The notes under the pieces: generated by a model
What the model saw: the letters and a program-made list of their open reading frames with translations, nothing else
Told to the model about the DNA's origin: nothing
Databases searched by the model: none
Assembly: GCA_015229115.1 (NCBI GenBank)
Contig: JADGCH010000004.1
Location: forward strand, 1 to 64,000
Length of the DNA: 64,000 nt
Source of the DNA: Magnetococcales bacterium
GTDB lineage: Bacteria > Pseudomonadota > Magnetococcia > Magnetococcales > JADGCH01
Reading direction: 5' to 3'
Part shown: piece after piece, positions 1 through 64,000 of the stretch
Layout: every line of letters begins with the position of its first letter
Position numbering within the stretch: the stretch's first letter is position 1
Made by a program: the position numbers and the translations under genes

Positions 1-147
1 CGATGCCCCAAGCTGCGGTTAAAGCTGCCCCTTCGGGGCGTATGATGTGGTGAATCATGGCTGGCCGAAATGATGAACAAGGCCGAATTCGTTAAACGTG
101 GAGGCTATGCCGTGCTATTGACCTTTGAGAGCGAGCGTGTCGCATGA
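1..147 (+). other. Possible 3' remnant of an upstream gene
   Basis: A short open frame runs from the stop at 43-45 to the TGA at 145-147 and reads through MMNKAEFVKRGGYAVLLTFE from position 70. Its stop overlaps the ATG of the epimerase gene in an ATGA arrangement, the usual sign of translational coupling. The frame is only about 33 codons long and no start or family is recognisable. A second frame is open from the window edge to the TGA at 51-53. Either could be the tail of the preceding gene, and a sequencing frameshift joining them is possible. I assign no function. Confidence 0.25.
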
Positions 148-548
148 TCGGGCGGTTAAGTCATGTGGCGATTGCCACACCGGATCTGGAGCAGGCAGCC
201 TCGATCTATCGTGATGTATTGGGGGCCGATGTTTCGGCCAGTGTTGATTTGCCAGCGTTTGGTGTGACGACGGTTTTTGTCAAACTGCCCAACACCGACG
301 TCGAGTTGCTGCATCCGCTGGGGGACAAGTCACCCATCGCCTCATTTCTGGCGCGCCATCCAGGGGGCGGGTTGCATCATCTTTGTTTCGAGGTGGCGGA
401 CATCGACCATGCCGTTGCCGTTTTGCAGTCGCGTGGCATGCGATTGCTGGATCCGCAACCGCGGCCGGGTGCTCATGGCCATCCCGTGGTGTTTTTGCAC
501 CCCAAGGATATGGCAGGAGTTCTTATTGAGTTAGTACAAATGGGCTGA
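144..548 (+). CDS. mce: Methylmalonyl-CoA epimerase (VOC family)
   Basis: A 134-residue vicinal-oxygen-chelate protein of the usual length for methylmalonyl-CoA epimerase, which interconverts (2R)- and (2S)-methylmalonyl-CoA for the mutase step in propionate metabolism. The two beta-alpha-beta-beta-beta halves are visible: [16 protein letters not shown] at the N-terminus and [16 protein letters not shown] at about 75-90. Candidate metal ligands are His7, His79 and Glu129, which is the family pattern. The ATG at 144 overlaps a short upstream frame, and a thiolase follows 16 bp downstream, so the two acyl-CoA genes probably share a transcript. Another VOC enzyme is possible, but the HHLCFEV signature and the neighbour favour the epimerase. 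Confidence 0.85.
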
Positions 549-564
549 AACAGGAGTTATGATT

Positions 565-1740
565 ATGTCGGATATTGTCATTGTTGGAGCGGTTCGTACC
601 GCTGTGGGTGCTTTTAGTGGGGGATTGAGTACCCTTTCTGCCGCTCAGTTGGGCGAGATCGCCATCGTCGAGGCTTTGAAACGGTCGGGTGTCGCACCGG
701 CTGAGGTGTCTGAAGTGATCATGGGACAGATTCTGACCGCCGGTGTTGGTCAGAATGCAGCTCGTCAGGCGGCCGTCAATGCTGGTATTCCTGTTGAGAA
801 AACGGCCATCACCATCAATCAGCTGTGTGGTTCCGGTTTGCGCGCTGTGGCGCAGGGAGCAGGGGCCATTGCTTTGGGAGATGCTGAGATCGTCGTCGCT
901 GGTGGTCAGGAGAGCATGAGCCAATCGCCCCACTTCGTTGCCTTGCGCAATGGTGTCAAAATGGGCAGCGCCGAGCTGGCCGATACCATGTTGCGTGATG
1001 CCCTGACCGATGCCTTCAGCGGTGTTCATATGGGCGTGACGGCTGAAAATGTCGCCAAGAAATGGGGCTTGACCCGCGCCGAACAGGATGCCTTTGCCGC
1101 TGCCTCGCAACAGAAGGCGGAACGGGCCCAGAATGAGGGGCGTTTCCGCGAAGAGATTGTTCCGGTGACCATCAAGTCCAGAAAGGGCGATGTGCTGTTC
1201 GATACCGACGAGCATCCCAAGCATGGTACCACGGTGGAGAGTCTTGCCAAGCTGCGGCCGGCCTTTGACAAGGAAGGTACCGTCACCGCCGGTAATGCCT
1301 CAGGCATCAACGATGGAGCGGCGGCACTGGTGCTGATGTCGGCTGAAAATGCCGCCAAGCGCGGCCTCACGCCATGGGCTCGTATCGTTTCCTGGGCCTC
1401 ATGCGGGGTGGATCCTGCCATCATGGGCACCGGTCCCATTCCTTCCAGCCAAAAGGCGCTGGCCAAGGCGGGATGGACCATCAACGATCTCGATCTGATC
1501 GAGGCCAATGAGGCTTTTGCCGCCCAGGCCATTGCGGTCAACCGCGAGATGGGATGGGACCTGGATAAGGTCAACGTCAATGGTGGAGCCATTGCTTTGG
1601 GACATCCTGTCGGCGCCTCGGGAGCGCGGGTGCTGGTGACGCTGCTGCATGAGATGAAACGCCGTGACGCTCGCAAGGGTCTGGCTACCCTGTGCATCGG
1701 GGGTGGTATGGGTATTGCGGTCTGTGTGGCGCGCGACTGA
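565..1740 (+). CDS. phaA: Acetyl-CoA acetyltransferase (thiolase)
   Basis: A 391-residue biosynthetic-type thiolase that condenses two acetyl-CoA into acetoacetyl-CoA, feeding polyhydroxybutyrate or acyl-CoA metabolism in the cytoplasm. The catalytic set is intact: Cys88 in [11 protein letters not shown], His347 in GHPVGASG and Cys377 in CIGGGMG, nearly the same numbering as Zoogloea PhaA (89/348/378). I chose the ATG at 565 over the one at 559 because AGGAG at 552-556 lies 8 bp from 565 but only 2 bp from 559. No phaB or phaC is seen here, so atoB is an equally fair name. A lipoprotein gene starts 2 bp after the stop. Confidence 0.93.
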
Positions 1741-1742
1741 TC

Positions 1743-2264
1743 ATGTCTATCCGTCGGGTATTCCTGGGGCTGACAGGGGCCGTAGCATTGTTGCAAGGCT
1801 GTTCCCTGGGCGGTGAACGTGCCATGTACGTTGAGCTGGAGGCCAGAGACCGCAGTGTGCTGCCGTTGGCGCCTCATGTGGTCACCATCAAGGCCAGGCC
1901 AACGCCGGACATGGTGCAGGAATACCGTCGGGCGCCGATGCGTTTCATGCTGCTTGATAAACGCACATTGCACGTTCATCGTGTCGATGTAGCGGTGGGA
2001 GAGCGGCGTCCTGGTCCATGGGGAGGGTGGATCGAGGTACAGGCCTTTGTGCCCGATCTACTCATTCGTGACGGCCGCGTCGTCCATGGACCGGAAGGGC
2101 ATGTCAATCCGGTGGTGTGGGTGTTGGTGCTGGATGGCGTCGGTAATATCATGCACGAAGGGTGGATGTTTGCCCGCGATTCGGCCCAGACAGCCTGGGA
2201 TCACCGTCGCTTTGACCTGACCTTTGTCGGTGCCGTGGCGGCGTTGCGCGGTACGGCCTCGTGA
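1743..2264 (+). CDS. Putative lipoprotein, weakly DUF2155-like
   Basis: A 173-residue exported protein. The N-terminus MSIRRVFLGLTGAVALLQGC is a lipoprotein signal with a lipobox ending at Cys20. The ATG at 1743 starts 2 bp after the thiolase stop and puts the signal peptide at the very N-terminus, whereas an in-frame start upstream would bury it inside the thiolase gene. The C-terminal stretch HEGWMFARDSAQTAWDHRRF recalls the GWMFASSPALSALEHPVYD signature of alphaproteobacterial DUF2155 proteins, but the similarity is by eye and weak. The next gene overlaps its stop (GTGA at 2261-2264), so it belongs to the same operon. Function unknown; it probably sits on the periplasmic side of a membrane. 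Confidence 0.75.
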   Translation: MSIRRVFLGLTGAVALLQGCSLGGERAMYVELEARDRSVLPLAPHVVTIKARPTPDMVQEYRRAPMRFMLLDKRTLHVHRVDVAVGERRPGPWGGWIEVQAFVPDLLIRDGRVVHGPEGHVNPVVWVLVLDGVGNIMHEGWMFARDSAQTAWDHRRFDLTFVGAVAALRGTAS

Positions 2265-2719
2265 CTTATGCAGAGGAGGGATCCTTTCTGGCCCATGAGC
2301 AGGCTACCATGCTGCTGGCTGTCGTCGCTGCGGCAGAGAGTGGTCAACGGGATGAGATTCCAGTTGGAGCGGTGATCCAGCATGAGCTGGGATGGATTCT
2401 GGCCGAGGCCGGTAACGACTCGATCGCCGCCTGTGATCCGGTCGGTCATGCCGAGGTTCGCGCTTTGCGTCAGGCTGCATGGTGTCGGGGCAATTACCGG
2501 TTACCGGACGGCCAGTTGTTTGTGACATTGGAACCTTGTCCGCTGTGTCAGGAAGCGGCTGATCTGGCCCGTCTGTCGCGGGTTGTTTTTGCTGCCCAAC
2601 GTCCAGAACCGTCGGGCATGGGCAGCCAGCAGCTGGCCTATGCAGCGGCCAGCCTGCAGATGGTGAGGCATTTTTTCTCGGTCAGGCGGGGTAAGGAGCC
2701 AACAGAGGACCCGATATGA
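2261..2719 (+). CDS. tadA: tRNA-specific adenosine deaminase-like protein
   Basis: A 152-residue nucleoside deaminase of the CDA superfamily, size-matched to TadA, which converts A34 to inosine in tRNA-Arg(ACG). Zinc-site residues are present: His63 and the proton-shuttling Glu65 in HAEVRALRQA, then Cys93 and Cys96 in EPCPLCQEA. GNYRL before the second motif is typical of TadA. The start is GTG at 2261, overlapping the previous stop as GTGA. The only early alternative is the ATG at residue 17, which would remove helix 1. The stop overlaps the next ATG (ATGA at 2716-2719). A guanine deaminase-type enzyme cannot be fully excluded. Confidence 0.85.
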   Translation: MTYAEEGSFLAHEQATMLLAVVAAAESGQRDEIPVGAVIQHELGWILAEAGNDSIAACDPVGHAEVRALRQAAWCRGNYRLPDGQLFVTLEPCPLCQEAADLARLSRVVFAAQRPEPSGMGSQQLAYAAASLQMVRHFFSVRRGKEPTEDPI

Positions 2720-3282
2720 GCCGTTTTGCAGTCTTGACCCTGGTGGGTAGCGATCGTCCGGGTATTGTGGCCCGGGTCAGCCGGGTGTTGTTTGAAACCG
2801 GCTGCAACATCGAAGATTCCAGCATGACACGTTTGTGTGGTCAGTTTAGTATTATGTTGATTCTGCGTCTGTCGGAGCAGCAGCCGATGGAAGAAATTGA
2901 CCGGAAAATGGCCATTGAGGCAGCAGCGCTGGAATTGACTTGGTTCCTGAAAGAGATTGACCTGGTGGCTAGTCCCCACGTCATGGCACAGGAGTCCGGA
3001 TCGCTCGAGTCGAATGACCTATTCATGGTCAATCTGGTGGGAGGGGATCGTCCTGGTATTATCTACCGGGTAACGACGCTGTTGGCAGATCAGGGCGCCA
3101 ATATCTGTGATTTGCGTACCTATGTGGTGGGCACAGCGACACAACCGGTTTACATCATGAACATCGAGGTGACCCTTGATCCAGCGACCGTCTTCGCCAC
3201 CTTGGCAGCGGCCATTCACCAGTTGTCGGTAGCCATGGGGGTTGAAATTACCATCCAGCCGCTTTCTGCTGATCCCTTCTGA
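2716..3282 (+). CDS. ACT-domain protein, GcvR-like
   Basis: A 188-residue cytoplasmic protein made of two ACT domains, at about residues 3-80 (FAVLTLVGSDRPGIVARVSR) and 98-180 (FMVNLVGGDRPGIIYRVTTL). Paired ACT domains of this length without a catalytic domain are the architecture of GcvR, the antagonist of GcvA in glycine-cleavage regulation. No gcv gene lies in the window, so a role in glycine regulation is not supported by context, and it could sense another amino acid. It is translationally coupled to the deaminase gene by ATGA. Confidence 0.8.
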   Translation: MSRFAVLTLVGSDRPGIVARVSRVLFETGCNIEDSSMTRLCGQFSIMLILRLSEQQPMEEIDRKMAIEAAALELTWFLKEIDLVASPHVMAQESGSLESNDLFMVNLVGGDRPGIIYRVTTLLADQGANICDLRTYVVGTATQPVYIMNIEVTLDPATVFATLAAAIHQLSVAMGVEITIQPLSADPF

Positions 3283-3308
3283 ACCATTCACCGGATTTTC
3301 CTGTCGTT

Positions 3309-3812
3309 ATGGCTGTGTTGCCCATTCTGACCTATCCTGACCCGAGACTTCGTCTGGAAGCGGCTCCGGTGGCTGACTTTGCCGAGCCATCCTTTCAGGG
3401 ACTGGTCGATGACCTGATCGACACCATGAATCATGCTCCCTGGTGTGTCGGAGTAGCTGCCCCACAAGTGGGGGAGAGCGTGCAATTGCTGGTGATCGAT
3501 TGTGATCGTTCGCGCAAAAAGATCCCACTGCACCACGGATTGCTGGTGGTGGTCAATCCGGCCATTCTTGCTTGGCAGGGGATGGCTATTGCTCGGGAGG
3601 GCTGTCTTTCCTTGCCACAATATACCGGCAATGTGGCGCGGGCTGTTGATATGAACGTGCAGTTCCAGGATCGCCATGGCGTTACACAGACGATGGACAT
3701 GGCCGATTTTGAGGCTCGGGTGCTGCAGCATGAAATGGATCATCTGGAAGGGAAATTGTTTGTGGATCGGGTCGTCAGCCGTCGCAGCGACCTGTTTCCA
3801 CGCCGTCATTAA
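3309..3812 (+). CDS. def: Peptide deformylase
   Basis: A 167-residue polypeptide deformylase, which removes the N-formyl group from nascent proteins at the ribosome exit. All three family motifs are present: VGVAAPQVG with Gln53, EGCLSLP with the metal ligand Cys99, and QHEMDHLEG with His141, Glu142 and His145. The first motif has Cys where the GxGxAAxQ consensus usually has its first Gly. Length and motif spacing are normal. It follows the ACT protein by 26 bp. No fmt gene, a common partner, is adjacent. Confidence 0.93.
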   Translation: MAVLPILTYPDPRLRLEAAPVADFAEPSFQGLVDDLIDTMNHAPWCVGVAAPQVGESVQLLVIDCDRSRKKIPLHHGLLVVVNPAILAWQGMAIAREGCLSLPQYTGNVARAVDMNVQFQDRHGVTQTMDMADFEARVLQHEMDHLEGKLFVDRVVSRRSDLFPRRH

Positions 3813-3853
3813 CGATCATGGATGGGGATGAGTCCCGTCAGGAGATATAGGGC

Positions 3854-4570
3854 ATGATGTCGAAGATGTGGATGGGTACGGCGCTGTTGTTGTTGCTGGT
3901 GGCCGGTGGCATTGCTTTTGGTCTCCATCAGTTATCGAAATCAGTTAATCCTCCTTTGCACGAGTGTGATCGTCAGGCCGCCTATTGGGGCAATCCCCAT
4001 CATGGCATGGTGCCGGACAGTCTGATCCACCGTGATCAGGCCATGGCTGCCTGTCAGATCGCCCTGCAGGATTTTCCGCGTACCATCCGGTTTCAGCTTC
4101 AGTTGGCGCGTGTGATGGTGCTGACCGGTGATATCAAGCGTGCGGCCAAAATGTTGCGCCGTATCGCTGAACAGGGGCTGGCACCAGCACAACTGTTGTA
4201 TGGTAGCCTGTTTCTGAGTGACAACAGTGGCATACCGCCCGATCCTCTATCGGCGGCAGCCTGGTTTCAAAAGGCAGCCCAGCAGCAGTTTGTGGCAGCT
4301 TATGGACCGTTGGCGCAGCTGTATCACACCGGCAGTGGAGTGGCCCAAAAGGATGAGGTAGCCCAGCCATTATGGCAGCAGGCCCTGCCATTCTACCGTC
4401 AGTTAGCTCAAAAAGGGGACGTGGCGAGTCAATTCCATTTGGCCCAGATGTACGAGCAAGGCCAGGGCGTAGCGGCGGATCGTGCCATGGCGCTGGAATG
4501 GTATCGCCAAGCGGCTGCGCAGGGCTATCAGGAGGCTGTGGCAGCTGTGAAGCGATTGTCAGCTCAGTGA
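3854..4570 (+). CDS. Sel1-repeat protein with N-terminal membrane anchor
   Basis: A 238-residue protein with one hydrophobic segment at about residues 6-26, likely a signal anchor or uncleaved signal, followed by a short linker and Sel1-like (TPR-type) repeats from about residue 100 to the end. Repeat signatures include SAAAWFQKAAQQQFVAAYGP and ALEWYRQAAAQGYQEA, with YEQGQGVA between helices. Such repeats mediate protein-protein contacts, here probably in the periplasm. AGGAG at 3840-3844 lies 9 bp before the ATG at 3854. Specific partner unknown. Confidence 0.8.
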   Translation: MMSKMWMGTALLLLLVAGGIAFGLHQLSKSVNPPLHECDRQAAYWGNPHHGMVPDSLIHRDQAMAACQIALQDFPRTIRFQLQLARVMVLTGDIKRAAKMLRRIAEQGLAPAQLLYGSLFLSDNSGIPPDPLSAAAWFQKAAQQQFVAAYGPLAQLYHTGSGVAQKDEVAQPLWQQALPFYRQLAQKGDVASQFHLAQMYEQGQGVAADRAMALEWYRQAAAQGYQEAVAAVKRLSAQ

Positions 4571-4580
4571 ATTTTTTCTA

Positions 4581-4609
4581 TTGCAGCAAGAGGCTGGATT
4601 CTGTATAGT
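4581..4609 (+). promoter_or_regulatory. Sigma-70-type promoter of tRNA-Glu
   Basis: TTGCAG at 4581-4586 and TATAGT at 4604-4609 are separated by 17 bp. This places a transcription start near 4616, about 12 bp before the mature tRNA 5' end. It is seen in sequence only. Confidence 0.6.
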
Positions 4610-4627
4610 GCGTTCAGCTTGCAACCT

Positions 4628-4703
4628 GTCCTGTTCGTCTAGTGGCCTAGGACATCGGCCTTTCACGCCGGCAACACGGGTTCGATTCCCGTACAGGACG
4701 CCA
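4628..4703 (+). tRNA. tRNA-Glu (anticodon UUC)
   Basis: The cloverleaf folds by eye. The acceptor stem GTCCTGT (4628-4634) pairs with ACAGGAC (4693-4699), followed by discriminator G4700 and an encoded CCA (4701-4703). The anticodon loop CTTTCAC (4660-4666) has a five-pair stem 4655-4659/4667-4671 and anticodon TTC at 4662-4664. The T-loop reads GGTTCGATTCC. The D-arm GTCTAGTGGCCTAGGAC is typical of tRNA-Glu. The sixA-like gene begins only 20 nt after the CCA, with no terminator between them. Confidence 0.97.
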
Positions 4704-4723
4704 TACCCAATGAGAAAAAACGG

Positions 4724-5236
4724 ATGTCTTACCAGTTATTGCTGATGCGTCATGCCAAGTCTGCCTGGGATACCGATGCCAGGACCGATTTCGAGCGCCC
4801 TCTGGCTGATCGTGGTCAGAAAGATGCGCCGCGGATGGGTGATTGGCTCAAGAAAGAGAAGCTGGTGCCCGAGTATATCGTCAGCTCCTCGGCCGAAAGG
4901 GCCAAGCAAACGGCCGTCATGGTCTGTGACGTGCTCGACATCAAGCACAAGAGAATCAACTGGGACGTTCGGATCTACGGAGCGGGCACCGAGGAGCTGC
5001 TCGAAGTGCTGGCTAATGTACCGGCCAAGACCAAAAGCGTGCTGATGGTGGGTCATAATCCCGGGCTGGAATTTCTCTTTTCTCATCTGGTGGGATCCAA
5101 CAAGCACAACGATTTTGATGTCGGCCTGATCAAAACGGCGACCATCGTCCATCTGAAAGTACCGGAAGACTGGTCTGCCCTCAACGCGGGTTGTGCCACG
5201 CTCGTGACGGTTAAACATCCCAAGGATCTGTCATAA
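4724..5236 (+). CDS. sixA: SixA-like phosphohistidine phosphatase
   Basis: A 170-residue histidine-phosphatase superfamily protein. The catalytic RHAK motif is at the N-terminus (LLLMRHAKSAWD, His10), and the SSSAERAKQTA and VGHNPGLE motifs follow. SixA removes phosphate from histidine-phosphotransfer domains, which would suit a genome with this many Hpt-containing kinases, though that link is inference. The gene starts 20 nt after the tRNA-Glu CCA end with no obvious strong ribosome site, and is probably read from the tRNA promoter. A hairpin follows at 5310-5341. Confidence 0.85.
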   Translation: MSYQLLLMRHAKSAWDTDARTDFERPLADRGQKDAPRMGDWLKKEKLVPEYIVSSSAERAKQTAVMVCDVLDIKHKRINWDVRIYGAGTEELLEVLANVPAKTKSVLMVGHNPGLEFLFSHLVGSNKHNDFDVGLIKTATIVHLKVPEDWSALNAGCATLVTVKHPKDLS

Positions 5237-5309
5237 GGGATCTGTCGCAGTAGCGCTGCTTCCTCCTCCGCTGATATCTGTCTCGATGCTTATTCGACTG
5301 AGCAGGGAA

Positions 5310-5341
5310 CCCCCTCTCTCCAGGCGGGGCAAGAGAGGGGG
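5310..5341. terminator. GC-rich hairpin between convergent genes
   Basis: A perfect 10-bp stem, CCCCCTCTCT (5310-5319) with AGAGAGGGGG (5332-5341), lies in the gap between the convergent SixA-like and PPC-repeat genes. There is no T-tract on either side, so this may be a transcription-ending or 3'-protecting hairpin rather than a classic intrinsic terminator. It resembles the other pyrimidine-rich palindromes in the window. Confidence 0.5.
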
Positions 5342-5363
5342 ATAGTGTCTCGTGGGTGGGCGG

Positions 5364-6881
5364 TCAGGTGGAGCTGATCACCGTCAGCATGTAAGACCCG
5401 GTTGCCGATGCGGACCCTTGCGCCGACAGATAGAAATCACCGCTCTGGGTCGCTGTGTAGGTAATGCGCGAGTCCTTGCGATTGCGGGTGATGTCGTTGT
5501 TCTGCTGTACCATAGCCCCGGTGGCGTCCAACAGGCGCAGATAGGGGTCACGTAGACCGGTCGCTGTGGCATCGTTGCGCAGATCAAAGGTGTAGCGACG
5601 ATTAGCTTCCAAGGCTACCTTAAACCAGTCCTGATCATCCTTTAATTCGATATTGCCTGTTTTGATCAGACCCGTGGCAGGGATAGCCTCAGCCGTGGCT
5701 GCATTGACCACCTGAGCTACATCCACCCCAAGATCGGTTACCGTCAGGGTGTAGCCATCCTGCTGTGGATCGTCACGACGCAACTTACCCTGTGCCGCCA
5801 GATAGAAATCGGCCGTGGTTTCCGGTTTATAGAGCAGCAAGGCATCGGAATGGTCACGGGTCCGGTTGTCGTTGTTAGCGACGACCGTGCCGCTGCTGTT
5901 GAGAAGCTGGATTTTAGTGTCGAGATTTTCACCGGCCTTGGCCATCATTTCAATACGATAGATATGACCTGCCGCTAGTTGTTGAGTACCGGTCAGGGCG
6001 AACCAGTCCTGATCGCTGCTGGTTTCGATGCGCCCACTGATGGGAGTGCCGATCGTCATGGCTGTGGCAGCGGCCGTGGTGGCGCCATAATCATCGGCCA
6101 TGGAAATCTGCATCCGGTAACGACCGGTGGTGGTACCAACTCCGCTGGCTGACAGGTAATAAGCCCCGCCAGTCTGGTCGGTGGTGAAGGTTAGCCGTGA
6201 ATTTTTGTTTTTGGTCGAGATGTTATCATTTTCCTGGCCGGACACCAGCACACCATCACTGCCCATGATGCGCAGCAGCGGATCAAGACCACTCTGCGCC
6301 GTCAGAGGCGCATCGGCAATCAGGTTAATGACATAGCTGCTGCTGGCTGCCAGGGTGACCTTAAACCAGTCCTGATCGCCACTGGTTTCGATGATATTGA
6401 CGGTTTCCTGAATCGGCGCTGCGACAGTCGGTGTGGTGATCGTCGCTGGTGTCCTGGTATCCTGGCTGGCGTTGATGTATTGGGTTACGGCCAGCGTATA
6501 CTGACCACTGTTCTTGTCGCGGCCGAGATTGCTGGCCGAAGCCGAAGCAGCAGCCACACCGATGATGGCGTTGGCAACGGTACTGGTCGGTGTGTAGAGC
6601 AGCATGCTGTTACGGCCATTGGCAGCGCTACTGGCCAAATCAGTGGTTGCGGTACCATCGCTGGACATCAGTTTCAGCGACGGTTTCCAGCGCGCATCGC
6701 TGGCGTTGAGCTCGATGACGTAGGTATAAGCCGTTGTCAGACCGCCACTGACATTAAACCAGTCCTGATCACTACTGCTGTTGATGCGGCCCAGCACGCG
6801 GATATTGGCGGAGATGGTGGCGGCAGTGCTGATGGTAGCACCATATTCGTCGGTATTGGCTAAAGAATTCGGGTTGGGCAT
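5364..6881 (-). CDS. Protein of four PPC-like beta-sandwich repeats
   Basis: A 505-residue acidic, Ser/Thr/Asp-rich protein built of four modules of about 120-130 residues. Each contains a DQDWF core (residues 38, 169, 290 and 416) followed by Y-x-(I/F)-x-L strands and a Y(T/M)L-x-V closing strand. This is the pattern of bacterial pre-peptidase C-terminal (PPC) domains, normally found on secreted proteases, but no catalytic domain is present here. No classical signal peptide is visible, so non-Sec export, for example type I, is inferred. AAGGAG lies just before the start and a promoter at 6925-6952. A surface or extracellular binding protein is likely. Confidence 0.8.
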   Translation of the reverse strand: MPNPNSLANTDEYGATISTAATISANIRVLGRINSSSDQDWFNVSGGLTTAYTYVIELNASDARWKPSLKLMSSDGTATTDLASSAANGRNSMLLYTPTSTVANAIIGVAAASASASNLGRDKNSGQYTLAVTQYINASQDTRTPATITTPTVAAPIQETVNIIETSGDQDWFKVTLAASSSYVINLIADAPLTAQSGLDPLLRIMGSDGVLVSGQENDNISTKNKNSRLTFTTDQTGGAYYLSASGVGTTTGRYRMQISMADDYGATTAAATAMTIGTPISGRIETSSDQDWFALTGTQQLAAGHIYRIEMMAKAGENLDTKIQLLNSSGTVVANNDNRTRDHSDALLLYKPETTADFYLAAQGKLRRDDPQQDGYTLTVTDLGVDVAQVVNAATAEAIPATGLIKTGNIELKDDQDWFKVALEANRRYTFDLRNDATATGLRDPYLRLLDATGAMVQQNNDITRNRKDSRITYTATQSGDFYLSAQGSASATGSYMLTVISST

Positions 6882-6924
6882 GGTAAAGCTCCTTCATAAG
6901 CGGGTTGGAGATGCGATGCAGCCA

Positions 6925-6952
6925 ATTGTAACAGCACGTCGGCCCAAGTCAA
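6925..6952 (-). promoter_or_regulatory. Sigma-70-type promoter for the PPC-repeat gene
   Basis: On the minus strand TTGACT (6952-6947) and TACAAT (6930-6925) are 16 bp apart. The start point would be near 6918, about 37 nt before the ATG at 6881. The -35 overlaps the last codons of the upstream kinase gene, so the PPC gene can be transcribed independently. Confidence 0.55.
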
Positions 6953-9900
6953 TCAAAAAGTGCGGAGGATCTGCCCATCTGTTGAATGACCTCCAGCAGG
7001 CGCTGCTTTTTGATCGGTTTAGAGAGGTAAAGGTCACAGCCAGCCTCACGGCTGCGATCGGCTTCCCCTTCCAGGGCGTGGGCGGTCAGGGCCACGATCG
7101 GCAGGCGTGCACGACCTGTTTCTTGCTCCCACTGGCGGATGACACGGGTGGCGCTGTAGCCGTCCATGATGGGCATTTGCACGTCCATCAGCACTAGGTC
7201 AAAGGCATGTTCCTGGGCTAGGCGCACCGCTGTTGCGCCGTCGGGGGCTACTTCCAGATGGTGGGGCAGATGGTGGGGGGTACGCTTGAGAAAGGTGCGG
7301 ATCAGCAGTTGGTTGTCTTCCGAATCCTCGGCCAGCAGAATGCGCAATGCGCTGTTGTCTGAGACAGGATTGGCCGTCGGTACGGCATCCGTGACAGGGC
7401 TGGTTGCTGGCCGTAATGGCAACGTAAAGCGGAAGGTACTACCTGCGCCGGTCCGGCTTTCCACCCAGATGTTGCCCTCCATCAGCTTGACCAACTGCCG
7501 TGACAGGGCCAGTCCCAGACCTGTGCCGCCGTAGCGCCGTGTGATGCCAGCATCGGCCTGGGTAAACTTGTCAAAGATGACCGCCAGATAGTCCGGATCG
7601 ATACCCTGGCCGGTGTCGGTCACTGAAAAACGCAGCTGCCCATCATTTCCATCGAACGCCACGTCCACCACGACGGCTACTTGCCCCCTATCGGTGAACT
7701 TGATGGCATTGCCCACCAGGTTGAACAACACCTGACGCAGCCGCAGCCCGTCAGCCATGATCCACTCCGGTACGTTTTCTGCTACCGTCAGCGTCAAGGC
7801 CAGTCCCTTGCCAATAGCCATCGTCCTGAGCAGACCCGTCACTTGTTCCACCAGAGACCGAATCGCCAGCGCTTCTTCCCTGATCTCCAGCATACCTGCT
7901 TCGATTTTGGAAAAATCCAGGATTTGGTTGATCAATTCCAGCAGGTTGGTCCCTGACTGTTGCAGTTTATCGACATAGCCGCGCTGTTCTGGGTCGAGAT
8001 GGGTTTCCAGTAGCAGGTCTCCCATGCCGATCACCACGTTCATGGGAGTGCGGATCTCGTGGCTCATGGCGGCCAGGAAGTTGCTTTTGGCTTGGCTGGC
8101 TAATTCCGCCCGTTCCCGGGCCTGAAGCAGTTCCTGTTGTTGGCGGCGGTTTTCTGAAACATCCCGGGCAGCGGCGTAGATCAACTGGTCACGGTAGGGT
8201 GTGGAATGCCACTCGATCCAGCGCCAGGAGCCATCCTGGCAGCGGTAGCGATTGACAAAGTGGCGCACGCGATTCCCCTCTACCAAGGCAGCCATAGCGG
8301 CCTGGGTGGCCGGAATATCGTCCGGATGGACCAGATCCAGGAAGAGTCGTCCTTCCAGCTCCTGCACAGGATATCCTAGCGTGTGTTGCCAAGCTTGATT
8401 TAACCGCAAAAAATGCCCCTGGGTATCGGCAATGCACAGCAGGTCCAGCGACAGGCTAAAGAAACGATCCAGGGTTTCAGCGCTCTCCTGCAAGGCTAGG
8501 GAGGTGTTCTTGATTTGGTGGTCGAAACCTTTTTGCCGCCGCTGGTAGATATGGAGGCCCAGGACTGAGACCACGACTAAAACTCCGAACAGACTGCCCT
8601 GCAGGCGAGCCTCCCGATACCATGCGGCGTAGATACTGGCCAGATGACGGCTCACGCCTACTACCAGGGTCTTATCCAGGGGCAGGTCAGCGTTACGGAT
8701 CGTGCGGAGGGCCAATAGACGCTCCTCCCCCGCAACCTGGGATGGACCCGCTCTTATGCTCTCGACCAGTCCACTCTGCTGGTGGCGAGTGAACAGGCTA
8801 TCAGGATGGTTCAGTTCTTTGCCCGCCACGTCTTCCCTTTCTGGCTCAACCAGGAAGATCATCCCATCCTCATGCGTAATGGAGCTCCACATGTCCGGGG
8901 TGTAGAGAACCGAGGAGAGCAGTGCCTTGAAATAGTCCGGATCAAGTGTTGCCGCCACAATACCCTGAAACTCGCCTCCTGGGCCAGTCATGGAGAGGGT
9001 CAAATTCATGATCCACACCCCAAGGAAGCCCTTAAACGGAGGGGAAAGGTGCAGCATGGCAGGATTATTGGCCTGTTTGGTGGTTTGAAAGTAGGGTCTC
9101 TGACTGTAATTCTGGCCCATCAACTCCTTGCGGTTGGATACCAGAACGTTGCCTTGGGCATCAAACAGGTTTATGGTGCGAATGCCGGGCATGGCGTCAC
9201 ATAAAGCTTTGATGCGGCGACTGGCTTCCGTCTGCCAGTTGGGAGAGCCTTGCCAGGCAGGAAGATCGTTGCGTAGGCCCTGCAGGGCCAGATAGGCCGA
9301 AGCCAGTTGGCGACTCAGATTAACGTCGATGACCCGGGCTTGGGTACGCAGGCGATCCCGTTCCTGGTTATCCAGCTGGTCATATCCCTGTAGTAGAAAG
9401 AACCCGATCACCCACCCCAGCACCAGCAGCGCCAAGGTTAACATCACCCACTGGGCGGCGTAGGGATTGCCAACCAGGTGGGAGGAGTGTCTCCAGCCAA
9501 AGGCCACAATAGCCACACCGGCCACCACGAAACCAACGGCCGTTTGAGGTGCCATGCGGGTATAATACATCCAGCCATAGGCGGCTTCCAGCTGGATCAG
9601 ATAGCCGAGTAGGGTCATGATGCCCATTCCCAGTACCATACCTCCCAGCAACCATACCCCATGCCAGACAGTAGCGTGAGTAGTACGCCGGAAGGCCGCT
9701 CCTGCCAGTGCCACACCGGTTAGCGTGAAACAGAGCGCGGTATTGGGAGCCATACGGCCTGGGTGGATGGTATGGTCTGTGATAAAGGGCTGCATGAACA
9801 ATTGGTCGATAGCCAGATCGACTCCCGCCAAGTATTCCATCAGCGATAGCCCACCCAGCAGCAGCACCCCAGCGCCACACCATGCGACCAGAGCACGCCT

Positions 9901-10119
9901 ACCCCTGACCAGCGATAACAGCCCCGCTCCACTCAGGCAGAAGGCGAGGGCGGTGTTATATTGTACCGCTACAAGGTCCGTAGAAAGCCGAACCAGACCC
10001 GGTTGACGTAGATGCCACCCAACCATGACTACCAGACCCAACATCAGGACCAGAAATCCGCCCACCGCGACAAGGGACGATGCCAACGGAGCGGGTAGTC
10101 TCGATTTGATGGTCAACAA
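6949..10119 (-). CDS. Membrane-bound hybrid histidine kinase (Cache-PAS-HK-REC)
   Basis: About 1056 residues. There is a run of seven or so membrane segments in the first 270 residues, then a Cache-like periplasmic domain ([14 protein letters not shown] and QNYSQRPYF), another membrane helix and a PAS domain ([15 protein letters not shown]). HisKA ([14 protein letters not shown]), HATPase_c ([23 protein letters not shown]) and a C-terminal receiver with phospho-acceptor in LVLMDVQMP (Asp about 979) follow. There is no Hpt. I place the start at TTG 10119, 7 bp after the cheV stop; an ATG at 10239 would overlap cheV by 113 bp. It is coupled to CheV, which suggests a chemosensory or motility input. 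Confidence 0.88.
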
Positions 10120-10126
10120 CCCCGAT

Positions 10127-11092
10127 CTAGGCAGTGGCCTGATTGCCACAGAGTCCCGACTGGCGTAACGTCTGAATCTGGTCCAGCACCACCCGTGCGA
10201 TGGCATCCGGTTGGAACTTGGCGACAAAATTGTCGGCACCCACCTGCTGTGCTTTGACGGTATTGGCCTGGTTGCTCATTGAGCTGTGCAACACCAATGG
10301 GATATGGGACAGTTGCGGTATGGCCTTGACCTTGCGGGTGAAGGTAAAACCATCCATACCGGGCATCTCGATGTCGGAGATGATCAGGCAGAAGCGCTGC
10401 GTTGATCCAGGTGCCATCGACTCCTGTAGGGCATTAAAAGCCTGCTCGGCGTTTTCGTAGATGATGTGACCCACCCCAAGTTTGGTCAGTGTTTGGGCCA
10501 GTAACAACCGGGCTGCCCGGGAATCATCGACTCCCAGCACGGTATAGTCGGCAATGGAGGCACTGCGACCCTCTTCCAGCAGGGCTGACTTGACCTCTAC
10601 CTCAAAGCCGATGATCTCGCCCAGGATCTTCTCCACATCGAGAATCTGGATGGCTTTGTCATCGTCGTCATAGGTCAGTGCCGTGAGATAACCACTGTTC
10701 TGGATCGAAGCCCCCGGGCTCTTGATGTCGCTCCAGCTTTTGTTGACCAGCTTGTTGGGACGACTGATCAGAAATCCCTGTACCGTGTTGCTGTATTCGC
10801 AGATGATGACATAACTGAGACCATCCCGATAATCGACCGGCTCAAGCCCGAGACCCATGCCCAGATCGATCACCGTCACCAGCCTGTCGCGGAAATTGAT
10901 GGCTCCAATGATAGCTGGATGGCATTGGGGCACCTTGGTGACCGCCTTGGGTGTTTCGATGACTTCGATAATCTTGAAGACGTTGATGCCGTACTGCTGC
11001 TGGTCGGTGAGATAGAACGTCAACATTTCCATCTGGTTGGTAAAGGCCAGATTGGCTCTCTGATCGATCTCGTCCATGAAGTTGTCGGTCAT
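10127..11092 (-). CDS. cheV: Chemotaxis coupling protein CheV
   Basis: 321 residues: a CheW-like domain over about 1-165 (LTFYLTDQQQYGINVFKIIE, AIIGAINFRDRLVTVIDL) followed by a receiver domain over about 185-315 with acceptor motif IISDIEMPGMDG. This is the CheV architecture: it couples chemoreceptors to CheA, and its phosphorylation supports adaptation. It sits 7 bp upstream of a membrane hybrid kinase on the same strand, so the two are probably cotranscribed. Length is normal for CheV. Confidence 0.93.
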   Translation of the reverse strand: MTDNFMDEIDQRANLAFTNQMEMLTFYLTDQQQYGINVFKIIEVIETPKAVTKVPQCHPAIIGAINFRDRLVTVIDLGMGLGLEPVDYRDGLSYVIICEYSNTVQGFLISRPNKLVNKSWSDIKSPGASIQNSGYLTALTYDDDDKAIQILDVEKILGEIIGFEVEVKSALLEEGRSASIADYTVLGVDDSRAARLLLAQTLTKLGVGHIIYENAEQAFNALQESMAPGSTQRFCLIISDIEMPGMDGFTFTRKVKAIPQLSHIPLVLHSSMSNQANTVKAQQVGADNFVAKFQPDAIARVVLDQIQTLRQSGLCGNQATA

Positions 11093-11140
11093 GTCGCAGT
11101 CTCCTTCAAAAATTCTGAAATAAGTACCGCAATGATACCA

Positions 11141-11647
11141 TCAATCACGTTGGGAGACAACATCCACTGTTGTCTCTTCATCGACATCAAGCTCATGAAA
11201 ACCAACCTGCAGAATGGTGCTGGCCAGCAGCTCACACATCCGCTTGGTGTGCTGTTTACAGTGAATTTTGCTTTCACCCTGATCACGCCACCGTTCGAGC
11301 AGCTCCCCGCAGGAACTGGTGCCGGTACGCTCCATGAAGCGCTGGTAGTAAATCTGTGCCAGTGTGTAGGCCTCTTCCTTGGCATCCTCATCGCCAGGCT
11401 GGTCACGGCCGGCCACCACACCAATCGCCATCAGTCCCGCTGTCAGGGCACCACAGGTCTGCTGCAATTCCGAAAAGCCACCATTGAAAGGTGTGGCGAT
11501 ACGGGTGATGGCAGCTGGATCAAAACGATGGGGAGCCATGACTTCGGTGATGGCTCGCAACATCGCCTCGGCACACGAATAACGTGCATCGTCGTAATAG
11601 TGCAGAGCCAGGGCGCCTGCCTTTTCAATGATCTCATTCTTGGTCAC
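11141..11647 (-). CDS. C_GCAxxG_C_C family protein
   Basis: 168 residues with the ordered Cys/Gly signature of the C_GCAxxG_C_C family: YSCAEAMLRA near residue 25, ATPFNGGFSELQQTCGALTA in the middle, then SSCGELLERW and the KIHCKQHTKRMC region. These proteins are thought to be redox-active or metal-binding, but no reaction is established. Its ATG overlaps the stop of the DUF2249 gene by 4 bp, so the two products are likely made together. Some members carry only one or two of the cysteine sites; here five or more cysteines are retained. Confidence 0.82.
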   Translation of the reverse strand: MTKNEIIEKAGALALHYYDDARYSCAEAMLRAITEVMAPHRFDPAAITRIATPFNGGFSELQQTCGALTAGLMAIGVVAGRDQPGDEDAKEEAYTLAQIYYQRFMERTGTSSCGELLERWRDQGESKIHCKQHTKRMCELLASTILQVGFHELDVDEETTVDVVSQRD

Positions 11648-11892
11648 GCTTCGGTATCCTTCTTGATGGTTATCACAAACAGTTCATCGTTTTCGGACTG
11701 CACGGCCATGGTCAGCCCTCGTTGCCGCAGGCGGTCACCCAGCAAGCAGGGATAACAGCGATGGTGCACGGTCAGGACATCGTCGGCTGTCTGCAACTGG
11801 TTGCAGCTGGTCAGGATCTGGTGCAGGGGCTCTGGCGCCGGGAGTGAACGGACATCCAAAAACAGGCTGGACAAGGCTTCTCCTTGATTCAT
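11644..11892 (-). CDS. DUF2249-like small protein
   Basis: 82 residues starting MNQGEALSSLFLDVRSLPAP, followed by EPLHQILTSCNQL. LDVR-x-LPAPEPL...IL is the opening signature of DUF2249, a small SirA/TusA-like fold often linked to iron-sulfur or nitric-oxide stress proteins. A CYPCLL stretch in the middle adds two cysteines. It is coupled by ATGA to the C_GCAxxG_C_C gene. Function unknown; a thiol or redox role for the pair is inference. Confidence 0.7.
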   Translation of the reverse strand: MNQGEALSSLFLDVRSLPAPEPLHQILTSCNQLQTADDVLTVHHRCYPCLLGDRLRQRGLTMAVQSENDELFVITIKKDTEA

Positions 11893-11926
11893 GATGGTTG
11901 TAGACTTATACTGGCTAACAACTGAA

Positions 11927-11936
11927 TATCATGATA
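11927..11936. promoter_or_regulatory. Palindrome in a divergent promoter region
   Basis: The perfect palindrome TATCATGATA lies in the 80-bp gap between the divergently transcribed DUF2249 gene and the siroheme-type gene. It is a plausible operator for either side, but a 10-bp AT-rich palindrome could occur by chance. Confidence 0.25.
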
Positions 11937-11972
11937 ACATTATGAACCATTTTTGCTGAAGTCACAACTGAT

Positions 11973-12656
11973 ATGGCCCATGCGTCCGTTCTTGGTCTCG
12001 GTGATTCCGCGCCGCTGTTGCCTCTTTTCGTCGATCTGCGCGGTCGCACTTGCCTACTGGTCGGTGCCGATCAGGGCAGCCAGCAAGAAGCGATACACAA
12101 GGGGCAACTGTTATGGCGGGCGGGCGCCAGGTTGCGCTGGGTCGGGTCGCAGCAGCCTGACTGGGAGATGGAAGATCGGGTCGAATGGCAACAGCCGCCG
12201 TTGCAGCCGGATCACTTGCGTGACGTTTGGCTGATTGTCAGTTTCTCGCCGGATGCCGATGTCAATCGCTGGCTGGCTGATCAGGCGCTGGAGCGGCATA
12301 TTTTTTTCAATGCCGTTGATCAGACGCGCTATTGCAGCGCTATCTGGCCGGCTTATGTGGAGCGGTTACCCGTTCAGGTGGCCCTGACCACCGGTGGCCA
12401 TAGTCCAGCCTTATCTGGTTATCTGCGCCGCTGGCTTGAGGGGCAGTTGCCGGTGACGCTGGGGGCCTTTGCGGTCTGGGTGGCCTCGTGGCGTCGGCGG
12501 CTGGCTGGTCACCATCACGGCATGGCGCAGCGGGCACGATTCTGGCGGCAATTGTTGGATCATGGGTTGTTGATGCGTTACACTGAGGCGGGTGTCGAGG
12601 CTGCCGAGGCCGAACTGAACCGGGTGCTGGCGTTACAGGAGGAAACCGATGTCTGA
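11973..12656 (+). CDS. Precorrin-2 dehydrogenase/ferrochelatase-like protein (Met8/CysG N-domain)
   Basis: 227 residues aligning by eye along the N-terminal half of CysG: PLFVDLRGRTCLLVGA (Rossmann start), FFNAVDQ with the catalytic-type Asp, VALTTGGHSPALSGYLRR, and a C-terminal ARFWRQLLDHGLL dimerisation helix. This family oxidises precorrin-2 and inserts Fe2+ to make siroheme. Oddly, the usual glycine-rich NAD loop GGGxVAxRK is replaced by GADQGSQQEA, so dehydrogenase activity is uncertain. The product could act only as a chelatase. No uroporphyrinogen methyltransferase domain is fused. The Hpt gene overlaps its end by 8 bp. Confidence 0.75.
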   Translation: MAHASVLGLGDSAPLLPLFVDLRGRTCLLVGADQGSQQEAIHKGQLLWRAGARLRWVGSQQPDWEMEDRVEWQQPPLQPDHLRDVWLIVSFSPDADVNRWLADQALERHIFFNAVDQTRYCSAIWPAYVERLPVQVALTTGGHSPALSGYLRRWLEGQLPVTLGAFAVWVASWRRRLAGHHHGMAQRARFWRQLLDHGLLMRYTEAGVEAAEAELNRVLALQEETDV

Positions 12657-12996
12657 CTCTATCAGAGAAATAGGCGAAGGAATAGGCGGAGAAATAGGCA
12701 AGATAACGGTGATGATTGATCGTGAGCTGGAGCAGCTGATTCCAGGCTACTTGGCTAACCGCTGGAAGGACGTCGCCGCTATCGAGCAAGCTTTGGCACA
12801 GGGCGATCAGGAGTCGATACGCATTCTGGGCCATCGCATGAAAGGGTCTGGTGCTGGCTACGGTTTTGAGGAGATCACCGCGATCGGTCGTCAACTGGAG
12901 CAGGCTGCCGACCAGGGCGATCAGGCCGTCGTCGCGCAGTTGCGGCAACATCTGGTGCATTATCTTGAGTCGATCGAGATAACCTATGTGGGATAA
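12649..12996 (+). CDS. Stand-alone Hpt domain protein
   Basis: 115 residues forming a histidine phosphotransfer domain. The motif LGHRMKGSGAGYGFEEI carries the phospho-accepting His, and helical segments flank it (ELEQLIPGYLANRWKDVAAI and AIGRQLEQAADQGDQ). GGAGG precedes the ATG, which lies inside the end of the preceding gene. It lies 8 bp upstream of an OmpR-type regulator, so the pair probably forms the last two steps of a phosphorelay whose kinase is encoded elsewhere. Confidence 0.85.
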   Translation: MSDSIREIGEGIGGEIGKITVMIDRELEQLIPGYLANRWKDVAAIEQALAQGDQESIRILGHRMKGSGAGYGFEEITAIGRQLEQAADQGDQAVVAQLRQHLVHYLESIEITYVG

Positions 12997-13004
12997 GTGG
13001 GAAG

Positions 13005-13778
13005 ATGAACAAGATGGCGTCCATTCTTATTGTTGATGACGATGCTGACCTGTGCCAGATGGTACAGACTTACATGAATAACAATGGATTGCAGATACTG
13101 ATCGCGTCGGATGGACGCGGCATGAGGAAGATTCTGGACAATACCAGCGTCGATTTGATCATTCTCGATCTGATGTTGCGCGATGAGGATGGGCTGGTGT
13201 TGTGCCGTAATCTGCGGGCACGGTCCGATATTCCGGTCCTGATTCTGAGTGCCAGGGGTGAGGAAATGGATCGCATTATCGGTCTGGAAATGGGTGCCGA
13301 CGATTATTTGCCCAAGCCGTTTCACATGCGCGAACTGCTGGCCCGTGTCAAGAGTATTCTCAGGCGTGGTCGTGCCCATCAAACGGACGACCGTTTTGGC
13401 GACGATGTGGTGTATCGTTTTGCTGGCTGGATGCTGGATAACCTGTCGCGCCAGTTGCGGTCACCGGACGGTGGCCATGTGCTGGAGTTGAGCAGCTCCG
13501 AGCATACGCTGTTGCGTGTTTTTCTGACTCATCCCAACAAGGTACTGACCAGGGAGCAGCTTCTGAACCTGTCACGTGGGCATCCGGCCGATGCCGATGA
13601 CCGTAGCATCGATATGCAGATCAGTCGGCTACGGCGGCGCTTGCTGGAGACACCCAAGTCTTCGTCGCTGATTCGTACCGTACGTAGCACCGGTTATCTT
13701 TTCTCGGCCGAAGTGGATCGGGGTGTCAAACAGAAGGAGGGTACCCTGGTTTTTACGCCAATTGTTGCGCCAGCATGA
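13005..13778 (+). CDS. OmpR-family response regulator
   Basis: 257 residues. The receiver domain spans about 5-120, with the acidic pair in IVDDDAD and phospho-acceptor Asp55 in IILDLMLRDEDG. The winged-helix DNA-binding domain spans about 145-240 (LTREQLLNLSRG, RSIDMQISRLRRRL, RTVRSTGYLF). It follows an Hpt protein by 8 bp and has no adjacent sensor kinase. Its stop TGA (13776-13778) falls at the junction where the Rpn-like gene begins, in an ATGA overlap, so before the insertion it was presumably coupled to dtd. The target genes are unknown. Confidence 0.92.
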   Translation: MNKMASILIVDDDADLCQMVQTYMNNNGLQILIASDGRGMRKILDNTSVDLIILDLMLRDEDGLVLCRNLRARSDIPVLILSARGEEMDRIIGLEMGADDYLPKPFHMRELLARVKSILRRGRAHQTDDRFGDDVVYRFAGWMLDNLSRQLRSPDGGHVLELSSSEHTLLRVFLTHPNKVLTREQLLNLSRGHPADADDRSIDMQISRLRRRLLETPKSSSLIRTVRSTGYLFSAEVDRGVKQKEGTLVFTPIVAPA

Positions 13779-14734
13779 AGAGCCTGCTTCAGCGCGAGAC
13801 CTTGCCACCACAGGATGAGTACGACACGCCTTGGAAGGAAGTGATCGAAGAGTTTCTTGATGATCTGTTGGCCATGCTGCTGCCCGATCTTCACGACCTT
13901 ATCGACTGGTCACGCGCTCCGGAGTTTCTCGATCAGGAACTGGCGCGCATTCTGGTTGATGCCGTTACCACCGATCGGCGGGTGGATAAGCTGGTCAAGG
14001 TGTGGCTCAAGGATGGCAGCGAGCACTGGATCCTGCTGCATGTCGAGGTACAGGGTGATAGGATCGCCGGATTTGAAGAGCGCATGTTCCAGTGTTATTA
14101 CCGTATCTACGATCTGTTCCGCAGGATGGTGGTCGGTATCGCCCTGCTGGCCGACATGGACGACGGCTGGCGTCCGCAGGAATATCGTTCCGGACTGCTC
14201 GGCAGTCAGGTCGTTTATCAGTTCAATGCCGTCAAGCTGTTGGACTATGTAGGTCGTGAAGATGAGTTAAGAACATCGGACAATCCCTTCGCTGTTGTCC
14301 TGCTGGCCCATCTGTATGCCAAAAGAACCCGGGGCGATGCCGATCGACGCTATCAGGTCAAGAAGGAGATGATCCGCGGCTTGTACCAGAAGGGATGGGA
14401 GCGCCAGAAGATCCGGTGGCTATTGCGCTTCGTCGACTGGGTGTTGCAGCTATCAGAGGTCGCTAACCAGCAGCTATCGCGGGAGCTGGCAGAAATTGAG
14501 GGGGTCAACAGAATGCCATCTTATGTAACCAGTTTTGAGCGGATTGGGATCGAGAAGGGCCAAAAGTCCGTGCTGCTGCGTCAGTTGCGGCGCCGTTTTG
14601 CCGACTTGCCAGCGTGGGTTGAGTCGAGAGTGCAAGGTGCCAATCTGGAGCTGCTGGGGGAGTGGGCTGATCGGTTTGTGGACGCTCATTCTCTGGAGGA
14701 AATTTTTGGTGATGAGAGGCAGACGGCGCATTGA
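13775..14734 (+). CDS. Rpn-like PD-(D/E)XK protein with DUF4351-type C-terminus
   Basis: 319 residues of the Rpn/putative transposase group. The core TPWKEVIEEFLDDLL, the D71-KLVKVWLKDG segment and HVEVQ (Glu91, Gln93) fit a PD-(D/E)XK nuclease site. The C-terminal VLLRQLRRRFADLPAW...LEEIFGD is a DUF4351-like tail. Related Rpn proteins promote recA-independent recombination; activity here is unproven. The first seven codons, MKSLLQR, are identical to the start of the downstream dtd product. The stop TGA lies inside the second copy of a 21-bp direct repeat, so the gene appears to have inserted into dtd and taken over its start. Confidence 0.85.
   Translation: MKSLLQRETLPPQDEYDTPWKEVIEEFLDDLLAMLLPDLHDLIDWSRAPEFLDQELARILVDAVTTDRRVDKLVKVWLKDGSEHWILLHVEVQGDRIAGFEERMFQCYYRIYDLFRRMVVGIALLADMDDGWRPQEYRSGLLGSQVVYQFNAVKLLDYVGREDELRTSDNPFAVVLLAHLYAKRTRGDADRRYQVKKEMIRGLYQKGWERQKIRWLLRFVDWVLQLSEVANQQLSRELAEIEGVNRMPSYVTSFERIGIEKGQKSVLLRQLRRRFADLPAWVESRVQGANLELLGEWADRFVDAHSLEEIFGDERQTAH
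13776..13796 (+). repeat. Direct repeat, left copy (21 bp)
   Basis: The 21 bp beginning TGAAGAGCCTGCTTCAGC are identical to 14732-14752. The two copies bracket the Rpn-like gene. The left copy lies directly after the A of the ATG at 13775 and supplies the first codons of the Rpn-like protein. Confidence 0.9.
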
Positions 14735-15165
14735 AGAGCCTGCTTCAGCGCGTCACCCGTGCTGAAGTGCGGGTTGCCGATCAGGTTGTCGGACAGATTG
14801 CCGCTGGGGTAGTGGTTTTTGTTGCCGTGGAGCGGGGCGATCAGGAAGGCATGCTGCATCAGATGGCTGAGCGGATTGTGCGGTTACGCATGTTTTCCGA
14901 CGATGCCGGGCGCATGAACCGTTCTCTGCTCGAATGCGGTGGCGCAGCTCTGGTAGTGTCGCAGTTTACCCTGGCGGCTGATTTGGCCAAGGGTCACCGG
15001 CCTTCGTTCAGTCGTGCCGAGGCCCCGGATCGGGCACGCCATTTGTATCACCAATTCTGTCTTGATCTGGCACAGCAGGGTGTTGAGGTGGCCCAAGGGG
15101 TGTTCGGGGCCGATATGCAGGTTGATTTGGTCAACGACGGGCCGGTCACTTTCTGGCTGGAATGA
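14731..15165 (+). CDS. dtd: D-aminoacyl-tRNA deacylase
   Basis: 144 residues. It hydrolyses D-aminoacyl-tRNA and Gly-tRNA-Ala. Family motifs are intact: MKSLLQRVTRAEV at the N-terminus, SQFTLAADLAKGHRPSF (catalytic-loop Thr) and the Gly-cisPro region VNDGPVTFWLE at the C-terminus. The only start that keeps the conserved N-terminus is now TTG at 14731, overlapping the Rpn-like stop (TTGA). The ancestral ATG is most likely the one now used by the Rpn-like gene at 13775. Translation may therefore depend on coupling to the inserted gene and may be reduced. Confidence 0.93.
   Translation: MKSLLQRVTRAEVRVADQVVGQIAAGVVVFVAVERGDQEGMLHQMAERIVRLRMFSDDAGRMNRSLLECGGAALVVSQFTLAADLAKGHRPSFSRAEAPDRARHLYHQFCLDLAQQGVEVAQGVFGADMQVDLVNDGPVTFWLE
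14732..14752 (+). repeat. Direct repeat, right copy (21 bp)
   Basis: The exact second copy of the 13776-13796 repeat. It contains the Rpn-like stop codon at its first three bases and encodes KSLLQR of Dtd. Separation of the copies is 956 bp start to start, the size of one gene unit. Confidence 0.9.
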
Positions 15166-15204
15166 CAACAGTTACCATCGCTTTTTCCGGGGGAGAGTTT
15201 ATTC

Positions 15205-15660
15205 ATGATTAATGCACCACAGGTTCAGACGCTTGAAGAGGCGCAGGAGCTCATTAACACCCTGTTTCAGAAGGCCGAGGAGACCAATCGTGAACTGAGC
15301 CAGGCCATCCAGCATGCCCAGAGCAACTTTACCGTGATCGAGAAATTGGCTGCGGCAACGCAGGAGATCGGTAAGGTGGTCAAGGTAATCAAGAATATCG
15401 CTGGTCAAACCAACATGTTGGCCCTCAATGCTTCCATTGAGGCGGCTGGTGCTGGCGAGGCTGGCAAAGGTTTTGCAGTGGTAGCCAACGAAGTCAAGGA
15501 TCTGTCGCGTCAGACGGCAGAGGCGACCAACATGATATCGGCGAGGGTCGATGAGATCCAGAGCAAGACCTCGGAAGCCTCTGATACGGCGCGTGAGATC
15601 GTCGAGAGTATCCAGCGCATCAGCGATTCCAACGGGGAAACGTTTCGTTTCAACCAGTAG
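15205..15660 (+). CDS. Minimal cytoplasmic chemoreceptor signalling domain
   Basis: 151 residues that are almost entirely the coiled-coil hairpin of a methyl-accepting chemotaxis protein. The tip reads [20 protein letters not shown], followed by [20 protein letters not shown]. There is no transmembrane segment, ligand domain or HAMP, and only short helical arms, so classical methylation helices are largely missing. It could be a soluble receptor that takes input from partners or a truncated remnant. The reading frame is clean and a CheX-like gene follows 43 bp later, which argues for a working pair. Confidence 0.75.
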
Positions 15661-15703
15661 GGACAATCATTGAAGGAGAGGCGGTTGAAGGAGAGGCGAT
15701 CAT

Positions 15704-16336
15704 ATGCTTCAGCATGACGATGTGCTGCTTAAAAAGACGTTGCTGGCTATCACCGAAGAAACGGTCAGGGAAATTGTCGACACCATGCTGTTTATTGGGG
15801 TTTCTGCCGGTCATGGTATTGCCAAACCCACCGGTATAGCCCACATAGCCGCGCGCGCCGAGGCATCGGCCATTATTGGCCTGAATGGCGGACTGAATGG
15901 TGGTGTGCGTTTGGCCTGTTCTAACCGTGTCGCTCTGATTCTGGCTTCGGCTCTGTCCGGGGAAAGCTACAAGACGATGAGTGATGATGCCAAAGATGGC
16001 TTTGCCGAAGTCGGCAACATGATTGCCGGTGGCATTCAGACCCGTCTTGGTGAACGCATGCCCTTGGGCGAGATCAACATGACCCCACCGACGGTCATTC
16101 TCGGGGCTGATTACGAGGTCGACTACCGCAGCAGCTTCGAGAGTATCCGCTATTTCTTCCGTGTCGAGGATGAGCCTTTCTACATTGAGGTCTACTATCT
16201 GGTCGATTCCAAGTTTTCGGTCACGCTCGACAGCAGCCTCTTTCCAAAAATGGAGCGATTGCGAGGTCGTTTCGGTGATAGCCACTCTGAGGTGATCACG
16301 CGCTTGGTAGACCTTGCTGACCAAGGTGGTGAGTAG
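15704..16336 (+). CDS. CheX/CheC-like chemotaxis phosphatase family protein
   Basis: 210 residues. The helix DAKDGFAEVGNMIAGGIQTR matches the E-x-x-N signature helix of CheX/CheC phosphatases, which dephosphorylate CheY-P. The upstream ASAIIGLNGGLNGGVRLAC fits the beta-sheet that precedes it in CheX. The C-terminal part (residues about 135-210) is more diverged. It lies just downstream of a minimal receptor signalling domain, so a role in local chemosensory signal termination is a reasonable inference. Confidence 0.72.
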   Translation: MLQHDDVLLKKTLLAITEETVREIVDTMLFIGVSAGHGIAKPTGIAHIAARAEASAIIGLNGGLNGGVRLACSNRVALILASALSGESYKTMSDDAKDGFAEVGNMIAGGIQTRLGERMPLGEINMTPPTVILGADYEVDYRSSFESIRYFFRVEDEPFYIEVYYLVDSKFSVTLDSSLFPKMERLRGRFGDSHSEVITRLVDLADQGGE

Positions 16337-16368
16337 GGCAGGGGCTTTCTCCTGCAACTTACTGCGAC

Positions 16369-16989
16369 TTATGAGTCTCCCGGCTTGGCGAGCACCGGCG
16401 GCAAATTAACCGGTTCACCGATGCGACGCACCTCGTTAAAGGCCGTTTTAGGTGGGTCGTTACGCTCATAGAGGGTCTCTTTTTGCTCCTTGAGTCGGCT
16501 CTCACCGGAGAAGATGCTGCCCCTCTCAATCACAAGCAGGGTCGACTGTACCTGACCGGTAATACGGCCACCGGAGAGGATTTCAATCTCGTCACAATCG
16601 GCATGACCGTCAAAACGACCGGTCACAACCAGCTTGCGGGCGGTAATCTCGCCATCGACCCGTCCGGCCTTGCCGATGGTCACCAGACTGGTGGAGATGA
16701 TGGTACCAGACAGCTCGCCGTCGATGTGCAGTTTGCAATCAATCTGAATATCCCCGGTGACGCGGGTACCGGTGGCAATCGTAGTGGTATTGGATGAGTC
16801 GCCCTTGGATGGGTCGAGTGCCTTGAGTTCCATTTTAATGTCGCTTCTCTTGTCTGCTTTGAGTTCGGTGCGTGCGTCGCCTCTGTAATCACCCGGGCTA
16901 TCCAGATGCAGGTCAAGCCGCCCCTCCTTTTTGCTATCTGCCGGAGTATCCAGTTTCTCCTTGTCCGTCATCCTGCTGAAAAATGCCAT
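16369..16989 (-). CDS. Bactofilin family polymer-forming protein
   Basis: 206 residues. The central bactofilin domain (about 80-185) shows the right-handed beta-helix rhythm: GTRVTGDIQIDCKLHIDGEL, then VTIGKAGRVDGEITARKLVV and GGRITGQVQSTLLVIERGS. Bactofilins self-assemble into filaments involved in cell shape, polarity and positioning of motility or pilus systems. I chose ATG 16989 (MAFFSRMTDK) because AGGAG lies 11 bp upstream and bactofilins commonly begin MAFF. The N-terminal 75 residues are charged and probably disordered. It stands alone on the minus strand between chemotaxis genes. Confidence 0.9.
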   Translation of the reverse strand: MAFFSRMTDKEKLDTPADSKKEGRLDLHLDSPGDYRGDARTELKADKRSDIKMELKALDPSKGDSSNTTTIATGTRVTGDIQIDCKLHIDGELSGTIISTSLVTIGKAGRVDGEITARKLVVTGRFDGHADCDEIEILSGGRITGQVQSTLLVIERGSIFSGESRLKEQKETLYERNDPPKTAFNEVRRIGEPVNLPPVLAKPGDS

Positions 16990-17112
16990 GGCAATGAAGG
17001 CTCCTGTTGCAATTGGGTGGGTGTTTGGTATGCTGGTCAAACAGTGCTATAAACTGGACCCCATCGTCAAGATAATTTCGACTTCGACCCTGACAAGGAA
17101 ATTCCCATAGCC

Positions 17113-18606
17113 ATGTCGTCCGTCGTTGCATCCATGCGGCAGTTTCGTGCCGTTGTGCTGGATCGTATTGGACTGGTACTGCCGGCACACGAAGATCCCC
17201 TGATTGAACAGCTGCTGCAGGAGCGTCCTCGGCAGCTGCGTCTCACTGTGGAGGACTATCTCAAGCTGTTGCAGGGCTACCATGCTGCGGCAGAGGAGGA
17301 GTGGCGTCAACTGGTATTCGATCTGACGACCGGGGAGAGTTATTTTTTTCGTGATACGGGCCAGATGACGCTGTTGCAGGAGGTGTTGCTACCTGAGTTA
17401 TTGCAACGCCGACGACAGGAGAAAACCCTGCGTATCTGGAGTGCCGGTTGTTCGACCGGTGAGGAGCCTTACTCCATCGCCATTCTGCTGGACCAGTTGC
17501 TGCCAGATGCCAGTGACTGGCGTATTGTCCTGATGGGTAGCGACATCAACGATCGGGCACTGGATCGGGCGCGTCAGGGGCGTTATGGCTCCTGGTCGTT
17601 CCGTCGCATTGAGCGGTCTGTTATGGAACACTACTTTACCGCTGATGCTACCGATGGCCGTGGTGGCCACCATTGGCGTTTGGTTGAACGGATCCGGCGC
17701 ATGGTGACCTTTCGGCGCGTCAATCTGGTGCACGACCTGTTCCCTTCGGATCTGAACGACCTGCGCGCCATGGATATGATCATCTGCCGCAACGTTTTTA
17801 TCTACTTCACCTCCGAGACCATCCGTAATCTGGTCGGAAAATTTGTCAGAACCCTGTCTCCAGGTGGTTTTCTCATGACCGGACACGCCGAGATGCACAA
17901 CATCGCCCGCCCGGCCGAACTTTCCCTGCGGCTGTTTTCTGCTTCTGCGGTTTACCAGCGGCTGGAGCAGCAGGTTACAGCATCCCCACCTGTTGTCTTG
18001 ACGCAGCATCAGCCGTCTTCGTCTATTTCTTCTGCCATACCGACCTCCAGGCGCAGCGGCAGTCGTCGTCGCCAGGATGGTTCATCGAATCCGGTTGAAG
18101 CAGGCCGGCAGAATCAGCCGCCCGCTGCTGTTGAGCTGCAGCAGCTCTTTATTCAGGGGCTTTATCAGGAGCTGATCCGTCTACTGGAGCAGTCATCGCC
18201 GACCAAAGACGGCGAGCGGCAGTATTGGTTGGCACGTGCCTATGCCAACAGCGGCAACCTGAAGCAGGCTGAGCAGGAATGCCGTCAGGCCATGACCCTT
18301 GAACCGTTGTCGGCACGCCATCATACGTTGCTGGCTCATATTTTTCATGAGCAGGGCCAACGAAGCCAAACCGTTGATGCGCTCAAAAAGGCCCTTTACC
18401 TGGATAGCAGTTATCTGTCGGCCTACCTGACCCTGGCGATGATCCATCGCAGTGAGGGCAACATCCAGCAATCACGGCGCTTGTATGGTACGGCACTGGA
18501 GCTGATCGTCGCGCTGCCTGATGGCGCTCGGGTCGAATATCATGAGGAGTGGCAGGTGCGGGAATTGCAGCGGCAGGTTGAGCAACTGTTGGCGGAGTCA
18601 ACATGA
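17113..18606 (+). CDS. cheR: CheR-type methyltransferase with C-terminal TPR repeats
   Basis: 497 residues. The N-terminal all-alpha CheR domain and the SAM-dependent methyltransferase domain (about 1-280) include GESYFFRDTGQMTLL, the SAM loop IWSAGCSTGEEPYSIAILL and MDMIICRNVFIYF. A low-complexity linker (about 295-340) leads to TPR-like repeats (about 345-470: YWLARAYANSGNLKQAEQEC). CheR methylates receptor glutamates; TPR-tethered versions usually serve dedicated non-flagellar or specialised arrays. Its stop overlaps the start of the hybrid kinase gene (ATGA at 18603-18606). Confidence 0.92.
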   Translation: MSSVVASMRQFRAVVLDRIGLVLPAHEDPLIEQLLQERPRQLRLTVEDYLKLLQGYHAAAEEEWRQLVFDLTTGESYFFRDTGQMTLLQEVLLPELLQRRRQEKTLRIWSAGCSTGEEPYSIAILLDQLLPDASDWRIVLMGSDINDRALDRARQGRYGSWSFRRIERSVMEHYFTADATDGRGGHHWRLVERIRRMVTFRRVNLVHDLFPSDLNDLRAMDMIICRNVFIYFTSETIRNLVGKFVRTLSPGGFLMTGHAEMHNIARPAELSLRLFSASAVYQRLEQQVTASPPVVLTQHQPSSSISSAIPTSRRSGSRRRQDGSSNPVEAGRQNQPPAAVELQQLFIQGLYQELIRLLEQSSPTKDGERQYWLARAYANSGNLKQAEQECRQAMTLEPLSARHHTLLAHIFHEQGQRSQTVDALKKALYLDSSYLSAYLTLAMIHRSEGNIQQSRRLYGTALELIVALPDGARVEYHEEWQVRELQRQVEQLLAEST

Positions 18607-21600
18607 ACGGTAAACCATCTCTCCTGTTGGTGGAGGACTCAAAAAGTTTTGGTTCTGTACTCAAGCGCAGTGCTGAGGAGGCACTGGGTCTGGAGGTCAA
18701 GTGGGTACGCAACTATGCCGACGCTGCCAAGCTGCTGGAGGAGGATGGCCAGCCGATGACCGTGGCTATCCTCGATCTGCACCTGCCAGATGCGCCTGAC
18801 GGGCAGATCGTCGATTTGGTGTTATCGAAAAATATTCCGGTCATCGTCATCACCGGTGAATACCGGGAGCAGCTGCGTGCTGACATGATGGCCAAGGGGG
18901 TGCTGGACTACTTCGTCAAAGACAACCTGAGCGTTGTTGAGACCCTGATCCATTTCACACAGCGCATTTTTCGCAACAGCCATTTTAACGTGCTGGTGGT
19001 AGATGATTCCCGCAGCGCCCGGGCCATGTTGTACCGTTTTCTGAAGCGTTATGGTTTCAGGGTAATGGATGCTGACAGTGGCCAGGCTGCGATCGATCTG
19101 TTCGACAAGCAGCGCATTCACATGCTATTGACCGATTACCAGATGCCGGGCATGGATGGTTTTCAGCTGACCCGGAAAATCCGTTCCCGTTTCCGGCGCG
19201 ATGAGGTCTGTATTATCGGGCTCTCCTCCCAGAATGAACCCGGCATGGCCATCCGTTTCATCAAGGCTGGTGCCAACGATTTTCTCGCCAAACCGTTCCA
19301 GAACGAAGAGCTGCTCTATCGCGTATTCCAGAATATCGAAATTCTGGAGCACAACCTGACCCTGGAGGATCAGATCCGTGAGCGTACTGCTAAAATCCAG
19401 GAAAACGAAGCTGTATTGACCACCATTATGGGCAGCGCACTCGATGCCATCATCACTACCGATGGTAGAGGTATGGTAGAATCGGTCAACCCTGCTGCCG
19501 AAGCGCTGTTTGGTTACAGCAGTAGCAAGCTGATCGGTCAAAATATTGCCGACTATATCATCCCGGTCGAATTGCGTCAGTCACACCAGGAGGCTATGGC
19601 CCGGCGTAGCAGCGTTGGGGGTACAGAGTCCGAGGTCAAGCGCCGGATCGAATTTCCCGGTCTGCGTGCCGATGGCACATTGATCGATCTTGAAATCAGC
19701 CTGACCACCATCTCCCAGCATGGCCAGGTGCATTACGCCGCTTTTTGCCACGACATCACCGACCGCAAGCAGTTGCTGAAGTCACTCAAGGAAACGCTTG
19801 ATGTCGCTGAATCAGCCAACCGGGCCAAGAGCGAATTTCTGGCCAATATGAGCCATGAGATTCGCAGTCCGATGAATGCCATCATCGGCATGACCGAGCT
19901 GGTTCTGTCCTCGTCCCTGACCGATGGCCAGCGCAACAACCTCGAAATTGTGCAACAGTCGTCCCATACGTTGTTAGAGTTACTCAATTCCATTCTCGAC
20001 CTCTCCAAGATTGAGGCCGGCAAGCTGACGCTGGAAAAGGCGCCCTTTGACAGCCGTGGCCAGATTGAAAATGCTTGTATCACCATGGCTGTCAAGGCGC
20101 ATCAGAAAGACATCGAACTGTTCTGCCGTCTTTCTCCCCAGGTACCGGAGACCCTGATCGGTGACTCGCTCCGCCTCAAGCAAGTGTTGATCAACCTGAT
20201 CAGCAATGCCATCAAGTTTACCAGTGCCGGAGAAATTGTTGTGGACGTTGCACCGGTTGCCGAGGTCGTTGCAACCAGCCAACAGATTACCCTGCGCTGT
20301 TCGGTACAGGATACCGGTGTCGGTATTCCAGCGGACAAGCTGGCGCTGGTGTTTGAACGCTTCACCCAGGCCGATGGTTCGACAACCCGTCAGTATGGTG
20401 GCACCGGTCTGGGGTTGACCATTTCGCGCCATCTGGTCGGGCTGATGGGTGGGGATATCAAGGTCGAGAGCGAACCGGGCCAGGGCAGCCGCTTTACCTT
20501 TACCGCCACGCTGGCCATTGGTTGTCGGGAGGATCGTGACAAAGATGGTGGCGAGCGTCAGGGCGGCTATCCTCGACAACCGCTGCAGGGCGTTCATCTG
20601 CTGGTTGTGATCGGGCAGCAGACTGGGCGTCTGGTGGTGCAGGAGATGTTGTCCAGCATGGGCGCCACGGTGACAGAAGCCGATAGCTTGGCGGCGGCTA
20701 TCCGACAATTGCGCCAGGCCCGCGATCAGAAGACCCACTATGACCTGTTGTTGCTGGACCATCGGTTGGTGATGGATCTGGATGCCGATACCGAGCTATG
20801 GGGCACTTTACTGGAAAGCCAACCTATTCCGGCGGCGGTATTGATTCCCACCAACATGGATCTGAAGGACCTTCCTGCCGTGGGTTGGTTGCAACAGATG
20901 GCTACCATCAAGAAGCCGGTACGCTATTTCCAGACTCTCAAGACCCTTTACGCCCTGCTGGGTCGGGCAGCTGTGGGTGAAGCCAGTCCGTCCGCCGCCA
21001 GGCTGGTTCGGTCCCAGCAGCGCCCACTCAGGATCCTGCTGGTCGAGGATCTCGTCAACAACCAGAAACTGGCTACCGCCATTCTGGAACCAGTCGGCCA
21101 TACCCTCACCATCGCCAATAACGGCCAGGAGGCTCTGGACATCCTGCAACAGAACCGATTTGACCTGATTCTGATGGATCTGCAAATGCCGGTGCTGGGT
21201 GGGATCGAGACCGTGCAGCAGATTCGCCAGCGTGATAAGACGCAACCTGATCAACCCGCTACGCCCATCATCGCCGTGACGGCACGGGCGGCACCGGCGG
21301 AGCAGCAGATTTGTCTCGATGCCGGCATGAATGGTTATCTGCGTAAGCCTTACCGACCCGATGAATTGCTGGCGGCAGTAGCTGAGATAGCAACTGCAGG
21401 TCAACCAGCTGTAGCAACCGTTATCGACCGCGTGCGCAAGCCGGCTGGGACTGTTGCCCCTGTGCTAGCCGCCGTCAAGACCGATCCTGATACGCTGGTG
21501 GCGCAAAAGCAGTTGTTGTTGCAGGAAGGGGAAAAACATCTGGAGACGATCCGGTCTGCCGTTGCCAGAAAGAGCAGCCTGCGTTCGGTGCAGGAACTGA

Positions 21601-21764
21601 TATGGCTGAAAAACGTCGCCAGCGATATCGGTGCGGGCCGTGTTGCCGTGCGCTGCATGCGCGTCAAGGGCAAGATTGAAATGGAGGAGTGGCCGGAGGC
21701 ACAGGAGATCTTCACCGAGCTGGAGCGGGAGTTTCAGGAGGTGATCAAGGTGTTGCAGCAGTAG
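18603..21764 (+). CDS. Hybrid histidine kinase REC-REC-PAS-HK-REC-REC with His-less Hpt-like tail
   Basis: 1053 residues, no membrane segment. The order is receiver 1 (Asp58, [12 protein letters not shown]), receiver 2 (Asp178, [12 protein letters not shown]), PAS (about 275-395), HisKA with His418 in [14 protein letters not shown], HATPase_c ([22 protein letters not shown]), a degenerate receiver (about 660-785, acidic pair lost) and an intact receiver (about 805-930, [13 protein letters not shown]). The last 55 residues resemble an Hpt helix, but [13 protein letters not shown] has no His at the expected place. It is coupled to cheR and paralogous to the kinase at 55958-59026, which has a normal Hpt. 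Confidence 0.88.
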
Positions 21765-21885
21765 ATGTGCCGGCTATATCAGCTGATGGTTGCTTATGTG
21801 GTTTCAGCCATGCCTTATAATCAATACCAACACACCACGATATAGCATCACAACAGGAGAAGCGTATGCAGCATCGTCTATGCGT

Positions 21886-21912
21886 CCCCCTCGCCATTCG
21901 CTGGGGAGGGGG
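21886..21912. repeat. GC-rich palindrome (dispersed family)
   Basis: CCCCCTCGCC (21886-21895) pairs with GGGGAGGGGG (21903-21912), with one mismatch, in the gap between the convergent hybrid-kinase and SulP genes. There is no T-tract. It resembles the palindromes at 5310, 26140-26240, 37800 and 51314. Confidence 0.5.
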
Positions 21913-21939
21913 GTAGGCATGAGACGGGAGTGGTTCCCG

Positions 21940-24213
21940 TCACAGCTCCTTCAGTTCTCTCAATTCGGCACTGGTAAAGCGCAGCCGGTTGGACAGGGCG
22001 CGGGCCAGGCGAAAGATAAACCGATAGCCCAGCTCTGGAGAGTTTCTGACGACCTTATCGAAATTTTTCCTGGAAATGACAAACAGGTCGGTTGGCACAT
22101 CGGCCACGGCGTCGGTAGAACGGTGATGCAGGTCCAAAGGAACGTCATCGACGGCGTCAGCAGGGCGATGGTGCAGGTCCAGAAAGACCATTTCTCCAAA
22201 GAAATTGCCGCGGCCAAAGATCGCCAGGGTCATGCCTTTGTCCCCTTGAGCGGGTAGCATGATGCGTATCTGCCCGCGGCGGATCAGGAAGATTTCATCC
22301 CCTTTATCGCCACAGCTGAACAATTTTTCTCCCGCAGCCAGGCTGCGCTCTTCGGCAGACGTCGCCAGGATGGCCAGACTCGATGGATTCAGCAACCCGC
22401 GCAAAATGGGAATTTCATTCAGGGCTAACGGGCGCTGTTCATCAGCAAGGCCCTTGCGATTCTCTTCGATGAGCTGATCTTCGACCCACTCCATCGCCAG
22501 GTCCAGGTAGGGGAACAGCTTGATGTTCTGTCCGTGCGACAGCAGTCCTGTCTGTTCAAAATAGGCGCCCAAATCGAGTCCAGTGGGCAATTGGGACGGC
22601 AGGTCACTGAGGATCAGATAGGCATCACGATCCCTCAGCATGGCCCCAATCTGTTCCAGCATGTGAATGGCAGTGAAGTCAACCGATTGCACATGACGCA
22701 GATCTAGAATGAGGAACCGGCAGGTTTTGATGTCCTGCTCCAGGCTGGTGAACAGTTTGTCGGTGGTGCCGAAGAACAGATTGCCCTGTAGCTCGCAGAT
22801 AGTGCTCAGTTTGCCGGTGGTCGACAGGATCTCTTTTTCTTCGTTGAGACGGATGTGCTTGGAGGAGACCTGGTCACCATAGCGGCGGCGACGCAACACC
22901 GAGGTGTGCACCTGATCCCTGAAGAACAGCACTACGGCAAAGCCGATCCCGGCCCCAGCCGCAGCAATCAGGTTGAACCCTACTGCCACCACCACAACCG
23001 AGGCGATGACCAGAAAATCCAGCAGGGTGGAGCGGTGCTTGAGCAGATAGAGGCTATGCCAGTCAAACATGCGATAAGCGACCACCATCAGGACGCCTGC
23101 CAAGGCCGCAATCGGCACCCAGCCGATCAGACTGGCGAACAACAGCAGTACGACCAGCGAAAATAGCCCCTCCAACAGACCAGACAGGCGGGTTTGACCA
23201 CCACTGTTGATGCTGACCAGTGTGGCTCCCATCGTTCCGGCTCCAGGCATGCCCCCTACGACCGCTGTGAGCAGATTGCCGATGCCTTGGCCAATCAGGG
23301 TGCGGTTGGAATTGTGCCGGGAACGTGTCAACGCATCAACCACCACGCAGGTCTTGAGGGTATCGATGGACAACAACACCGATAAAGTCAGGGCTGGCAC
23401 CACAATGGCGGCAACATCCGTTGGGCTCATGCGTCCAACAGCGTTCCAGCGTTCCTGCATGCCGGTGACCATGGCGGGAAAGTCAACCGAGATCGGACCA
23501 ATCAGCAACGGATTGCCAACCAGCTGATATAAGGCGGGTTGCCAGAGTCCCGCTGCAAAATAGGCTGAGATTCCGGCCAGCAAACCGATAATGGGTGCCG
23601 GAACAGCCTTGGTGATACGCGGAGCCAGGCTCATGCCGGCAATGGTCACCAGCCCGACGGCTATGCCGGTCCATTGCCATAAGGACGGATGGGACAAACC
23701 GCTCCATAGATCGGTACCCTTAGGCCAGCCCAGCAGTTTCGGTATCTGGCTCAGAAAGATCAACACCCCCACGCCGCTCAGGTAACCCGATACGACCGGG
23801 TAGGGAATGAACTTGATGACCTTACCCCCGCCGAGTACACCGAACAGGATCTGCATCCCTCCGGACAGCAGCCCGACCACAGCCACCAACAGCAGCACCT
23901 GCTCCGGGGGTAACTGGGCCAAACCATGCCGTCCGGCCAGTAGCTCGGCCGTCAGGGCCGACAGAACCGCTGCTGCCGGGGCGCAGGGAGCGGTGATCAG
24001 TCGCGGGGCGCCCCCCACGATCGATACGACCAACCCCAGCACCACGGTTCCCATGACCCCGGCCATGGCACCCACGCCAAGGTAGGCCGACCCTAACGGC
24101 GTAAAACTGACCACACCAAATGCGATGGCCGATGGCAAGGCCACCAACATGGCGGCCAGCCCTCCCCAGATATCACCCATGACCTTATTGGTTTGTACCA
24201 TCATGACCTTCAA
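21940..24213 (-). CDS. SulP-family anion transporter with STAS and cyclic-nucleotide-binding domains
   Basis: 757 residues. The N-terminal 430 or so residues are a SLC26/SulP membrane domain (AMLVALPSAIAFGV, PAAAVLSALTAELL, GGMPGAGTMGATLVSINSGG), usually an inner-membrane anion or bicarbonate/sulfate transporter. A STAS domain follows (about 465-565: FLILDLRHVQSVDFTAIHML), then a cyclic-nucleotide-binding-like domain (about 615-750: GDEIFLIRRGQIRIML, GNFFGEMVFLDL). Within its phosphate-binding cassette a 15-residue segment is tandemly duplicated. Substrate cannot be read from sequence. The C-terminal domain suggests gating by cNMP or another ligand. Confidence 0.88.
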   Translation of the reverse strand: MKVMMVQTNKVMGDIWGGLAAMLVALPSAIAFGVVSFTPLGSAYLGVGAMAGVMGTVVLGLVVSIVGGAPRLITAPCAPAAAVLSALTAELLAGRHGLAQLPPEQVLLLVAVVGLLSGGMQILFGVLGGGKVIKFIPYPVVSGYLSGVGVLIFLSQIPKLLGWPKGTDLWSGLSHPSLWQWTGIAVGLVTIAGMSLAPRITKAVPAPIIGLLAGISAYFAAGLWQPALYQLVGNPLLIGPISVDFPAMVTGMQERWNAVGRMSPTDVAAIVVPALTLSVLLSIDTLKTCVVVDALTRSRHNSNRTLIGQGIGNLLTAVVGGMPGAGTMGATLVSINSGGQTRLSGLLEGLFSLVVLLLFASLIGWVPIAALAGVLMVVAYRMFDWHSLYLLKHRSTLLDFLVIASVVVVAVGFNLIAAAGAGIGFAVVLFFRDQVHTSVLRRRRYGDQVSSKHIRLNEEKEILSTTGKLSTICELQGNLFFGTTDKLFTSLEQDIKTCRFLILDLRHVQSVDFTAIHMLEQIGAMLRDRDAYLILSDLPSQLPTGLDLGAYFEQTGLLSHGQNIKLFPYLDLAMEWVEDQLIEENRKGLADEQRPLALNEIPILRGLLNPSSLAILATSAEERSLAAGEKLFSCGDKGDEIFLIRRGQIRIMLPAQGDKGMTLAIFGRGNFFGEMVFLDLHHRPADAVDDVPLDLHHRSTDAVADVPTDLFVISRKNFDKVVRNSPELGYRFIFRLARALSNRLRFTSAELRELKEL
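22094..22183 (-). repeat. 45-bp tandem duplication in the cNMP-binding domain
   Basis: Units 22094-22138 and 22139-22183 match at about 33 of 45 positions and encode the successive peptides LDLHHRPADAVDDVP and LDLHHRSTDAVADVP. The duplication is in frame and diverged, so it is not recent. Confidence 0.85.
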
Positions 24214-24325
24214 TGATAAAGAGTGGGTTGTTCTTGTAAAAATCCAAGCCGACCGATTCTAGTCCTGCGTCTTCCTTGAGGCAATGTAACGTCAACAGGT
24301 GCCTATTAAAACTATTGACATGCGA

Positions 24326-24353
24326 TTGATAATATGAAAATATAGCCTATAAT
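24326..24353 (+). promoter_or_regulatory. Sigma-70-type promoter for the secreted repeat protein
   Basis: TTGATA (24326-24331) and TATAAT (24348-24353) are 16 bp apart in an AT-rich stretch. This predicts a leader of about 150 nt before the ATG at 24509. The rest of the 295-bp gap 24214-24508 shows no other clear element. Confidence 0.5.
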
Positions 24354-24508
24354 AATTTAGAATGGATCTGGACCCAGTCTCAAAAAAATGCCTCTTATAG
24401 CCCAAATGGGTCATAAAAAGGTCGTTTTGCCTTGATAGATTGGGGTGTATCACCGACAGTCTGGGCTGGTTCGTCGAACGCACCGTCAATAGTAAGGAGG
24501 AAAAAGAT

Positions 24509-25849
24509 ATGGCAACAACGGCGAGCAGTTTTTCCGGTACCTATTTTGGTACGGACAGTGACAATAGCGTCTGGCAAATGGTCATAACGACCACGGGTGG
24601 TATAACGGGCGCCGGTTTCGACTGGGATGGCACCCGTTACCCGTTCACAGGGTCTATGTCCATCAACAGCCAGGGGGCGTTCACCACTACCCTGAAATTT
24701 GGGGACAGCAGCACAACCCGACTCAATGGCACCGTTCATCCAACCAGTTACAGCGTGTCGGGGTCATTCGCTGATAGCGATGGCACAACCGGTACGTTTC
24801 AGGGGGTCAGGGCCCAGGTTGCTGCACAGTTTATCGGAACCTATTCCGGTACTGATAGCGATGGTAGTCGATGGAGCATCGCCTTCGCCGCCAATGGCAA
24901 CGCTACGGGATCGGTATCTCATCCCGATGGCAGTCGCTATTCGCCGACTGGTCTGATGTCTGTCAACAGCAGTGGCGTATTGACGGGTATGCTGCTTGAT
25001 TCTGGTGGTGTTACCATGCTGTCTGGAACGGTCGATCCGACCAGATATACGGTTGAAGGCTCATTTGTTGCCGATGAGGGCGGCCACGGCACTTTCCAGG
25101 GCAAAAAAGAGGGCACGACCCTACCACAAACCCTAACCGCACCGACCAACCTCGATCTGGCCGCCGTCGATGATAGTGGTGTTTCCAGCAGTGATAACAT
25201 CACCAAGAACAGCAGGGGTTTGACTATCAGCGGGATAGGCAAGAAAGGCAGCGTTGTCATGTTGTTCGACGATAAGGACAATAATAGCCAGCTGGATAGC
25301 GGTGAGTCGCTTGGCACGATTGCCATTACGGCTGCCACCGGCAAATGGAACAAGGATATCGCGCTGGCGTCTGGGGCCCACAACATCCGCGCCATGCACT
25401 GGAAAGGTGGTGCCAGTGTCAGCGCGGCCTCCGATGCCTTGATGATCACCATCGATACCACCCCGCCGACCACGGCTCCATCGGCACCCGTGCTGGATTC
25501 TGACGATGATATCGGTGCTCGGGACAATGTCACCACCAGGAGCAAGGGTCTCAACTTCAGCGGCACGGCCGATATCGGCGCTTTGGTAACGCTGTTTGAG
25601 GACAAGAACAAGAACAAAAAGCAGGATTCAGCCGAGAAGGCCCTAGCCACCGTGACGGCCGACAATGATGGCAATTGGCGTACCAACGATCTGGCCTTGG
25701 CGTTGGGAGCCCATAGCCTGTATGCCTTCCAGAGCGATGCAGCCGGCAATGCCAGCGTGTCATCGGGGGTATTGGCCCTGACGATCTCCAAGACCGCCAA
25801 GCAGGCGGAGTTAAGGGAGGGAAGCGGGCTACTGACGTTCGTCAGCTGA
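24509..25849 (+). CDS. Repeat protein with Ig-like modules, probably secreted
   Basis: 446 residues. Two homologous beta-rich modules of about 100 residues begin SGTYFGTDSDNSVW and IGTYSGTDSDGSRW. They are followed by two Ig-like modules with an internal calcium-type loop (LFDDKDNNSQLDSGES and LFEDKNKNKKQDSAEK). The same Ig-like module, opening NLDLAAVDDSG, occurs in the 2426-residue protein encoded downstream on the other strand, so the two are related parts of one surface set. AAGGAGG at 24494-24500 supports ATG 24509. There is no Sec signal. Export, perhaps by type I secretion, is inferred. Confidence 0.78.
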   Translation: MATTASSFSGTYFGTDSDNSVWQMVITTTGGITGAGFDWDGTRYPFTGSMSINSQGAFTTTLKFGDSSTTRLNGTVHPTSYSVSGSFADSDGTTGTFQGVRAQVAAQFIGTYSGTDSDGSRWSIAFAANGNATGSVSHPDGSRYSPTGLMSVNSSGVLTGMLLDSGGVTMLSGTVDPTRYTVEGSFVADEGGHGTFQGKKEGTTLPQTLTAPTNLDLAAVDDSGVSSSDNITKNSRGLTISGIGKKGSVVMLFDDKDNNSQLDSGESLGTIAITAATGKWNKDIALASGAHNIRAMHWKGGASVSAASDALMITIDTTPPTTAPSAPVLDSDDDIGARDNVTTRSKGLNFSGTADIGALVTLFEDKNKNKKQDSAEKALATVTADNDGNWRTNDLALALGAHSLYAFQSDAAGNASVSSGVLALTISKTAKQAELREGSGLLTFVS

Positions 25850-26046
25850 GCGGGTGGCTATAACCCTGCGCTCTTTGCGTGCAGAGATGGTGGTGGGTCG
25901 TGTTGCTGATTCGGTACAGACCGCTTGCACGGAACCACCTGAAGGGGTATGATCCAAGAGAGAAGATGTTCTATACTGCAACAGCAATGCGGTGCTGGCC
26001 AGGACGGCATTTACCATCAGCTGTTTGAACACCCGCGCATGTTAGA

Positions 26047-26327
26047 CTCGATGTTCAAGTTTTTGAGCCGTCATTCCCGCGTAGGCGGGAATCCAGCCTG
26101 CCTGAATGGCTGCGTAACAGCTTCCGCGTCTCTGCACCCCTCACCCTGCCCTCTCCCACAAGGGGAGAGGGTAAGGGGAATTGCCTTCATGCCTCCCCCT
26201 CTCCACCTGTGGGAGAGGGGGTTGGGGGGTGAGGGGTAATGGCGATGCACCGACAGGAAATACTGGATTCCCGCTTGTGCGGGAATGACGAAAACAAGAG
26301 TCAAAGCCAGAAAACTTGAACATCGAG
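26047..26327. repeat. 281-bp MITE-like element with nested inverted repeats
   Basis: The ends are a perfect 17-bp inverted repeat: CTCGATGTTCAAGTTTT (26047-26063) and its complement at 26311-26327. Inside are two palindromes of the ATTCCCGC...GCGGGAAT type (26073-26092 and 26267-26286), themselves placed as inverted partners. A central pair of CACCCCTCACCC...CTCTCCCAC arms follows (about 26136-26160 and 26211-26239). No transposase is encoded. It could be a non-autonomous element or a composite REP cluster. Confidence 0.65.
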
Positions 26328-26349
26328 TTTCATGAGACCTCACCCCCGG

Positions 26350-26373
26350 CCCCTCTCCATGAATGGAGAGGGG
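26350..26373. repeat. Perfect 11-bp hairpin
   Basis: CCCCTCTCCAT (26350-26360) pairs with ATGGAGAGGGG (26363-26373) across a 2-nt gap. It lies 42 bp beyond the stop of the giant minus-strand gene and may protect or end that transcript. Confidence 0.55.
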
Positions 26374-26414
26374 AGCCAAAACAACAGGCACTGGTAGAGT
26401 AGCCACTGAGGGGA

Positions 26415-29400
26415 TTAGCTGCTGCCCGTCAGCCAGCTGTCGTCAGTACGTTTGACCAGACTGGCATCCACGCTGCCACTGTCTACCCCTGTTGTCGATA
26501 ACAAGGTCTGATCCCCTGTCGCCATGGCCGTGCCCAGCATACGGCTCAGGGATGTTGCCGAGGCACTCTTGGGGCTACTCCAGGCAAAATTGCTGCTTTT
26601 GAGCGATTTGACACCGGGGAGATTGATTTTCATGTCAGTGGTGCCGTCACCATCACTGTCGACCTGCAACTGGCCGGTGGTGCTGTTGAACAGCAGCTGC
26701 GATTTACCGGTATTGGTAAACGACTGGTTCTGGGTCAGCAGGGCAGCGGTGGTGAATGACCCGGTTTTAAGGCCCGAGAAGAACAGCACATCCGTACCCT
26801 GGAAATTGACAATACGGTCAACATCGGTGGTAGAGGAGTGGCTGACACTGGTCATGACAATGGTATCCTTGCCGCTGGATTCGGTCAGAGCGATGATATC
26901 AGCATCATCACCACCCCAGATCACGACACCGCTGTTTTTCATGGTGATGGTATCGCTGCCTGATGAACCTACCACCGATTCAATACCGTTGAGGATCACC
27001 GTGGTGGCCGAGATCAGGGTCACCGTATCGATAGAAGCAGATCCGGTCAGGGTATCGATGCCCGCTAACGCCAGATTGGCTTTGGTCAGTAGGGTAACGG
27101 TTTCCTGGCCACTGCTGCCGATGAGGCTGTCGACCTGGGTGGTGAACAGCTTGCCTGCTGCCAGCATCTGGACGGTATCCACGCCACTGCTGCCGATAAC
27201 CGACTCGACGGCACTGATGGTCACAGACGCGCTGGTCAACAGCGCTACCGTGTCCGATGTGCTGAGGCTGCCCAGCACCACTTCGACCGCGCTGATCGCG
27301 GTACGGTTAGCCGCGGCCAGTGTCACGGTATCGCTAGCGCTGCTGCCGATGAGACTATCGACTTTGGAACTCCATAAACGGCCACCACTGGTGGCCAGCA
27401 GGGTCACGGTATCGTTGCTGACACTGATGATCGACTCAACGCCACTGACGATGACACTGCTGTCAGCCAGCAGCGTCAGGGTATCCGCCGCTGTGCTGCC
27501 GATCACCGAACTGACTGCCGAGATGGTCAAAGGTGATTGCAGCAGCGTGACGGTTTCGGCTCCGGCAGCACCGATCAGGGTATCGACGCTAGACACGGTG
27601 ACGCTGGCAGCGGTCAGCAGACGCACGGTATCGGTGCCACTGGTACCGACGATGGATTCGATGTGGCTGATGGCCAGCTGATCCGATCCCAGCAGGGTGA
27701 CGACGTCGTTGCCAGCCGAACCAAGCACGGTCTCGATGTCGGACAGAGCACTAGCGCCAGCGGTCAACAATACGATGGTATCGCTACCGCTGCTGCCGAT
27801 GATCGAATCGATGTCTGACACCACCACCCGGCCACTGCCACCCAGCAGGGTCACGGTATCGACAGCACCATCGCTGCTGACGATGGTATCGACGCGCAAA
27901 GCGGCCAGACGACTGCTGGTCAGCAGGGTAACGGTATCGGTGATACCACTGTTGCTGATGACGCTATCGACCATGGAGGCCAGCAAGGAGCTGTTGCTGG
28001 TCAGGGTGACGGTAGCCACGCCGGAAGCTGCCTGCACACCACTGGGCAACACCACCAGATTCAGGATGGCCGAGGCGCGACTGTTGTTGCCAGCGCTATC
28101 GTTCTGGATGGCACGCAGGGCATGACTACCGAACGCCAGCCTAGTATCGACCTGCCAGTTGCTGCCTGTCACAGCCGTGGTGACCAGGGCCTCACCGCTA
28201 TCGATCACACCATCGCGATCCTGATCGTCAAACAGCACGATCTTGCTGCCAGCGGCACCGTTGTTGCCACTGATGGTCAGGTTGCTGGTCTGGTTGGTGA
28301 TGTTATCCCCATTGCTAAAGCCGTTATCGTCGGCATCAGCCAGATTAAGGCTGGCCGGTACCGGCACAAAGATCGGTGTCAAGGGGGTGTAATCGAGCGC
28401 TTTGACCAGGATATCGGTCTCGCCGTTGTTATCGGTAAAGGCCGGGGTCAGGTTGCTGGCATCGCTGTGAAAAGCCACCGCACTGGCATCGGCGGCCATC
28501 GAGCCATACCAGGAGCTGCCATTACCCTCGGCACCACCATCCGAGACGCTGGCACGGACGGTCTGACTGGTAAGGCGGTCACGGATCAGCAGATCGTTGA
28601 CACTGTTGCCATCATCGGCCGTCAGACTGGTGGCCTCGCTGTGGAAGGCCACATAGCTACCCAGGTAGGCGACCGAACCGCGATAGGAGGGGCCATCGCC
28701 GGCCGTGCCATTGCTGGCGACACTGACCAGCTCGGTCTGATTGGTGATCAGGTTGCGCAACAGCACATCTTGTAGGGTATTGTTATCGCCGCTAACCAGA
28801 TTGCTGGCCTCACTCTGGAAGGCGACAAAGTCACCATCGAACGAGATGGAGGCATAGGACGAATCACCATCGCCCTCGCTGCCATCACTGGCGACACTGA
28901 CACGGGTGGTACGGTGATTGAGCAGGTCGCGTACAAACACATCACTCATGCCGTTGCTGTCGCCACTAACCAGATTGCTGGCAGCGCTGTGGAACGCCAC
29001 CTGACTGCCATCGGCCGAGATGGAGGGATAGATCGACAAGCCGTTGCCCTGTTTGCCGTCGTTGGCCAGACTGACCAGCCAGGTCTTGTTGTCGACGCGA
29101 TCGCGCACGAAAATGTCGGCGCTGCCGTTGCTGTCACCAGAGACCAGATTGTTGGCATTGCTCTGGAATGCCACGTAACGGCCACCGTAGGACACAGCAG
29201 CCTGACCGGAACTGCCAGTAGCCTGGCTGCCATTGTTGGCAATGCTGACCCGGCTGATCTGCCGGTTGGCCAGATCGTAGAGGAAGACATCGTCCTTGTT
29301 GTTGGTGTCACCGGAGACCAGATTGCTGGCACTGCTGTAGAACACCACATACCCGCCATCGGGGGAGATGGATGGGGTCGAGGAGTGGCCATTGCCCTCA

Positions 29401-32400
29401 GCACCGCTGCTGGAAACACTGATACGGGTGACGGTGTTGTTCTGGCGATCACGCACAAACACATCAGCACGCTGATTGGTATCACCCGACACCAGATTGT
29501 CGGCAAAGCTCCAGAAGGCGACGTAGCGACCATCGGCCGAGATGGATGGGAAGAAGGAACCGTCATTGGCCTGGGTACCATCGCTGGAGGCACTGCTGAT
29601 GGTCATTTTCGATGGAATGGGATCGTCGGCCACCACGGTGATGGTCAGGGCCGCCGAGGTAGCACTGCTACCGGCGGTATCGGTCTGCACGGCCTGAACG
29701 GCATGGATCCCTACTGGTAAAGCGACATCGGTGCTCCAGTTGGCCGATGTTACCGCTGTGGTCGCCAGCGCTTCGCCACTGTCGAGGGTGCTGTTACCAT
29801 TCCGGTCGGCAAACAGCACCAACGTGCTACCGGCTTCACCGCCGCCACCACTGATGGTCAAGCCACTGGTATGGCTGGTGATATCATCGCTGTCGGACAG
29901 GCCGCTGTCATCGACCGCCGCCAGATCGAGATTGATGGGTGTGGAGACGCTGTTATCGAGCGTGTAACTGCCGGTCACGGTGGTGTTGTTGGCCAGTGGA
30001 TTGGCTGCCGATGACTGGTCGGTAATATCCATACCGTTGGCCTGTGTGTTGAGTGCCAGCCGCAGCGTGCCGTTGGCCTGGGCGATAGCGGCATCATCAA
30101 CGGTGACATCGTAGACCAGCGCCGATATTCTGGTGACGGTACTGACGCTCGGCTGGGTGGCCGTACCCGAGTTGGGTGTCAACGTGGCGACAAAATCGGT
30201 TTCATCAACACCAATCACGCCACCACTGCCGCTATCGGCAAAGGTCACCCGGAAGGTCACGGCATCAGCGTTGGTGGTAGCGGTCAGGGGATCCTGGCGC
30301 TCAATGCTCACCAGCGTTGGAGCACTGTTGTCGGTGAGGTTGGTCACGGCACGGTTACTGAGCGCGGCGGCTTTGTTGCCGGCCAGATCGGTCAGGTTGG
30401 TGGTACCGGTGTTGATGTAAGAGACCGTTACTGTGGCATTGGCAGCGACTGGACTGGCCAGCATGAGAGTGATCTCACCGGCGATGGGGTCGAATTCGAG
30501 GCCATCAACGGTCTGGGTGGTACCATTGGCCTTGACGGTAAAATTGGCCAGTGCTGGTGCTGCGACATCAAAACCAACGGCCTCGTCGTAATGCAGCGTC
30601 ACACTGTCGCCATCGACCTCTGCCGTCGCCAGCAGCGGCGCGGTACGGTCAAGCGTCAGGCCGAGATTAACCGACTGGTAGGTGGTGGCTCCGCGTACCA
30701 CCTGAGCCGACAGTGTTTTGTAGCCATCACTGCCCAGGGTGCTGGTGGTGATATCGACGTACTTGTTGCTGACATGGGTCGAGGTGACGGTCACTGAGCC
30801 AACCTGGCTACCATCGGCAAAAATCCTGACCTGATCGGTGCCCGCTGTCAGGTTGACGCCGATGTTAGAAAAATCGACCCTCAAGGTTGGTGTATCATCG
30901 CTGGTAATGGCATCATCGTTGTAGCTGCCCAGATCGGAGCTGCTGTTGAGGGTCAGCGAGGGCAGGGTGGTGTTGACGGTCAGGGTCTTGGTGGTCGAGT
31001 CAACCGAGGTGTAACCGGTCAGGGCATTGCGTTCAACGGCCTTGACGGTGTAGGTACCGTTGGCGACGGTTGTTGATGGGGCCCACGACCAGTTGCCGGT
31101 GACGTCGGTGGCCACCGTTCCTTTTAGCACATCGTTGAGATAGACATCGACCAGCACGCCGGCGTCGGCATCACCGCTGATGACCGGATAGCTCTTGTTG
31201 GTGGTCACCGGGCTGACGGCACTGTCGGCCATGATGAGGATATTGGGCACACCGGTGCTGATCATCACCTGATAGGTCTGACTGGCCACCGCGCCATCCT
31301 GGCCAGCGCTGTCGGTGACCTTGAACTGAATGCTCCACGGAATCATCTGGTTTTTCGAGATCTGGTTATCCTCGTAGTAACCTTCATACAGGGTCTGGTT
31401 ATCCCAGACGATCTGCGTTGTGGCCGTGATTTTGTCGGTGACATCAACCCAGTTACCGCCACCGTTGATGGTGCCCCACAGCGTCTGCGTACCGGTCAGG
31501 CCAGCGCTCATGGTACCGTAGATGGTCTGTGCCTTTTCCGAGGTGACAAAGTCGAAGGCACTTGATCCGGTATCGTTGGACAGGCGGTCGATGGTGATGG
31601 TCTGGGTCGGTGCGGTCGAATCGATCACCAGGGCATAAGCCGATGAGGTGCGATTGGCGCCGACATCCTTGGCCGTAAGACTGTGGGCGGTGGTGGAACG
31701 GCTCAGCTGGGCATAGGCTGGCACACTGAACGACCAGGTTCCGCTGCTGCTGGCGGTGGTATAGCCCAGCAGGGTGGTACCGTCATAAATGTTGAGGGCG
31801 GCCAGTGGCCCTGAAGTGCCGGTCACAGTAGGTCTCTGGTTAGCGGTAGTATGCGGCAGCGCCGCCGGATTAAGCTGCGAGGCCAGATCAGCCGCTGAAG
31901 ATCCAGTCCAGGAGTTGCTGGCCAAACCGGTGATGACCGGCGTTATCGTGCTGGGAGTATCGACCACCAGGGCATAGTTGGGCGAATAGTAGGTCGACCC
32001 GAAGGACGAAGTGCGATACTTAGCCCGCAGGGTATGACTGCCAACACTGAGGTCGCTGCTCAGATTGACTTCCCAGCTGGACACCTTGCCGATGGTTTTG
32101 GTGCTCGAAATGCTGGTCCAACTACCGTTAACCAGCTCCTGAATCGTCACATTGGCACTGGTCCTGGTGGGCGTGGTGGCCAGCTTACCCTTGATGGTCA
32201 GCTGCTGGGCACTGGTATCGGAAGTGGCCTGATGGGCCAGGTCAGCGGGCGTGTTGCCATACCAGGTCTTGAGGTCGGTAATGGTCACCTTGGATGAGGT
32301 GGTAGCGCCGCTGGCACTGCTGCTTTGGGTGTGTGAATAGCTGACTTTTTGTGTCTGTTGCACCACATGAGCGGTGTCGAGCAACGTTGCCTCCAGCGTG

Positions 32401-33695
32401 TAGGTACCGCTAGGGATGCTGGACCAGCTGCTGTAAAAATTGGTGTTGGGAGCCAGGGTACTGGTGACCGTTTTGGCGACGTTGGCCGTTAGACCACTGA
32501 CCGCTGTGGTGGCTGCTGCGGCATCGCGACCGCTGGCATCGATCAGGTTGTATTCAACAATGAAGTTGCCGGAGGTTTTGGGCGTGACCGTGGCGGTGAC
32601 GGTCTGGCCGGTTTCGGTCGGCACGCTCAATGAAGCACCGGTAGCGGCACCACCATCGACGATGATCTGGGCGAAGGTGATACCCACCACCCACGGGCCA
32701 CTGTTGTGGTTCTGGGTCTGGGTGGCGTTGTCATCGGGAACGATGCGCACCACATAGTTGCCAGCCCCGTTGGTAGCAGCAAAAGTGCTGATGTCAAGAG
32801 TGGTGGTGTTCCAGGTGTTGTTGGTACCGTTAAGATAGCCGACGAAGGTCCAGGCGCTGGCGGTTTCGCTCGGGGCCGTGGTTGGTGTTGCTACTTCCTG
32901 TAAATAGACACCATCCCATTCGGACTTGGGGTCACCGGCAACATAGGGCGTGCCCGACGAGTTCTTGAGGCCGTAGTCAACATCGTAGTTACGCAGCAGC
33001 AGTGCAACGCTGCCCGATCCGACACTGGTCACAGTGACCGGGTCAAAAGTGATCTTCTTGCCAGCGCCGATCAGACCGGTAGTGACCCCGGTAGTATTGA
33101 CGTTGATACCTGTTTTACCAGTAAAGGTGCCCGGTACCGCTGTGGCCAGACGATAGCGATAGTCGTTATCAACGCTGGCGTCGAAGGCACTGGCGGTTTC
33201 CGTGACACCAGTGGTGGCTTCCAGCGTCCAGTTGCCGCCTTGTCCTGTAGCATCGGTTGAGGCTGCCACATCGGCAGCGGTCAGTTGGGCCATGCGTGCC
33301 ATCAGCTCGGCTCCGGCATCGCCAGCCGCTACATCGCAACCGTAAAGCAGCAGATCGGCCCCCGCTGCCAGATGAGAAGACCAACCGGTCAGCAGGTCAG
33401 CATGATCGGCCAGACTGGCCGAGGTGATCTCACGGCCGCCCAGCCACAACAGACCGTCACGGCCATGCGATACCAGATGGATGGCGCGGACATTGCTATG
33501 CTGCGCCAGTACATCGCTGATCTGCTGCCACGGATCGATCGTGTCTGCCAGCATGAAGACCTCCATGCCAGCGCGCACATGACTGGCCAGGGTCTGGGCA
33601 TCGGTAACAGCACGGTCGATGAACAGCAGTTCCGGTGCGGCAACAGCACGGTTGTCGGAAGAGGTTGTCCCGTTGGTATCATCGGCGGTGGACAT
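26415..33695 (-). CDS. Giant type-I-secreted repeat protein (DUF4347, Ig-like, seven-bladed propeller, DTVTLL repeats)
   Basis: 2426 residues. The N-terminus is a DUF4347 domain (about 20-185) with His77 in HLVSHGRDG and Cys120 in LLYGCDVAAG, reminiscent of a caspase/CHAT dyad. Ig-like and cadherin-like modules follow to about 1360. Seven tandem 58-residue units (about 1365-1768) with cores such as VAFHSAASNLVSGDSNG should form a seven-bladed beta-propeller. After another Ig-like module come at least 14 units of about 28 residues ending DTVTLL (about 1890-2280). The C-terminal VDSDGDGTTDMKINLPGV segment resembles RTX/type I secretion tails. A large adhesin or matrix protein is the likely role. 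Confidence 0.85.
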   Translation of the reverse strand: MSTADDTNGTTSSDNRAVAAPELLFIDRAVTDAQTLASHVRAGMEVFMLADTIDPWQQISDVLAQHSNVRAIHLVSHGRDGLLWLGGREITSASLADHADLLTGWSSHLAAGADLLLYGCDVAAGDAGAELMARMAQLTAADVAASTDATGQGGNWTLEATTGVTETASAFDASVDNDYRYRLATAVPGTFTGKTGINVNTTGVTTGLIGAGKKITFDPVTVTSVGSGSVALLLRNYDVDYGLKNSSGTPYVAGDPKSEWDGVYLQEVATPTTAPSETASAWTFVGYLNGTNNTWNTTTLDISTFAATNGAGNYVVRIVPDDNATQTQNHNSGPWVVGITFAQIIVDGGAATGASLSVPTETGQTVTATVTPKTSGNFIVEYNLIDASGRDAAAATTAVSGLTANVAKTVTSTLAPNTNFYSSWSSIPSGTYTLEATLLDTAHVVQQTQKVSYSHTQSSSASGATTSSKVTITDLKTWYGNTPADLAHQATSDTSAQQLTIKGKLATTPTRTSANVTIQELVNGSWTSISSTKTIGKVSSWEVNLSSDLSVGSHTLRAKYRTSSFGSTYYSPNYALVVDTPSTITPVITGLASNSWTGSSAADLASQLNPAALPHTTANQRPTVTGTSGPLAALNIYDGTTLLGYTTASSSGTWSFSVPAYAQLSRSTTAHSLTAKDVGANRTSSAYALVIDSTAPTQTITIDRLSNDTGSSAFDFVTSEKAQTIYGTMSAGLTGTQTLWGTINGGGNWVDVTDKITATTQIVWDNQTLYEGYYEDNQISKNQMIPWSIQFKVTDSAGQDGAVASQTYQVMISTGVPNILIMADSAVSPVTTNKSYPVISGDADAGVLVDVYLNDVLKGTVATDVTGNWSWAPSTTVANGTYTVKAVERNALTGYTSVDSTTKTLTVNTTLPSLTLNSSSDLGSYNDDAITSDDTPTLRVDFSNIGVNLTAGTDQVRIFADGSQVGSVTVTSTHVSNKYVDITTSTLGSDGYKTLSAQVVRGATTYQSVNLGLTLDRTAPLLATAEVDGDSVTLHYDEAVGFDVAAPALANFTVKANGTTQTVDGLEFDPIAGEITLMLASPVAANATVTVSYINTGTTNLTDLAGNKAAALSNRAVTNLTDNSAPTLVSIERQDPLTATTNADAVTFRVTFADSGSGGVIGVDETDFVATLTPNSGTATQPSVSTVTRISALVYDVTVDDAAIAQANGTLRLALNTQANGMDITDQSSAANPLANNTTVTGSYTLDNSVSTPINLDLAAVDDSGLSDSDDITSHTSGLTISGGGGEAGSTLVLFADRNGNSTLDSGEALATTAVTSANWSTDVALPVGIHAVQAVQTDTAGSSATSAALTITVVADDPIPSKMTISSASSDGTQANDGSFFPSISADGRYVAFWSFADNLVSGDTNQRADVFVRDRQNNTVTRISVSSSGAEGNGHSSTPSISPDGGYVVFYSSASNLVSGDTNNKDDVFLYDLANRQISRVSIANNGSQATGSSGQAAVSYGGRYVAFQSNANNLVSGDSNGSADIFVRDRVDNKTWLVSLANDGKQGNGLSIYPSISADGSQVAFHSAASNLVSGDSNGMSDVFVRDLLNHRTTRVSVASDGSEGDGDSSYASISFDGDFVAFQSEASNLVSGDNNTLQDVLLRNLITNQTELVSVASNGTAGDGPSYRGSVAYLGSYVAFHSEATSLTADDGNSVNDLLIRDRLTSQTVRASVSDGGAEGNGSSWYGSMAADASAVAFHSDASNLTPAFTDNNGETDILVKALDYTPLTPIFVPVPASLNLADADDNGFSNGDNITNQTSNLTISGNNGAAGSKIVLFDDQDRDGVIDSGEALVTTAVTGSNWQVDTRLAFGSHALRAIQNDSAGNNSRASAILNLVVLPSGVQAASGVATVTLTSNSSLLASMVDSVISNSGITDTVTLLTSSRLAALRVDTIVSSDGAVDTVTLLGGSGRVVVSDIDSIIGSSGSDTIVLLTAGASALSDIETVLGSAGNDVVTLLGSDQLAISHIESIVGTSGTDTVRLLTAASVTVSSVDTLIGAAGAETVTLLQSPLTISAVSSVIGSTAADTLTLLADSSVIVSGVESIISVSNDTVTLLATSGGRLWSSKVDSLIGSSASDTVTLAAANRTAISAVEVVLGSLSTSDTVALLTSASVTISAVESVIGSSGVDTVQMLAAGKLFTTQVDSLIGSSGQETVTLLTKANLALAGIDTLTGSASIDTVTLISATTVILNGIESVVGSSGSDTITMKNSGVVIWGGDDADIIALTESSGKDTIVMTSVSHSSTTDVDRIVNFQGTDVLFFSGLKTGSFTTAALLTQNQSFTNTGKSQLLFNSTTGQLQVDSDGDGTTDMKINLPGVKSLKSSNFAWSSPKSASATSLSRMLGTAMATGDQTLLSTTGVDSGSVDASLVKRTDDSWLTGSS
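26860..28020 (-). repeat. Tandem array of about 28-residue DTVTLL repeats
   Basis: At least 14 consecutive coding units of roughly 84 bp follow the pattern V(E/D)SVIGSSGxDTVTLL plus a variable VTIS strand. The units are diverged in DNA but regular in protein, as expected for a beta-solenoid. The boundaries given are approximate. Confidence 0.8.
28390..29605 (-). repeat. Seven tandem 58-residue propeller blades
   Basis: Seven units of about 174 bp each encode SISADGxxVAFxSxASNLVS and a following DVFVRD strand. The count of seven matches the commonest closed propeller. Boundaries are approximate. Confidence 0.8.
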
Positions 33696-33751
33696 GGGCA
33701 GTATCCTTTTATGGCTTAGCGTTGGATCATGAGTTTGATTGATACGAAGCG

Positions 33752-34607
33752 TTAATGATAATGGACCGGTTTAAGATCACCAAAAATATCCTGCAGGGAA
33801 CGGGCATCCAGAATAAGGTCGCTCCACCGTTCCAGCGTGCTGACGTCGGCTCCCAGAACTTCACGTTCAATCCAGCTGGGTAATTCGGGGAAACGACGCC
33901 GCAATTGACGCAACAACATCAGTGCCTCCCCTTCTTTCATGCCTTCCTGGCGGCCTTCCTGGCGGCCTTCCTGGCGGCCTTCCTGGCGGCCTTGTTCCCA
34001 CCATGGTTGAACCCATTTTTGCACAGTCTCTGCTAACATTTCACCGATATCCTCCAAGTCGACAAGTTCCGGAAGTGTTTGCCCTGCCAATGCCTGACGC
34101 GGCAGCAGTACCCGCTGCAACCAGGACAAAAAATCGCGCCGCAAACTGACCTGTTCTGGTCGCAGCAACCGATGCAGACGTCGGATCAGCTCCGCTAGCT
34201 CCTGCCGTGACCGGCACAGCTCCATGCCGATCTGAATGGCAGCCAGATTACCCTGTGCCACCAACTTGGTTAGGGTGTTTCCGGCAACCGTGTTGATGTC
34301 AATCAGAACGTAACAGCCACAACGCAGCATACGAAACCGCTCTAACCGGCATCATGCCATCTGAGGTGGTTTGCACCTCAAATGGCAAGTAAACGGGCCA
34401 TTCCACGCCCGGCAACCCCGCACGCCATACCAGATCATCCTCCTTCTGGCGCTGATTATCGGCTACAAAACGGGTGGGGACCTTCTGTAGCGTCGTATAG
34501 TCAAGCTGTTTGACCCAAGGCCTGTCTACAAAACCAAGCAGCAGATCGCGCATCATTTCAGGATGCGAGTAGATTCTCTTGTAGCTGCTGTCCTGATCCT
34601 GCATCAA
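33752..34607 (-). pseudogene. Decayed Rpn-like/DUF4351 gene
   Basis: Two frames together cover an Rpn-like protein. 34299-34607 encodes the N-terminal part (IYSHPEMMRDLLLGFVDRPW, WPVYLPFEVQTTSDG) and stops. 33752-34330 encodes the C-terminal part, ending in a DUF4351-like tail (LMLLRQLRRRFPELPSWIE, LQDIFGD). The junction lacks the central stretch of roughly 40-60 residues expected in family members, so an internal deletion with a frame change has broken the gene. It is a different subfamily from the intact copy at 13775. The C-terminal piece carries four GRQE units. Confidence 0.75.
33943..33990 (-). repeat. Four 12-bp tandem repeats in the Rpn-like remnant
   Basis: Four exact copies of CTTCCTGGCGGC (plus strand) encode EGRQ on the minus strand. 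Rpn-family proteins often carry such E/G/R/Q/K tetrapeptide repeats before their C-terminal tail. The array can expand or contract by slippage in frame. Confidence 0.85.
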
Positions 34608-34628
34608 GCCCGTCGCTTCCGGTCACCG

Positions 34629-36749
34629 CTACTTCTGGTTGCTCTCCTGCCAGCCTGAGACACTGATGATCTTGATGCCCTGATCATCTTCAGCTCCCAG
34701 CGCCTTGATGGCATCCTTGACGGCGCTGTTGTAGGTGATGTTGATGTTCTGGCCAACCGTGACGCTGTTACCACCGAGGATGGCTCCAGTCATGGTCATG
34801 TTATCACCCACTTCGACACTGCTGTATTGGCTGGGGGCCAGCACCACGGCTTTCATCTGGCCACCTTCGCACACCTTCATGCTGTTACCGATCATCAGGT
34901 AGAGATTGCCCACATCGCCAGCAACGTTAATGCGGCTGTTGGCGCCCAGTTCCAGTGTGTTGACGTACAGTTTGACCACACCAGGGGGATTGACCACGAT
35001 GGTGGTGTTGGCACCTAACGAGATCTTGCCGACGTAATAGTCGCCCGGGGCCAGCTTGATGGTCACCGAACCATTGGAGGTGCAGACATCGTCGGTGCCG
35101 TGGCCACAATGACGCCAGACCTGCTTGCTACCCTGGTGCAGACGGCAGCCCCAGCCATCGTGGCGCCACATGAAGCCGCGCTTCTGGATCGCTGTCTCAT
35201 TGCTGTTGAGCCACCAGTTGATACCGGCTGTGCCACCCTTGCCACCGGAGCAACCTTTGTTGCTCGACCAGCCATACGACTCGCCACGGCCTCCCGAGCG
35301 GCCCTTGCCACCCGACCACTTCTTGCCCTCGTTGCTGCCCTTGTTGCCCGACCAGCCCTTGCCACCAAACCAGCCCTTGTGACCGGAATGACCACTGGAT
35401 ACGTGCCCGCCGCCACCTGATCCGTTGGAGCCGTCGGTGACACAGGCACCCTGTTCGATCAGGTTGATGCGAAAGTTAGCTTTCTGACCAATGACACCAT
35501 CGTTCAAGATCAGTGTACTGTTGTCATCCAGGGTGAAGGTGTCGTACTCGGTGCCGCTCTTGAAAGTCTTGGTGGCGCCACTGGTGACGGTATTATCGCC
35601 CGCATCGCCACTGCTGACCTGGAAGGTATCGAGCAGGGCCAGTGTGACATCGCTGGTTTGCAACTGACTGGCACCGGTGACAAAATTACAGCTGGCAATG
35701 GTGCTGCTGTGGGTGGTGCAGGTATCACCGGTACCACTGCCACCACCGTCGCTGATGCCACAGGCTCCCAACTTGTCGCCGTGGCCGAGGTGGGCAGCCG
35801 CGCTCTCTTCGCCAACAGCGTCGTCATCAATGGTAAGCTGTTGCTCAGCCGGTGTGCCCGGTTTATGGCAGACGATCACCGCCGTATGACCAGTACCCGG
35901 ATCGGTCGTTCCGCCACCACCGGAGCCACTGTCGCTACCGGAACCGGTATCGCCGCCGCTACTGCCCCCTGTATCGCTACCATCCCCACTGCTACCAGTC
36001 GTTGTTGACTCAGGGCAGGCACCCATGCTGTCACCATGGCCCAGATGGGTCGATATATCGTTGCTGTTGGTCAGGTCCATCTCTTGCTGTAGCGATGTTC
36101 CTGGCTTGTGGCACAGGGTGACGGTGGCATAGGTGGCCGCTGTGGCCTCACCGCTGATGCTATCGAGCAGGATGGCGACCCACTGCCAGAGGCCCTGTTG
36201 CCAGGAGGCACTGGGCTTGACGCAGTTGCTGTCGATAGCCTTGTCGTTGACCTTGCCGCCGGTGCCGATCGACAGCTTGCCCGGTTTGCTGAGGATGGGC
36301 CCATCAACCGGATATTTGGTGCAGTCGATGTTCAGCTGGGTGGTGCGGCGGCCATTTTCGGCCTGGGACAGGGCGTTATAGGCCACGCACTTGTTGTCGA
36401 CCTGGGTAACACAACTAAAGGTGGTGGTAAATTTCTGGCCGTTGAGCGTCTGGGTCAGCACGATATCGCTGCCAACCTGAGTACCGCCCAGCTTGGTTGG
36501 ATCGCAGTTGTTGGCCTTGAGCTGGCTCAGTACCGACTGGGCGCCCGACTGGGCGGCATTGTAGGCGATGGTGCCCTCATCATGCTGCGCCTTGTTGCTG
36601 ACGCCGCTGATATACCCTTTGGTCACCACCACCCCGACAACGGCGATAACAGCCATCACAATGACGGCTACCATGGTCAGTGACCCGCTTTGATGTTGGA
36701 AATGAGGGTTGTTACCGATCCGTTGTGTGCGTGTCAAGGGCCTGTTCAT
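34629..36749 (-). CDS. MshP/MshQ-like pilin-tip protein with glycine/lysine-rich insert
   Basis: 706 residues. The N-terminus QSGSLTMVAVIVMAVIAVVG and following AQSGAQSVLSQL resemble MshP/PilX-type minor pilins. Next come two copies of a CHKPGT...HLGHGD...GAC module joined by a Gly/Ser/Asp linker. An insert of about 60 residues follows, rich in Gly, Lys, Ser and Trp (SGHKGWFGGKGWSGNKG). The C-terminal part resembles a beta-helix (MTMTGAILGGNSVTVGQNIN). GGTGGAG before ATG 36749 supports this start over one at 36806. Position last in an MSHA-ordered cluster suggests an MshP-MshQ fusion acting as a pilus-associated adhesin. Confidence 0.72.
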   Translation of the reverse strand: MNRPLTRTQRIGNNPHFQHQSGSLTMVAVIVMAVIAVVGVVVTKGYISGVSNKAQHDEGTIAYNAAQSGAQSVLSQLKANNCDPTKLGGTQVGSDIVLTQTLNGQKFTTTFSCVTQVDNKCVAYNALSQAENGRRTTQLNIDCTKYPVDGPILSKPGKLSIGTGGKVNDKAIDSNCVKPSASWQQGLWQWVAILLDSISGEATAATYATVTLCHKPGTSLQQEMDLTNSNDISTHLGHGDSMGACPESTTTGSSGDGSDTGGSSGGDTGSGSDSGSGGGGTTDPGTGHTAVIVCHKPGTPAEQQLTIDDDAVGEESAAAHLGHGDKLGACGISDGGGSGTGDTCTTHSSTIASCNFVTGASQLQTSDVTLALLDTFQVSSGDAGDNTVTSGATKTFKSGTEYDTFTLDDNSTLILNDGVIGQKANFRINLIEQGACVTDGSNGSGGGGHVSSGHSGHKGWFGGKGWSGNKGSNEGKKWSGGKGRSGGRGESYGWSSNKGCSGGKGGTAGINWWLNSNETAIQKRGFMWRHDGWGCRLHQGSKQVWRHCGHGTDDVCTSNGSVTIKLAPGDYYVGKISLGANTTIVVNPPGVVKLYVNTLELGANSRINVAGDVGNLYLMIGNSMKVCEGGQMKAVVLAPSQYSSVEVGDNMTMTGAILGGNSVTVGQNINITYNSAVKDAIKALGAEDDQGIKIISVSGWQESNQK

Positions 36750-36858
36750 GCTGTTCTCCACCAAAACCATGTCGTAGAATGAGTCGTCCGATAGCCTTTC
36801 GGCCATTCTAACAAAAATTTACCAAAAATACGAAAAAAAATCATGGTATACAAATAGG

Positions 36859-37371
36859 TTACCATAAGGGTTGCACCAGTACCGCGCTACGCAACGGCAG
36901 AATGGCTGCCGAGCCACCAGAAGAGATGGTCAGTGCCTTTCTGACCCTGAAATTAATGGTCACCAGCTGGCGCGTGGTATCGATGGTAAAGGCCAGACTG
37001 CCTGCTTCCAGGTTGTCCATCAGGGGGGCATCGTTCATGTAGATCGATGTGCCAATGCCCGTCACCGTCTGCTCGGTGAAGCTGTAGGCCACGCCTGTGG
37101 TGGCATGGGTCAGGGCGATGCTGTTGCTGGTGCCACTGCTGCAACCGGCTGGACAGACCGACAGCCAGCTGGCATCGCGCAGCTCACGCCACATGCGCTC
37201 CATCGCCATCTCGGCCTGGGCTGGCAACGGGGCTAGATCGCTGGTGGTGAAGTAGGAACGAAATCCGGTCGCCAGGATCTGCCCGCCCAAGGCAAACAGG
37301 ATCACCATGACAATCATGGTGATGATCATTTCCAGCAGAGTAAAACCGGTGTCAGAGCGTGGAGCGTTCAT
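36859..37371 (-). CDS. mshO: MshO-like type IV prepilin
   Basis: 170 residues with a short charged leader and class III prepilin cleavage region TGFTLLEMIITMIVMVILFA, the mature protein beginning FTLLE. A soluble C-terminal domain follows with a cysteine pair (SVCPAGC). The ATG at 37371 overlaps the upstream stop (ATGA); the alternative TTG nine bases earlier is less likely. Gene order mshD-mshO and the EMAMERMWRELRDA segment favour an MshO/PilW-like minor pilin, processed by prepilin peptidase and inserted in the inner membrane before assembly. Confidence 0.82.
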   Translation of the reverse strand: MNAPRSDTGFTLLEMIITMIVMVILFALGGQILATGFRSYFTTSDLAPLPAQAEMAMERMWRELRDASWLSVCPAGCSSGTSNSIALTHATTGVAYSFTEQTVTGIGTSIYMNDAPLMDNLEAGSLAFTIDTTRQLVTINFRVRKALTISSGGSAAILPLRSAVLVQPLW

Positions 37372-37883
37372 TTCTGGCAACTCTTCAGGCTACCGGTGAT
37401 GGGCAGGTGGTCGGCACAGATCTGCTGCGCTGGCAGAAGGTAGATGACTGCACCGCTGCTGTTAGCCACGCTGATGACGATATTGACACAGTAACTATCG
37501 GTCGGGTCATCGGTTATGGTCATGCTGCGCTGGAATCCGGTCAGGTCAGTGGCGGCAGACAGCAGCTTGAGATTGGCAAAGGTGGTGTGCTTGATCTGGC
37601 ACTCGCCACGAATCTGCTCAAACAGCTCGGTAGCCAGAAACTTGGCCTGAATCTGCTCACGCGTCTGCTGCTGTCCGATCAGCACCTCGGTGTAGAGCGG
37701 CACAATGGCAGCGATCGAGCTGGCAATGATGACAATGAACACGATCAGCTCAACCAGGGTAAATCCGCCGTCTTCTCCCTCACCCCCAAACGACCTCTTC
37801 ACCCTCTCCCCTTGTGGGAAAGGGCAGGGTGAGGGGTGGTGCAGGGAGCTTATAGGGTGATAAAAAACGCTACTCGTTGTCAT
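37368..37883 (-). CDS. mshD: MshD-like type IV prepilin with unusual repeat-derived leader
   Basis: 171 residues. The prepilin motif GGFTLVELIVFIVIIASSIA begins at about residue 39, so the leader is about 40 residues instead of the usual 5-15. Residues 17-36 of the leader (PSPCPFPQGERVKRSFGGEG) are encoded by a GC-rich palindrome related to intergenic repeats in this window. AGGAG lies 12 bp before ATG 37883, supporting the long leader. A GTG within the palindrome would give a normal leader of about 14 residues. A cysteine-rich C-terminus and gene order support an MshD/PilV-like minor pilin. Confidence 0.82.
   Translation of the reverse strand: MTTSSVFYHPISSLHHPSPCPFPQGERVKRSFGGEGEDGGFTLVELIVFIVIIASSIAAIVPLYTEVLIGQQQTREQIQAKFLATELFEQIRGECQIKHTTFANLKLLSAATDLTGFQRSMTITDDPTDSYCVNIVISVANSSGAVIYLLPAQQICADHLPITGSLKSCQK
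37783..37846. repeat. Dispersed palindrome inside a prepilin leader
   Basis: Arms CACCCTCTCCC (37800-37810) and GGGCAGGGTG (37822-37831) form an imperfect hairpin. The minus-strand translation PSPCPFPQGERV is nearly the same as that of the intergenic copy near 26140 (PSPCPLPQGERV). The element lies wholly within the 5' coding part of the mshD-like gene. Confidence 0.75.
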
Positions 37884-37897
37884 GCTGCCATCCTCTC

Positions 37898-38482
37898 CTA
37901 GCGCACCATACCGGTGAGATGAAACAGCTGCACGGTGCGACTAGCCCCGCTCTTGGTCACCGTGATGATCGGGTCGTCGCTGATCGGTACCTTGGTGACG
38001 CTGTCAATCGGTGTCCCTGTGCCGTCGAAGGCCAGAACCATTGGCGTGCCGGCACTGCTGGGCCAGGTCAGGGTCATGCCCGGTAGGGTGACCGTTTTGG
38101 TCAGGGTCGCGTCCAGGTTGTTGCGCACCACACTGCACGGGGTTTGGTCGCCATCCTGCAACATCCAGGAGGTGGTCAAACCGCTGATATCTTGGCTGGC
38201 ACTGGCCAGTTTCAACAAAATCTGCATGGTGTAACCATTGGTGGCGCTGCGCCATAGCTGACAGGAGGTCTGTTGATGCTGCTGCATGCAGATGGTCTGT
38301 ACCTGGCGCAGATCGGTGGCCAACTGTTCAGCACTGGCGCGCACCTCCATGTCGGAACCGGGCCAGCGGGTCGTAACCGATGCGGACATAATGCCGACAA
38401 TGACCAGCACCATGATCGTCTCTACCAGAGTAAAACCTTGCTGCCAGCGCCCGTTGTTCATGTCCCAGCGCACATTGTCCAT
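37898..38482 (-). CDS. mshC: MshC-like type IV prepilin
   Basis: 194 residues. The leader MDNVRWDMNNGRWQQG is followed by FTLVETIMVLVIVGIMSASV, a class III prepilin signal and N-terminal helix. The body includes two cysteines in the CMQQHQQTSCQLW segment and a beta-rich C-terminus, like MshC/GspH minor pilins. ATG 38482 begins 1 bp after the upstream prepilin stop; longer in-frame starts would overlap that gene. A second ATG at 38461 would give a 9-residue leader and is also possible. Confidence 0.82.
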   Translation of the reverse strand: MDNVRWDMNNGRWQQGFTLVETIMVLVIVGIMSASVTTRWPGSDMEVRASAEQLATDLRQVQTICMQQHQQTSCQLWRSATNGYTMQILLKLASASQDISGLTTSWMLQDGDQTPCSVVRNNLDATLTKTVTLPGMTLTWPSSAGTPMVLAFDGTGTPIDSVTKVPISDDPIITVTKSGASRTVQLFHLTGMVR

Positions 38483-38483
38483 G

Positions 38484-38891
38484 TTAGGGGGTCGCCAATA
38501 GCGTGAAGGAGGCCGCAATCGCTGCCGATCGACGCAGAACGCAACTAGCAATGCCGTTGTTAAACAGACCGCCTTCATCAATGTCATACTTCTCGTTCAG
38601 TGCCACAGCTTCTTCTGGTTCGATCAACTGCCAGACATCCTCGCATCTGGCAACGGTCTTGCAGGAACTACCGGGAACGTTGGCACGACCACTGGCTTTG
38701 CAGATGCCCCAGTTGACCGTTCCGGCACTGGCCAACGAACCGGCAACACCCTTGACCGTTGATCGTTCCGCCTCGTCAACCAGGGTGGTGTATTTGGGTG
38801 TTAGCGTTGCCGATAGAATGCCGAGAATGACGATCACCATCACCAGTTCGATCAGGGTGAAACCAGCGGCCATTGACGGTTGTTGTGCCAT
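38484..38891 (-). CDS. mshA: MshA/MshB-like prepilin (paralogue 3)
   Basis: 135 residues. Leader MAQQPSMAAG, then FTLIELVMVIVILGILSATL, the canonical type IVa prepilin start with Glu5. A C-terminal cysteine pair is present around SSCKTVARC and another Cys near IASCVLRR. It is closely similar to the prepilin at 39455-39856 (both have VDEAERSTVKGVAGSLASAG-type sequence) and less so to the middle copy. Which of the three is the major subunit cannot be told from sequence. Confidence 0.88.
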   Translation of the reverse strand: MAQQPSMAAGFTLIELVMVIVILGILSATLTPKYTTLVDEAERSTVKGVAGSLASAGTVNWGICKASGRANVPGSSCKTVARCEDVWQLIEPEEAVALNEKYDIDEGGLFNNGIASCVLRRSAAIAASFTLLATP

Positions 38892-38920
38892 GACCTATCT
38901 CCCCTATGTGAGCCTTACTT

Positions 38921-39343
38921 TTATGGTGCCTCGGTCCCAATCAACGTAAATGGTGCCGTGATCGTCGAGTCAGCAATCAGTTCCAGCACGCAACTTGTAC
39001 TGCTGCCTTTGGCAATAGACGATGACGACTGGATCCGGTATTTCGATTTCAGGTAAGCCGTTTCCAGCGTATCGACCAAGCGATCAAAGCCGTCGCCGCA
39101 ATTGCGTACCGCCTGACAGCTGCTGTTGGCAGCAACGCAAGCCGAGTAATTGATCGAACTGGCGCTCGACAGAGCCCCAGCTACCGCCTTGATGGCCGAC
39201 TGATCCGCTTCACCAATCAGACTGACAAACTTCGGTGTCGCCAGCGCTGCCAGAACGCCGAGAATGACGATCACCATCACCAGTTCGATCAGGGTGAAAC
39301 CAGATTGCCAAGACTGCCTAATCCGCGATGGTTGCAACAACAC
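38921..39343 (-). CDS. MshA/MshB-like prepilin (paralogue 2)
   Basis: 140 residues. Leader MLLQPSRIRQSWQSG, then FTLIELVMVIVILGVLAALA. Cysteines are in YSACVAANSSCQAVRNCGDG and near the C-terminus (STSCVLELI). It has the same domain plan as its neighbours but is the most diverged of the three. It is probably in the same transcript, 29 bp upstream of the next prepilin. It could be the MshB-type minor subunit. Confidence 0.87.
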   Translation of the reverse strand: MLLQPSRIRQSWQSGFTLIELVMVIVILGVLAALATPKFVSLIGEADQSAIKAVAGALSSASSINYSACVAANSSCQAVRNCGDGFDRLVDTLETAYLKSKYRIQSSSSIAKGSSTSCVLELIADSTITAPFTLIGTEAP

Positions 39344-39394
39344 GCCTAAATCGCCGTACCTCGCTATGCCATGATGCCATGCGCACCCCTCACG

Positions 39395-39427
39395 CTATCC
39401 TCTCCTCACAGGTCGAAGAGAGGATAG
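39395..39427. repeat. Perfect 10-bp hairpin between prepilin genes
   Basis: CTATCCTCTC (39395-39404) pairs with GAGAGGATAG (39418-39427), loop 13 nt, preceded by a GCACCCCTCAC stretch like the other dispersed palindromes. It sits between the first and second prepilin genes and may partly terminate or stabilise the upstream prepilin mRNA, a common way to overproduce a major pilin. Confidence 0.6.
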
Positions 39428-39454
39428 AGGACTGAGCGGGATTCCTGAAAAGGA

Positions 39455-39856
39455 TTACGGTCTGGCTAGGGTAAAGGTCGCTGTCGCGGTACCAGTGGTT
39501 ACCCCAAGGGTACAACTGGCACTGGCACCCGCGGCGATGGCAGCCGAGGTGATGGTGTATTTGAGCTGCAGACTGGTCGACTCAGCCGAATCGATCAAAT
39601 CCCAGGCGCTGGTACAGTTGGTGATGGCCTTACAATCGGTGGCCGTCGGGTTGCTTTTGCAGATAGCCCAGTTGGTGGAACCAGCACTGGCCAGCGAACC
39701 AGCTACGCCTTTGACGGCCGATTTGTCAGCCTCATCGACCAGACTGGTGAATTTGGGGGTAGCAACGGCGGCCAGGATGCCGAGGATGACGATCACCATC
39801 ACCAGCTCGATGAGGGTGAAACCGGCTTCGGATGAGCGTTGGGAGGAAATATTCAT
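39455..39856 (-). CDS. mshA: MshA/MshB-like prepilin (paralogue 1, first in operon)
   Basis: 133 residues. Leader MNISSQRSSEAG followed by FTLIELVMVIVILGILAAVA. Cysteines occur in SNPTATDCKAITNC and near the C-terminus (SASCTLGV). AAGGAG upstream of ATG 39856 decides the start; an in-frame start at 40003 would give an implausible 60-residue leader. As first gene of the cluster and followed by a strong hairpin, it is the best candidate for the major pilin. The prepilin peptidase and assembly ATPase are not in the window. Confidence 0.88.
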   Translation of the reverse strand: MNISSQRSSEAGFTLIELVMVIVILGILAAVATPKFTSLVDEADKSAVKGVAGSLASAGSTNWAICKSNPTATDCKAITNCTSAWDLIDSAESTSLQLKYTITSAAIAAGASASCTLGVTTGTATATFTLARP

Positions 39857-40167
39857 GAGTAGGACTCCTTGGTAGTGTAGAGACGTCTGTGACATGATGG
39901 GCCGCAGCCCACCCCAATCAGGATTGGAGACTGGAACCAGTCGTACCGCAGTACGGGTCTGATCCACCGCTGCAATCGTGACATTCTTTACCTGCATAGC
40001 CAATTACGTACCACAATTGTCGATGGGTTACCATAAAAAAATGAAGGTACCCCACTTTTTCCTTGGATTGATGCTATACAAACCAATTAGAGTAGTTATG
40101 GAATGGTAAAGTTCAGCAAAGATGATAGTGCCGGGATATTACAAACCAGGAGAGGATCAGAACTAAA

Positions 40168-40377
40168 ATGCGCATGTATGACGCTGTCGTTGAGCAATGC
40201 CAAGACACTGGCTATTACGTGGGCTATGTCCCTGGTTTTCCTGGAGCTCATTCTCAAGGCAAGACCCTTGATGAACTCTCAACCAATTTGCAGGAGGTTA
40301 TTGCCATGTTATTGGAAGATGGTGAACCTCATCTAGAAACTGAATTCATCGGCGTGCAACGTATTCGAGTGGCCTAA
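40168..40377 (+). CDS. hicB: HicB-family antitoxin
   Basis: 69 residues with the partial RNase-H-like fold of HicB: GYYVGYVPGFPGAHSQGKTL, then DELSTNLQEVIAMLLEDGEP. The protein is short and lacks a clear DNA-binding domain at the C-terminus, as in other small HicB antitoxins. The hicA toxin gene starts 4 bp downstream. A longer in-frame start is not seen. HicB neutralises the HicA ribonuclease and usually represses the operon. Confidence 0.85.
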   Translation: MRMYDAVVEQCQDTGYYVGYVPGFPGAHSQGKTLDELSTNLQEVIAMLLEDGEPHLETEFIGVQRIRVA

Positions 40378-40381
40378 AAAC

Positions 40382-40630
40382 ATGGGGCGTGTTCCTCCCC
40401 TGGCGGCAAGAGACATGGCCTCATTGCTACGTGCCTGGGGCTTTGAATTGGTTCGGCAGCGTGGTTCTCACCAGCAATGGCGTCATGCGGATGGACGGCA
40501 GACAACCATTCCAGTGCATCCTGGGCAAGATGTCTCGCCCATTTTGGTTCGGCAAATTGCCAGGGATATTGCTCTGGATGTTGCCGTGTTTCTGATAAGA
40601 TTAGCAAAGTCGCATAACAACGGATCATAA
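40382..40630 (+). CDS. hicA: HicA-family mRNA interferase toxin
   Basis: 82 residues. The double-stranded-RNA-binding-like fold of HicA is indicated by MASLLRAWGFELVRQRGSHQ, QWRHADGRQTTIPVHPGQDV and a C-terminal helix. The catalytic-type His lies in the RGSHQQW motif. HicA cleaves mRNA independently of codons and is held in check by HicB. The gene ends 3 bp before rsmI. Confidence 0.88.
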   Translation: MGRVPPLAARDMASLLRAWGFELVRQRGSHQQWRHADGRQTTIPVHPGQDVSPILVRQIARDIALDVAVFLIRLAKSHNNGS

Positions 40631-40633
40631 ACA

Positions 40634-41365
40634 TTGATCGCAGGACGTCTCTACATCATCCCGACACCGATCGGCAACCTGGAAGACATCACCCTGCGGG
40701 CGTTGCGCCTTCTGGCAGAGGTCGACCGCATTCTGGCTGAGGATACCCGGCGTACGGCGCTGTTGTGCCAGCACTATAACATCCGCACCCCCCTGGTCAG
40801 TGTGCGGGCGCATAATCTGTCCCATAAAATACCGGCCCTGATCGCTGGCCTGAACAGCGGCGAGCGTTATGCACTGGTCACCGATGCCGGTATGCCGGGC
40901 ATCAGCGATCCCGGGGTGCCGCTGGTCAAGGCGGCGGCCGAGCAGGGCATCACCATTGAGGTACTGCCCGGGGCATCGGCCGTGGTGACCGCTCTGGCCG
41001 GTTCCGGGCTGGCCGCCGACAGCTTTGTTTTTACCGGATTTCCGCCGCGCAAGGGTGGGCGCAGGCGGCAGTGGTTGCAGCAGATGGTGACGGAATCGCG
41101 CACACTGGTCTTTTATGAGGCTCCACCCCGTTTGGCACAGACCCTGACCGACATGGCCGCTGTGCTGGAACCGGGCCGGCCGGTGGTGGTGGCCCGTGAA
41201 CTGACCAAGCTGCACGAAAGCTGGTATCGCGGTACCATTGCCGAATTGGCCGAGCGCTTTCGCACCATGGAGGGGGTGGTGCGGGGCGAGATTAGCGTGG
41301 TGGTGTCGGGCTGCGCCAAGCCAGCGGTGCAGCCGCATCGCAACCGTTATAAGGACGAGGAATGA
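40634..41365 (+). CDS. rsmI: 16S rRNA 2'-O-ribose methyltransferase RsmI
   Basis: 243 residues of the tetrapyrrole-methylase-fold family that 2'-O-methylates C1402 of 16S rRNA. Signatures: LYIIPTPIGNLEDITLRAL at the N-terminus, ILAEDTRRTALLCQHYNI, VTDAGMPGISDPG and FYEAPPRLAQTL. The start appears to be TTG at 40634, 3 bp after hicA. The protein is about 40 residues shorter than E. coli RsmI, missing the usual C-terminal helical domain. Its stop overlaps the yraN-like start (ATGA), the normal rsmI-yraN pairing. Confidence 0.92.
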   Translation: MIAGRLYIIPTPIGNLEDITLRALRLLAEVDRILAEDTRRTALLCQHYNIRTPLVSVRAHNLSHKIPALIAGLNSGERYALVTDAGMPGISDPGVPLVKAAAEQGITIEVLPGASAVVTALAGSGLAADSFVFTGFPPRKGGRRRQWLQQMVTESRTLVFYEAPPRLAQTLTDMAAVLEPGRPVVVARELTKLHESWYRGTIAELAERFRTMEGVVRGEISVVVSGCAKPAVQPHRNRYKDEE

Positions 41366-41742
41366 CAGAACCTGACCCACGACGAGCGCTCGGCGCGGCC
41401 GCTGAACAGCAGGCCGTGCGCTACCTGGAACAGCTGGGCTGGTTGATTTTGGCCTGCAATGTGCGCAGTCGTCTGGGTGAACTGGACATCATCGCTCGTG
41501 ACCGGCAGACGCTGGTGTTTTGTGAGGTACGGGCGCGCCGGGCTGGGGCTATGGTATCGCCAGCCGAATCGGTTGACCGGCGCAAACAGGCCCGTCTGGT
41601 GCGGCTGGCGAGCCAGTTCCTGGCCCGTCAACCACAGTGGGCCGATGCAGAATGCCGTTTTGATGTGTTATCGTTGTGGTATCATGCTGATGAGAGCTGG
41701 CAGATTGAATGGCTGGCCGATGCTTTTCGACCGGGTTGGTGA
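41362..41742 (+). CDS. YraN-family (UPF0102) endonuclease-like protein
   Basis: 126 residues with the restriction-endonuclease-like core of UPF0102: ALGAAAEQQAVRYLEQLGW, RSRLGELDIIARD and VFCEVRARRAG, giving the E-x-D...E-x-(R/K) active-site pattern. Bacterial YraN homologues are usually found next to rsmI, as here; the exact role is not established. The following RelB-like gene starts about 100 bp downstream. Confidence 0.88.
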   Translation: MTEPDPRRALGAAAEQQAVRYLEQLGWLILACNVRSRLGELDIIARDRQTLVFCEVRARRAGAMVSPAESVDRRKQARLVRLASQFLARQPQWADAECRFDVLSLWYHADESWQIEWLADAFRPGW

Positions 41743-41840
41743 AGAAGGTGGTCTCCTTCTAAGGTTTGAAAAATGGCTTTTGTCTCCAGAATGTGCTACA
41801 AGTCGAGGGTGGATCTTCAATCGAAACCGGGAGAACGATC

Positions 41841-42098
41841 ATGTCCAAAGCCGAAATGATTCGGGCGCGCATTGATCCGTCCGTCAAGCATGACGCCGAG
41901 GTGATTCTGCAAGAGCTTGGGCTTTCAGTGACCGAGGCGATCACCCTGTTCTACCGCCAGGTCGTGATGCACCGGGGATTGCCCTTTCAGGCGCGGTTGC
42001 CGAACGAGATCACGCGGAAAGCCATGCAGGATGCTTTGGAAGGAGAAGACATTTCCGAGTGGGTCGATCTGGAGGCTCTTAAAGCCGGACTTCGATAG
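41841..42098 (+). CDS. RelB/DinJ-family antitoxin
   Basis: 85 residues. The ribbon-helix-helix N-terminus AEMIRARIDPSVKHDAEVIL, followed by ELGLSVTEAITLFYRQVVMH, matches RelB/DinJ antitoxins, which bind their own promoter. ATG 41841 with GGGAGAACG upstream is preferred over an in-frame start at 41766. The stop codon directly abuts the ATG of the YafQ-like toxin gene. Confidence 0.9.
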   Translation: MSKAEMIRARIDPSVKHDAEVILQELGLSVTEAITLFYRQVVMHRGLPFQARLPNEITRKAMQDALEGEDISEWVDLEALKAGLR

Positions 42099-42371
42099 AT
42101 GTCTGCCGCTCTCAAGACGACCCGGCAATTCGAGAAGGATCTGCGTAAAGCCAGAGATCGTGGCAAAGATGTCGATACCTTGTGGGCGGTCGTGAAGCCC
42201 ATTCAGGACCATGAGCTTCTTCCTGCCCGTTACCGTCCGCACAAACTTTCTGGCGGCTGGAAGGGCTTTTGGGAGTGTCACCTCGAACCGGATTGGCTGC
42301 TGATCTGGTTGGATGAAGAGCACACCATCGTGCTTGTCCGCACCGGCACTCACGCAGACTTGTTTTCTTGA
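42099..42371 (+). CDS. YafQ/RelE-family toxin
   Basis: 90 residues of the RelE superfamily, closest by eye to YafQ: TRQFEKDLRKARDRGKDVD, LLPARYRPHKLSGGWKGFWE and CHLEPDWLLIW with the catalytic-type His. YafQ is a ribosome-dependent mRNA endonuclease. The gene begins immediately after its antitoxin with no gap and ends 54 bp before the BON lipoprotein gene. Confidence 0.9.
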   Translation: MSAALKTTRQFEKDLRKARDRGKDVDTLWAVVKPIQDHELLPARYRPHKLSGGWKGFWECHLEPDWLLIWLDEEHTIVLVRTGTHADLFS

Positions 42372-42425
42372 ACCGCCGCATACTTCTGGTTCTGCGGCGA
42401 GGATTAAAAAGGAGAAAGATTGAAC

Positions 42426-43022
42426 ATGATGAGCCGATTCAAAACATGGGGTGTTGGTTTGCTGCTGTTGACCGGGCTGGGAGGTTGTGCTCCGGCCATC
42501 GTGGCCGGTGGTGCTACTGCGGTGGTGGCGGTTGGCGAACGGCGTGGAGCCCAGGAGTTTGTCGAGGATAACTGGGTGGCGGTCAAGATACGCAGTCTCT
42601 ACTTGCAGAGCCACAGTGTCAGTCCGGGCAATATCAACGTCTCGGTCTATCGTGGCCGGGTGTTACTGACGGGTACCGCTTCTTCGGAGACCGAGATAGC
42701 CGAGGCGGTGCGGATTGCCAAGGAAGTGCGCGGGGCCTGGTCGGTCCATTCCGAATTGAAGATACAGTATGCTACCGCTGCCGAGATAGCCGAGGATGCC
42801 ATCGTTAGCAACAAGGTCAAGCTGGCGTTGCTCACCGAGCGCGATGTGCGCGGACTCGACATCCACGTCGAAACCACCAAGGGCGTGGTTTATCTGCTCG
42901 GTGCGGCCCGCTCGGTAGCCGAGCGTGATCTGGCGGTGCAGGCAGCGCGTCAGGTCTCCAATGTGCGCGAAGTGGTTTCTTACATCGATATTGACCAACA
43001 GTCCTATCCGGTTTCCAAATAG
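42426..43022 (+). CDS. BON-domain lipoprotein (DolP/OsmY-like)
   Basis: 198 residues. The lipoprotein signal MMSRFKTWGVGLLLLTGLGG ends in Cys21, which suggests outer-membrane anchoring. Two BON domains follow: about 50-115 (NINVSVYRGRVLLTGTASSE) and about 130-195 (GLDIHVETTKGVVYLLGAA). This is the DolP (YraP) layout; DolP supports outer-membrane integrity. E. coli dolP lies near rsmI-yraN, and this neighbourhood is similar apart from the inserted RelB/YafQ pair. AGGAG at 42410-42414 could also serve a TTG at 42420. Confidence 0.9.
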   Translation: MMSRFKTWGVGLLLLTGLGGCAPAIVAGGATAVVAVGERRGAQEFVEDNWVAVKIRSLYLQSHSVSPGNINVSVYRGRVLLTGTASSETEIAEAVRIAKEVRGAWSVHSELKIQYATAAEIAEDAIVSNKVKLALLTERDVRGLDIHVETTKGVVYLLGAARSVAERDLAVQAARQVSNVREVVSYIDIDQQSYPVSK

Positions 43023-43023
43023 C

Positions 43024-44403
43024 ATGACCTTGCTGCACCAGTTGCAACAGGCTATTGGTACGGCGACGCTGCTGTCCCATCCGGCTGAGCTGGAGAGTTA
43101 TGCCTGGGACAACACCGGCATTCGCCTGCGACCCGACGCCGTGGTACTGGCCGATACCGCCGAGCAAGTCGCGGCCACTTTGCGCTGTTGTCAGGCCGCC
43201 GGGGTGGCGGTGACACCGCGCGGTGCGGGTACGGGCAACGTCGGTGGTGCCCTGCCGCTGCAGGGAGGGGTGGTGCTGTCGTTGCAGCGCATGAACCGCA
43301 TCCGTGAAATCAACCGTCAGGATCGTGTCGCCGTGGTGGAGCCGGGCGTGGTCCATGCCGATCTGCAGCAGGCACTACGACCGATGGGTCTCTGCTGGCC
43401 GCCGGATCCTACCTCGACCCGCAGTTGTACCGTTGGCGGTAATCTGGCCATGTGTGCTGCCGGGGCCAGTGCCGTTCGTTGGGGTGTCACCCGTGACTGG
43501 GTGCTGGGGCTGGAAGCGGTGACGGCGGATGGCCGGCTGTTGCGTAGTGGTGGGCGTACCACCAAGGGGGTAGTCGGCTACGACCTGACCCGGCTGTTGA
43601 TCGGATCAGAAGGAACGCTGGCGGTCATCACCGCAGCGACGCTGCAACTCGCCCCACGGCCCGAGGCCAGACGATCGCTGCGGGCCCTGTTTGGTTCGGT
43701 AGCTGCGGCAGCCGAGGCGGTGGCACAGATCATGGCCGAGGGTGAGACACCTGCGGCCGTGGAGTTGCTCGATACAGCGACCTTGGCGCTGTTGCGTCGT
43801 ATGGGCACGCTGGCGTTGCCGCAGCAGGCACAGGCCATGCTGCTGCTGGAAGTCTGTGGTACGGCTGCCACGGTTGACCTGCTGGCGGCCGATCTGGAAC
43901 AGCGTCTGGAGCGTTGTGCGCCGCTGGAGCTGCAACGGGCCCGCAGCGCTGAGGAGGTGGAATCGATCTGGCAGGCCCGCGCCGCGCTCTCTCCGGCACT
44001 CAAGAAGTATGCTCCGAAACGCATCAACGAGGATGTGGTGGTGCCGGTATCGCAATTAGCCGCTTTGGTGACTGGGCTGGAACGGCTGTCGCACGACAGT
44101 GGTATCCCCATGGTCAGTTTTGGCCACGCCGGCAATGGCAACCTGCATGTCAATCTGCTGGTCAATCCGGCCGATCAGGCGATCATGGATCGTGCCATGG
44201 TGGTGTTACAGCAACTGTTTGCCTTGGTGCTGTCGTTGCAGGGTACGCTGTCTGGTGAGCATGGTGTCGGGTTGCAGAAGCGTGATTTTATCGCTCAGGA
44301 GCTTGATCCGGTGGCCCTGGTGCTGCAGCAGCAGATTAAAAAGGTGTTTGATCCGGCCGGTATTCTTAATCCGGGCAAGGCCCTGCCGCTGCCATCTTCA
44401 TGA
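43024..44403 (+). CDS. glcD: FAD-linked 2-hydroxyacid (glycolate/D-lactate) dehydrogenase
   Basis: 459 residues of the GlcD/FAD-oxidase C family. The FAD-binding motif TPRGAGTGNVGGALP, SCTVGGNLAMCAAGASAVRW and GYDLTRLLIGSEGTLAVIT are clear. Substrate and metal-site motifs follow: SFGHAGNGNLHVN and GTLSGEHGVGLQK. Such enzymes oxidise glycolate, D-lactate or D-2-hydroxyglutarate and pass electrons to quinone or a partner subunit. glcE and glcF are absent, so the substrate is uncertain. ATG 43024 starts 1 bp after the BON gene; the stop overlaps dnaE (ATGA). Confidence 0.87.
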   Translation: MTLLHQLQQAIGTATLLSHPAELESYAWDNTGIRLRPDAVVLADTAEQVAATLRCCQAAGVAVTPRGAGTGNVGGALPLQGGVVLSLQRMNRIREINRQDRVAVVEPGVVHADLQQALRPMGLCWPPDPTSTRSCTVGGNLAMCAAGASAVRWGVTRDWVLGLEAVTADGRLLRSGGRTTKGVVGYDLTRLLIGSEGTLAVITAATLQLAPRPEARRSLRALFGSVAAAAEAVAQIMAEGETPAAVELLDTATLALLRRMGTLALPQQAQAMLLLEVCGTAATVDLLAADLEQRLERCAPLELQRARSAEEVESIWQARAALSPALKKYAPKRINEDVVVPVSQLAALVTGLERLSHDSGIPMVSFGHAGNGNLHVNLLVNPADQAIMDRAMVVLQQLFALVLSLQGTLSGEHGVGLQKRDFIAQELDPVALVLQQQIKKVFDPAGILNPGKALPLPSS

Positions 44404-47400
44404 CGATTCTTTCATCCTGCGTTCATCTTCACCTGCACTCCTGCTACTCGCTGCTGGACTCGACCGTGCGTCTGGATGCCCTGATTGAGCGAGCGCGTCA
44501 CCATGGCATGCCAGCCCTGGCTTTGACCGATCAGGGTAACCTGTTTGCTGCCATCCAGTTTTACAGCCGCTGCCTCAAGGCCGGTATCAAGCCGATACTG
44601 GGTGCCCAGATTGAGGTGGTGCCGGATCGTTTTGATCGCAGCTGTCGTCCTGACCGTGAGCTGCGTGACCAGCTGATTCTGTTGTGTCGTGACCCGAGTG
44701 GCTGGCGCAACCTGTTGCGTATCGTCTCCATCGGCTATCTGGAAGGGAGTCACGAACGGCCCCGAGTCGATCCCGATACGCTGCAGCGTCACCGCGACGG
44801 TCTGATCGCCCTGTCGGCCGGTCCTCATGGAGCTGTAGGTCGTCTGCTGGCTTGTGGTCGACAGGATGAAGCCAGGGCTCAGGCCCAATGGTTGAGCGAT
44901 CTTTATCCAGACAGTTTTTATCTGGAATTGCAGCGTCATGGTCGTGCTGATGAGGAGGCGCTCTATCAGTCTACGGTCGAGCTGGCCTATCAGCTCCATC
45001 TGCCACTGGTAGCCAGCAACGATGTGCACTTTCTCGATCGTGCTGATTACAAGGCCTACGATGTGCTCTCCTGCATTGGTTCTGGCCATACCCTGCATCA
45101 GGATGGTCGACCCAGACTCAACGACCGTTACGGTTTCCTTTCTCCCGCTGAGATGGAACAGCTGTTTGCCGATGTACCGGAGGCCCTGACCAACACCCTG
45201 CTGATTGCCCAGCGCTGCAACGTCCGGTTACAGCTGGGGCGGCCGATGCTGCCTGACTTTGACATACCCGAGGGGCACAATCTGACCTCCTGGTTGCATC
45301 ATGAGGCCACTGTTGGGCTGGAGCGACGCTTGCAGCCACTTGTGGCTGCCCTTCCTGCCGGTAGTGAACAGAAAAAACTGCGCCAGAGTTACCAGGAACG
45401 CCTCGAAACCGAGCTGGAGATCATCGTCCAGATGGGTTTTCCGGGCTATTTCCTGATCGTGTCCGATTTTATTCGCTGGGCCAAGCAGCAGCAGATTCCG
45501 GTCGGCCCGGGGCGCGGTTCCGGGGCCGGGTCACTGGTGGCCTGGAGCCTCGACATTACCGATCTCGATCCCATCCGCTATCAGCTGCTGTTCGAGCGTT
45601 TTCTCAATCCGGAGCGGGTCTCCATGCCTGACTTCGATATTGACTTCTGTGTCGACCGTCGTGAGGAGGTGATCCACTACGTCCAGAACAAATACGGTGC
45701 CGATCGCGTTGCCCAGATCATCACCTTTGGTACCCTGCAGGCACGGGCGGCCATCCGCGATGTGGGTCGGGTGATGGAATTGCCGCTGGGACAGGTCGAT
45801 TCGCTGGCCAAGATGGTGCCCAACGTCCTGGGTATTACACTGACCGAGGCGGTAGCCCAGGAGGAGCGTCTGGCTAAACTGATGGCCGAGGACCCGGAAG
45901 TGCGGCAGTGTATCACGCTGGCCCAGGCTTTGGAGGGACTCCCCCGTTCGGCCGGTACCCATGCCGCCGGTGTCGTCATCGCCAATGGTGCCCTGACCAA
46001 TACCGTGCCGCTCTATCGTGATCCGCGCTCCGACATGCCGGTGACCCAGTTTAACATGTCCGATGCCGAGAAGGCTGGTCTGGTCAAGTTCGACTTTCTC
46101 GGTCTGCGCACCCTGACCGTCATCGACCAGGCCATCAAGTCAATTCCGGAAGCTGCTATCGTCATCGACAGCATTCCACTCGATGACCGCGACACCTTTC
46201 TGTTCCTACGCGAAGGGTACACACGCGGGGTGTTTCAGCTGGAATCGTCCGGCATGCGTGACGTGCTGAAAAAGCTGTCCCCGGATACACTGGACGATAT
46301 TATTGCTCTGGTGGCGCTTTATCGGCCCGGTCCGCTTGGGTCGGGCATGGTCGATGACTTCATCAACCGTAAACATGGCCGTACTTCGGTGAGCTATCCT
46401 TTGCCGCAACTGGAGCCGATTTTGCGCGACACCTATGGTGTCATCCTGTACCAGGAGCAGGTCATGAAGATCGCCCAGGTACTGGCGGGCTACTCGCTCG
46501 GTGGAGCGGATCTGCTGCGCCGGGCCATGGGCAAGAAAAAACCGCAGGAAATGGCGGCCCAGCGCCAGATTTTTCTGACCGGCACGACCCAGCGCCGCAT
46601 TGATGGTGACAAGGCCACCGCCATCTTCGACCTGATGGAAAAATTCGCCGACTATGGTTTCAACAAGTCCCATTCAGCGGCTTATGCCCTGATTGCCTAC
46701 CAGACCGCCTGGTTGAAGACGCATCACCGCTTGGCCTTCATGGCGGCTACCCTGACCTGCGAGATGGGCATCGCCGACAAACTGGTGCCTTTCATCCGCG
46801 AATGTCGTGATATGGGCATTACCATTACTCCGCCCGATATCAACCGTTCTGACCATGCCTTTCTGGTCGAAGGCAACACCATCCGCTACGCCCTGTCGGC
46901 TATCCGCAACGTTGGTGGCTCCGCTGTTCACACCATTGTGACCGTTCGTCAACAGGGGGGAGTTTTTACCAGTCTGACCGACCTGTGTCATCGGGTCCCT
47001 GCCAGCAGCCTCAACCGGCGTATCCTGGAAAGTCTGATCAAATCAGGTGCCTGCGACCCATTCGGCGTGACCCGTCCGCTGCTACTACAGCAGATTGCCT
47101 CGGCTATGGCCGCTGGCAGTCGTCATCAGGAAGAGCAGTCGGCGGGGTTGCGCAGCCTGTTTGATGAAGAGGAGCAGCAGGCCCAGAGTGGGACGATGAC
47201 CCATGGACCAGCCCTGGATGCACCACCAGCGGTCGATCCAGCCCTGTACCTTGACATGGAGAAGGAGGTGCTGGGGTTCTTCCTCACCAGCCATCCGCTG
47301 CATCAGTATGAGCGGGAGCTGGCCAGTTATGGCGTGGCCACCACCCTGGCTCTGCGGGATAGCCGTATGGATGGGGACATGAGCACGCAGGCTACCCTGG

Positions 47401-47900
47401 CTGGTCTGATTGTCGATCACAAGTTTTACCGTACCAAGAAAGGCGAGCGTATGGCCTTTCTGACGTTGGAGGATATTGGCGGGCAGATCGAGCTGGTGCT
47501 GTTTCCGGAAGTGCTGCAGCAGTCCATGACTTTGATCAGTGGCAAACAGCCAGTCGTCGTGACCGGTCTGCTGGGGCAGGATGAAGACGAGACCATCAAG
47601 ATCAACGTCGAGCAGATGACCAGTTTGCAGGCCTTTCGCGACAGCCATTGCCGCTGGTTATCGATCACCACGACTGCAACGCTGCTGACGACCGAACGAC
47701 TGCAGCAGTTGAACCGGCTGATGATCCGGCACGCTGGCGAAAGTCACGTTGCCATGACCGTTGATCTACCCGAGGCTCGGGTGTCGATGCGGTGTGGCGA
47801 CCGTTATCGTGTCCATGCCAGTGAGACGCTGCTGGAATCGTTGCGCACCCTGTTTGGCAGCGATGCTGTTACGTTCAGCCGGTCAGCGCCGTGGGAGTAA
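44400..47900 (+). CDS. dnaE: DNA polymerase III alpha subunit
   Basis: 1166 residues, normal for DnaE1. The PHP domain starts at VHLHLHSCYSLLDSTVRLDA. The polymerase active site has PDFDIDF at 410-416 (Asp411 and Asp413 are the metal ligands), and the third carboxylate is near KFDFLGLRTLTVID. Finger and helix-hairpin-helix regions follow (YQEQVMKIAQVLAGYSLGGA), then an OB fold (about 995-1075, ATLAGLIVDHKFYRTKKGER). It is the replicative polymerase of the holoenzyme. Translation is coupled to the upstream FAD-oxidase gene by ATGA. Confidence 0.97.
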   Translation: MTILSSCVHLHLHSCYSLLDSTVRLDALIERARHHGMPALALTDQGNLFAAIQFYSRCLKAGIKPILGAQIEVVPDRFDRSCRPDRELRDQLILLCRDPSGWRNLLRIVSIGYLEGSHERPRVDPDTLQRHRDGLIALSAGPHGAVGRLLACGRQDEARAQAQWLSDLYPDSFYLELQRHGRADEEALYQSTVELAYQLHLPLVASNDVHFLDRADYKAYDVLSCIGSGHTLHQDGRPRLNDRYGFLSPAEMEQLFADVPEALTNTLLIAQRCNVRLQLGRPMLPDFDIPEGHNLTSWLHHEATVGLERRLQPLVAALPAGSEQKKLRQSYQERLETELEIIVQMGFPGYFLIVSDFIRWAKQQQIPVGPGRGSGAGSLVAWSLDITDLDPIRYQLLFERFLNPERVSMPDFDIDFCVDRREEVIHYVQNKYGADRVAQIITFGTLQARAAIRDVGRVMELPLGQVDSLAKMVPNVLGITLTEAVAQEERLAKLMAEDPEVRQCITLAQALEGLPRSAGTHAAGVVIANGALTNTVPLYRDPRSDMPVTQFNMSDAEKAGLVKFDFLGLRTLTVIDQAIKSIPEAAIVIDSIPLDDRDTFLFLREGYTRGVFQLESSGMRDVLKKLSPDTLDDIIALVALYRPGPLGSGMVDDFINRKHGRTSVSYPLPQLEPILRDTYGVILYQEQVMKIAQVLAGYSLGGADLLRRAMGKKKPQEMAAQRQIFLTGTTQRRIDGDKATAIFDLMEKFADYGFNKSHSAAYALIAYQTAWLKTHHRLAFMAATLTCEMGIADKLVPFIRECRDMGITITPPDINRSDHAFLVEGNTIRYALSAIRNVGGSAVHTIVTVRQQGGVFTSLTDLCHRVPASSLNRRILESLIKSGACDPFGVTRPLLLQQIASAMAAGSRHQEEQSAGLRSLFDEEEQQAQSGTMTHGPALDAPPAVDPALYLDMEKEVLGFFLTSHPLHQYERELASYGVATTLALRDSRMDGDMSTQATLAGLIVDHKFYRTKKGERMAFLTLEDIGGQIELVLFPEVLQQSMTLISGKQPVVVTGLLGQDEDETIKINVEQMTSLQAFRDSHCRWLSITTTATLLTTERLQQLNRLMIRHAGESHVAMTVDLPEARVSMRCGDRYRVHASETLLESLRTLFGSDAVTFSRSAPWE

Positions 47901-48183
47901 GACAATCGCAATAATCTACCGCCACCGACCAGATCAGCCAAGCCAGTGTTGCCAGCAGTAGTAGCAGTATCGGCACGATCCGACGACGGTCGGTCAGCAG
48001 GCGGTCGAAGGCACGCAACAACTGGGTCGGGATGGCCAGCAACAGGGTCACCATTCCGAAGATAATCACCTGGATCACCAGCACAACGGCCAGCAGCAGA
48101 AACAGCAGCAGGCCAAACAGGCCCATTTGCTGCCGTCCATGCCAGAACAACTGTTTGATCAGGGTCCATGAAAGAGGGTTCAC
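47875..48183 (-). CDS. Small two-helix membrane protein
   Basis: 102 residues with two strongly hydrophobic segments: LFGLLLFLLLAVVLVIQVII extending to about residue 52, and IVPILLLLLATLAWLIWSVA near 70-90. A charged linker DRLLTDRRR lies between them. The start would be GTG at 48183 with no clear ribosome site, and the 3' end overlaps the dnaE 3' end by 26 bp on the opposite strand. No family is recognised. Hydrophobic reading frames can arise by chance, so this is moderate confidence. Confidence 0.5.
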   Translation of the reverse strand: MNPLSWTLIKQLFWHGRQQMGLFGLLLFLLLAVVLVIQVIIFGMVTLLLAIPTQLLRAFDRLLTDRRRIVPILLLLLATLAWLIWSVAVDYCDCLTPTALTG

Positions 48184-48316
48184 ATCGCGCTGCTTTTTCC
48201 GGTAGGATGGTGAAAACTGGGATCATGAAAAGCGGCGCCATTATACGGTATGGCTGGGATAATTGCAAAATTTCGCGGTGTTTAGGGATATCGTGGTGCC
48301 CACGGGGGGGAAAGAG

Positions 48317-49036
48317 ATGACAGAACGAGGACTGACACGACGGCAGTATCTGGTGGTAACGGGCCTGGCACCGCTGCTGCTGTCACGCTGTGCCAGCGTC
48401 ACAGAACCATTCCATCCGCAGGGAATCCGTTCCGCCGAAGGTCCGGTTGAGATCAACGGTAACAAAGCTCATCCGGACGATCCGATCCCGCCCCAGGCCG
48501 ATATCACCACCGGTGGTCAGGGCGATACCACGCTGGTGATCGGTGACGATGCCCTGATGATCCGTCCCAACAGTCGCGTGCGCATCATGTCGACCAAAAC
48601 CAACACACAGGCCAGGGCCGATGCTATCCAGCGTGTTCAGCGTATCCAGCAGATCCAGCTGCTGGCTGGGGGGGTTCTGTCGGTGCTGGGTAAGGGTCAG
48701 CCGCGTACCTTCAAGACGGCCCAGGCTGTTGTGGCCATTCGAGGCACGGCCCTTTATCTGGAAGCAGCTCCACAACAAACCTACCTCTGTACCTGTTATG
48801 GCAGTCTGACATTGACCCATGCCATCCGTGCCGATATTCATGAGTCCCTGACCACCCAGCATCATGAGGCCCCACGCACCATCTACGATCTGGATGCAGC
48901 ACCGCATCCATCGGAAATCTGCATACCAGCACCGATGCTCAACCATACCGATGCCGAGCTGATCGCTTTGGAGGCGCTGGTGGGTCGGGTACCGCCGTTT
49001 GTTGTGGCGGGTGATGGTCCGAAGTCGCGTTATTGA
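48317..49036 (+). CDS. FecR-domain exported protein
   Basis: 239 residues. The N-terminus MTERGLTRRQYLVVTGLAP has a twin-arginine motif before a hydrophobic stretch, so Tat export is likely. A cysteine at residue 27 (LLSRCAS) is a poor lipobox. The FecR-like domain (about 45-165) includes QGDTTLVIGDDALMIRPNSR and KTAQAVVAIRGTALYLE. No sigma factor or TonB receptor is nearby, so this is one of the stand-alone FecR-domain proteins whose role is unclear. GGGGGGAAAGAG precedes the ATG. Confidence 0.78.
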   Translation: MTERGLTRRQYLVVTGLAPLLLSRCASVTEPFHPQGIRSAEGPVEINGNKAHPDDPIPPQADITTGGQGDTTLVIGDDALMIRPNSRVRIMSTKTNTQARADAIQRVQRIQQIQLLAGGVLSVLGKGQPRTFKTAQAVVAIRGTALYLEAAPQQTYLCTCYGSLTLTHAIRADIHESLTTQHHEAPRTIYDLDAAPHPSEICIPAPMLNHTDAELIALEALVGRVPPFVVAGDGPKSRY

Positions 49037-49172
49037 CAGGTAGGTGCAACAGGTTTGTTACGGCAAGCTATTCGCGTTCGTCCTTCTCGTTGTCCACCCA
49101 CGCAACAGAAACCTTGTTCCGTCATGGCGCATCCATTATGATGGTCACCTGTCACCAAGTAGCGGGGGATTT

Positions 49173-50174
49173 ATGGAAATCACACTCAATGGCGAGACCA
49201 AAACGATTGCGCCGGGCTGCACCGTCAGCGATCTGCTGCATCAAATTGCCTTTGACCCCAACCGGGTTGCTGTTGAACTGAATCTGGTCGTCATTGCGCG
49301 CGATCGTTTTGCCCTGACCGTGTTGCAGGACCATGATCAGGTCGAGGTGGTCCATTTCATTGGTGGCGGATCGGAGCCGGCCGGGCAGGGGGGCGAGACG
49401 GATGATGACCTGCTGCACATTGCCGGGCGCACTTTTCGCAGCCGGTTGCTGGTGGGTACCGGTAAATACCGTGACTTTGACGAGACAGCCCGCGCCATTA
49501 AGGCCTCTGGGGCCGAGATTGTCACGGTAGCTGTGCGCCGCGTCAACATCAGCGATCCCAATGCTCCGATGTTGACCAGCTATCTCGATCCGTCGGTTTA
49601 TACCTATCTGCCCAATACCGCTGGCTGTTATACGGCTGAGGATGCTGTGCGCACCTTGCGCCTGGCCCGTGCTGCCGGAGGATGGAACCTGGTCAAGCTG
49701 GAGGTGTTGTCCGACGCTAGATATCTGTGGCCCAATACACCGGAAACCCTCAAGGCCGCCGAGATGCTGATCAAGGAAAATTTTGAGGTGATGGTCTACA
49801 CCACCGACGATCCTTATCTGTGCCAGCAGTTTGAGCAGATGGGCTGTGTGGCCGTGATGCCTCTGGCGGCGCCGATCGGTTCTGGTCTTGGCATCCGTAA
49901 TCCCTTTACCCTGCGCATCATCATCGAACAGAGCCGCATTCCGGTGCTGGTAGATGCCGGTGTCGGTACTGCCTCCGATGCGGCCATAGCCATGGAGCTG
50001 GGTTGCGATGGTGTGCTGATGAATACCGCCATTGCTGCGGCAACCCATCCGGTGCAGATGGCGACCGCCATGAAGCGGGCTGTCGAGGCTGGACGATTGG
50101 CATGGCGTGCCGGACGCATGCCGCGCAAGCTCTACGCATCCGCCTCGTCTCCCCTGGATGGCACCTTTTTTTAG
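49173..50174 (+). CDS. thiSG: ThiS-ThiG fusion: sulfur carrier and thiazole synthase
   Basis: 333 residues. Residues 1-66 are a complete ThiS ([20 protein letters not shown] ... VVHFIGGG), and from about 79 a complete ThiG starts ([20 protein letters not shown]), with the Schiff-base Lys in WNLVKLEVL. ThiG joins deoxyxylulose phosphate, dehydroglycine and ThiS-thiocarboxylate to make the thiamin thiazole. Here the ThiS Gly-Gly end (64-66) runs straight into a 12-residue linker, so a free C-terminus would need cleavage. Fused ThiS/ThiG proteins are annotated in other proteobacteria. ATG 49173 follows GCGGGGG. Confidence 0.92.
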
Positions 50175-50707
50175 TGTCGGATCTATCCTCTCCTTCATGG
50201 GATTTCCGCTGGCCTGATCCAGTAGCCTCACGGGTGGCATCGGAGCGGTTGTTAGAGGCTATGCCGCCGGATCAGGCCGGCTTGAATCACCGTATTATGG
50301 TGACGATACGACTGGAGACCGATGGGGACCGTGATGTGGTAACGTCGGCGCTGCTGGCCACTCCCTGGGCCGTTGAACGGATCTACTGGAAAGCGCCGAT
50401 GTTTGAGGGAACAATGCCGATTGCCTCGGCCATGCCTCTCGAAGCTGATGAGACTGGGCGGGTGGCGGCCAAACAGGGGGTGATTCTGACGTTGCAACAG
50501 CGGCGTATTCCAGTCCTGACGGCTTGGGAACCGGAAACGGGCCATTACCTGGTTGAGGTACTGGAATCGCCCGTGCTGGAGTATGCGCATGCCGAAGCAG
50601 CATTGGCTGCTGTGGGTGTCAATCCGTTGTCTCAACCACCGCGTCATTGGTCACAACAGATTCAAAAACCGGTCAGCCGACGGAGCCTTATTACATTATT
50701 CCGTTGA
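50174..50707 (+). CDS. Uncharacterised protein coupled to thiSG
   Basis: 177 residues starting at GTG 50174, which shares its G with the thiSG stop (TAGTG). An ATG 170 bp upstream would lie inside thiSG. The protein is soluble, with no signal or membrane segment. Notable stretches are MVTIRLETDGDRDVVTSALL and GVILTLQQRRIPVLTAWEPE. I recognise no family. Overlap with thiSG suggests a shared transcript; a thiamin-related role is only a guess from position. Confidence 0.65.
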   Translation: MSDLSSPSWDFRWPDPVASRVASERLLEAMPPDQAGLNHRIMVTIRLETDGDRDVVTSALLATPWAVERIYWKAPMFEGTMPIASAMPLEADETGRVAAKQGVILTLQQRRIPVLTAWEPETGHYLVEVLESPVLEYAHAEAALAAVGVNPLSQPPRHWSQQIQKPVSRRSLITLFR

Positions 50708-50789
50708 TTTATACCCTATTTGTTAAATGGCCTGTCAATTGCATTGGGTACCAAACATTGCTGTGCTTTCCGAATAAGATATTTTTTAC

Positions 50790-50819
50790 TTGATTTCTTT
50801 GTCGGAAGGCGCCTATAAT
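50790..50819 (+). promoter_or_regulatory. Sigma-70-type promoter for the alanine-zipper lipoprotein
   Basis: TTGATT (50790-50795) and TATAAT (50814-50819) are 18 bp apart within an AT-rich 275-bp gap. It predicts a leader of about 155 nt before ATG 50983. A consensus -10 fits an abundant lipoprotein. Confidence 0.6.
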
Positions 50820-50982
50820 AGCGAAATTTATTATGGTTCATACATCTTTGTTGGCCGGTTTCCACTGAAAGTCATGGAATACGGTTATATCGTAAGAATC
50901 TGATATCACTCAGATAGGTTCAGGTTCTTTAACCATCCTGCAATAAAAAAATCGCAGTTCAAAACCAAGGAGAATTTGTAAA

Positions 50983-51294
50983 ATGCAGACAGTAAAATCG
51001 ATCTCGACCCTGATGTTGGCAGTTGTTCTGGCTGCCGGTTTGTCCATGTCGGGCTGTTCTTCAGCCAAGCAGACCGATGAGCAGACCCGCATCGAAGAGC
51101 TGGCCCGCAAGGCCGAGCAAGATCGTATGAAGGCTGAGCAGGATCGTCGTGCTGCCGAGGCTGCCATGCAGCGTGCCGAGCAGGATCGTATGGCTGCTGA
51201 GCAGGCTCGTCGTGAGGCCATGGAAGCGAAAGAGAAGTCCCGCACCAGCGCCGAGAAAGCCAAGCGTGCTTTCCGTCATGGCCTGCGCAAGTAG
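50983..51294 (+). CDS. Lpp/OprI-like alanine-zipper lipoprotein
   Basis: 103 residues. Signal peptide MQTVKSISTLMLAVVLAAGL with lipobox ending at Cys25 (SMSGC). The mature part is one continuous coiled coil of Ala/Glu/Arg heptads with a repeated AEQDRMxAEQ unit, ending in a basic tail (AFRHGLRK). This fits small outer-membrane lipoproteins of the Lpp/OprI/alanine-zipper type that trimerise and tether the envelope. The tail does not end in Lys-Tyr-Arg-Lys as Lpp does, but it is basic. AAGGAG and a good promoter suggest high expression. Confidence 0.82.
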   Translation: MQTVKSISTLMLAVVLAAGLSMSGCSSAKQTDEQTRIEELARKAEQDRMKAEQDRRAAEAAMQRAEQDRMAAEQARREAMEAKEKSRTSAEKAKRAFRHGLRK

Positions 51295-51313
51295 TTCCTG
51301 ATGCCCTAAGGTA

Positions 51314-51350
51314 TCCCCCTCCCTGTCCCGCAAGGGGCGGGTGGGGGGTG
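51314..51350. repeat. GC-rich palindrome (dispersed family)
   Basis: An imperfect hairpin formed by ATCCCCCTCCCTGTCCC and GGGCGGGTGGGGGGT around a CGCAAG loop, 20 bp after the lipoprotein stop. It probably stabilises or partly ends the lipoprotein mRNA. Confidence 0.5.
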
Positions 51351-51579
51351 TGCCGTCTTCTGCCAGTTGCTTTTTCTGCCCTTCTGCCACAATCGCCGCA
51401 CTGTCTCTTGCCACTATTTCTCGCGACTACCAAAAAACAGTTCAAATAACCGGTCGGGTTGGCCGATACCTATAGCAACATCGCACGCTATTTCATCTTG
51501 GTCTATTCAACAGAATGTTATGCGGAGCCTCTGATTGACACTCTGATTGACAGCAGGCTTCCCTTCGGTGTTCCCCCTT

Positions 51580-51610
51580 GCCCGGCGCCCTGCCGGGCGT
51601 CTTTTTCTTT
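51580..51610 (+). terminator. Rho-independent terminator
   Basis: Stem GCCCGGC (51580-51586) / GCCGGGC (51592-51598) with a 5-nt loop, followed by GTCTTTTTCTTT. It is oriented for plus-strand transcripts and lies 286 bp beyond the lipoprotein stop. Confidence 0.8.
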
Positions 51611-51634
51611 CCGATGATGCTCCCCCGGTTGCCA

Positions 51635-54600
51635 TCACTCCTTGGTCTCGTTTAACTCGGTCATCAACTCGGCAAAACAAGCCAAAGCTCTCTCAAAATC
51701 AAAGCCAGCCAGATTTTGTTCGATCTGTTGCAACGGCTTTTGCAACGTCGTTCCGGATAGCAGCGGTTTCAGGCCATCCACACTTTGCTGGGCCAGCACG
51801 TTGTAGCCCTTCAGCTGCTGTTCCAATTCTGCCAGCAGCAGAGACACCCGATCCCAGTCAATCGTTGCCACCACCTCAGCAGCCGTCTCGACGTCCTGCT
51901 CGGGTATCGCGGCGGAGGTTGCCGACAGGGTTGCAATAGAGCGGCACACCTCAGCCAGATTGGTCTGAAACTGCAGCAGCAGGGGTGGCCATTGCTGCCG
52001 TTGCTGATCACGAATGGCCCGTTCCAGCGCCAGAGCGGCCTGAAACAGTCCCTGGGCCGAAATATTGCCAGCCATGCCTTTGACCGAATGGGCCAGACGC
52101 TCGGCCGTTTGCAGGTCATCCTGTCGTCTGCCCTGCAGCAGGGAGGTCATATTCTGGTCAGCATCAGAAAAATCACGGGCAAATTCCAACAGCAGTGACC
52201 GCAACAGACGCTGGTTACCATTGAGCCGCTGCAGCGCTGCCGCCATGTCAAGGCCGGGCAGGTTATTGGGCAGTATCGACTCGGGATCGTCCGACACCGG
52301 CGGTGTGGTTGTGATCAAGGGTGGCACCACACGCTGTTGCGGTGTGATCCATTGGATCAGGGTGTCAAACAGTTCCTGCCTGATAATCGGTTTACCAATA
52401 TGGTCGTTCATGCCAGCCTCAAGGCAACGTTCGCGGTCACCGGACAGGGCGTTGGCTGTCATGGCAAGGATCGGTAGGTCGGTATATTGCGGTTGCAGGC
52501 GAATCTGCCGTGTCGCCTCATAGCCATCCATCACCGGCATCTGGATATCCATCAACACGACATCGTAGAAACGGGATGTTGCCATACGAACGGCATCAAG
52601 GCCATGGTGGGCCGACTCGACCACCAGTCCAACACCCTCAAGGACCTCCTGGGCTACCTGCCGGTTGATGGCGTTGTCTTCGACAAGCAGCACCCGAGCC
52701 CCACCGATGCGCGCCATGATCTGTTGCAGATCGATTTCATGGCGGTCTGGGCGGGAGGTCTTGGTGATATCCTGACTAAACAGATCCATAATGGTATCAA
52801 AAAGCGGTGAGCAATTGACCGGTTTGGCGAGGTAGGCTTGTCCAGCGGTAGAGCTACGGTCGCGCCACAGGAGATCGAGCTGTTCGGTCGTCGTCAGGAA
52901 GATGATTTTGGAGGATGGGCTGGATGCCACAATGGCCATCCGTTCCGGTAGGGTACTATCCAGCAGCAGCAGATGGAATGGATCACCTTGTTCGTTGGCT
53001 TGGGTGATCGCTGTCAGGGCTTCCGATCCGGAGTCGGCCGTGGCCGTTGTCCAGTTGAACAACCCCAACAGATCTGCCAGAGCGCCACGGGTTGTCCGGT
53101 TGTCGTCGACGACCAGGGCTTTGAGATGATCCAGCGCGGTTGGCGCGATCATATCGGTGGCTTCATGGTTCCCGTGATGTGCGAAACTGGCCGTGAAGAA
53201 AAAGGTGCTGCCTTGTCCCGGTGCTGTGTCGACCCAGAGCTGTCCTCCCATCATGTTGACCAGCCTCAGACTGATGGACAGTCCCAGGCCGGTACCACCA
53301 TACTTGCGAGTGGTGGAACTGTCGGCCTGGGTAAAAGCGGTAAACAGTTGTCGGGTTTGTGCTTCGCTCATACCGATGCCGGTATCCCGCACCGAAAATT
53401 GCAGCGTGACCCGCTCCGCAGTTTGCTGCACGGTCTGTACCCGAAGCTCGATCTCACCGCTATCCGTGAACTTGATGGCGTTGCTCATCAGGTTCACCAA
53501 GACCTGTTCCAGCCGCATCGGGTCACCGATCAATCGGTAGCGGCACGCCTCGGTGATATGAAAGATCCATTCGATCGGCTTCTCATGAAGCTTGTTACAG
53601 AGCACCACCGCCAGATGATCCAGCACATCGCGCAACATGAAGTCGGTCTGTTCCATGGTCAGTTTGCCGGCTTCGATCTTGGAAAAGTCCAGTATGTCGT
53701 TAATGATGTGCAGCAGGGAACGTGATGAGCTGGCGATTTTGGTCAGATAATCGCGCGTCTTGGGTGCCAGCTGTCCCTGCAGGGCCAGATCGGTCAGGCC
53801 CATCACCGCGTTCATGGGGGTGCGTATTTCGTGACTCATGTTGGCCAGAAACAGGCTTTTGGAGCGATTGGCTATTTCAGCCTGTTCCTTGGCCTGCTCC
53901 AGCGACAGCAGCGTATGGCGCAAGGCCTCATCCTTGGCAGCCAGACTGGCGGCCATGCGGTTGAAGGCTTGGGCCAGCACTCCGAATACATCGGTCACCA
54001 TGGTTGGAATACGGTAATTCAGGTTACCTTCAGCAAATAACGCTGTTCCTTGCTGCAGTATTTGGGTGCGTACTTTAACCAGGTGGCCCAGCAATAGGGA
54101 AATTATGATAAACAGCGCCAAGGCTACCATGGAAAGATCGATGAAGATTTGCTGGTTCCTGGTGCCGGTTGCTAAAATATCCGATTCAATCTTGTGAACA
54201 TGAGCGGTGAGATGCTGTTGCGTCAGATGCAGGGATAACTCAACTTCCTTCCAGATCTGTTTGAGCATTTCCTTGCTGCTGTCGACTGAATCGGACCGGT
54301 AACCAGAACGAACAGTTTCCTTGTCATAGGAGATCAGGCCAATCTTGAATCGTCTCAGCTTGTGCTCCAGATGATGTACCAGACGGATTGTTTCCAGGTC
54401 GACTCCCTGGGCCTTGGCATTGAACTGGTCCGTCATCAGCACCGCCTGTTGCAGTAGGTTGATCCCATCTCTGATACTGACATGAGGTCTGTTGATATAC
54501 TGATGCAATTCTGTCTCGACGGTGAGCAGTAGGGATTGGCAATTTTTCTTGAGGTCGTGGATCGGTTGCGGTAACGATTCGGTGTTTTGTTCCAGAGCTA

Positions 54601-55081
54601 ATTCGACTAAATCACCCCGAAATTGCGCCAGTAGCTTGACCACCAGAGCTAACAACACGGCACTGGTATCGTTGGTCATGTCACCAGTAGTGAGTTCTTC
54701 CCTGTTATGGCGGATAAAAGCTGCCCGTGTGCGGGATATCAGCTTGCTGGGGCGATTGTGATGGATGATGTCGCCATGACTGGAGAGTGCCTGTTCCAGC
54801 TGCTGGGTCATGGTCAGCAGCATGTCCATCGACAGCAGCACATCCTTGAAGGATGGCGGCTCAGTTTGAGTGATCGTGGTAAAAATGGCATGACTACTCA
54901 CTGCCAACTGTTTGATGTTTTCCAGCGTTGCCAGTTGTGGGGCATGGTAGTCAATCAGCATGCGGATGTTGCGGTTGGCTTGACTGGTGTTGTAATAGGC
55001 CACCGCCACAATGCTGAATAAAAGGATCAACAGCAGGGCAAAGCCGACATTTTTGGCAGTATGATAGGGAATGCGCTGCAT
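51635..55081 (-). CDS. Membrane hybrid histidine kinase (HAMP-HK-REC-REC-Hpt)
   Basis: 1148 residues. A helix near 10-30 and a second near 320-345 enclose a periplasmic, mostly helical domain of about 290 residues. A HAMP region follows ([20 protein letters not shown]), then HisKA ([18 protein letters not shown]), HATPase_c ([24 protein letters not shown]), a receiver ([23 protein letters not shown]), a second receiver ([13 protein letters not shown]) and an Hpt ([17 protein letters not shown]). It is last in a minus-strand operon, 8 bp after the EB_dh gene, whose periplasmic product could be its input; that pairing is inference. Confidence 0.9.
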
Positions 55082-55089
55082 GTTGGAGG

Positions 55090-55956
55090 CTATTCAAAGA
55101 CGAGCGTCAGGTTTTCGCCTACCTCACCGGTGCCAAACAGCGGGTTTTCTGCCGTTGGATCCGGTTCACGACCGGCAATCTCGTTGATGGAAAGTCCGAA
55201 CTGATAGCGTCGTTGTGTCGTGAACTGGACATCATCCATATGACCGGTCTGCAGCTTGCGGCCCAATTCGATGGTCCACATCCCCTGTTGCCAGACTCCC
55301 TTGGCCCGTATGTCGGCACGGCTGCCACTCGGTTGCCTGAATATAAATCCTGGCATTTCTGGCTTGACGAATTCGTCGAAGACAGCACCTTCGTAGGCCG
55401 GCTCTCCAACATCACCAAGACGCACCAGATAAAACAGATTGCCTTTTTTGGACAGGCGTTTTTTTGATTGTGGCAGGCTGGAAACGCTGTAGATATCCAT
55501 CTTGTCATCGGCATAACCAGCATGATCGGTACGATGGGCCTTCCAGAACCAGACATCGGCCTTGCAGGGGGTATCGGAACTGAGACTCAGATCAACGGGA
55601 TCTCCTTCCATGCTCCATTTGAGCACGAAGCTGTCTTCCCGTTGTGGACCGGTGAGGTATTGCTTGGTGGTCTCGTCCCAGAACTGGAGTTTGTGGGCCC
55701 GATTCTCGACTTTGTCGGCAAATTGGACCAGTATGGCGAGACTATCCTGGTTGTAGACCGCCTTCAGGGTCACCTCTTCACCGGTCATGAGATCCTTGGT
55801 CTTGATCGCTGGTGCCACAGACCACGCCGCATCGGCGGCCTTGCCGTCTAGGACCGGCAGCTGATCGACTTTTTTGGCGCTGAGGGTCTGGTCGGCCCAT
55901 ACCGGGCTGATACCCATGAGGCAGACCACCAATCCGACAAGCCATTTTTTGTTCAT
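55090..55956 (-). CDS. Periplasmic ethylbenzene-dehydrogenase-related (EB_dh) heme-binding-type protein
   Basis: 288 residues with signal peptide [20 protein letters not shown], cleaved about residue 22. The mature part shows the EB_dh fold: [40 protein letters not shown] and [20 protein letters not shown]. Relatives are the heme b-binding gamma subunit of DMSO-reductase-family enzymes and cytochrome fusions; no CXXCH is present here. Start ATG 55956 has GGAGG 6 bp upstream. No molybdoenzyme is nearby. The gene sits between two hybrid kinases, so it may be a sensory rather than enzymatic subunit. Confidence 0.85.
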
Positions 55957-55957
55957 G

Positions 55958-58900
55958 TTAGCCTCCATCCTTTTCATCTGAAAGACAAGCCTCAGGCTCT
56001 AGCTGGACCAGCAGAGCGTTACAATGCACCAAAGCAGCCTCAAAATCAAAGCCAGACAGACTTTGTTCGATTTGTTGCAACGGCTCCTGCAGCGCTGTTC
56101 CGGACAGCAATGGCTTCAGGCCATCCAGACTTTGCTGGGCCAGCACATTGTAACCCTTCAGCTGCTGTTCCAGTTCTGCCAGCAGCAGGCGTATCCGATA
56201 CCAGTCAATGGCTGTGCTGACCACAGAGCTATCGTTGCACTCTGTCACGACCGCGGTCGCTGGCTGCAGTGCGATAATCGAGCGGCACACCTCGGCCAGG
56301 CTGGTACGAAACTGTTGTAACAGCACGGGCCACTGCTGCCGTTGCTGCTCGCGAATGGCCCGCTCCATCGCCAGAGCGGCCTGAAACAGTTCCTGGGCTG
56401 AAATATTGCCGGCCATGCCTTTGACCGAATGGGCCAGGCGCTCGGCCGCCTTGAGATCGTCCTGTCGTCGTCCTGTCAGCAGGACGGCAATCTTCTGATC
56501 GGCATCGGCAAAATCGTGGGCAAATTCCAGCAGCAACGACCGCAACAGCAACTGGTTGCCATTGATGCGTTCCAGGGCTGATGGCAGATCGATACCATCC
56601 AGGAGTTCAGGCAGCAGACCAACCGTGTTGTTGGGACGCCGCGGTGGTGGTGGTGGCGTGACCATCGTTGTCTCGTTAGAGCGATCGATCCATGGCCATA
56701 GTGCCGCAAACAACCGGTTCCTGTCGATGGGTTTGGTCACGTGATCATTCATGCCAGCAACCAGGCTTCTGGTACGGTCTTCAGCCATGGCATGAGCGGT
56801 CATGGCGATGATGGGTAGCTGTTGATGGCGCGCATCGCCGCGAATTTGACGGGTGGCCTGATAGCCGTCCATGTTGGGCATCTGGATATCCATTAGCACC
56901 AGATCAAAACTGGACTGGTTGACCTTGGCCACCGCCTCGACACCATCCTCAGCCATCTCGACAATCAGACCAGCAGAGGTCAGAATTTCGTTGGCCACCT
57001 GCCGGTTGATGGCATTGTCTTCTACCAGCAGAATTCGCGCACCGGTCATGCGCTGCAGCAGTGCCGATGGCTCATAGCCTTGAGGCCGTGGTGCCGAATC
57101 GGCCAGCTGTTGCTTGATCTGACCGGACGGACGCTGGAACGTAGCGTCAAAAGCAAACAGGCTACCTCGTCCCGGTTCGGATTCCACCCGGATGCTTCCT
57201 CCCATCTGTTGCACCAGCAGCTGACTGATGGAGAGTCCCAGACCGGTACCACCAAATCGGCGTGTTGCAGAGGTATCCAGTTGCGTGAACGGGTGAAACA
57301 GCTGTGAGAGTTGTTCCTGGGCCATACCGATACCACTGTCCTGCACGATAAATTCCAGCGTCACCTGGTCCGGCAGCTCCTGGACTGTGACCACCCGAAT
57401 AGCTACGGTGCCCGTTTCGGTGAACTTGATAGCGTTACCAATCAGGTTGATCAGCACTTGTTCCAGGCGCAGCGGATCTCCGACCAGTTCTGACGGGTAG
57501 GCCTCAGTCAGAGAGAGATGCCACTCAAGACGCTTGGCCACAACCTGGTTGTGAAACAGGTCGTGGATATGGCTGAACAGATCCTGTAACAAAAAAATGG
57601 ATGACTCGAATGACAGCTTGCCAGCTTCAATTTTGGAAAAATCGAGAATATCGTTGATGATACGCAACAGCGACTTGGCCGAAAAGGAAATTTTGTTGAG
57701 ATAGTCCAGTATTTTGGGCGATAGTTCCTGTTGCAGTGCCAGGTCGGCCAACCCGATCACCGCATTGAGTGGTGTGCGGATTTCATGGCTCATATTGGCC
57801 AGAAAATCACTTTTGGCCTTGTTGGCCGATTCAGCCACATCCAGCGTTTCCTTGAGCGACTTCATCAGCTGTTTGCGGTCAGTGACATCGTGCATGAAGG
57901 CGGTATAGTAGACCTCTCCACCCGATTTGACCGAGGTCAGTCCAACATCCAGATCGACGCAGCTACCATCGATACGCAACCCTGGTATCTCAATGCGCCG
58001 ATAGATAGGCTTAAACTGGCCATCATCATTCAAGCGGTGCATGACCGATTCACGATGACGTTGTCGGTAGCCGGGTGGTATAATGAGGTCGACATCCTGA
58101 CCCAGCACGGCATCCCTGGTATGACCAAAGAGTATTTCGGCTGCCGGATTGAACTGGACAATCTTCTGGTTGTGGTCGATGGTGATAATGGCATCGAGAG
58201 CGCTGCCGAGGATATTCTCAAGAAAGTCCTTGTGCTCCTTGATTTCGTTGGTGCGTTGCCGGATCTGTTGTTCCATCATCAGGTTGTGTTCCAGAATTTC
58301 AATGTTCTGCAACACCCGGTAGAGTAACTCCTCATTTTGACACGATTTGGTCAGAAAGTCGTTGGCACCGGCTTTGATGAAATGAATGGCCATATCCGGG
58401 TCTTCCTGCGAGGAGAGACCGATGATGCAAACATCGTTGCGGCTCCAGCGTGAGCGAATGGCGCGGGTCAGCTGAAAACCATCCATGCCGGGCATATGGT
58501 AGTCGGTCAGGACCATCTCGACCTTCTGTCCACCAAGTTGCTCCAGCGCCTGTTGGCCACTGGCGGCTTCCAGGATCCTGAAACCATAGCGACTGAGAAA
58601 CCGGCCCAGCAACAGGCGTGTACTGCGTGAATCATCGACCACCAACAGGGTAAACTGGCGGTTGCGGTCAATACGCTGGATGGTTTGAATGAGGGTATCG
58701 ACGACGTTGATATGGTCCTTGATGAAATAGTCCAGGATCCCCTTGGCCATCATGTGGGTACGGGTCTCTTTTTTGTACTCTCCGGTCATGACAAAGGCGG
58801 GAATGTGCTGTGACAGTATGAAATCAACGATCTGGCCATCGGCGGCGTCCGGCAAATTGAGATCCAGTACCGCCAGATCAAAAGGGTCTTCCTGTTGTTG

Positions 58901-59026
58901 TACCAGACTTTCTGCTTCAGCGTAACGGCGGGCCCAATGGACTGTAACGGGTAGAGACTCCTCCAGTCGGCGCTTCAGGATGGCACCAAAGCTTCTGGAA
59001 TCCTCTACCAGCAGTAGCGTTTTCAT
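55958..59026 (-). CDS. Cytoplasmic hybrid histidine kinase REC-REC-PAS-HK-REC-Hpt
   Basis: 1022 residues without membrane segments. Order: receiver 1 ([14 protein letters not shown]), receiver 2 ([13 protein letters not shown]), PAS ([20 protein letters not shown]), HisKA ([18 protein letters not shown]), HATPase_c ([24 protein letters not shown]), receiver 3 ([13 protein letters not shown]) and Hpt ([17 protein letters not shown]). The N-terminal half is paralogous to the CheR-linked kinase at 18603-21764, the C-terminal half to its two operon neighbours. Its start overlaps the upstream kinase stop (ATGA at 59023-59026), so the two are made together. Confidence 0.92.
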
Positions 59027-62000
59027 GACTGGATAGCCACTGGTGGCAGGGCCTGAATAACGGCGGCGTGATGGACTAAAGCGGTGTCAAAATCAAAGCC
59101 AGCCAGACTCTGTTCGATGGGCTGGAGCAACGGTTGCCATTCCGGTCCGGACAACAGCACTTTGAGCGTGTCCAGACTCTGTTGGGCCAGAACATCGTAG
59201 TGGCTGAGCCGTTGTTCCAGTTCTGCCAGCAGCGCACGTACCTGAGGCCAGTCGGTGGCGATGGTTGGCTGGGATGGGAGCTGTTCCGGCCGCAGCAGCG
59301 CAATCGACCCGACCACTTGGGATAGACTGGTCTGAAATTCCTGTAGCAACTCTGGCCAATGCTGGCGTTGCTGGTCACGGATAGCCTGTTCCAGCGTTAG
59401 GGCTGTCTTGAACAGCTGTTCGGCCGAGATGTTGCCAGCCATGCCTTTGATAGCATGGGCCAGACGTTCGGCATTGTTGATATCATCCTGTCGTTTGCCG
59501 GCCAGGGCGGTCGCGATACGCCGATCGGTATCGGCAAAGTCGCGGGCAAATTCCAGTAACAGCGTGTGCAACAAGCGCTGGTTACCGTTGAGCCGGTCCA
59601 GAGCACAGCGAAGATTGATACCAGCCAGATTGTCAGGAAGCAGGGTATGACCATGTTCTTGATCGTGCTCTTGATCTGGTGGAATGGGGGGTGTGGCTGC
59701 GTCCGATGGGTTGAGGTGTGACGGGTCGATCCACTGCATCAGCACTGCAAACAGATGATCGCGATCGATGGGCTTGATGACATGGTCATTCATGCCAGCT
59801 GCCAGACTTCTGTCTCGATCTTCGGCGAAGGCATGGGCGGTCATGGCAATAATGGGCAGCTGCCGGTGGCGCGGATCGCTGCGGATTCGGCGTGTGGCCT
59901 CGTAACCGTCCATCACCGGCATCTGTATGTCCATCAGCACGGCATCGAAAGAGTTTTCGGCTACCTGGGCGACCGCTTCGACCCCATTAGCGGCTACGGT
60001 CACGATCAAACCGGCTGCGGCGAGAATTTCTCCGGCTACCTGCTGGTTGATGGCGTTGTCTTCGACCAGCAATAATCGGGCACCACCAATGCGTTGCCTG
60101 ACTGCACCCAGATCAAACCCCTGGTGTGTTGGTCGAACCAGACGACGACCCTCCGGCTGCTGCTGGAACAGATCGAGAAGGGTTTCGAACAGCCGCGCAC
60201 ATCCGACCGGTTTGGCCAGACTGGCCTCCACGCCGGCCTGTACGCTCCTGAGCAGGACCTGCTCATCACAGTCGAAGGGCGGCAGCAGAATGGTTTTCGG
60301 TTGCTGCTCCTGTCGCAAGGATGTCCTGATGGTGCGAATGATATCGATACCATCCAGGTCAGGCATGGACAGATCGACCAGCACCAGCTGGTAGGGTTGC
60401 CCGGCTGACACGGCCTGTTGCAGTGTTGGCAACGCTTCCTCTCCCGAGGTCGCCACCGTGGCAGCCATACCCAGGGAGAGCAGCAGCTGTTGCAGGGCCT
60501 GTCGGGCAGCCTGACTATCGTCAATGACCAGCGTTTTGAGCTGGACCATGCTGTCGGGCAGTCGTAGTGGCTGACCGACCGGTGACAGGGAGCGCTGGAA
60601 CCGTGCGGTAAAGCGGAACAGACTCCCTTGTCCTACCTCTGATTCAACCTCGATTTGGCCACCCATTTTTTCGATCAGTTTCTGACTGATCGAAAGCCCC
60701 AGACCGGTACCACCAAACCGGCGCGTAGTGGAACTATCGGCCTGGGTAAACGGATCAAACAGCTTGCTGACATGTTCTGCCGCGATGCCGATACCGGTAT
60801 CTCGCACCGTAAACGCCAGCATGACCTGATCGTCGGTTTCTTCGATGGTCCTGATTTGAAGTTCGATTTCACCCTGTTCGGTGAATTTGATAGCGTTGCC
60901 AATCAGATTGAGCAGCACCTGTTCCAGACGCAACATATCGCCAACCAGTTCACCCTGGCATCCATCCATCAGCGATAAAACCAGTTCGAGCCTCTTATCG
61001 TTGATTTTGGGACGAAAGGTATCGGCCAAATGGTCGACGAGATCACGCAGCAGAAAACTGGCTTGTTCAAATTCCAGCTTGCCGGCTTCAATTTTGGAAA
61101 AATCAAGAATATCGTTGATGATACGCAACAGCGTTTTCGACGAATGGGCAATCTTGGTCAGATAATCCAGCATCTTGGCAGGCATGGGTTGCTGCAGGGC
61201 CAGATCGGACAGTCCAATGACGGCATTGAGAGGTGTACGGATTTCATGACTCATGTTAGCCAGAAAAGCCCCTTTGACCTGACTGGCGCTGTCTGCGATC
61301 TCTTTGGCTTGATGCAGGGCAGCCTTGCCACGTTCGCATTCCAGCACACCGGCCAGGATGCCGGCAACAGTGGTCAGAAATTCCTTTTCTTCCGGTCCCA
61401 GTGTAGCGATGGCCGACCGTTGCGCCTGTAGAGTACCAAAAGACTGATCCTCAAACTGGATAGGCAGGGTAACCGAGGAGCTGTCTTGTGGTTCGATGCC
61501 CTGTGTAACATCGGGCTGCCCATCCAGCGAGAGGGTGATACAGGCTTCCTGGATGACTTGGCTGATCTGGTTGAGAATGGCGGCTGCCTTGTCTGGCCAG
61601 GACAGATTCTTCAGGGCCATGCGATGAATGGAGACGATGGCTTGCTGATAGCCCAGTTGCCTTTTGACGTGATGGTTGAGCTGGTAGTTGTGCAGGGCTA
61701 ACGCTGCCTGGGAGGCCATCGACTCCACCCTGTTTTCATCCTCTTTCGAAAATGGCCTGATCAGCCCGCTGCGAGGATCCACGGCGTTGATGAGCTGGAT
61801 GGCACCCACCACACGTTCCTCAATCATCAGGGGAACGGTCAGGCATGAGCGCGAATGGTAGTGGTTGTGCTGGTCAAATTCGCGGGTTTTACTCAGGTCG
61901 TAGTGGCTGGTGGCGTAGGCATCCGCGATATTGATGGTTTTTTGGCGCAGGATGGCACAGGCTACAATGGAACGCAGATCGGGTTCACCATTCGGTTGGT

Positions 62001-62256
62001 AAAGCGAAATCAGGGGCAGGTTGATGGGACGGCCAGAAGTCCCACCCATGGCCAGTCTCAGTGAGTCGGTGCGCACGATCTCGAAACGGACAAAACGCTG
62101 ATCGATGACCTGATAAAGCGTACCGGCATCGGCATGGGTGAGACTCTTGCCATACAGCAGGATCATCTCCAGCAGATGTTCGATACTACCGGCCGAGGAG
62201 AGGGCCATGCCGATGCTGTTTAATCGGTTGACATAGCGCTTCAGGCGTTTGCCCAT
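59023..62256 (-). CDS. GAF-domain hybrid histidine kinase (GAF-HK-REC-REC-Hpt)
   Basis: 1077 residues, cytoplasmic. An N-terminal GAF domain (about 20-190: [40 protein letters not shown]) is followed by a second, weaker sensor region (about 210-320). HisKA ([18 protein letters not shown]), HATPase_c ([12 protein letters not shown]), receiver ([13 protein letters not shown]), receiver ([13 protein letters not shown]) and Hpt ([17 protein letters not shown]) complete it. It starts 34 bp after the chemoreceptor stop and overlaps the next kinase by 4 bp. GAF ligands are often small molecules or cyclic nucleotides; none can be assigned. Confidence 0.92.
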
Positions 62257-62290
62257 ACAGTTTCCTTAAGGGCTGTTGATGGTTCAGGGG

Positions 62291-64000
62291 TCAGGTGCGG
62301 GCCCTGTTCTGATCCGGATCGACGTAGAGTGCGTCTAGATAGATAAACAGATCGTGCCGCAGCGTATCAAACTGTTCCATGGCACGGATGGACTCCTCGA
62401 TTTGTTCGTTGGTCACCAGCGATACGATGGCGCGTGCCTTCTCATGAACCGCCATGTGGGTGGTTCCCATTTCCTGGAACAGTGGTAGGTTGCCGAAGAC
62501 TTCCGTGCCAGCACTATCGTACCACTTGCCAAAGGCACATTCGTGGCCGCTGGCGACCTCTTCCGGACGCAGGCGTGCCCGTCCACGCACCACATGCTCC
62601 AGACGACCTAGCCACTTCATGTGCGCCTGTTTGATAGCACGCACATCGAAAGGTGGAGCGCCGATGTCATCCAACTGCTGCATCGACTGACGCAGGGCAT
62701 CGCTAATTTCCTGCATCACCACAATCAGCTTGCCGGCATGACGAATGGAACCATCGACAAAATTGATCAGTTCCATGGCCTGGATCATCTTTTTCTGCAC
62801 CTCGACCGAGGCGGTAAAGATCTCTTTGGCGCTGAGTTGCACCTGTCCTGAGTGGGTTTTAGCCTCTTCGCTCTTTGCGGCGACATGCTGGGCCCCCGAG
62901 GAGACATTGCTGGAGGAGCGGGCAATTTCTCCCGTGCCCATGGCCGCCTCCTCTGCCGCTCGGGCCACCTCATGGGCGGCTGATGAAAGCTCCGAGGCGT
63001 TGTGGATCACCTCCTGTGAGGCATGAGCCACCTGCTTCATGGACTGGGCAATGGCATCTACCGAGGAGGATTGCCGGTTGACAGCCTGGGTGATGTCGCG
63101 ATTAACTGTGGCCATCTGCTCCACTACCTGGGCAATTTGCTCGGTGGCTTCGGCAACTTTGCCGGTTTTGTGGCGCATGTCAGCAATCTTGTCATCGATC
63201 ATCAGGGTAGCAGCGGCGGTCTGTTGTGCCAGTGCCTTGACTTCGTTGGCCACCACGGCAAAGCCCTTGCCGGCATCTCCCGCTCCAGCCGCTTCAATCG
63301 AGGCATTGAGCGCCAGCATGTTGGTCTGTTCGGCAATATCATTGATCATGGCGACCACATCGCTGATCTCCTGGGCCGACGCCTGTAATTCCCGGATGAC
63401 ATGGGTGGTTTGATGAGCCTGCGTATCGGCCCGCTGCGACTGTTGTTCCGCTGTCTGGCAACGGTGCAGGATGCCATTCTGGGCGTCGGTCAGGGAGGTG
63501 ATCGACCGGGCTACCACCTGTACCGAGCGGTCGACGTGGGCCAGATTGTCGTTGACGTGAACCAGGTTGTTGCTCATCTGTTCGGCAGCCGTAGCCATGG
63601 TGCTAACGTTGACACTGGCCTGTTCGGCGGCGGCGGCAATGGCAGCCACATCACTGGAAAGGGAATGAGCCGCCGTTGAGGCTTGCTGGATCGAGTTCTT
63701 GGCAGCATGGATCTGATCGGTCAGCTTCTGTGTTTCGGCATCGAGATAATCATTCTTTCGGACTACCTGTTGCGCCAGGTCAAGTGTCAGGTGGGAATCC
63801 TCCGTCAGGGAGTCCTTCAGCAGCATCTGTTCGTCGACCACTGCCAGGATAGTTTCTGACTGCAGGCGCACGGTTCGTAACAGGTACATGAGGTTATCAG
63901 ACAGGACATTGACGCGATCGCCAAAGAAAGCCAGTTCCGACACAAAAGTGCTACCCTGGCTGCGGTAGAGCAGCTTGCCCTGTTCCAGAGCTACCAGATG
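62291..64000 (-). CDS. Chemoreceptor with C-terminal zinc-binding CZB domain (partial at window edge)
   Basis: The frame is open through the window end, so at least 570 residues are seen and the N-terminus, perhaps with a sensor, is missing. A GTG at 63943 is an internal codon rather than a convincing start. The signalling hairpin tip reads [20 protein letters not shown], followed by [20 protein letters not shown]. The C-terminal CZB domain shows [25 protein letters not shown] and THMAVHEKA, the His/Cys zinc set. CZB receptors sense zinc or hypochlorous acid in known cases. It heads the kinase operon, suggesting a shared stimulus. Confidence 0.92.

What the first reader, a model, noticed from the sequence alone, without database searches (positions are those of the whole stretch)
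13775..14752. Rpn-like gene inserted at the dtd start with a 21-bp direct repeat, taking over the host start codon
Seen: the Rpn-like gene is bracketed by identical 21-bp copies (13776-13796, 14732-14752). The left copy follows the A of ATG 13775 and the right copy begins one base after the T of TTG 14731. Both proteins therefore begin MKSLLQR, which is natural for Dtd but foreign to the Rpn family. Inference: a single-gene unit of 956 bp inserted near codon 7 of dtd, duplicating the target, so that the inserted gene uses the old ATG and ribosome site while dtd is left with TTG overlapping the inserted stop. This would be a snapshot of how these mobile-like nuclease genes move and stay expressed without killing the host gene.
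Basis: partly seen in the sequence, partly recalled or inferred. Interest (0 to 1): 0.78.

Follow-up and report, generated by a model that had tools for sequence, protein, structure and literature searches.

The report
Toxin-like gene inserted at dtd start
A single nuclease-toxin-like (Rpn/DUF4351) gene has landed inside the start of a tRNA-proofreading gene, copying about 20 bases of it on the way in so that both genes still read, and relatives show the same kind of landing elsewhere with 20 to 160 copied bases, although published work found no such duplications for this gene family.

Summary
TGAAGAGCCTGCTTCAGCGCG lies at 13776-13796 and 14732-14752 and nowhere else in the 3.15-Mb genome with 2 or fewer mismatches. 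The sequence is native to dtd: all Magnetococcales dtd genes checked begin MK/MR-x-[LVI][LVI]QR. It is foreign to the inserted gene, whose four close paralogs (76-85% identical) lack MKSLLQR and share DNA only from just after the left copy to the stop codon. hpt-ompR-dtd is conserved across the order, and G009 keeps an uninterrupted ompR/dtd 4-nt overlap. So a roughly 935-bp gene inserted into dtd with an 18-21-bp target duplication, taking dtd's ATG; dtd now starts at TTG overlapping the inserted stop.
It is not isolated. Among 104 single-copy family members, six are bracketed by duplicated ends of neighbour genes (16-163 bp), against 1 of 878 control intervals (p = 8e-6). For three of them congeners show the empty site with one copy. 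Lengths vary, so this is not IS-like; it matches "insertion with long, variable target duplication" described for restriction-modification genes. Zhong et al. 2023 reported no target duplications for rpn genes. A conserved internal start supports RpnL/RpnS-like toxin-antitoxin identity. The break-and-fill mechanism is inferred.

The parts
13005..13778 (+). ompR-type response regulator; its stop TGA overlaps ATG 13775
   Evidence: Response_reg + Trans_reg_C; C-terminus aligns to the last residue with G001; same gene order upstream of dtd across the order
13776..13796 (+). left copy of the 21-bp repeat = original position of the dtd 5' end
   Evidence: dtd-type N-terminus in all relatives
13775..14734 (+). 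inserted Rpn-like gene (319 aa, DUF4351 C-terminus) reading from the old dtd ATG
   Evidence: paralog homology starts just after the left copy and ends at the stop codon
13797..14731 (+). inserted DNA proper (end could be as far as 14734: TGA is shared by the gene's own stop and dtd)
   Evidence: paralog DNA homology limits -25 / 0 relative to anchor and stop
13985..14053 (+). putative PD-(D/E)XK active site D71 ... E91-V-Q93
   Evidence: invariant or nearly invariant in 23 aligned members
14498..14515 (+). putative internal ribosome site (GAGGGGG) and internal start Met247 for a C-terminal antitoxin-like product
   Evidence: invariant Met; SD-like sequence in 95% of 76 members vs 5% of control codons; GAGGAG codons 70/71 at the site vs 63/256 elsewhere
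14546..14701 (+). DUF4351 domain
   Evidence: PF14261, 28.3 bits, cut-off 25
14714..14719 (+). possible Shine-Dalgarno (GAGAGG) for the new dtd start, inside the inserted gene
   Evidence: sequence inspection only
14732..14752 (+). right copy of the repeat, now the 5' end of dtd
14731..15165 (+). dtd, D-aminoacyl-tRNA deacylase, now starting with TTG
   Evidence: PF02580, E 1.6e-52

Best explanation
A roughly 935-bp DNA fragment carrying a single Rpn/DUF4351-type nuclease gene, lacking its own start codon or losing it at the junction, inserted into the 5' end of dtd and duplicated 18-21 bp of it. Shown: the repeat, its dtd origin, the gene-sized inserted segment, the ancestral ompR-dtd coupling, and the same pattern at other loci. 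Inferred: insertion occurred at a double-strand break with staggered ends of variable length (made by an Rpn-type nuclease or by the host), the gaps were filled, and only insertions whose duplication kept the neighbouring genes readable survived. The inserted gene probably uses dtd's old ATG and ATGA coupling to ompR, and dtd is probably read by TTGA coupling to the inserted gene. The gene is most likely an RpnL/RpnS-type nuclease toxin with an internally started antitoxin.
For: Exact repeat at both ends, unique in the genome. dtd N-terminus MK/MR-x-[LVI][LVI]QR in relatives, absent from paralogs. Uninterrupted ompR/dtd 4-nt overlap in G009, and gene order hpt-ompR-dtd without rpn in many families. 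Same genus: different rpn at the same junction with 11/13 nt of the dtd start duplicated, background frequency 1.5e-5 per position. Family survey: six single-copy loci with duplicated neighbour-gene ends out of 104, vs 1/878 control intervals, Fisher p = 8e-6. Empty single-copy orthologous sites in congeners for L141 (G021, G029), L130 (G024, G028, G035) and L274 (G020, G004). L141: paralog homology begins at -88 and the duplicate ends at -95. Internal start and SD conserved at codon level.
Against: No donor copy above 85% aa identity was found, so movement within this genome is not seen. Ninety-eight of 104 single-copy members show no repeat at the threshold used or only a dispersed one (decay or another route). 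The sequence is a MAG contig; reads across the junctions were not examined. No same-genus empty site exists (G001 is occupied). TTG 13802 could be the inserted gene's own start, so start-codon takeover is likely but not proven.
Confidence: 0.85

Rival explanations
1. Homology-facilitated illegitimate recombination: DNA from a relative carrying rpn next to a piece of the same neighbour gene recombined on one side by homology and on the other by microhomology, leaving two copies of that piece. The copies would then differ by the donor-recipient divergence.
For: Copies in some loci are only 85-97% identical (L273, L274, L130). rpn paralogs are 15-25% diverged, pointing to import from outside.
Against: The focal copies are 21/21 identical and 21 bp is short for homologous pairing; L141 is 70/71. 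It requires rpn to sit already beside dtd in the donor, which only moves the question back. Divergent copies also fit an older insertion.
Confidence: 0.12
2. Conventional transposition: an IS-like element with a fixed target duplication and defined ends.
For: Single gene, multi-copy (about 30 per genome here, up to about 57 in the order), empty sites exist.
Against: Duplication lengths range from about 16 to 163 bp, ends vary, and no terminal inverted repeats at the unit ends were found.
Confidence: 0.03
3. No insertion event made the repeat: rpn arrived between ompR and dtd some other way, and the dtd 5' end was later copied upstream (or conserved) to give rpn a start.
For: The left copy does provide an in-frame ATG and ompR coupling.
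Against: The left copy sits at the ancestral dtd position, since the ompR C-terminus and ATGA overlap are conserved with G001 and G009 has the same coupling. Duplications at gene 3' ends elsewhere in the family give no start codon.
Confidence: 0.05
4. Assembly artefact joining two places at a shared 21-mer.
For: 21 bp is a k-mer size that assemblers use; the genome is a 184-contig MAG.
Against: A chimera would need the dtd 21-mer at both ends of rpn in its true location. Both ORFs stay intact and in frame, and the same pattern recurs in other assemblies.
Confidence: 0.03

Closest known systems
Insertion with long and variable target duplication of restriction-modification genes (Nobusato et al. 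2000; Furuta et al. 2010, as described in PMC3031569, PMC1643837, PMC3874152)
   Same: Nuclease-encoding selfish gene inserted without a transposase; host sequence of variable length (order of 100 bp) duplicated at both ends; the form allows tandem amplification.
   Different: Here a single rpn/DUF4351 gene rather than an RM pair; lengths from about 16-21 bp up; in the focal case the insert takes over the target's start codon.
Rpn (recombination-promoting nuclease) toxin-antitoxin genes (Kingston 2017 PMC5350276; Zhong 2023 PMC10327210)
   Same: DUF4351 C-terminus, conserved internal start with SD, 4-aa repeats, multi-copy, tandem arrays, variable ends, repeated insertion at one junction (rpnC at panC-panD).
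   Different: Zhong et al. report no identifiable target-site duplications; here six loci show them. The N-terminal domain of the focal protein is not hit by PF04754.
Insertion sequences
   Same: Presence/absence of one gene at syntenic sites with direct repeats.
   Different: No fixed repeat length, no terminal inverted repeats, ends close to start and stop codons.

Membership tests
Rpn family (PF04754 / COG5464 RpnL) | N-terminal match to the Rpn/Transposase_31 model | tested here: not met
   Focal protein: only DUF4351. 2 of 23 relatives hit PF04754 weakly, best E 9e-4. No NCBIfam Rpn model hit for the focal protein.
Rpn family (PF04754 / COG5464 RpnL) | PD-(D/E)XK nuclease core | tested here: inconclusive
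   D71 and Q93 invariant, E91 nearly so, in 23 sequences. The structure model is poor (pLDDT 60.5) and its fold search is uninformative.
RpnL/RpnS toxin-antitoxin | C-terminal DUF4351/RpnS domain | tested here: met
   PF14261 above cut-off; 20 of 23 members
RpnL/RpnS toxin-antitoxin | internal start with ribosome-binding site for RpnS | tested here: met
   conserved Met with SD in 95% of 76 members vs 5% control; GAGGAG 70/71 vs 63/256. Sequence evidence only; the focal gene has the weaker GAGGGGG.
RpnL/RpnS toxin-antitoxin | four-residue repeats at the start of the C-terminal domain | tested here: met
   42 of 93 members, 2-8 units; the focal copy itself shows no expansion
RpnL/RpnS toxin-antitoxin | nuclease toxicity relieved by RpnS | not testable with these tools
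   needs expression assays
Insertion with long variable target duplication | host sequence duplicated at both ends | tested here: met
   focal plus five other loci
Insertion with long variable target duplication | empty orthologous site with one copy in close relatives | tested here: met
   met in congeners for L141, L130, L274; for the focal site only outside the genus (G009)
Insertion with long variable target duplication | length varies between insertions | tested here: met
   18-21, 16-20, 71, 70-110, 91, 163 bp
Insertion sequence / DNA transposon | fixed-length target duplication and terminal inverted repeats | tested here: not met
   variable lengths; no inverted repeat pairs the unit ends

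The most novel reading that the evidence does not exclude
Rpn/DUF4351 nuclease toxin-antitoxin genes are themselves mobile by a transposase-free route: the Rpn nuclease makes staggered breaks of variable width into which its own gene is copied, giving insertion with variable target duplication. This would explain their spread and unify them with restriction-modification genes.
Probability: 0.25. Interest if true: 0.85.

Novelty: new variant of a known kind. Interest (0 to 1): 0.6.

Why it matters
Rpn genes are widespread, multi-copy and clearly acquired and lost one at a time, yet how they move is open; the main study saw no target duplications and judged transposition unlikely. Loci with duplicated target and matching empty sites show that at least some arrive by insertion with variable target duplication, as reported for restriction-modification genes. 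That points to break-capture driven by nuclease genes as a general route for small defence/toxin genes. The focal site also shows how such a gene can enter an operon, borrow the target gene's start codon and keep the target readable.

Tried and rejected
Fixed-length target duplication: rejected, lengths vary. Repeat as a dispersed element: rejected for the focal site and for L141/L130 (own-genome hits only at the two copies plus weak ones); L259's 50-bp repeat judged dispersed and left out. Tandem-array members (L124, L145, L123, L128, L158, L164, L247, L240, L021) were counted separately, since their repeats follow from tandem duplication. L139's weak 21-28-bp similarity was not counted. AlphaFold model and fold search uninformative. 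PDB profile search gave nothing. No viral contig matched the peptide patterns of the gene. First search around L141 hit the gene itself instead of the flanks but gave the paralog limits. Six of the seven control hits were the L141/L130 repeats themselves re-sampled and were removed, leaving 1 of 878.

Full report
OBSERVATION. The two 21-bp copies are exactly where reported. In the whole 3.15-Mb genome the 21-mer occurs only there with up to two mismatches; the one other match has three. The inserted ORF is 13775-14734, and dtd, identified by PF02580, is 14731-15165 with a TTG start. Coupling is preserved at both joins: ompR's stop overlaps the inserted ATG (ATGA), and the inserted stop overlaps dtd's TTG (TTGA).

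WHERE THE REPEAT COMES FROM. The window is from a Magnetococcales genome: the closest named hits are Magnetococcales MAG nWRX3bin11. dtd in about 30 relatives begins MK/MR-x-[LVI][LVI]QR, so the sequence is dtd's own. The inserted gene has four near-full paralogs in the genome, 76-85% identical, which align from residue 5-11 onward. Their DNA homology begins at or just after the end of the left copy (-25 to -6 relative to the YDTPWKE anchor; the copy ends at -23) and ends at the stop codon. Their N-termini differ (MDDQPLPPQDEYD, VHESPPPQDEYD, MEIPPVYEAKQSRDEYD). The left copy is in the ancestral place: ompR's C-terminus and ATGA overlap align with the same-genus genome G001, the order hpt-ompR-dtd is conserved across families, and in G009 ompR still overlaps the dtd start by four bases with no insert. 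The insert is therefore about 935-938 bp with an 18-21-bp duplication, TGA being shared by the inserted gene's natural stop and dtd.

SAME JUNCTION TWICE. G001 (dtd 82% identical) carries a different Rpn-like subfamily gene, now frameshifted, between ompR and dtd. The 13 nt left of it (CCAACATGAAGGT) match the dtd start (CCAGCATGAAAGT) at 11 of 13. This is the best non-self match in the 6-kb contig, with a background frequency of 1.5e-5 per position. Either the junction was hit twice or an old occupant was exchanged. Kingston et al. 2017 (PMC5350276) inferred two independent rpnC insertions at panC-panD.

FAMILY SURVEY. I fetched 131 members of two subfamilies from about 40 genomes. Of these, 27 have another family piece within 1.5 kb (arrays). 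Among the 104 single-copy members, seven have flanking direct repeats at E <= 1e-4 within 400 bp; one (L259) is a dispersed element, leaving six: the window (21/21), L148 (16-20 bp, 5' part of a methyltransferase gene), L141 (71 bp, 98.6%, 3' end of a mucR-like gene meeting miaA tail to tail), L130 (70 bp at 97%, possibly about 110, 3' end and terminator of a convergent gene), L274 (91 bp, 93%, 3' end of flhB) and L273 (163 bp, 85%, 3' end of the upstream gene). Neighbour-gene names (mucR-like, miaA, flhB, methyltransferase) are from my reading of the translations, not from a family search. Controls: 1 of 878 intervals after removing re-sampled rpn loci; Fisher p = 8e-6. Orthologous empty sites with one copy and no rpn were found in congeners for L141 (G021, G029), L130 (G024, G028, G035) and L274 (G020, G004). 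L273's left flank and an rpn hit lie together on one contig of G019, consistent with an older shared insertion.

WHAT THE GENE IS. Pfam gives only DUF4351 for the focal protein. D71 and Q93 are invariant, and E91 nearly so, across 23 relatives, consistent with a PD-(D/E)XK core, but the fold could not be confirmed. An invariant Met before the C-terminal domain is preceded by an SD-like sequence in 95% of 76 members (5% of control codons). The two Glu codons there are GAGGAG in 70 of 71 cases against 63 of 256 elsewhere, so the DNA and not only the protein is constrained. Together with four-residue repeats in 42 of 93 members, this matches the RpnL/RpnS gene-within-gene toxin-antitoxin of Zhong et al. 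2023 (PMC10327210). Functional proof is lacking, and the N-terminal family model is not met.

MECHANISM. Variable duplication length, near-naked gene units, variable ends and no terminal inverted repeats exclude a standard IS. The pattern is that of 'insertion with long and variable target duplication' described for restriction-modification genes (PMC3031569, PMC1643837, PMC3874152). The most economical account is capture of a gene fragment at a staggered break, followed by fill-in. Selection would then keep cases where the duplication leaves neighbours readable, which would explain why all six duplications are ends of genes. Whether the Rpn nuclease makes the break is not shown. In the focal case the fragment apparently lacked its own start and reads from dtd's ATG, but an in-frame TTG at 13802 leaves this open.

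NOVELTY. The kind of event is known; its occurrence in the Rpn/DUF4351 family is not reported in the papers I could search. Zhong et al. state that rpn coding regions are not flanked by identifiable target-site duplications, and that ends vary. The present loci agree on the ends and contradict the first point for some members.

LIMITS. MAG contigs without reads; no strain-level comparison; no donor copy; most members show no repeat; Furuta et al. 2010 and Nobusato et al. 2000 were known only through citing papers.

Noticed in passing
window 14498-14515 and 76 family members: Conserved internal SD plus Met start before the DUF4351 domain, with codon-level conservation (GAGGAG 70/71), suggesting a separately translated antitoxin across the Magnetococcales family.
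   Followed up: partly
G001:C277 (L100: 963-1728): A different, frameshifted Rpn-like gene occupies the same ompR-dtd junction in the only same-genus genome.
   Followed up: yes
L124 (G031:C88), L145, L123, L128, L158: Tandem arrays of Rpn-like genes, up to five copies with a 966-bp period; linkers start at the stop codon.
   Followed up: partly
G000 contigs C151, C118, C140, C122, C77: Very similar DUF4351 C-terminal modules (up to 70-73% identity) sit behind quite different N-terminal domains, suggesting swapping of the C-terminal module.
   Followed up: no
window 33752-34351 (-): Another DUF4351-bearing, apparently truncated family ORF in the window.
   Followed up: no
L058 (G019) and L059 (G033): DUF4351 coding sequence convergent with and immediately downstream of dtd in two other genomes.
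   Followed up: no
whole order: Family copy number ranges from 0 to about 57 per genome among 41 Magnetococcales genomes.
   Followed up: no
L259: Dispersed palindrome-containing repeat (GGGGAGCGTCACGCTCCCC) around an Rpn-like gene in G040.
   Followed up: no
window 5250-5650 vs 6610-7010: 18-bp exact direct repeat, the only control hit of the flank-repeat test.
   Followed up: no
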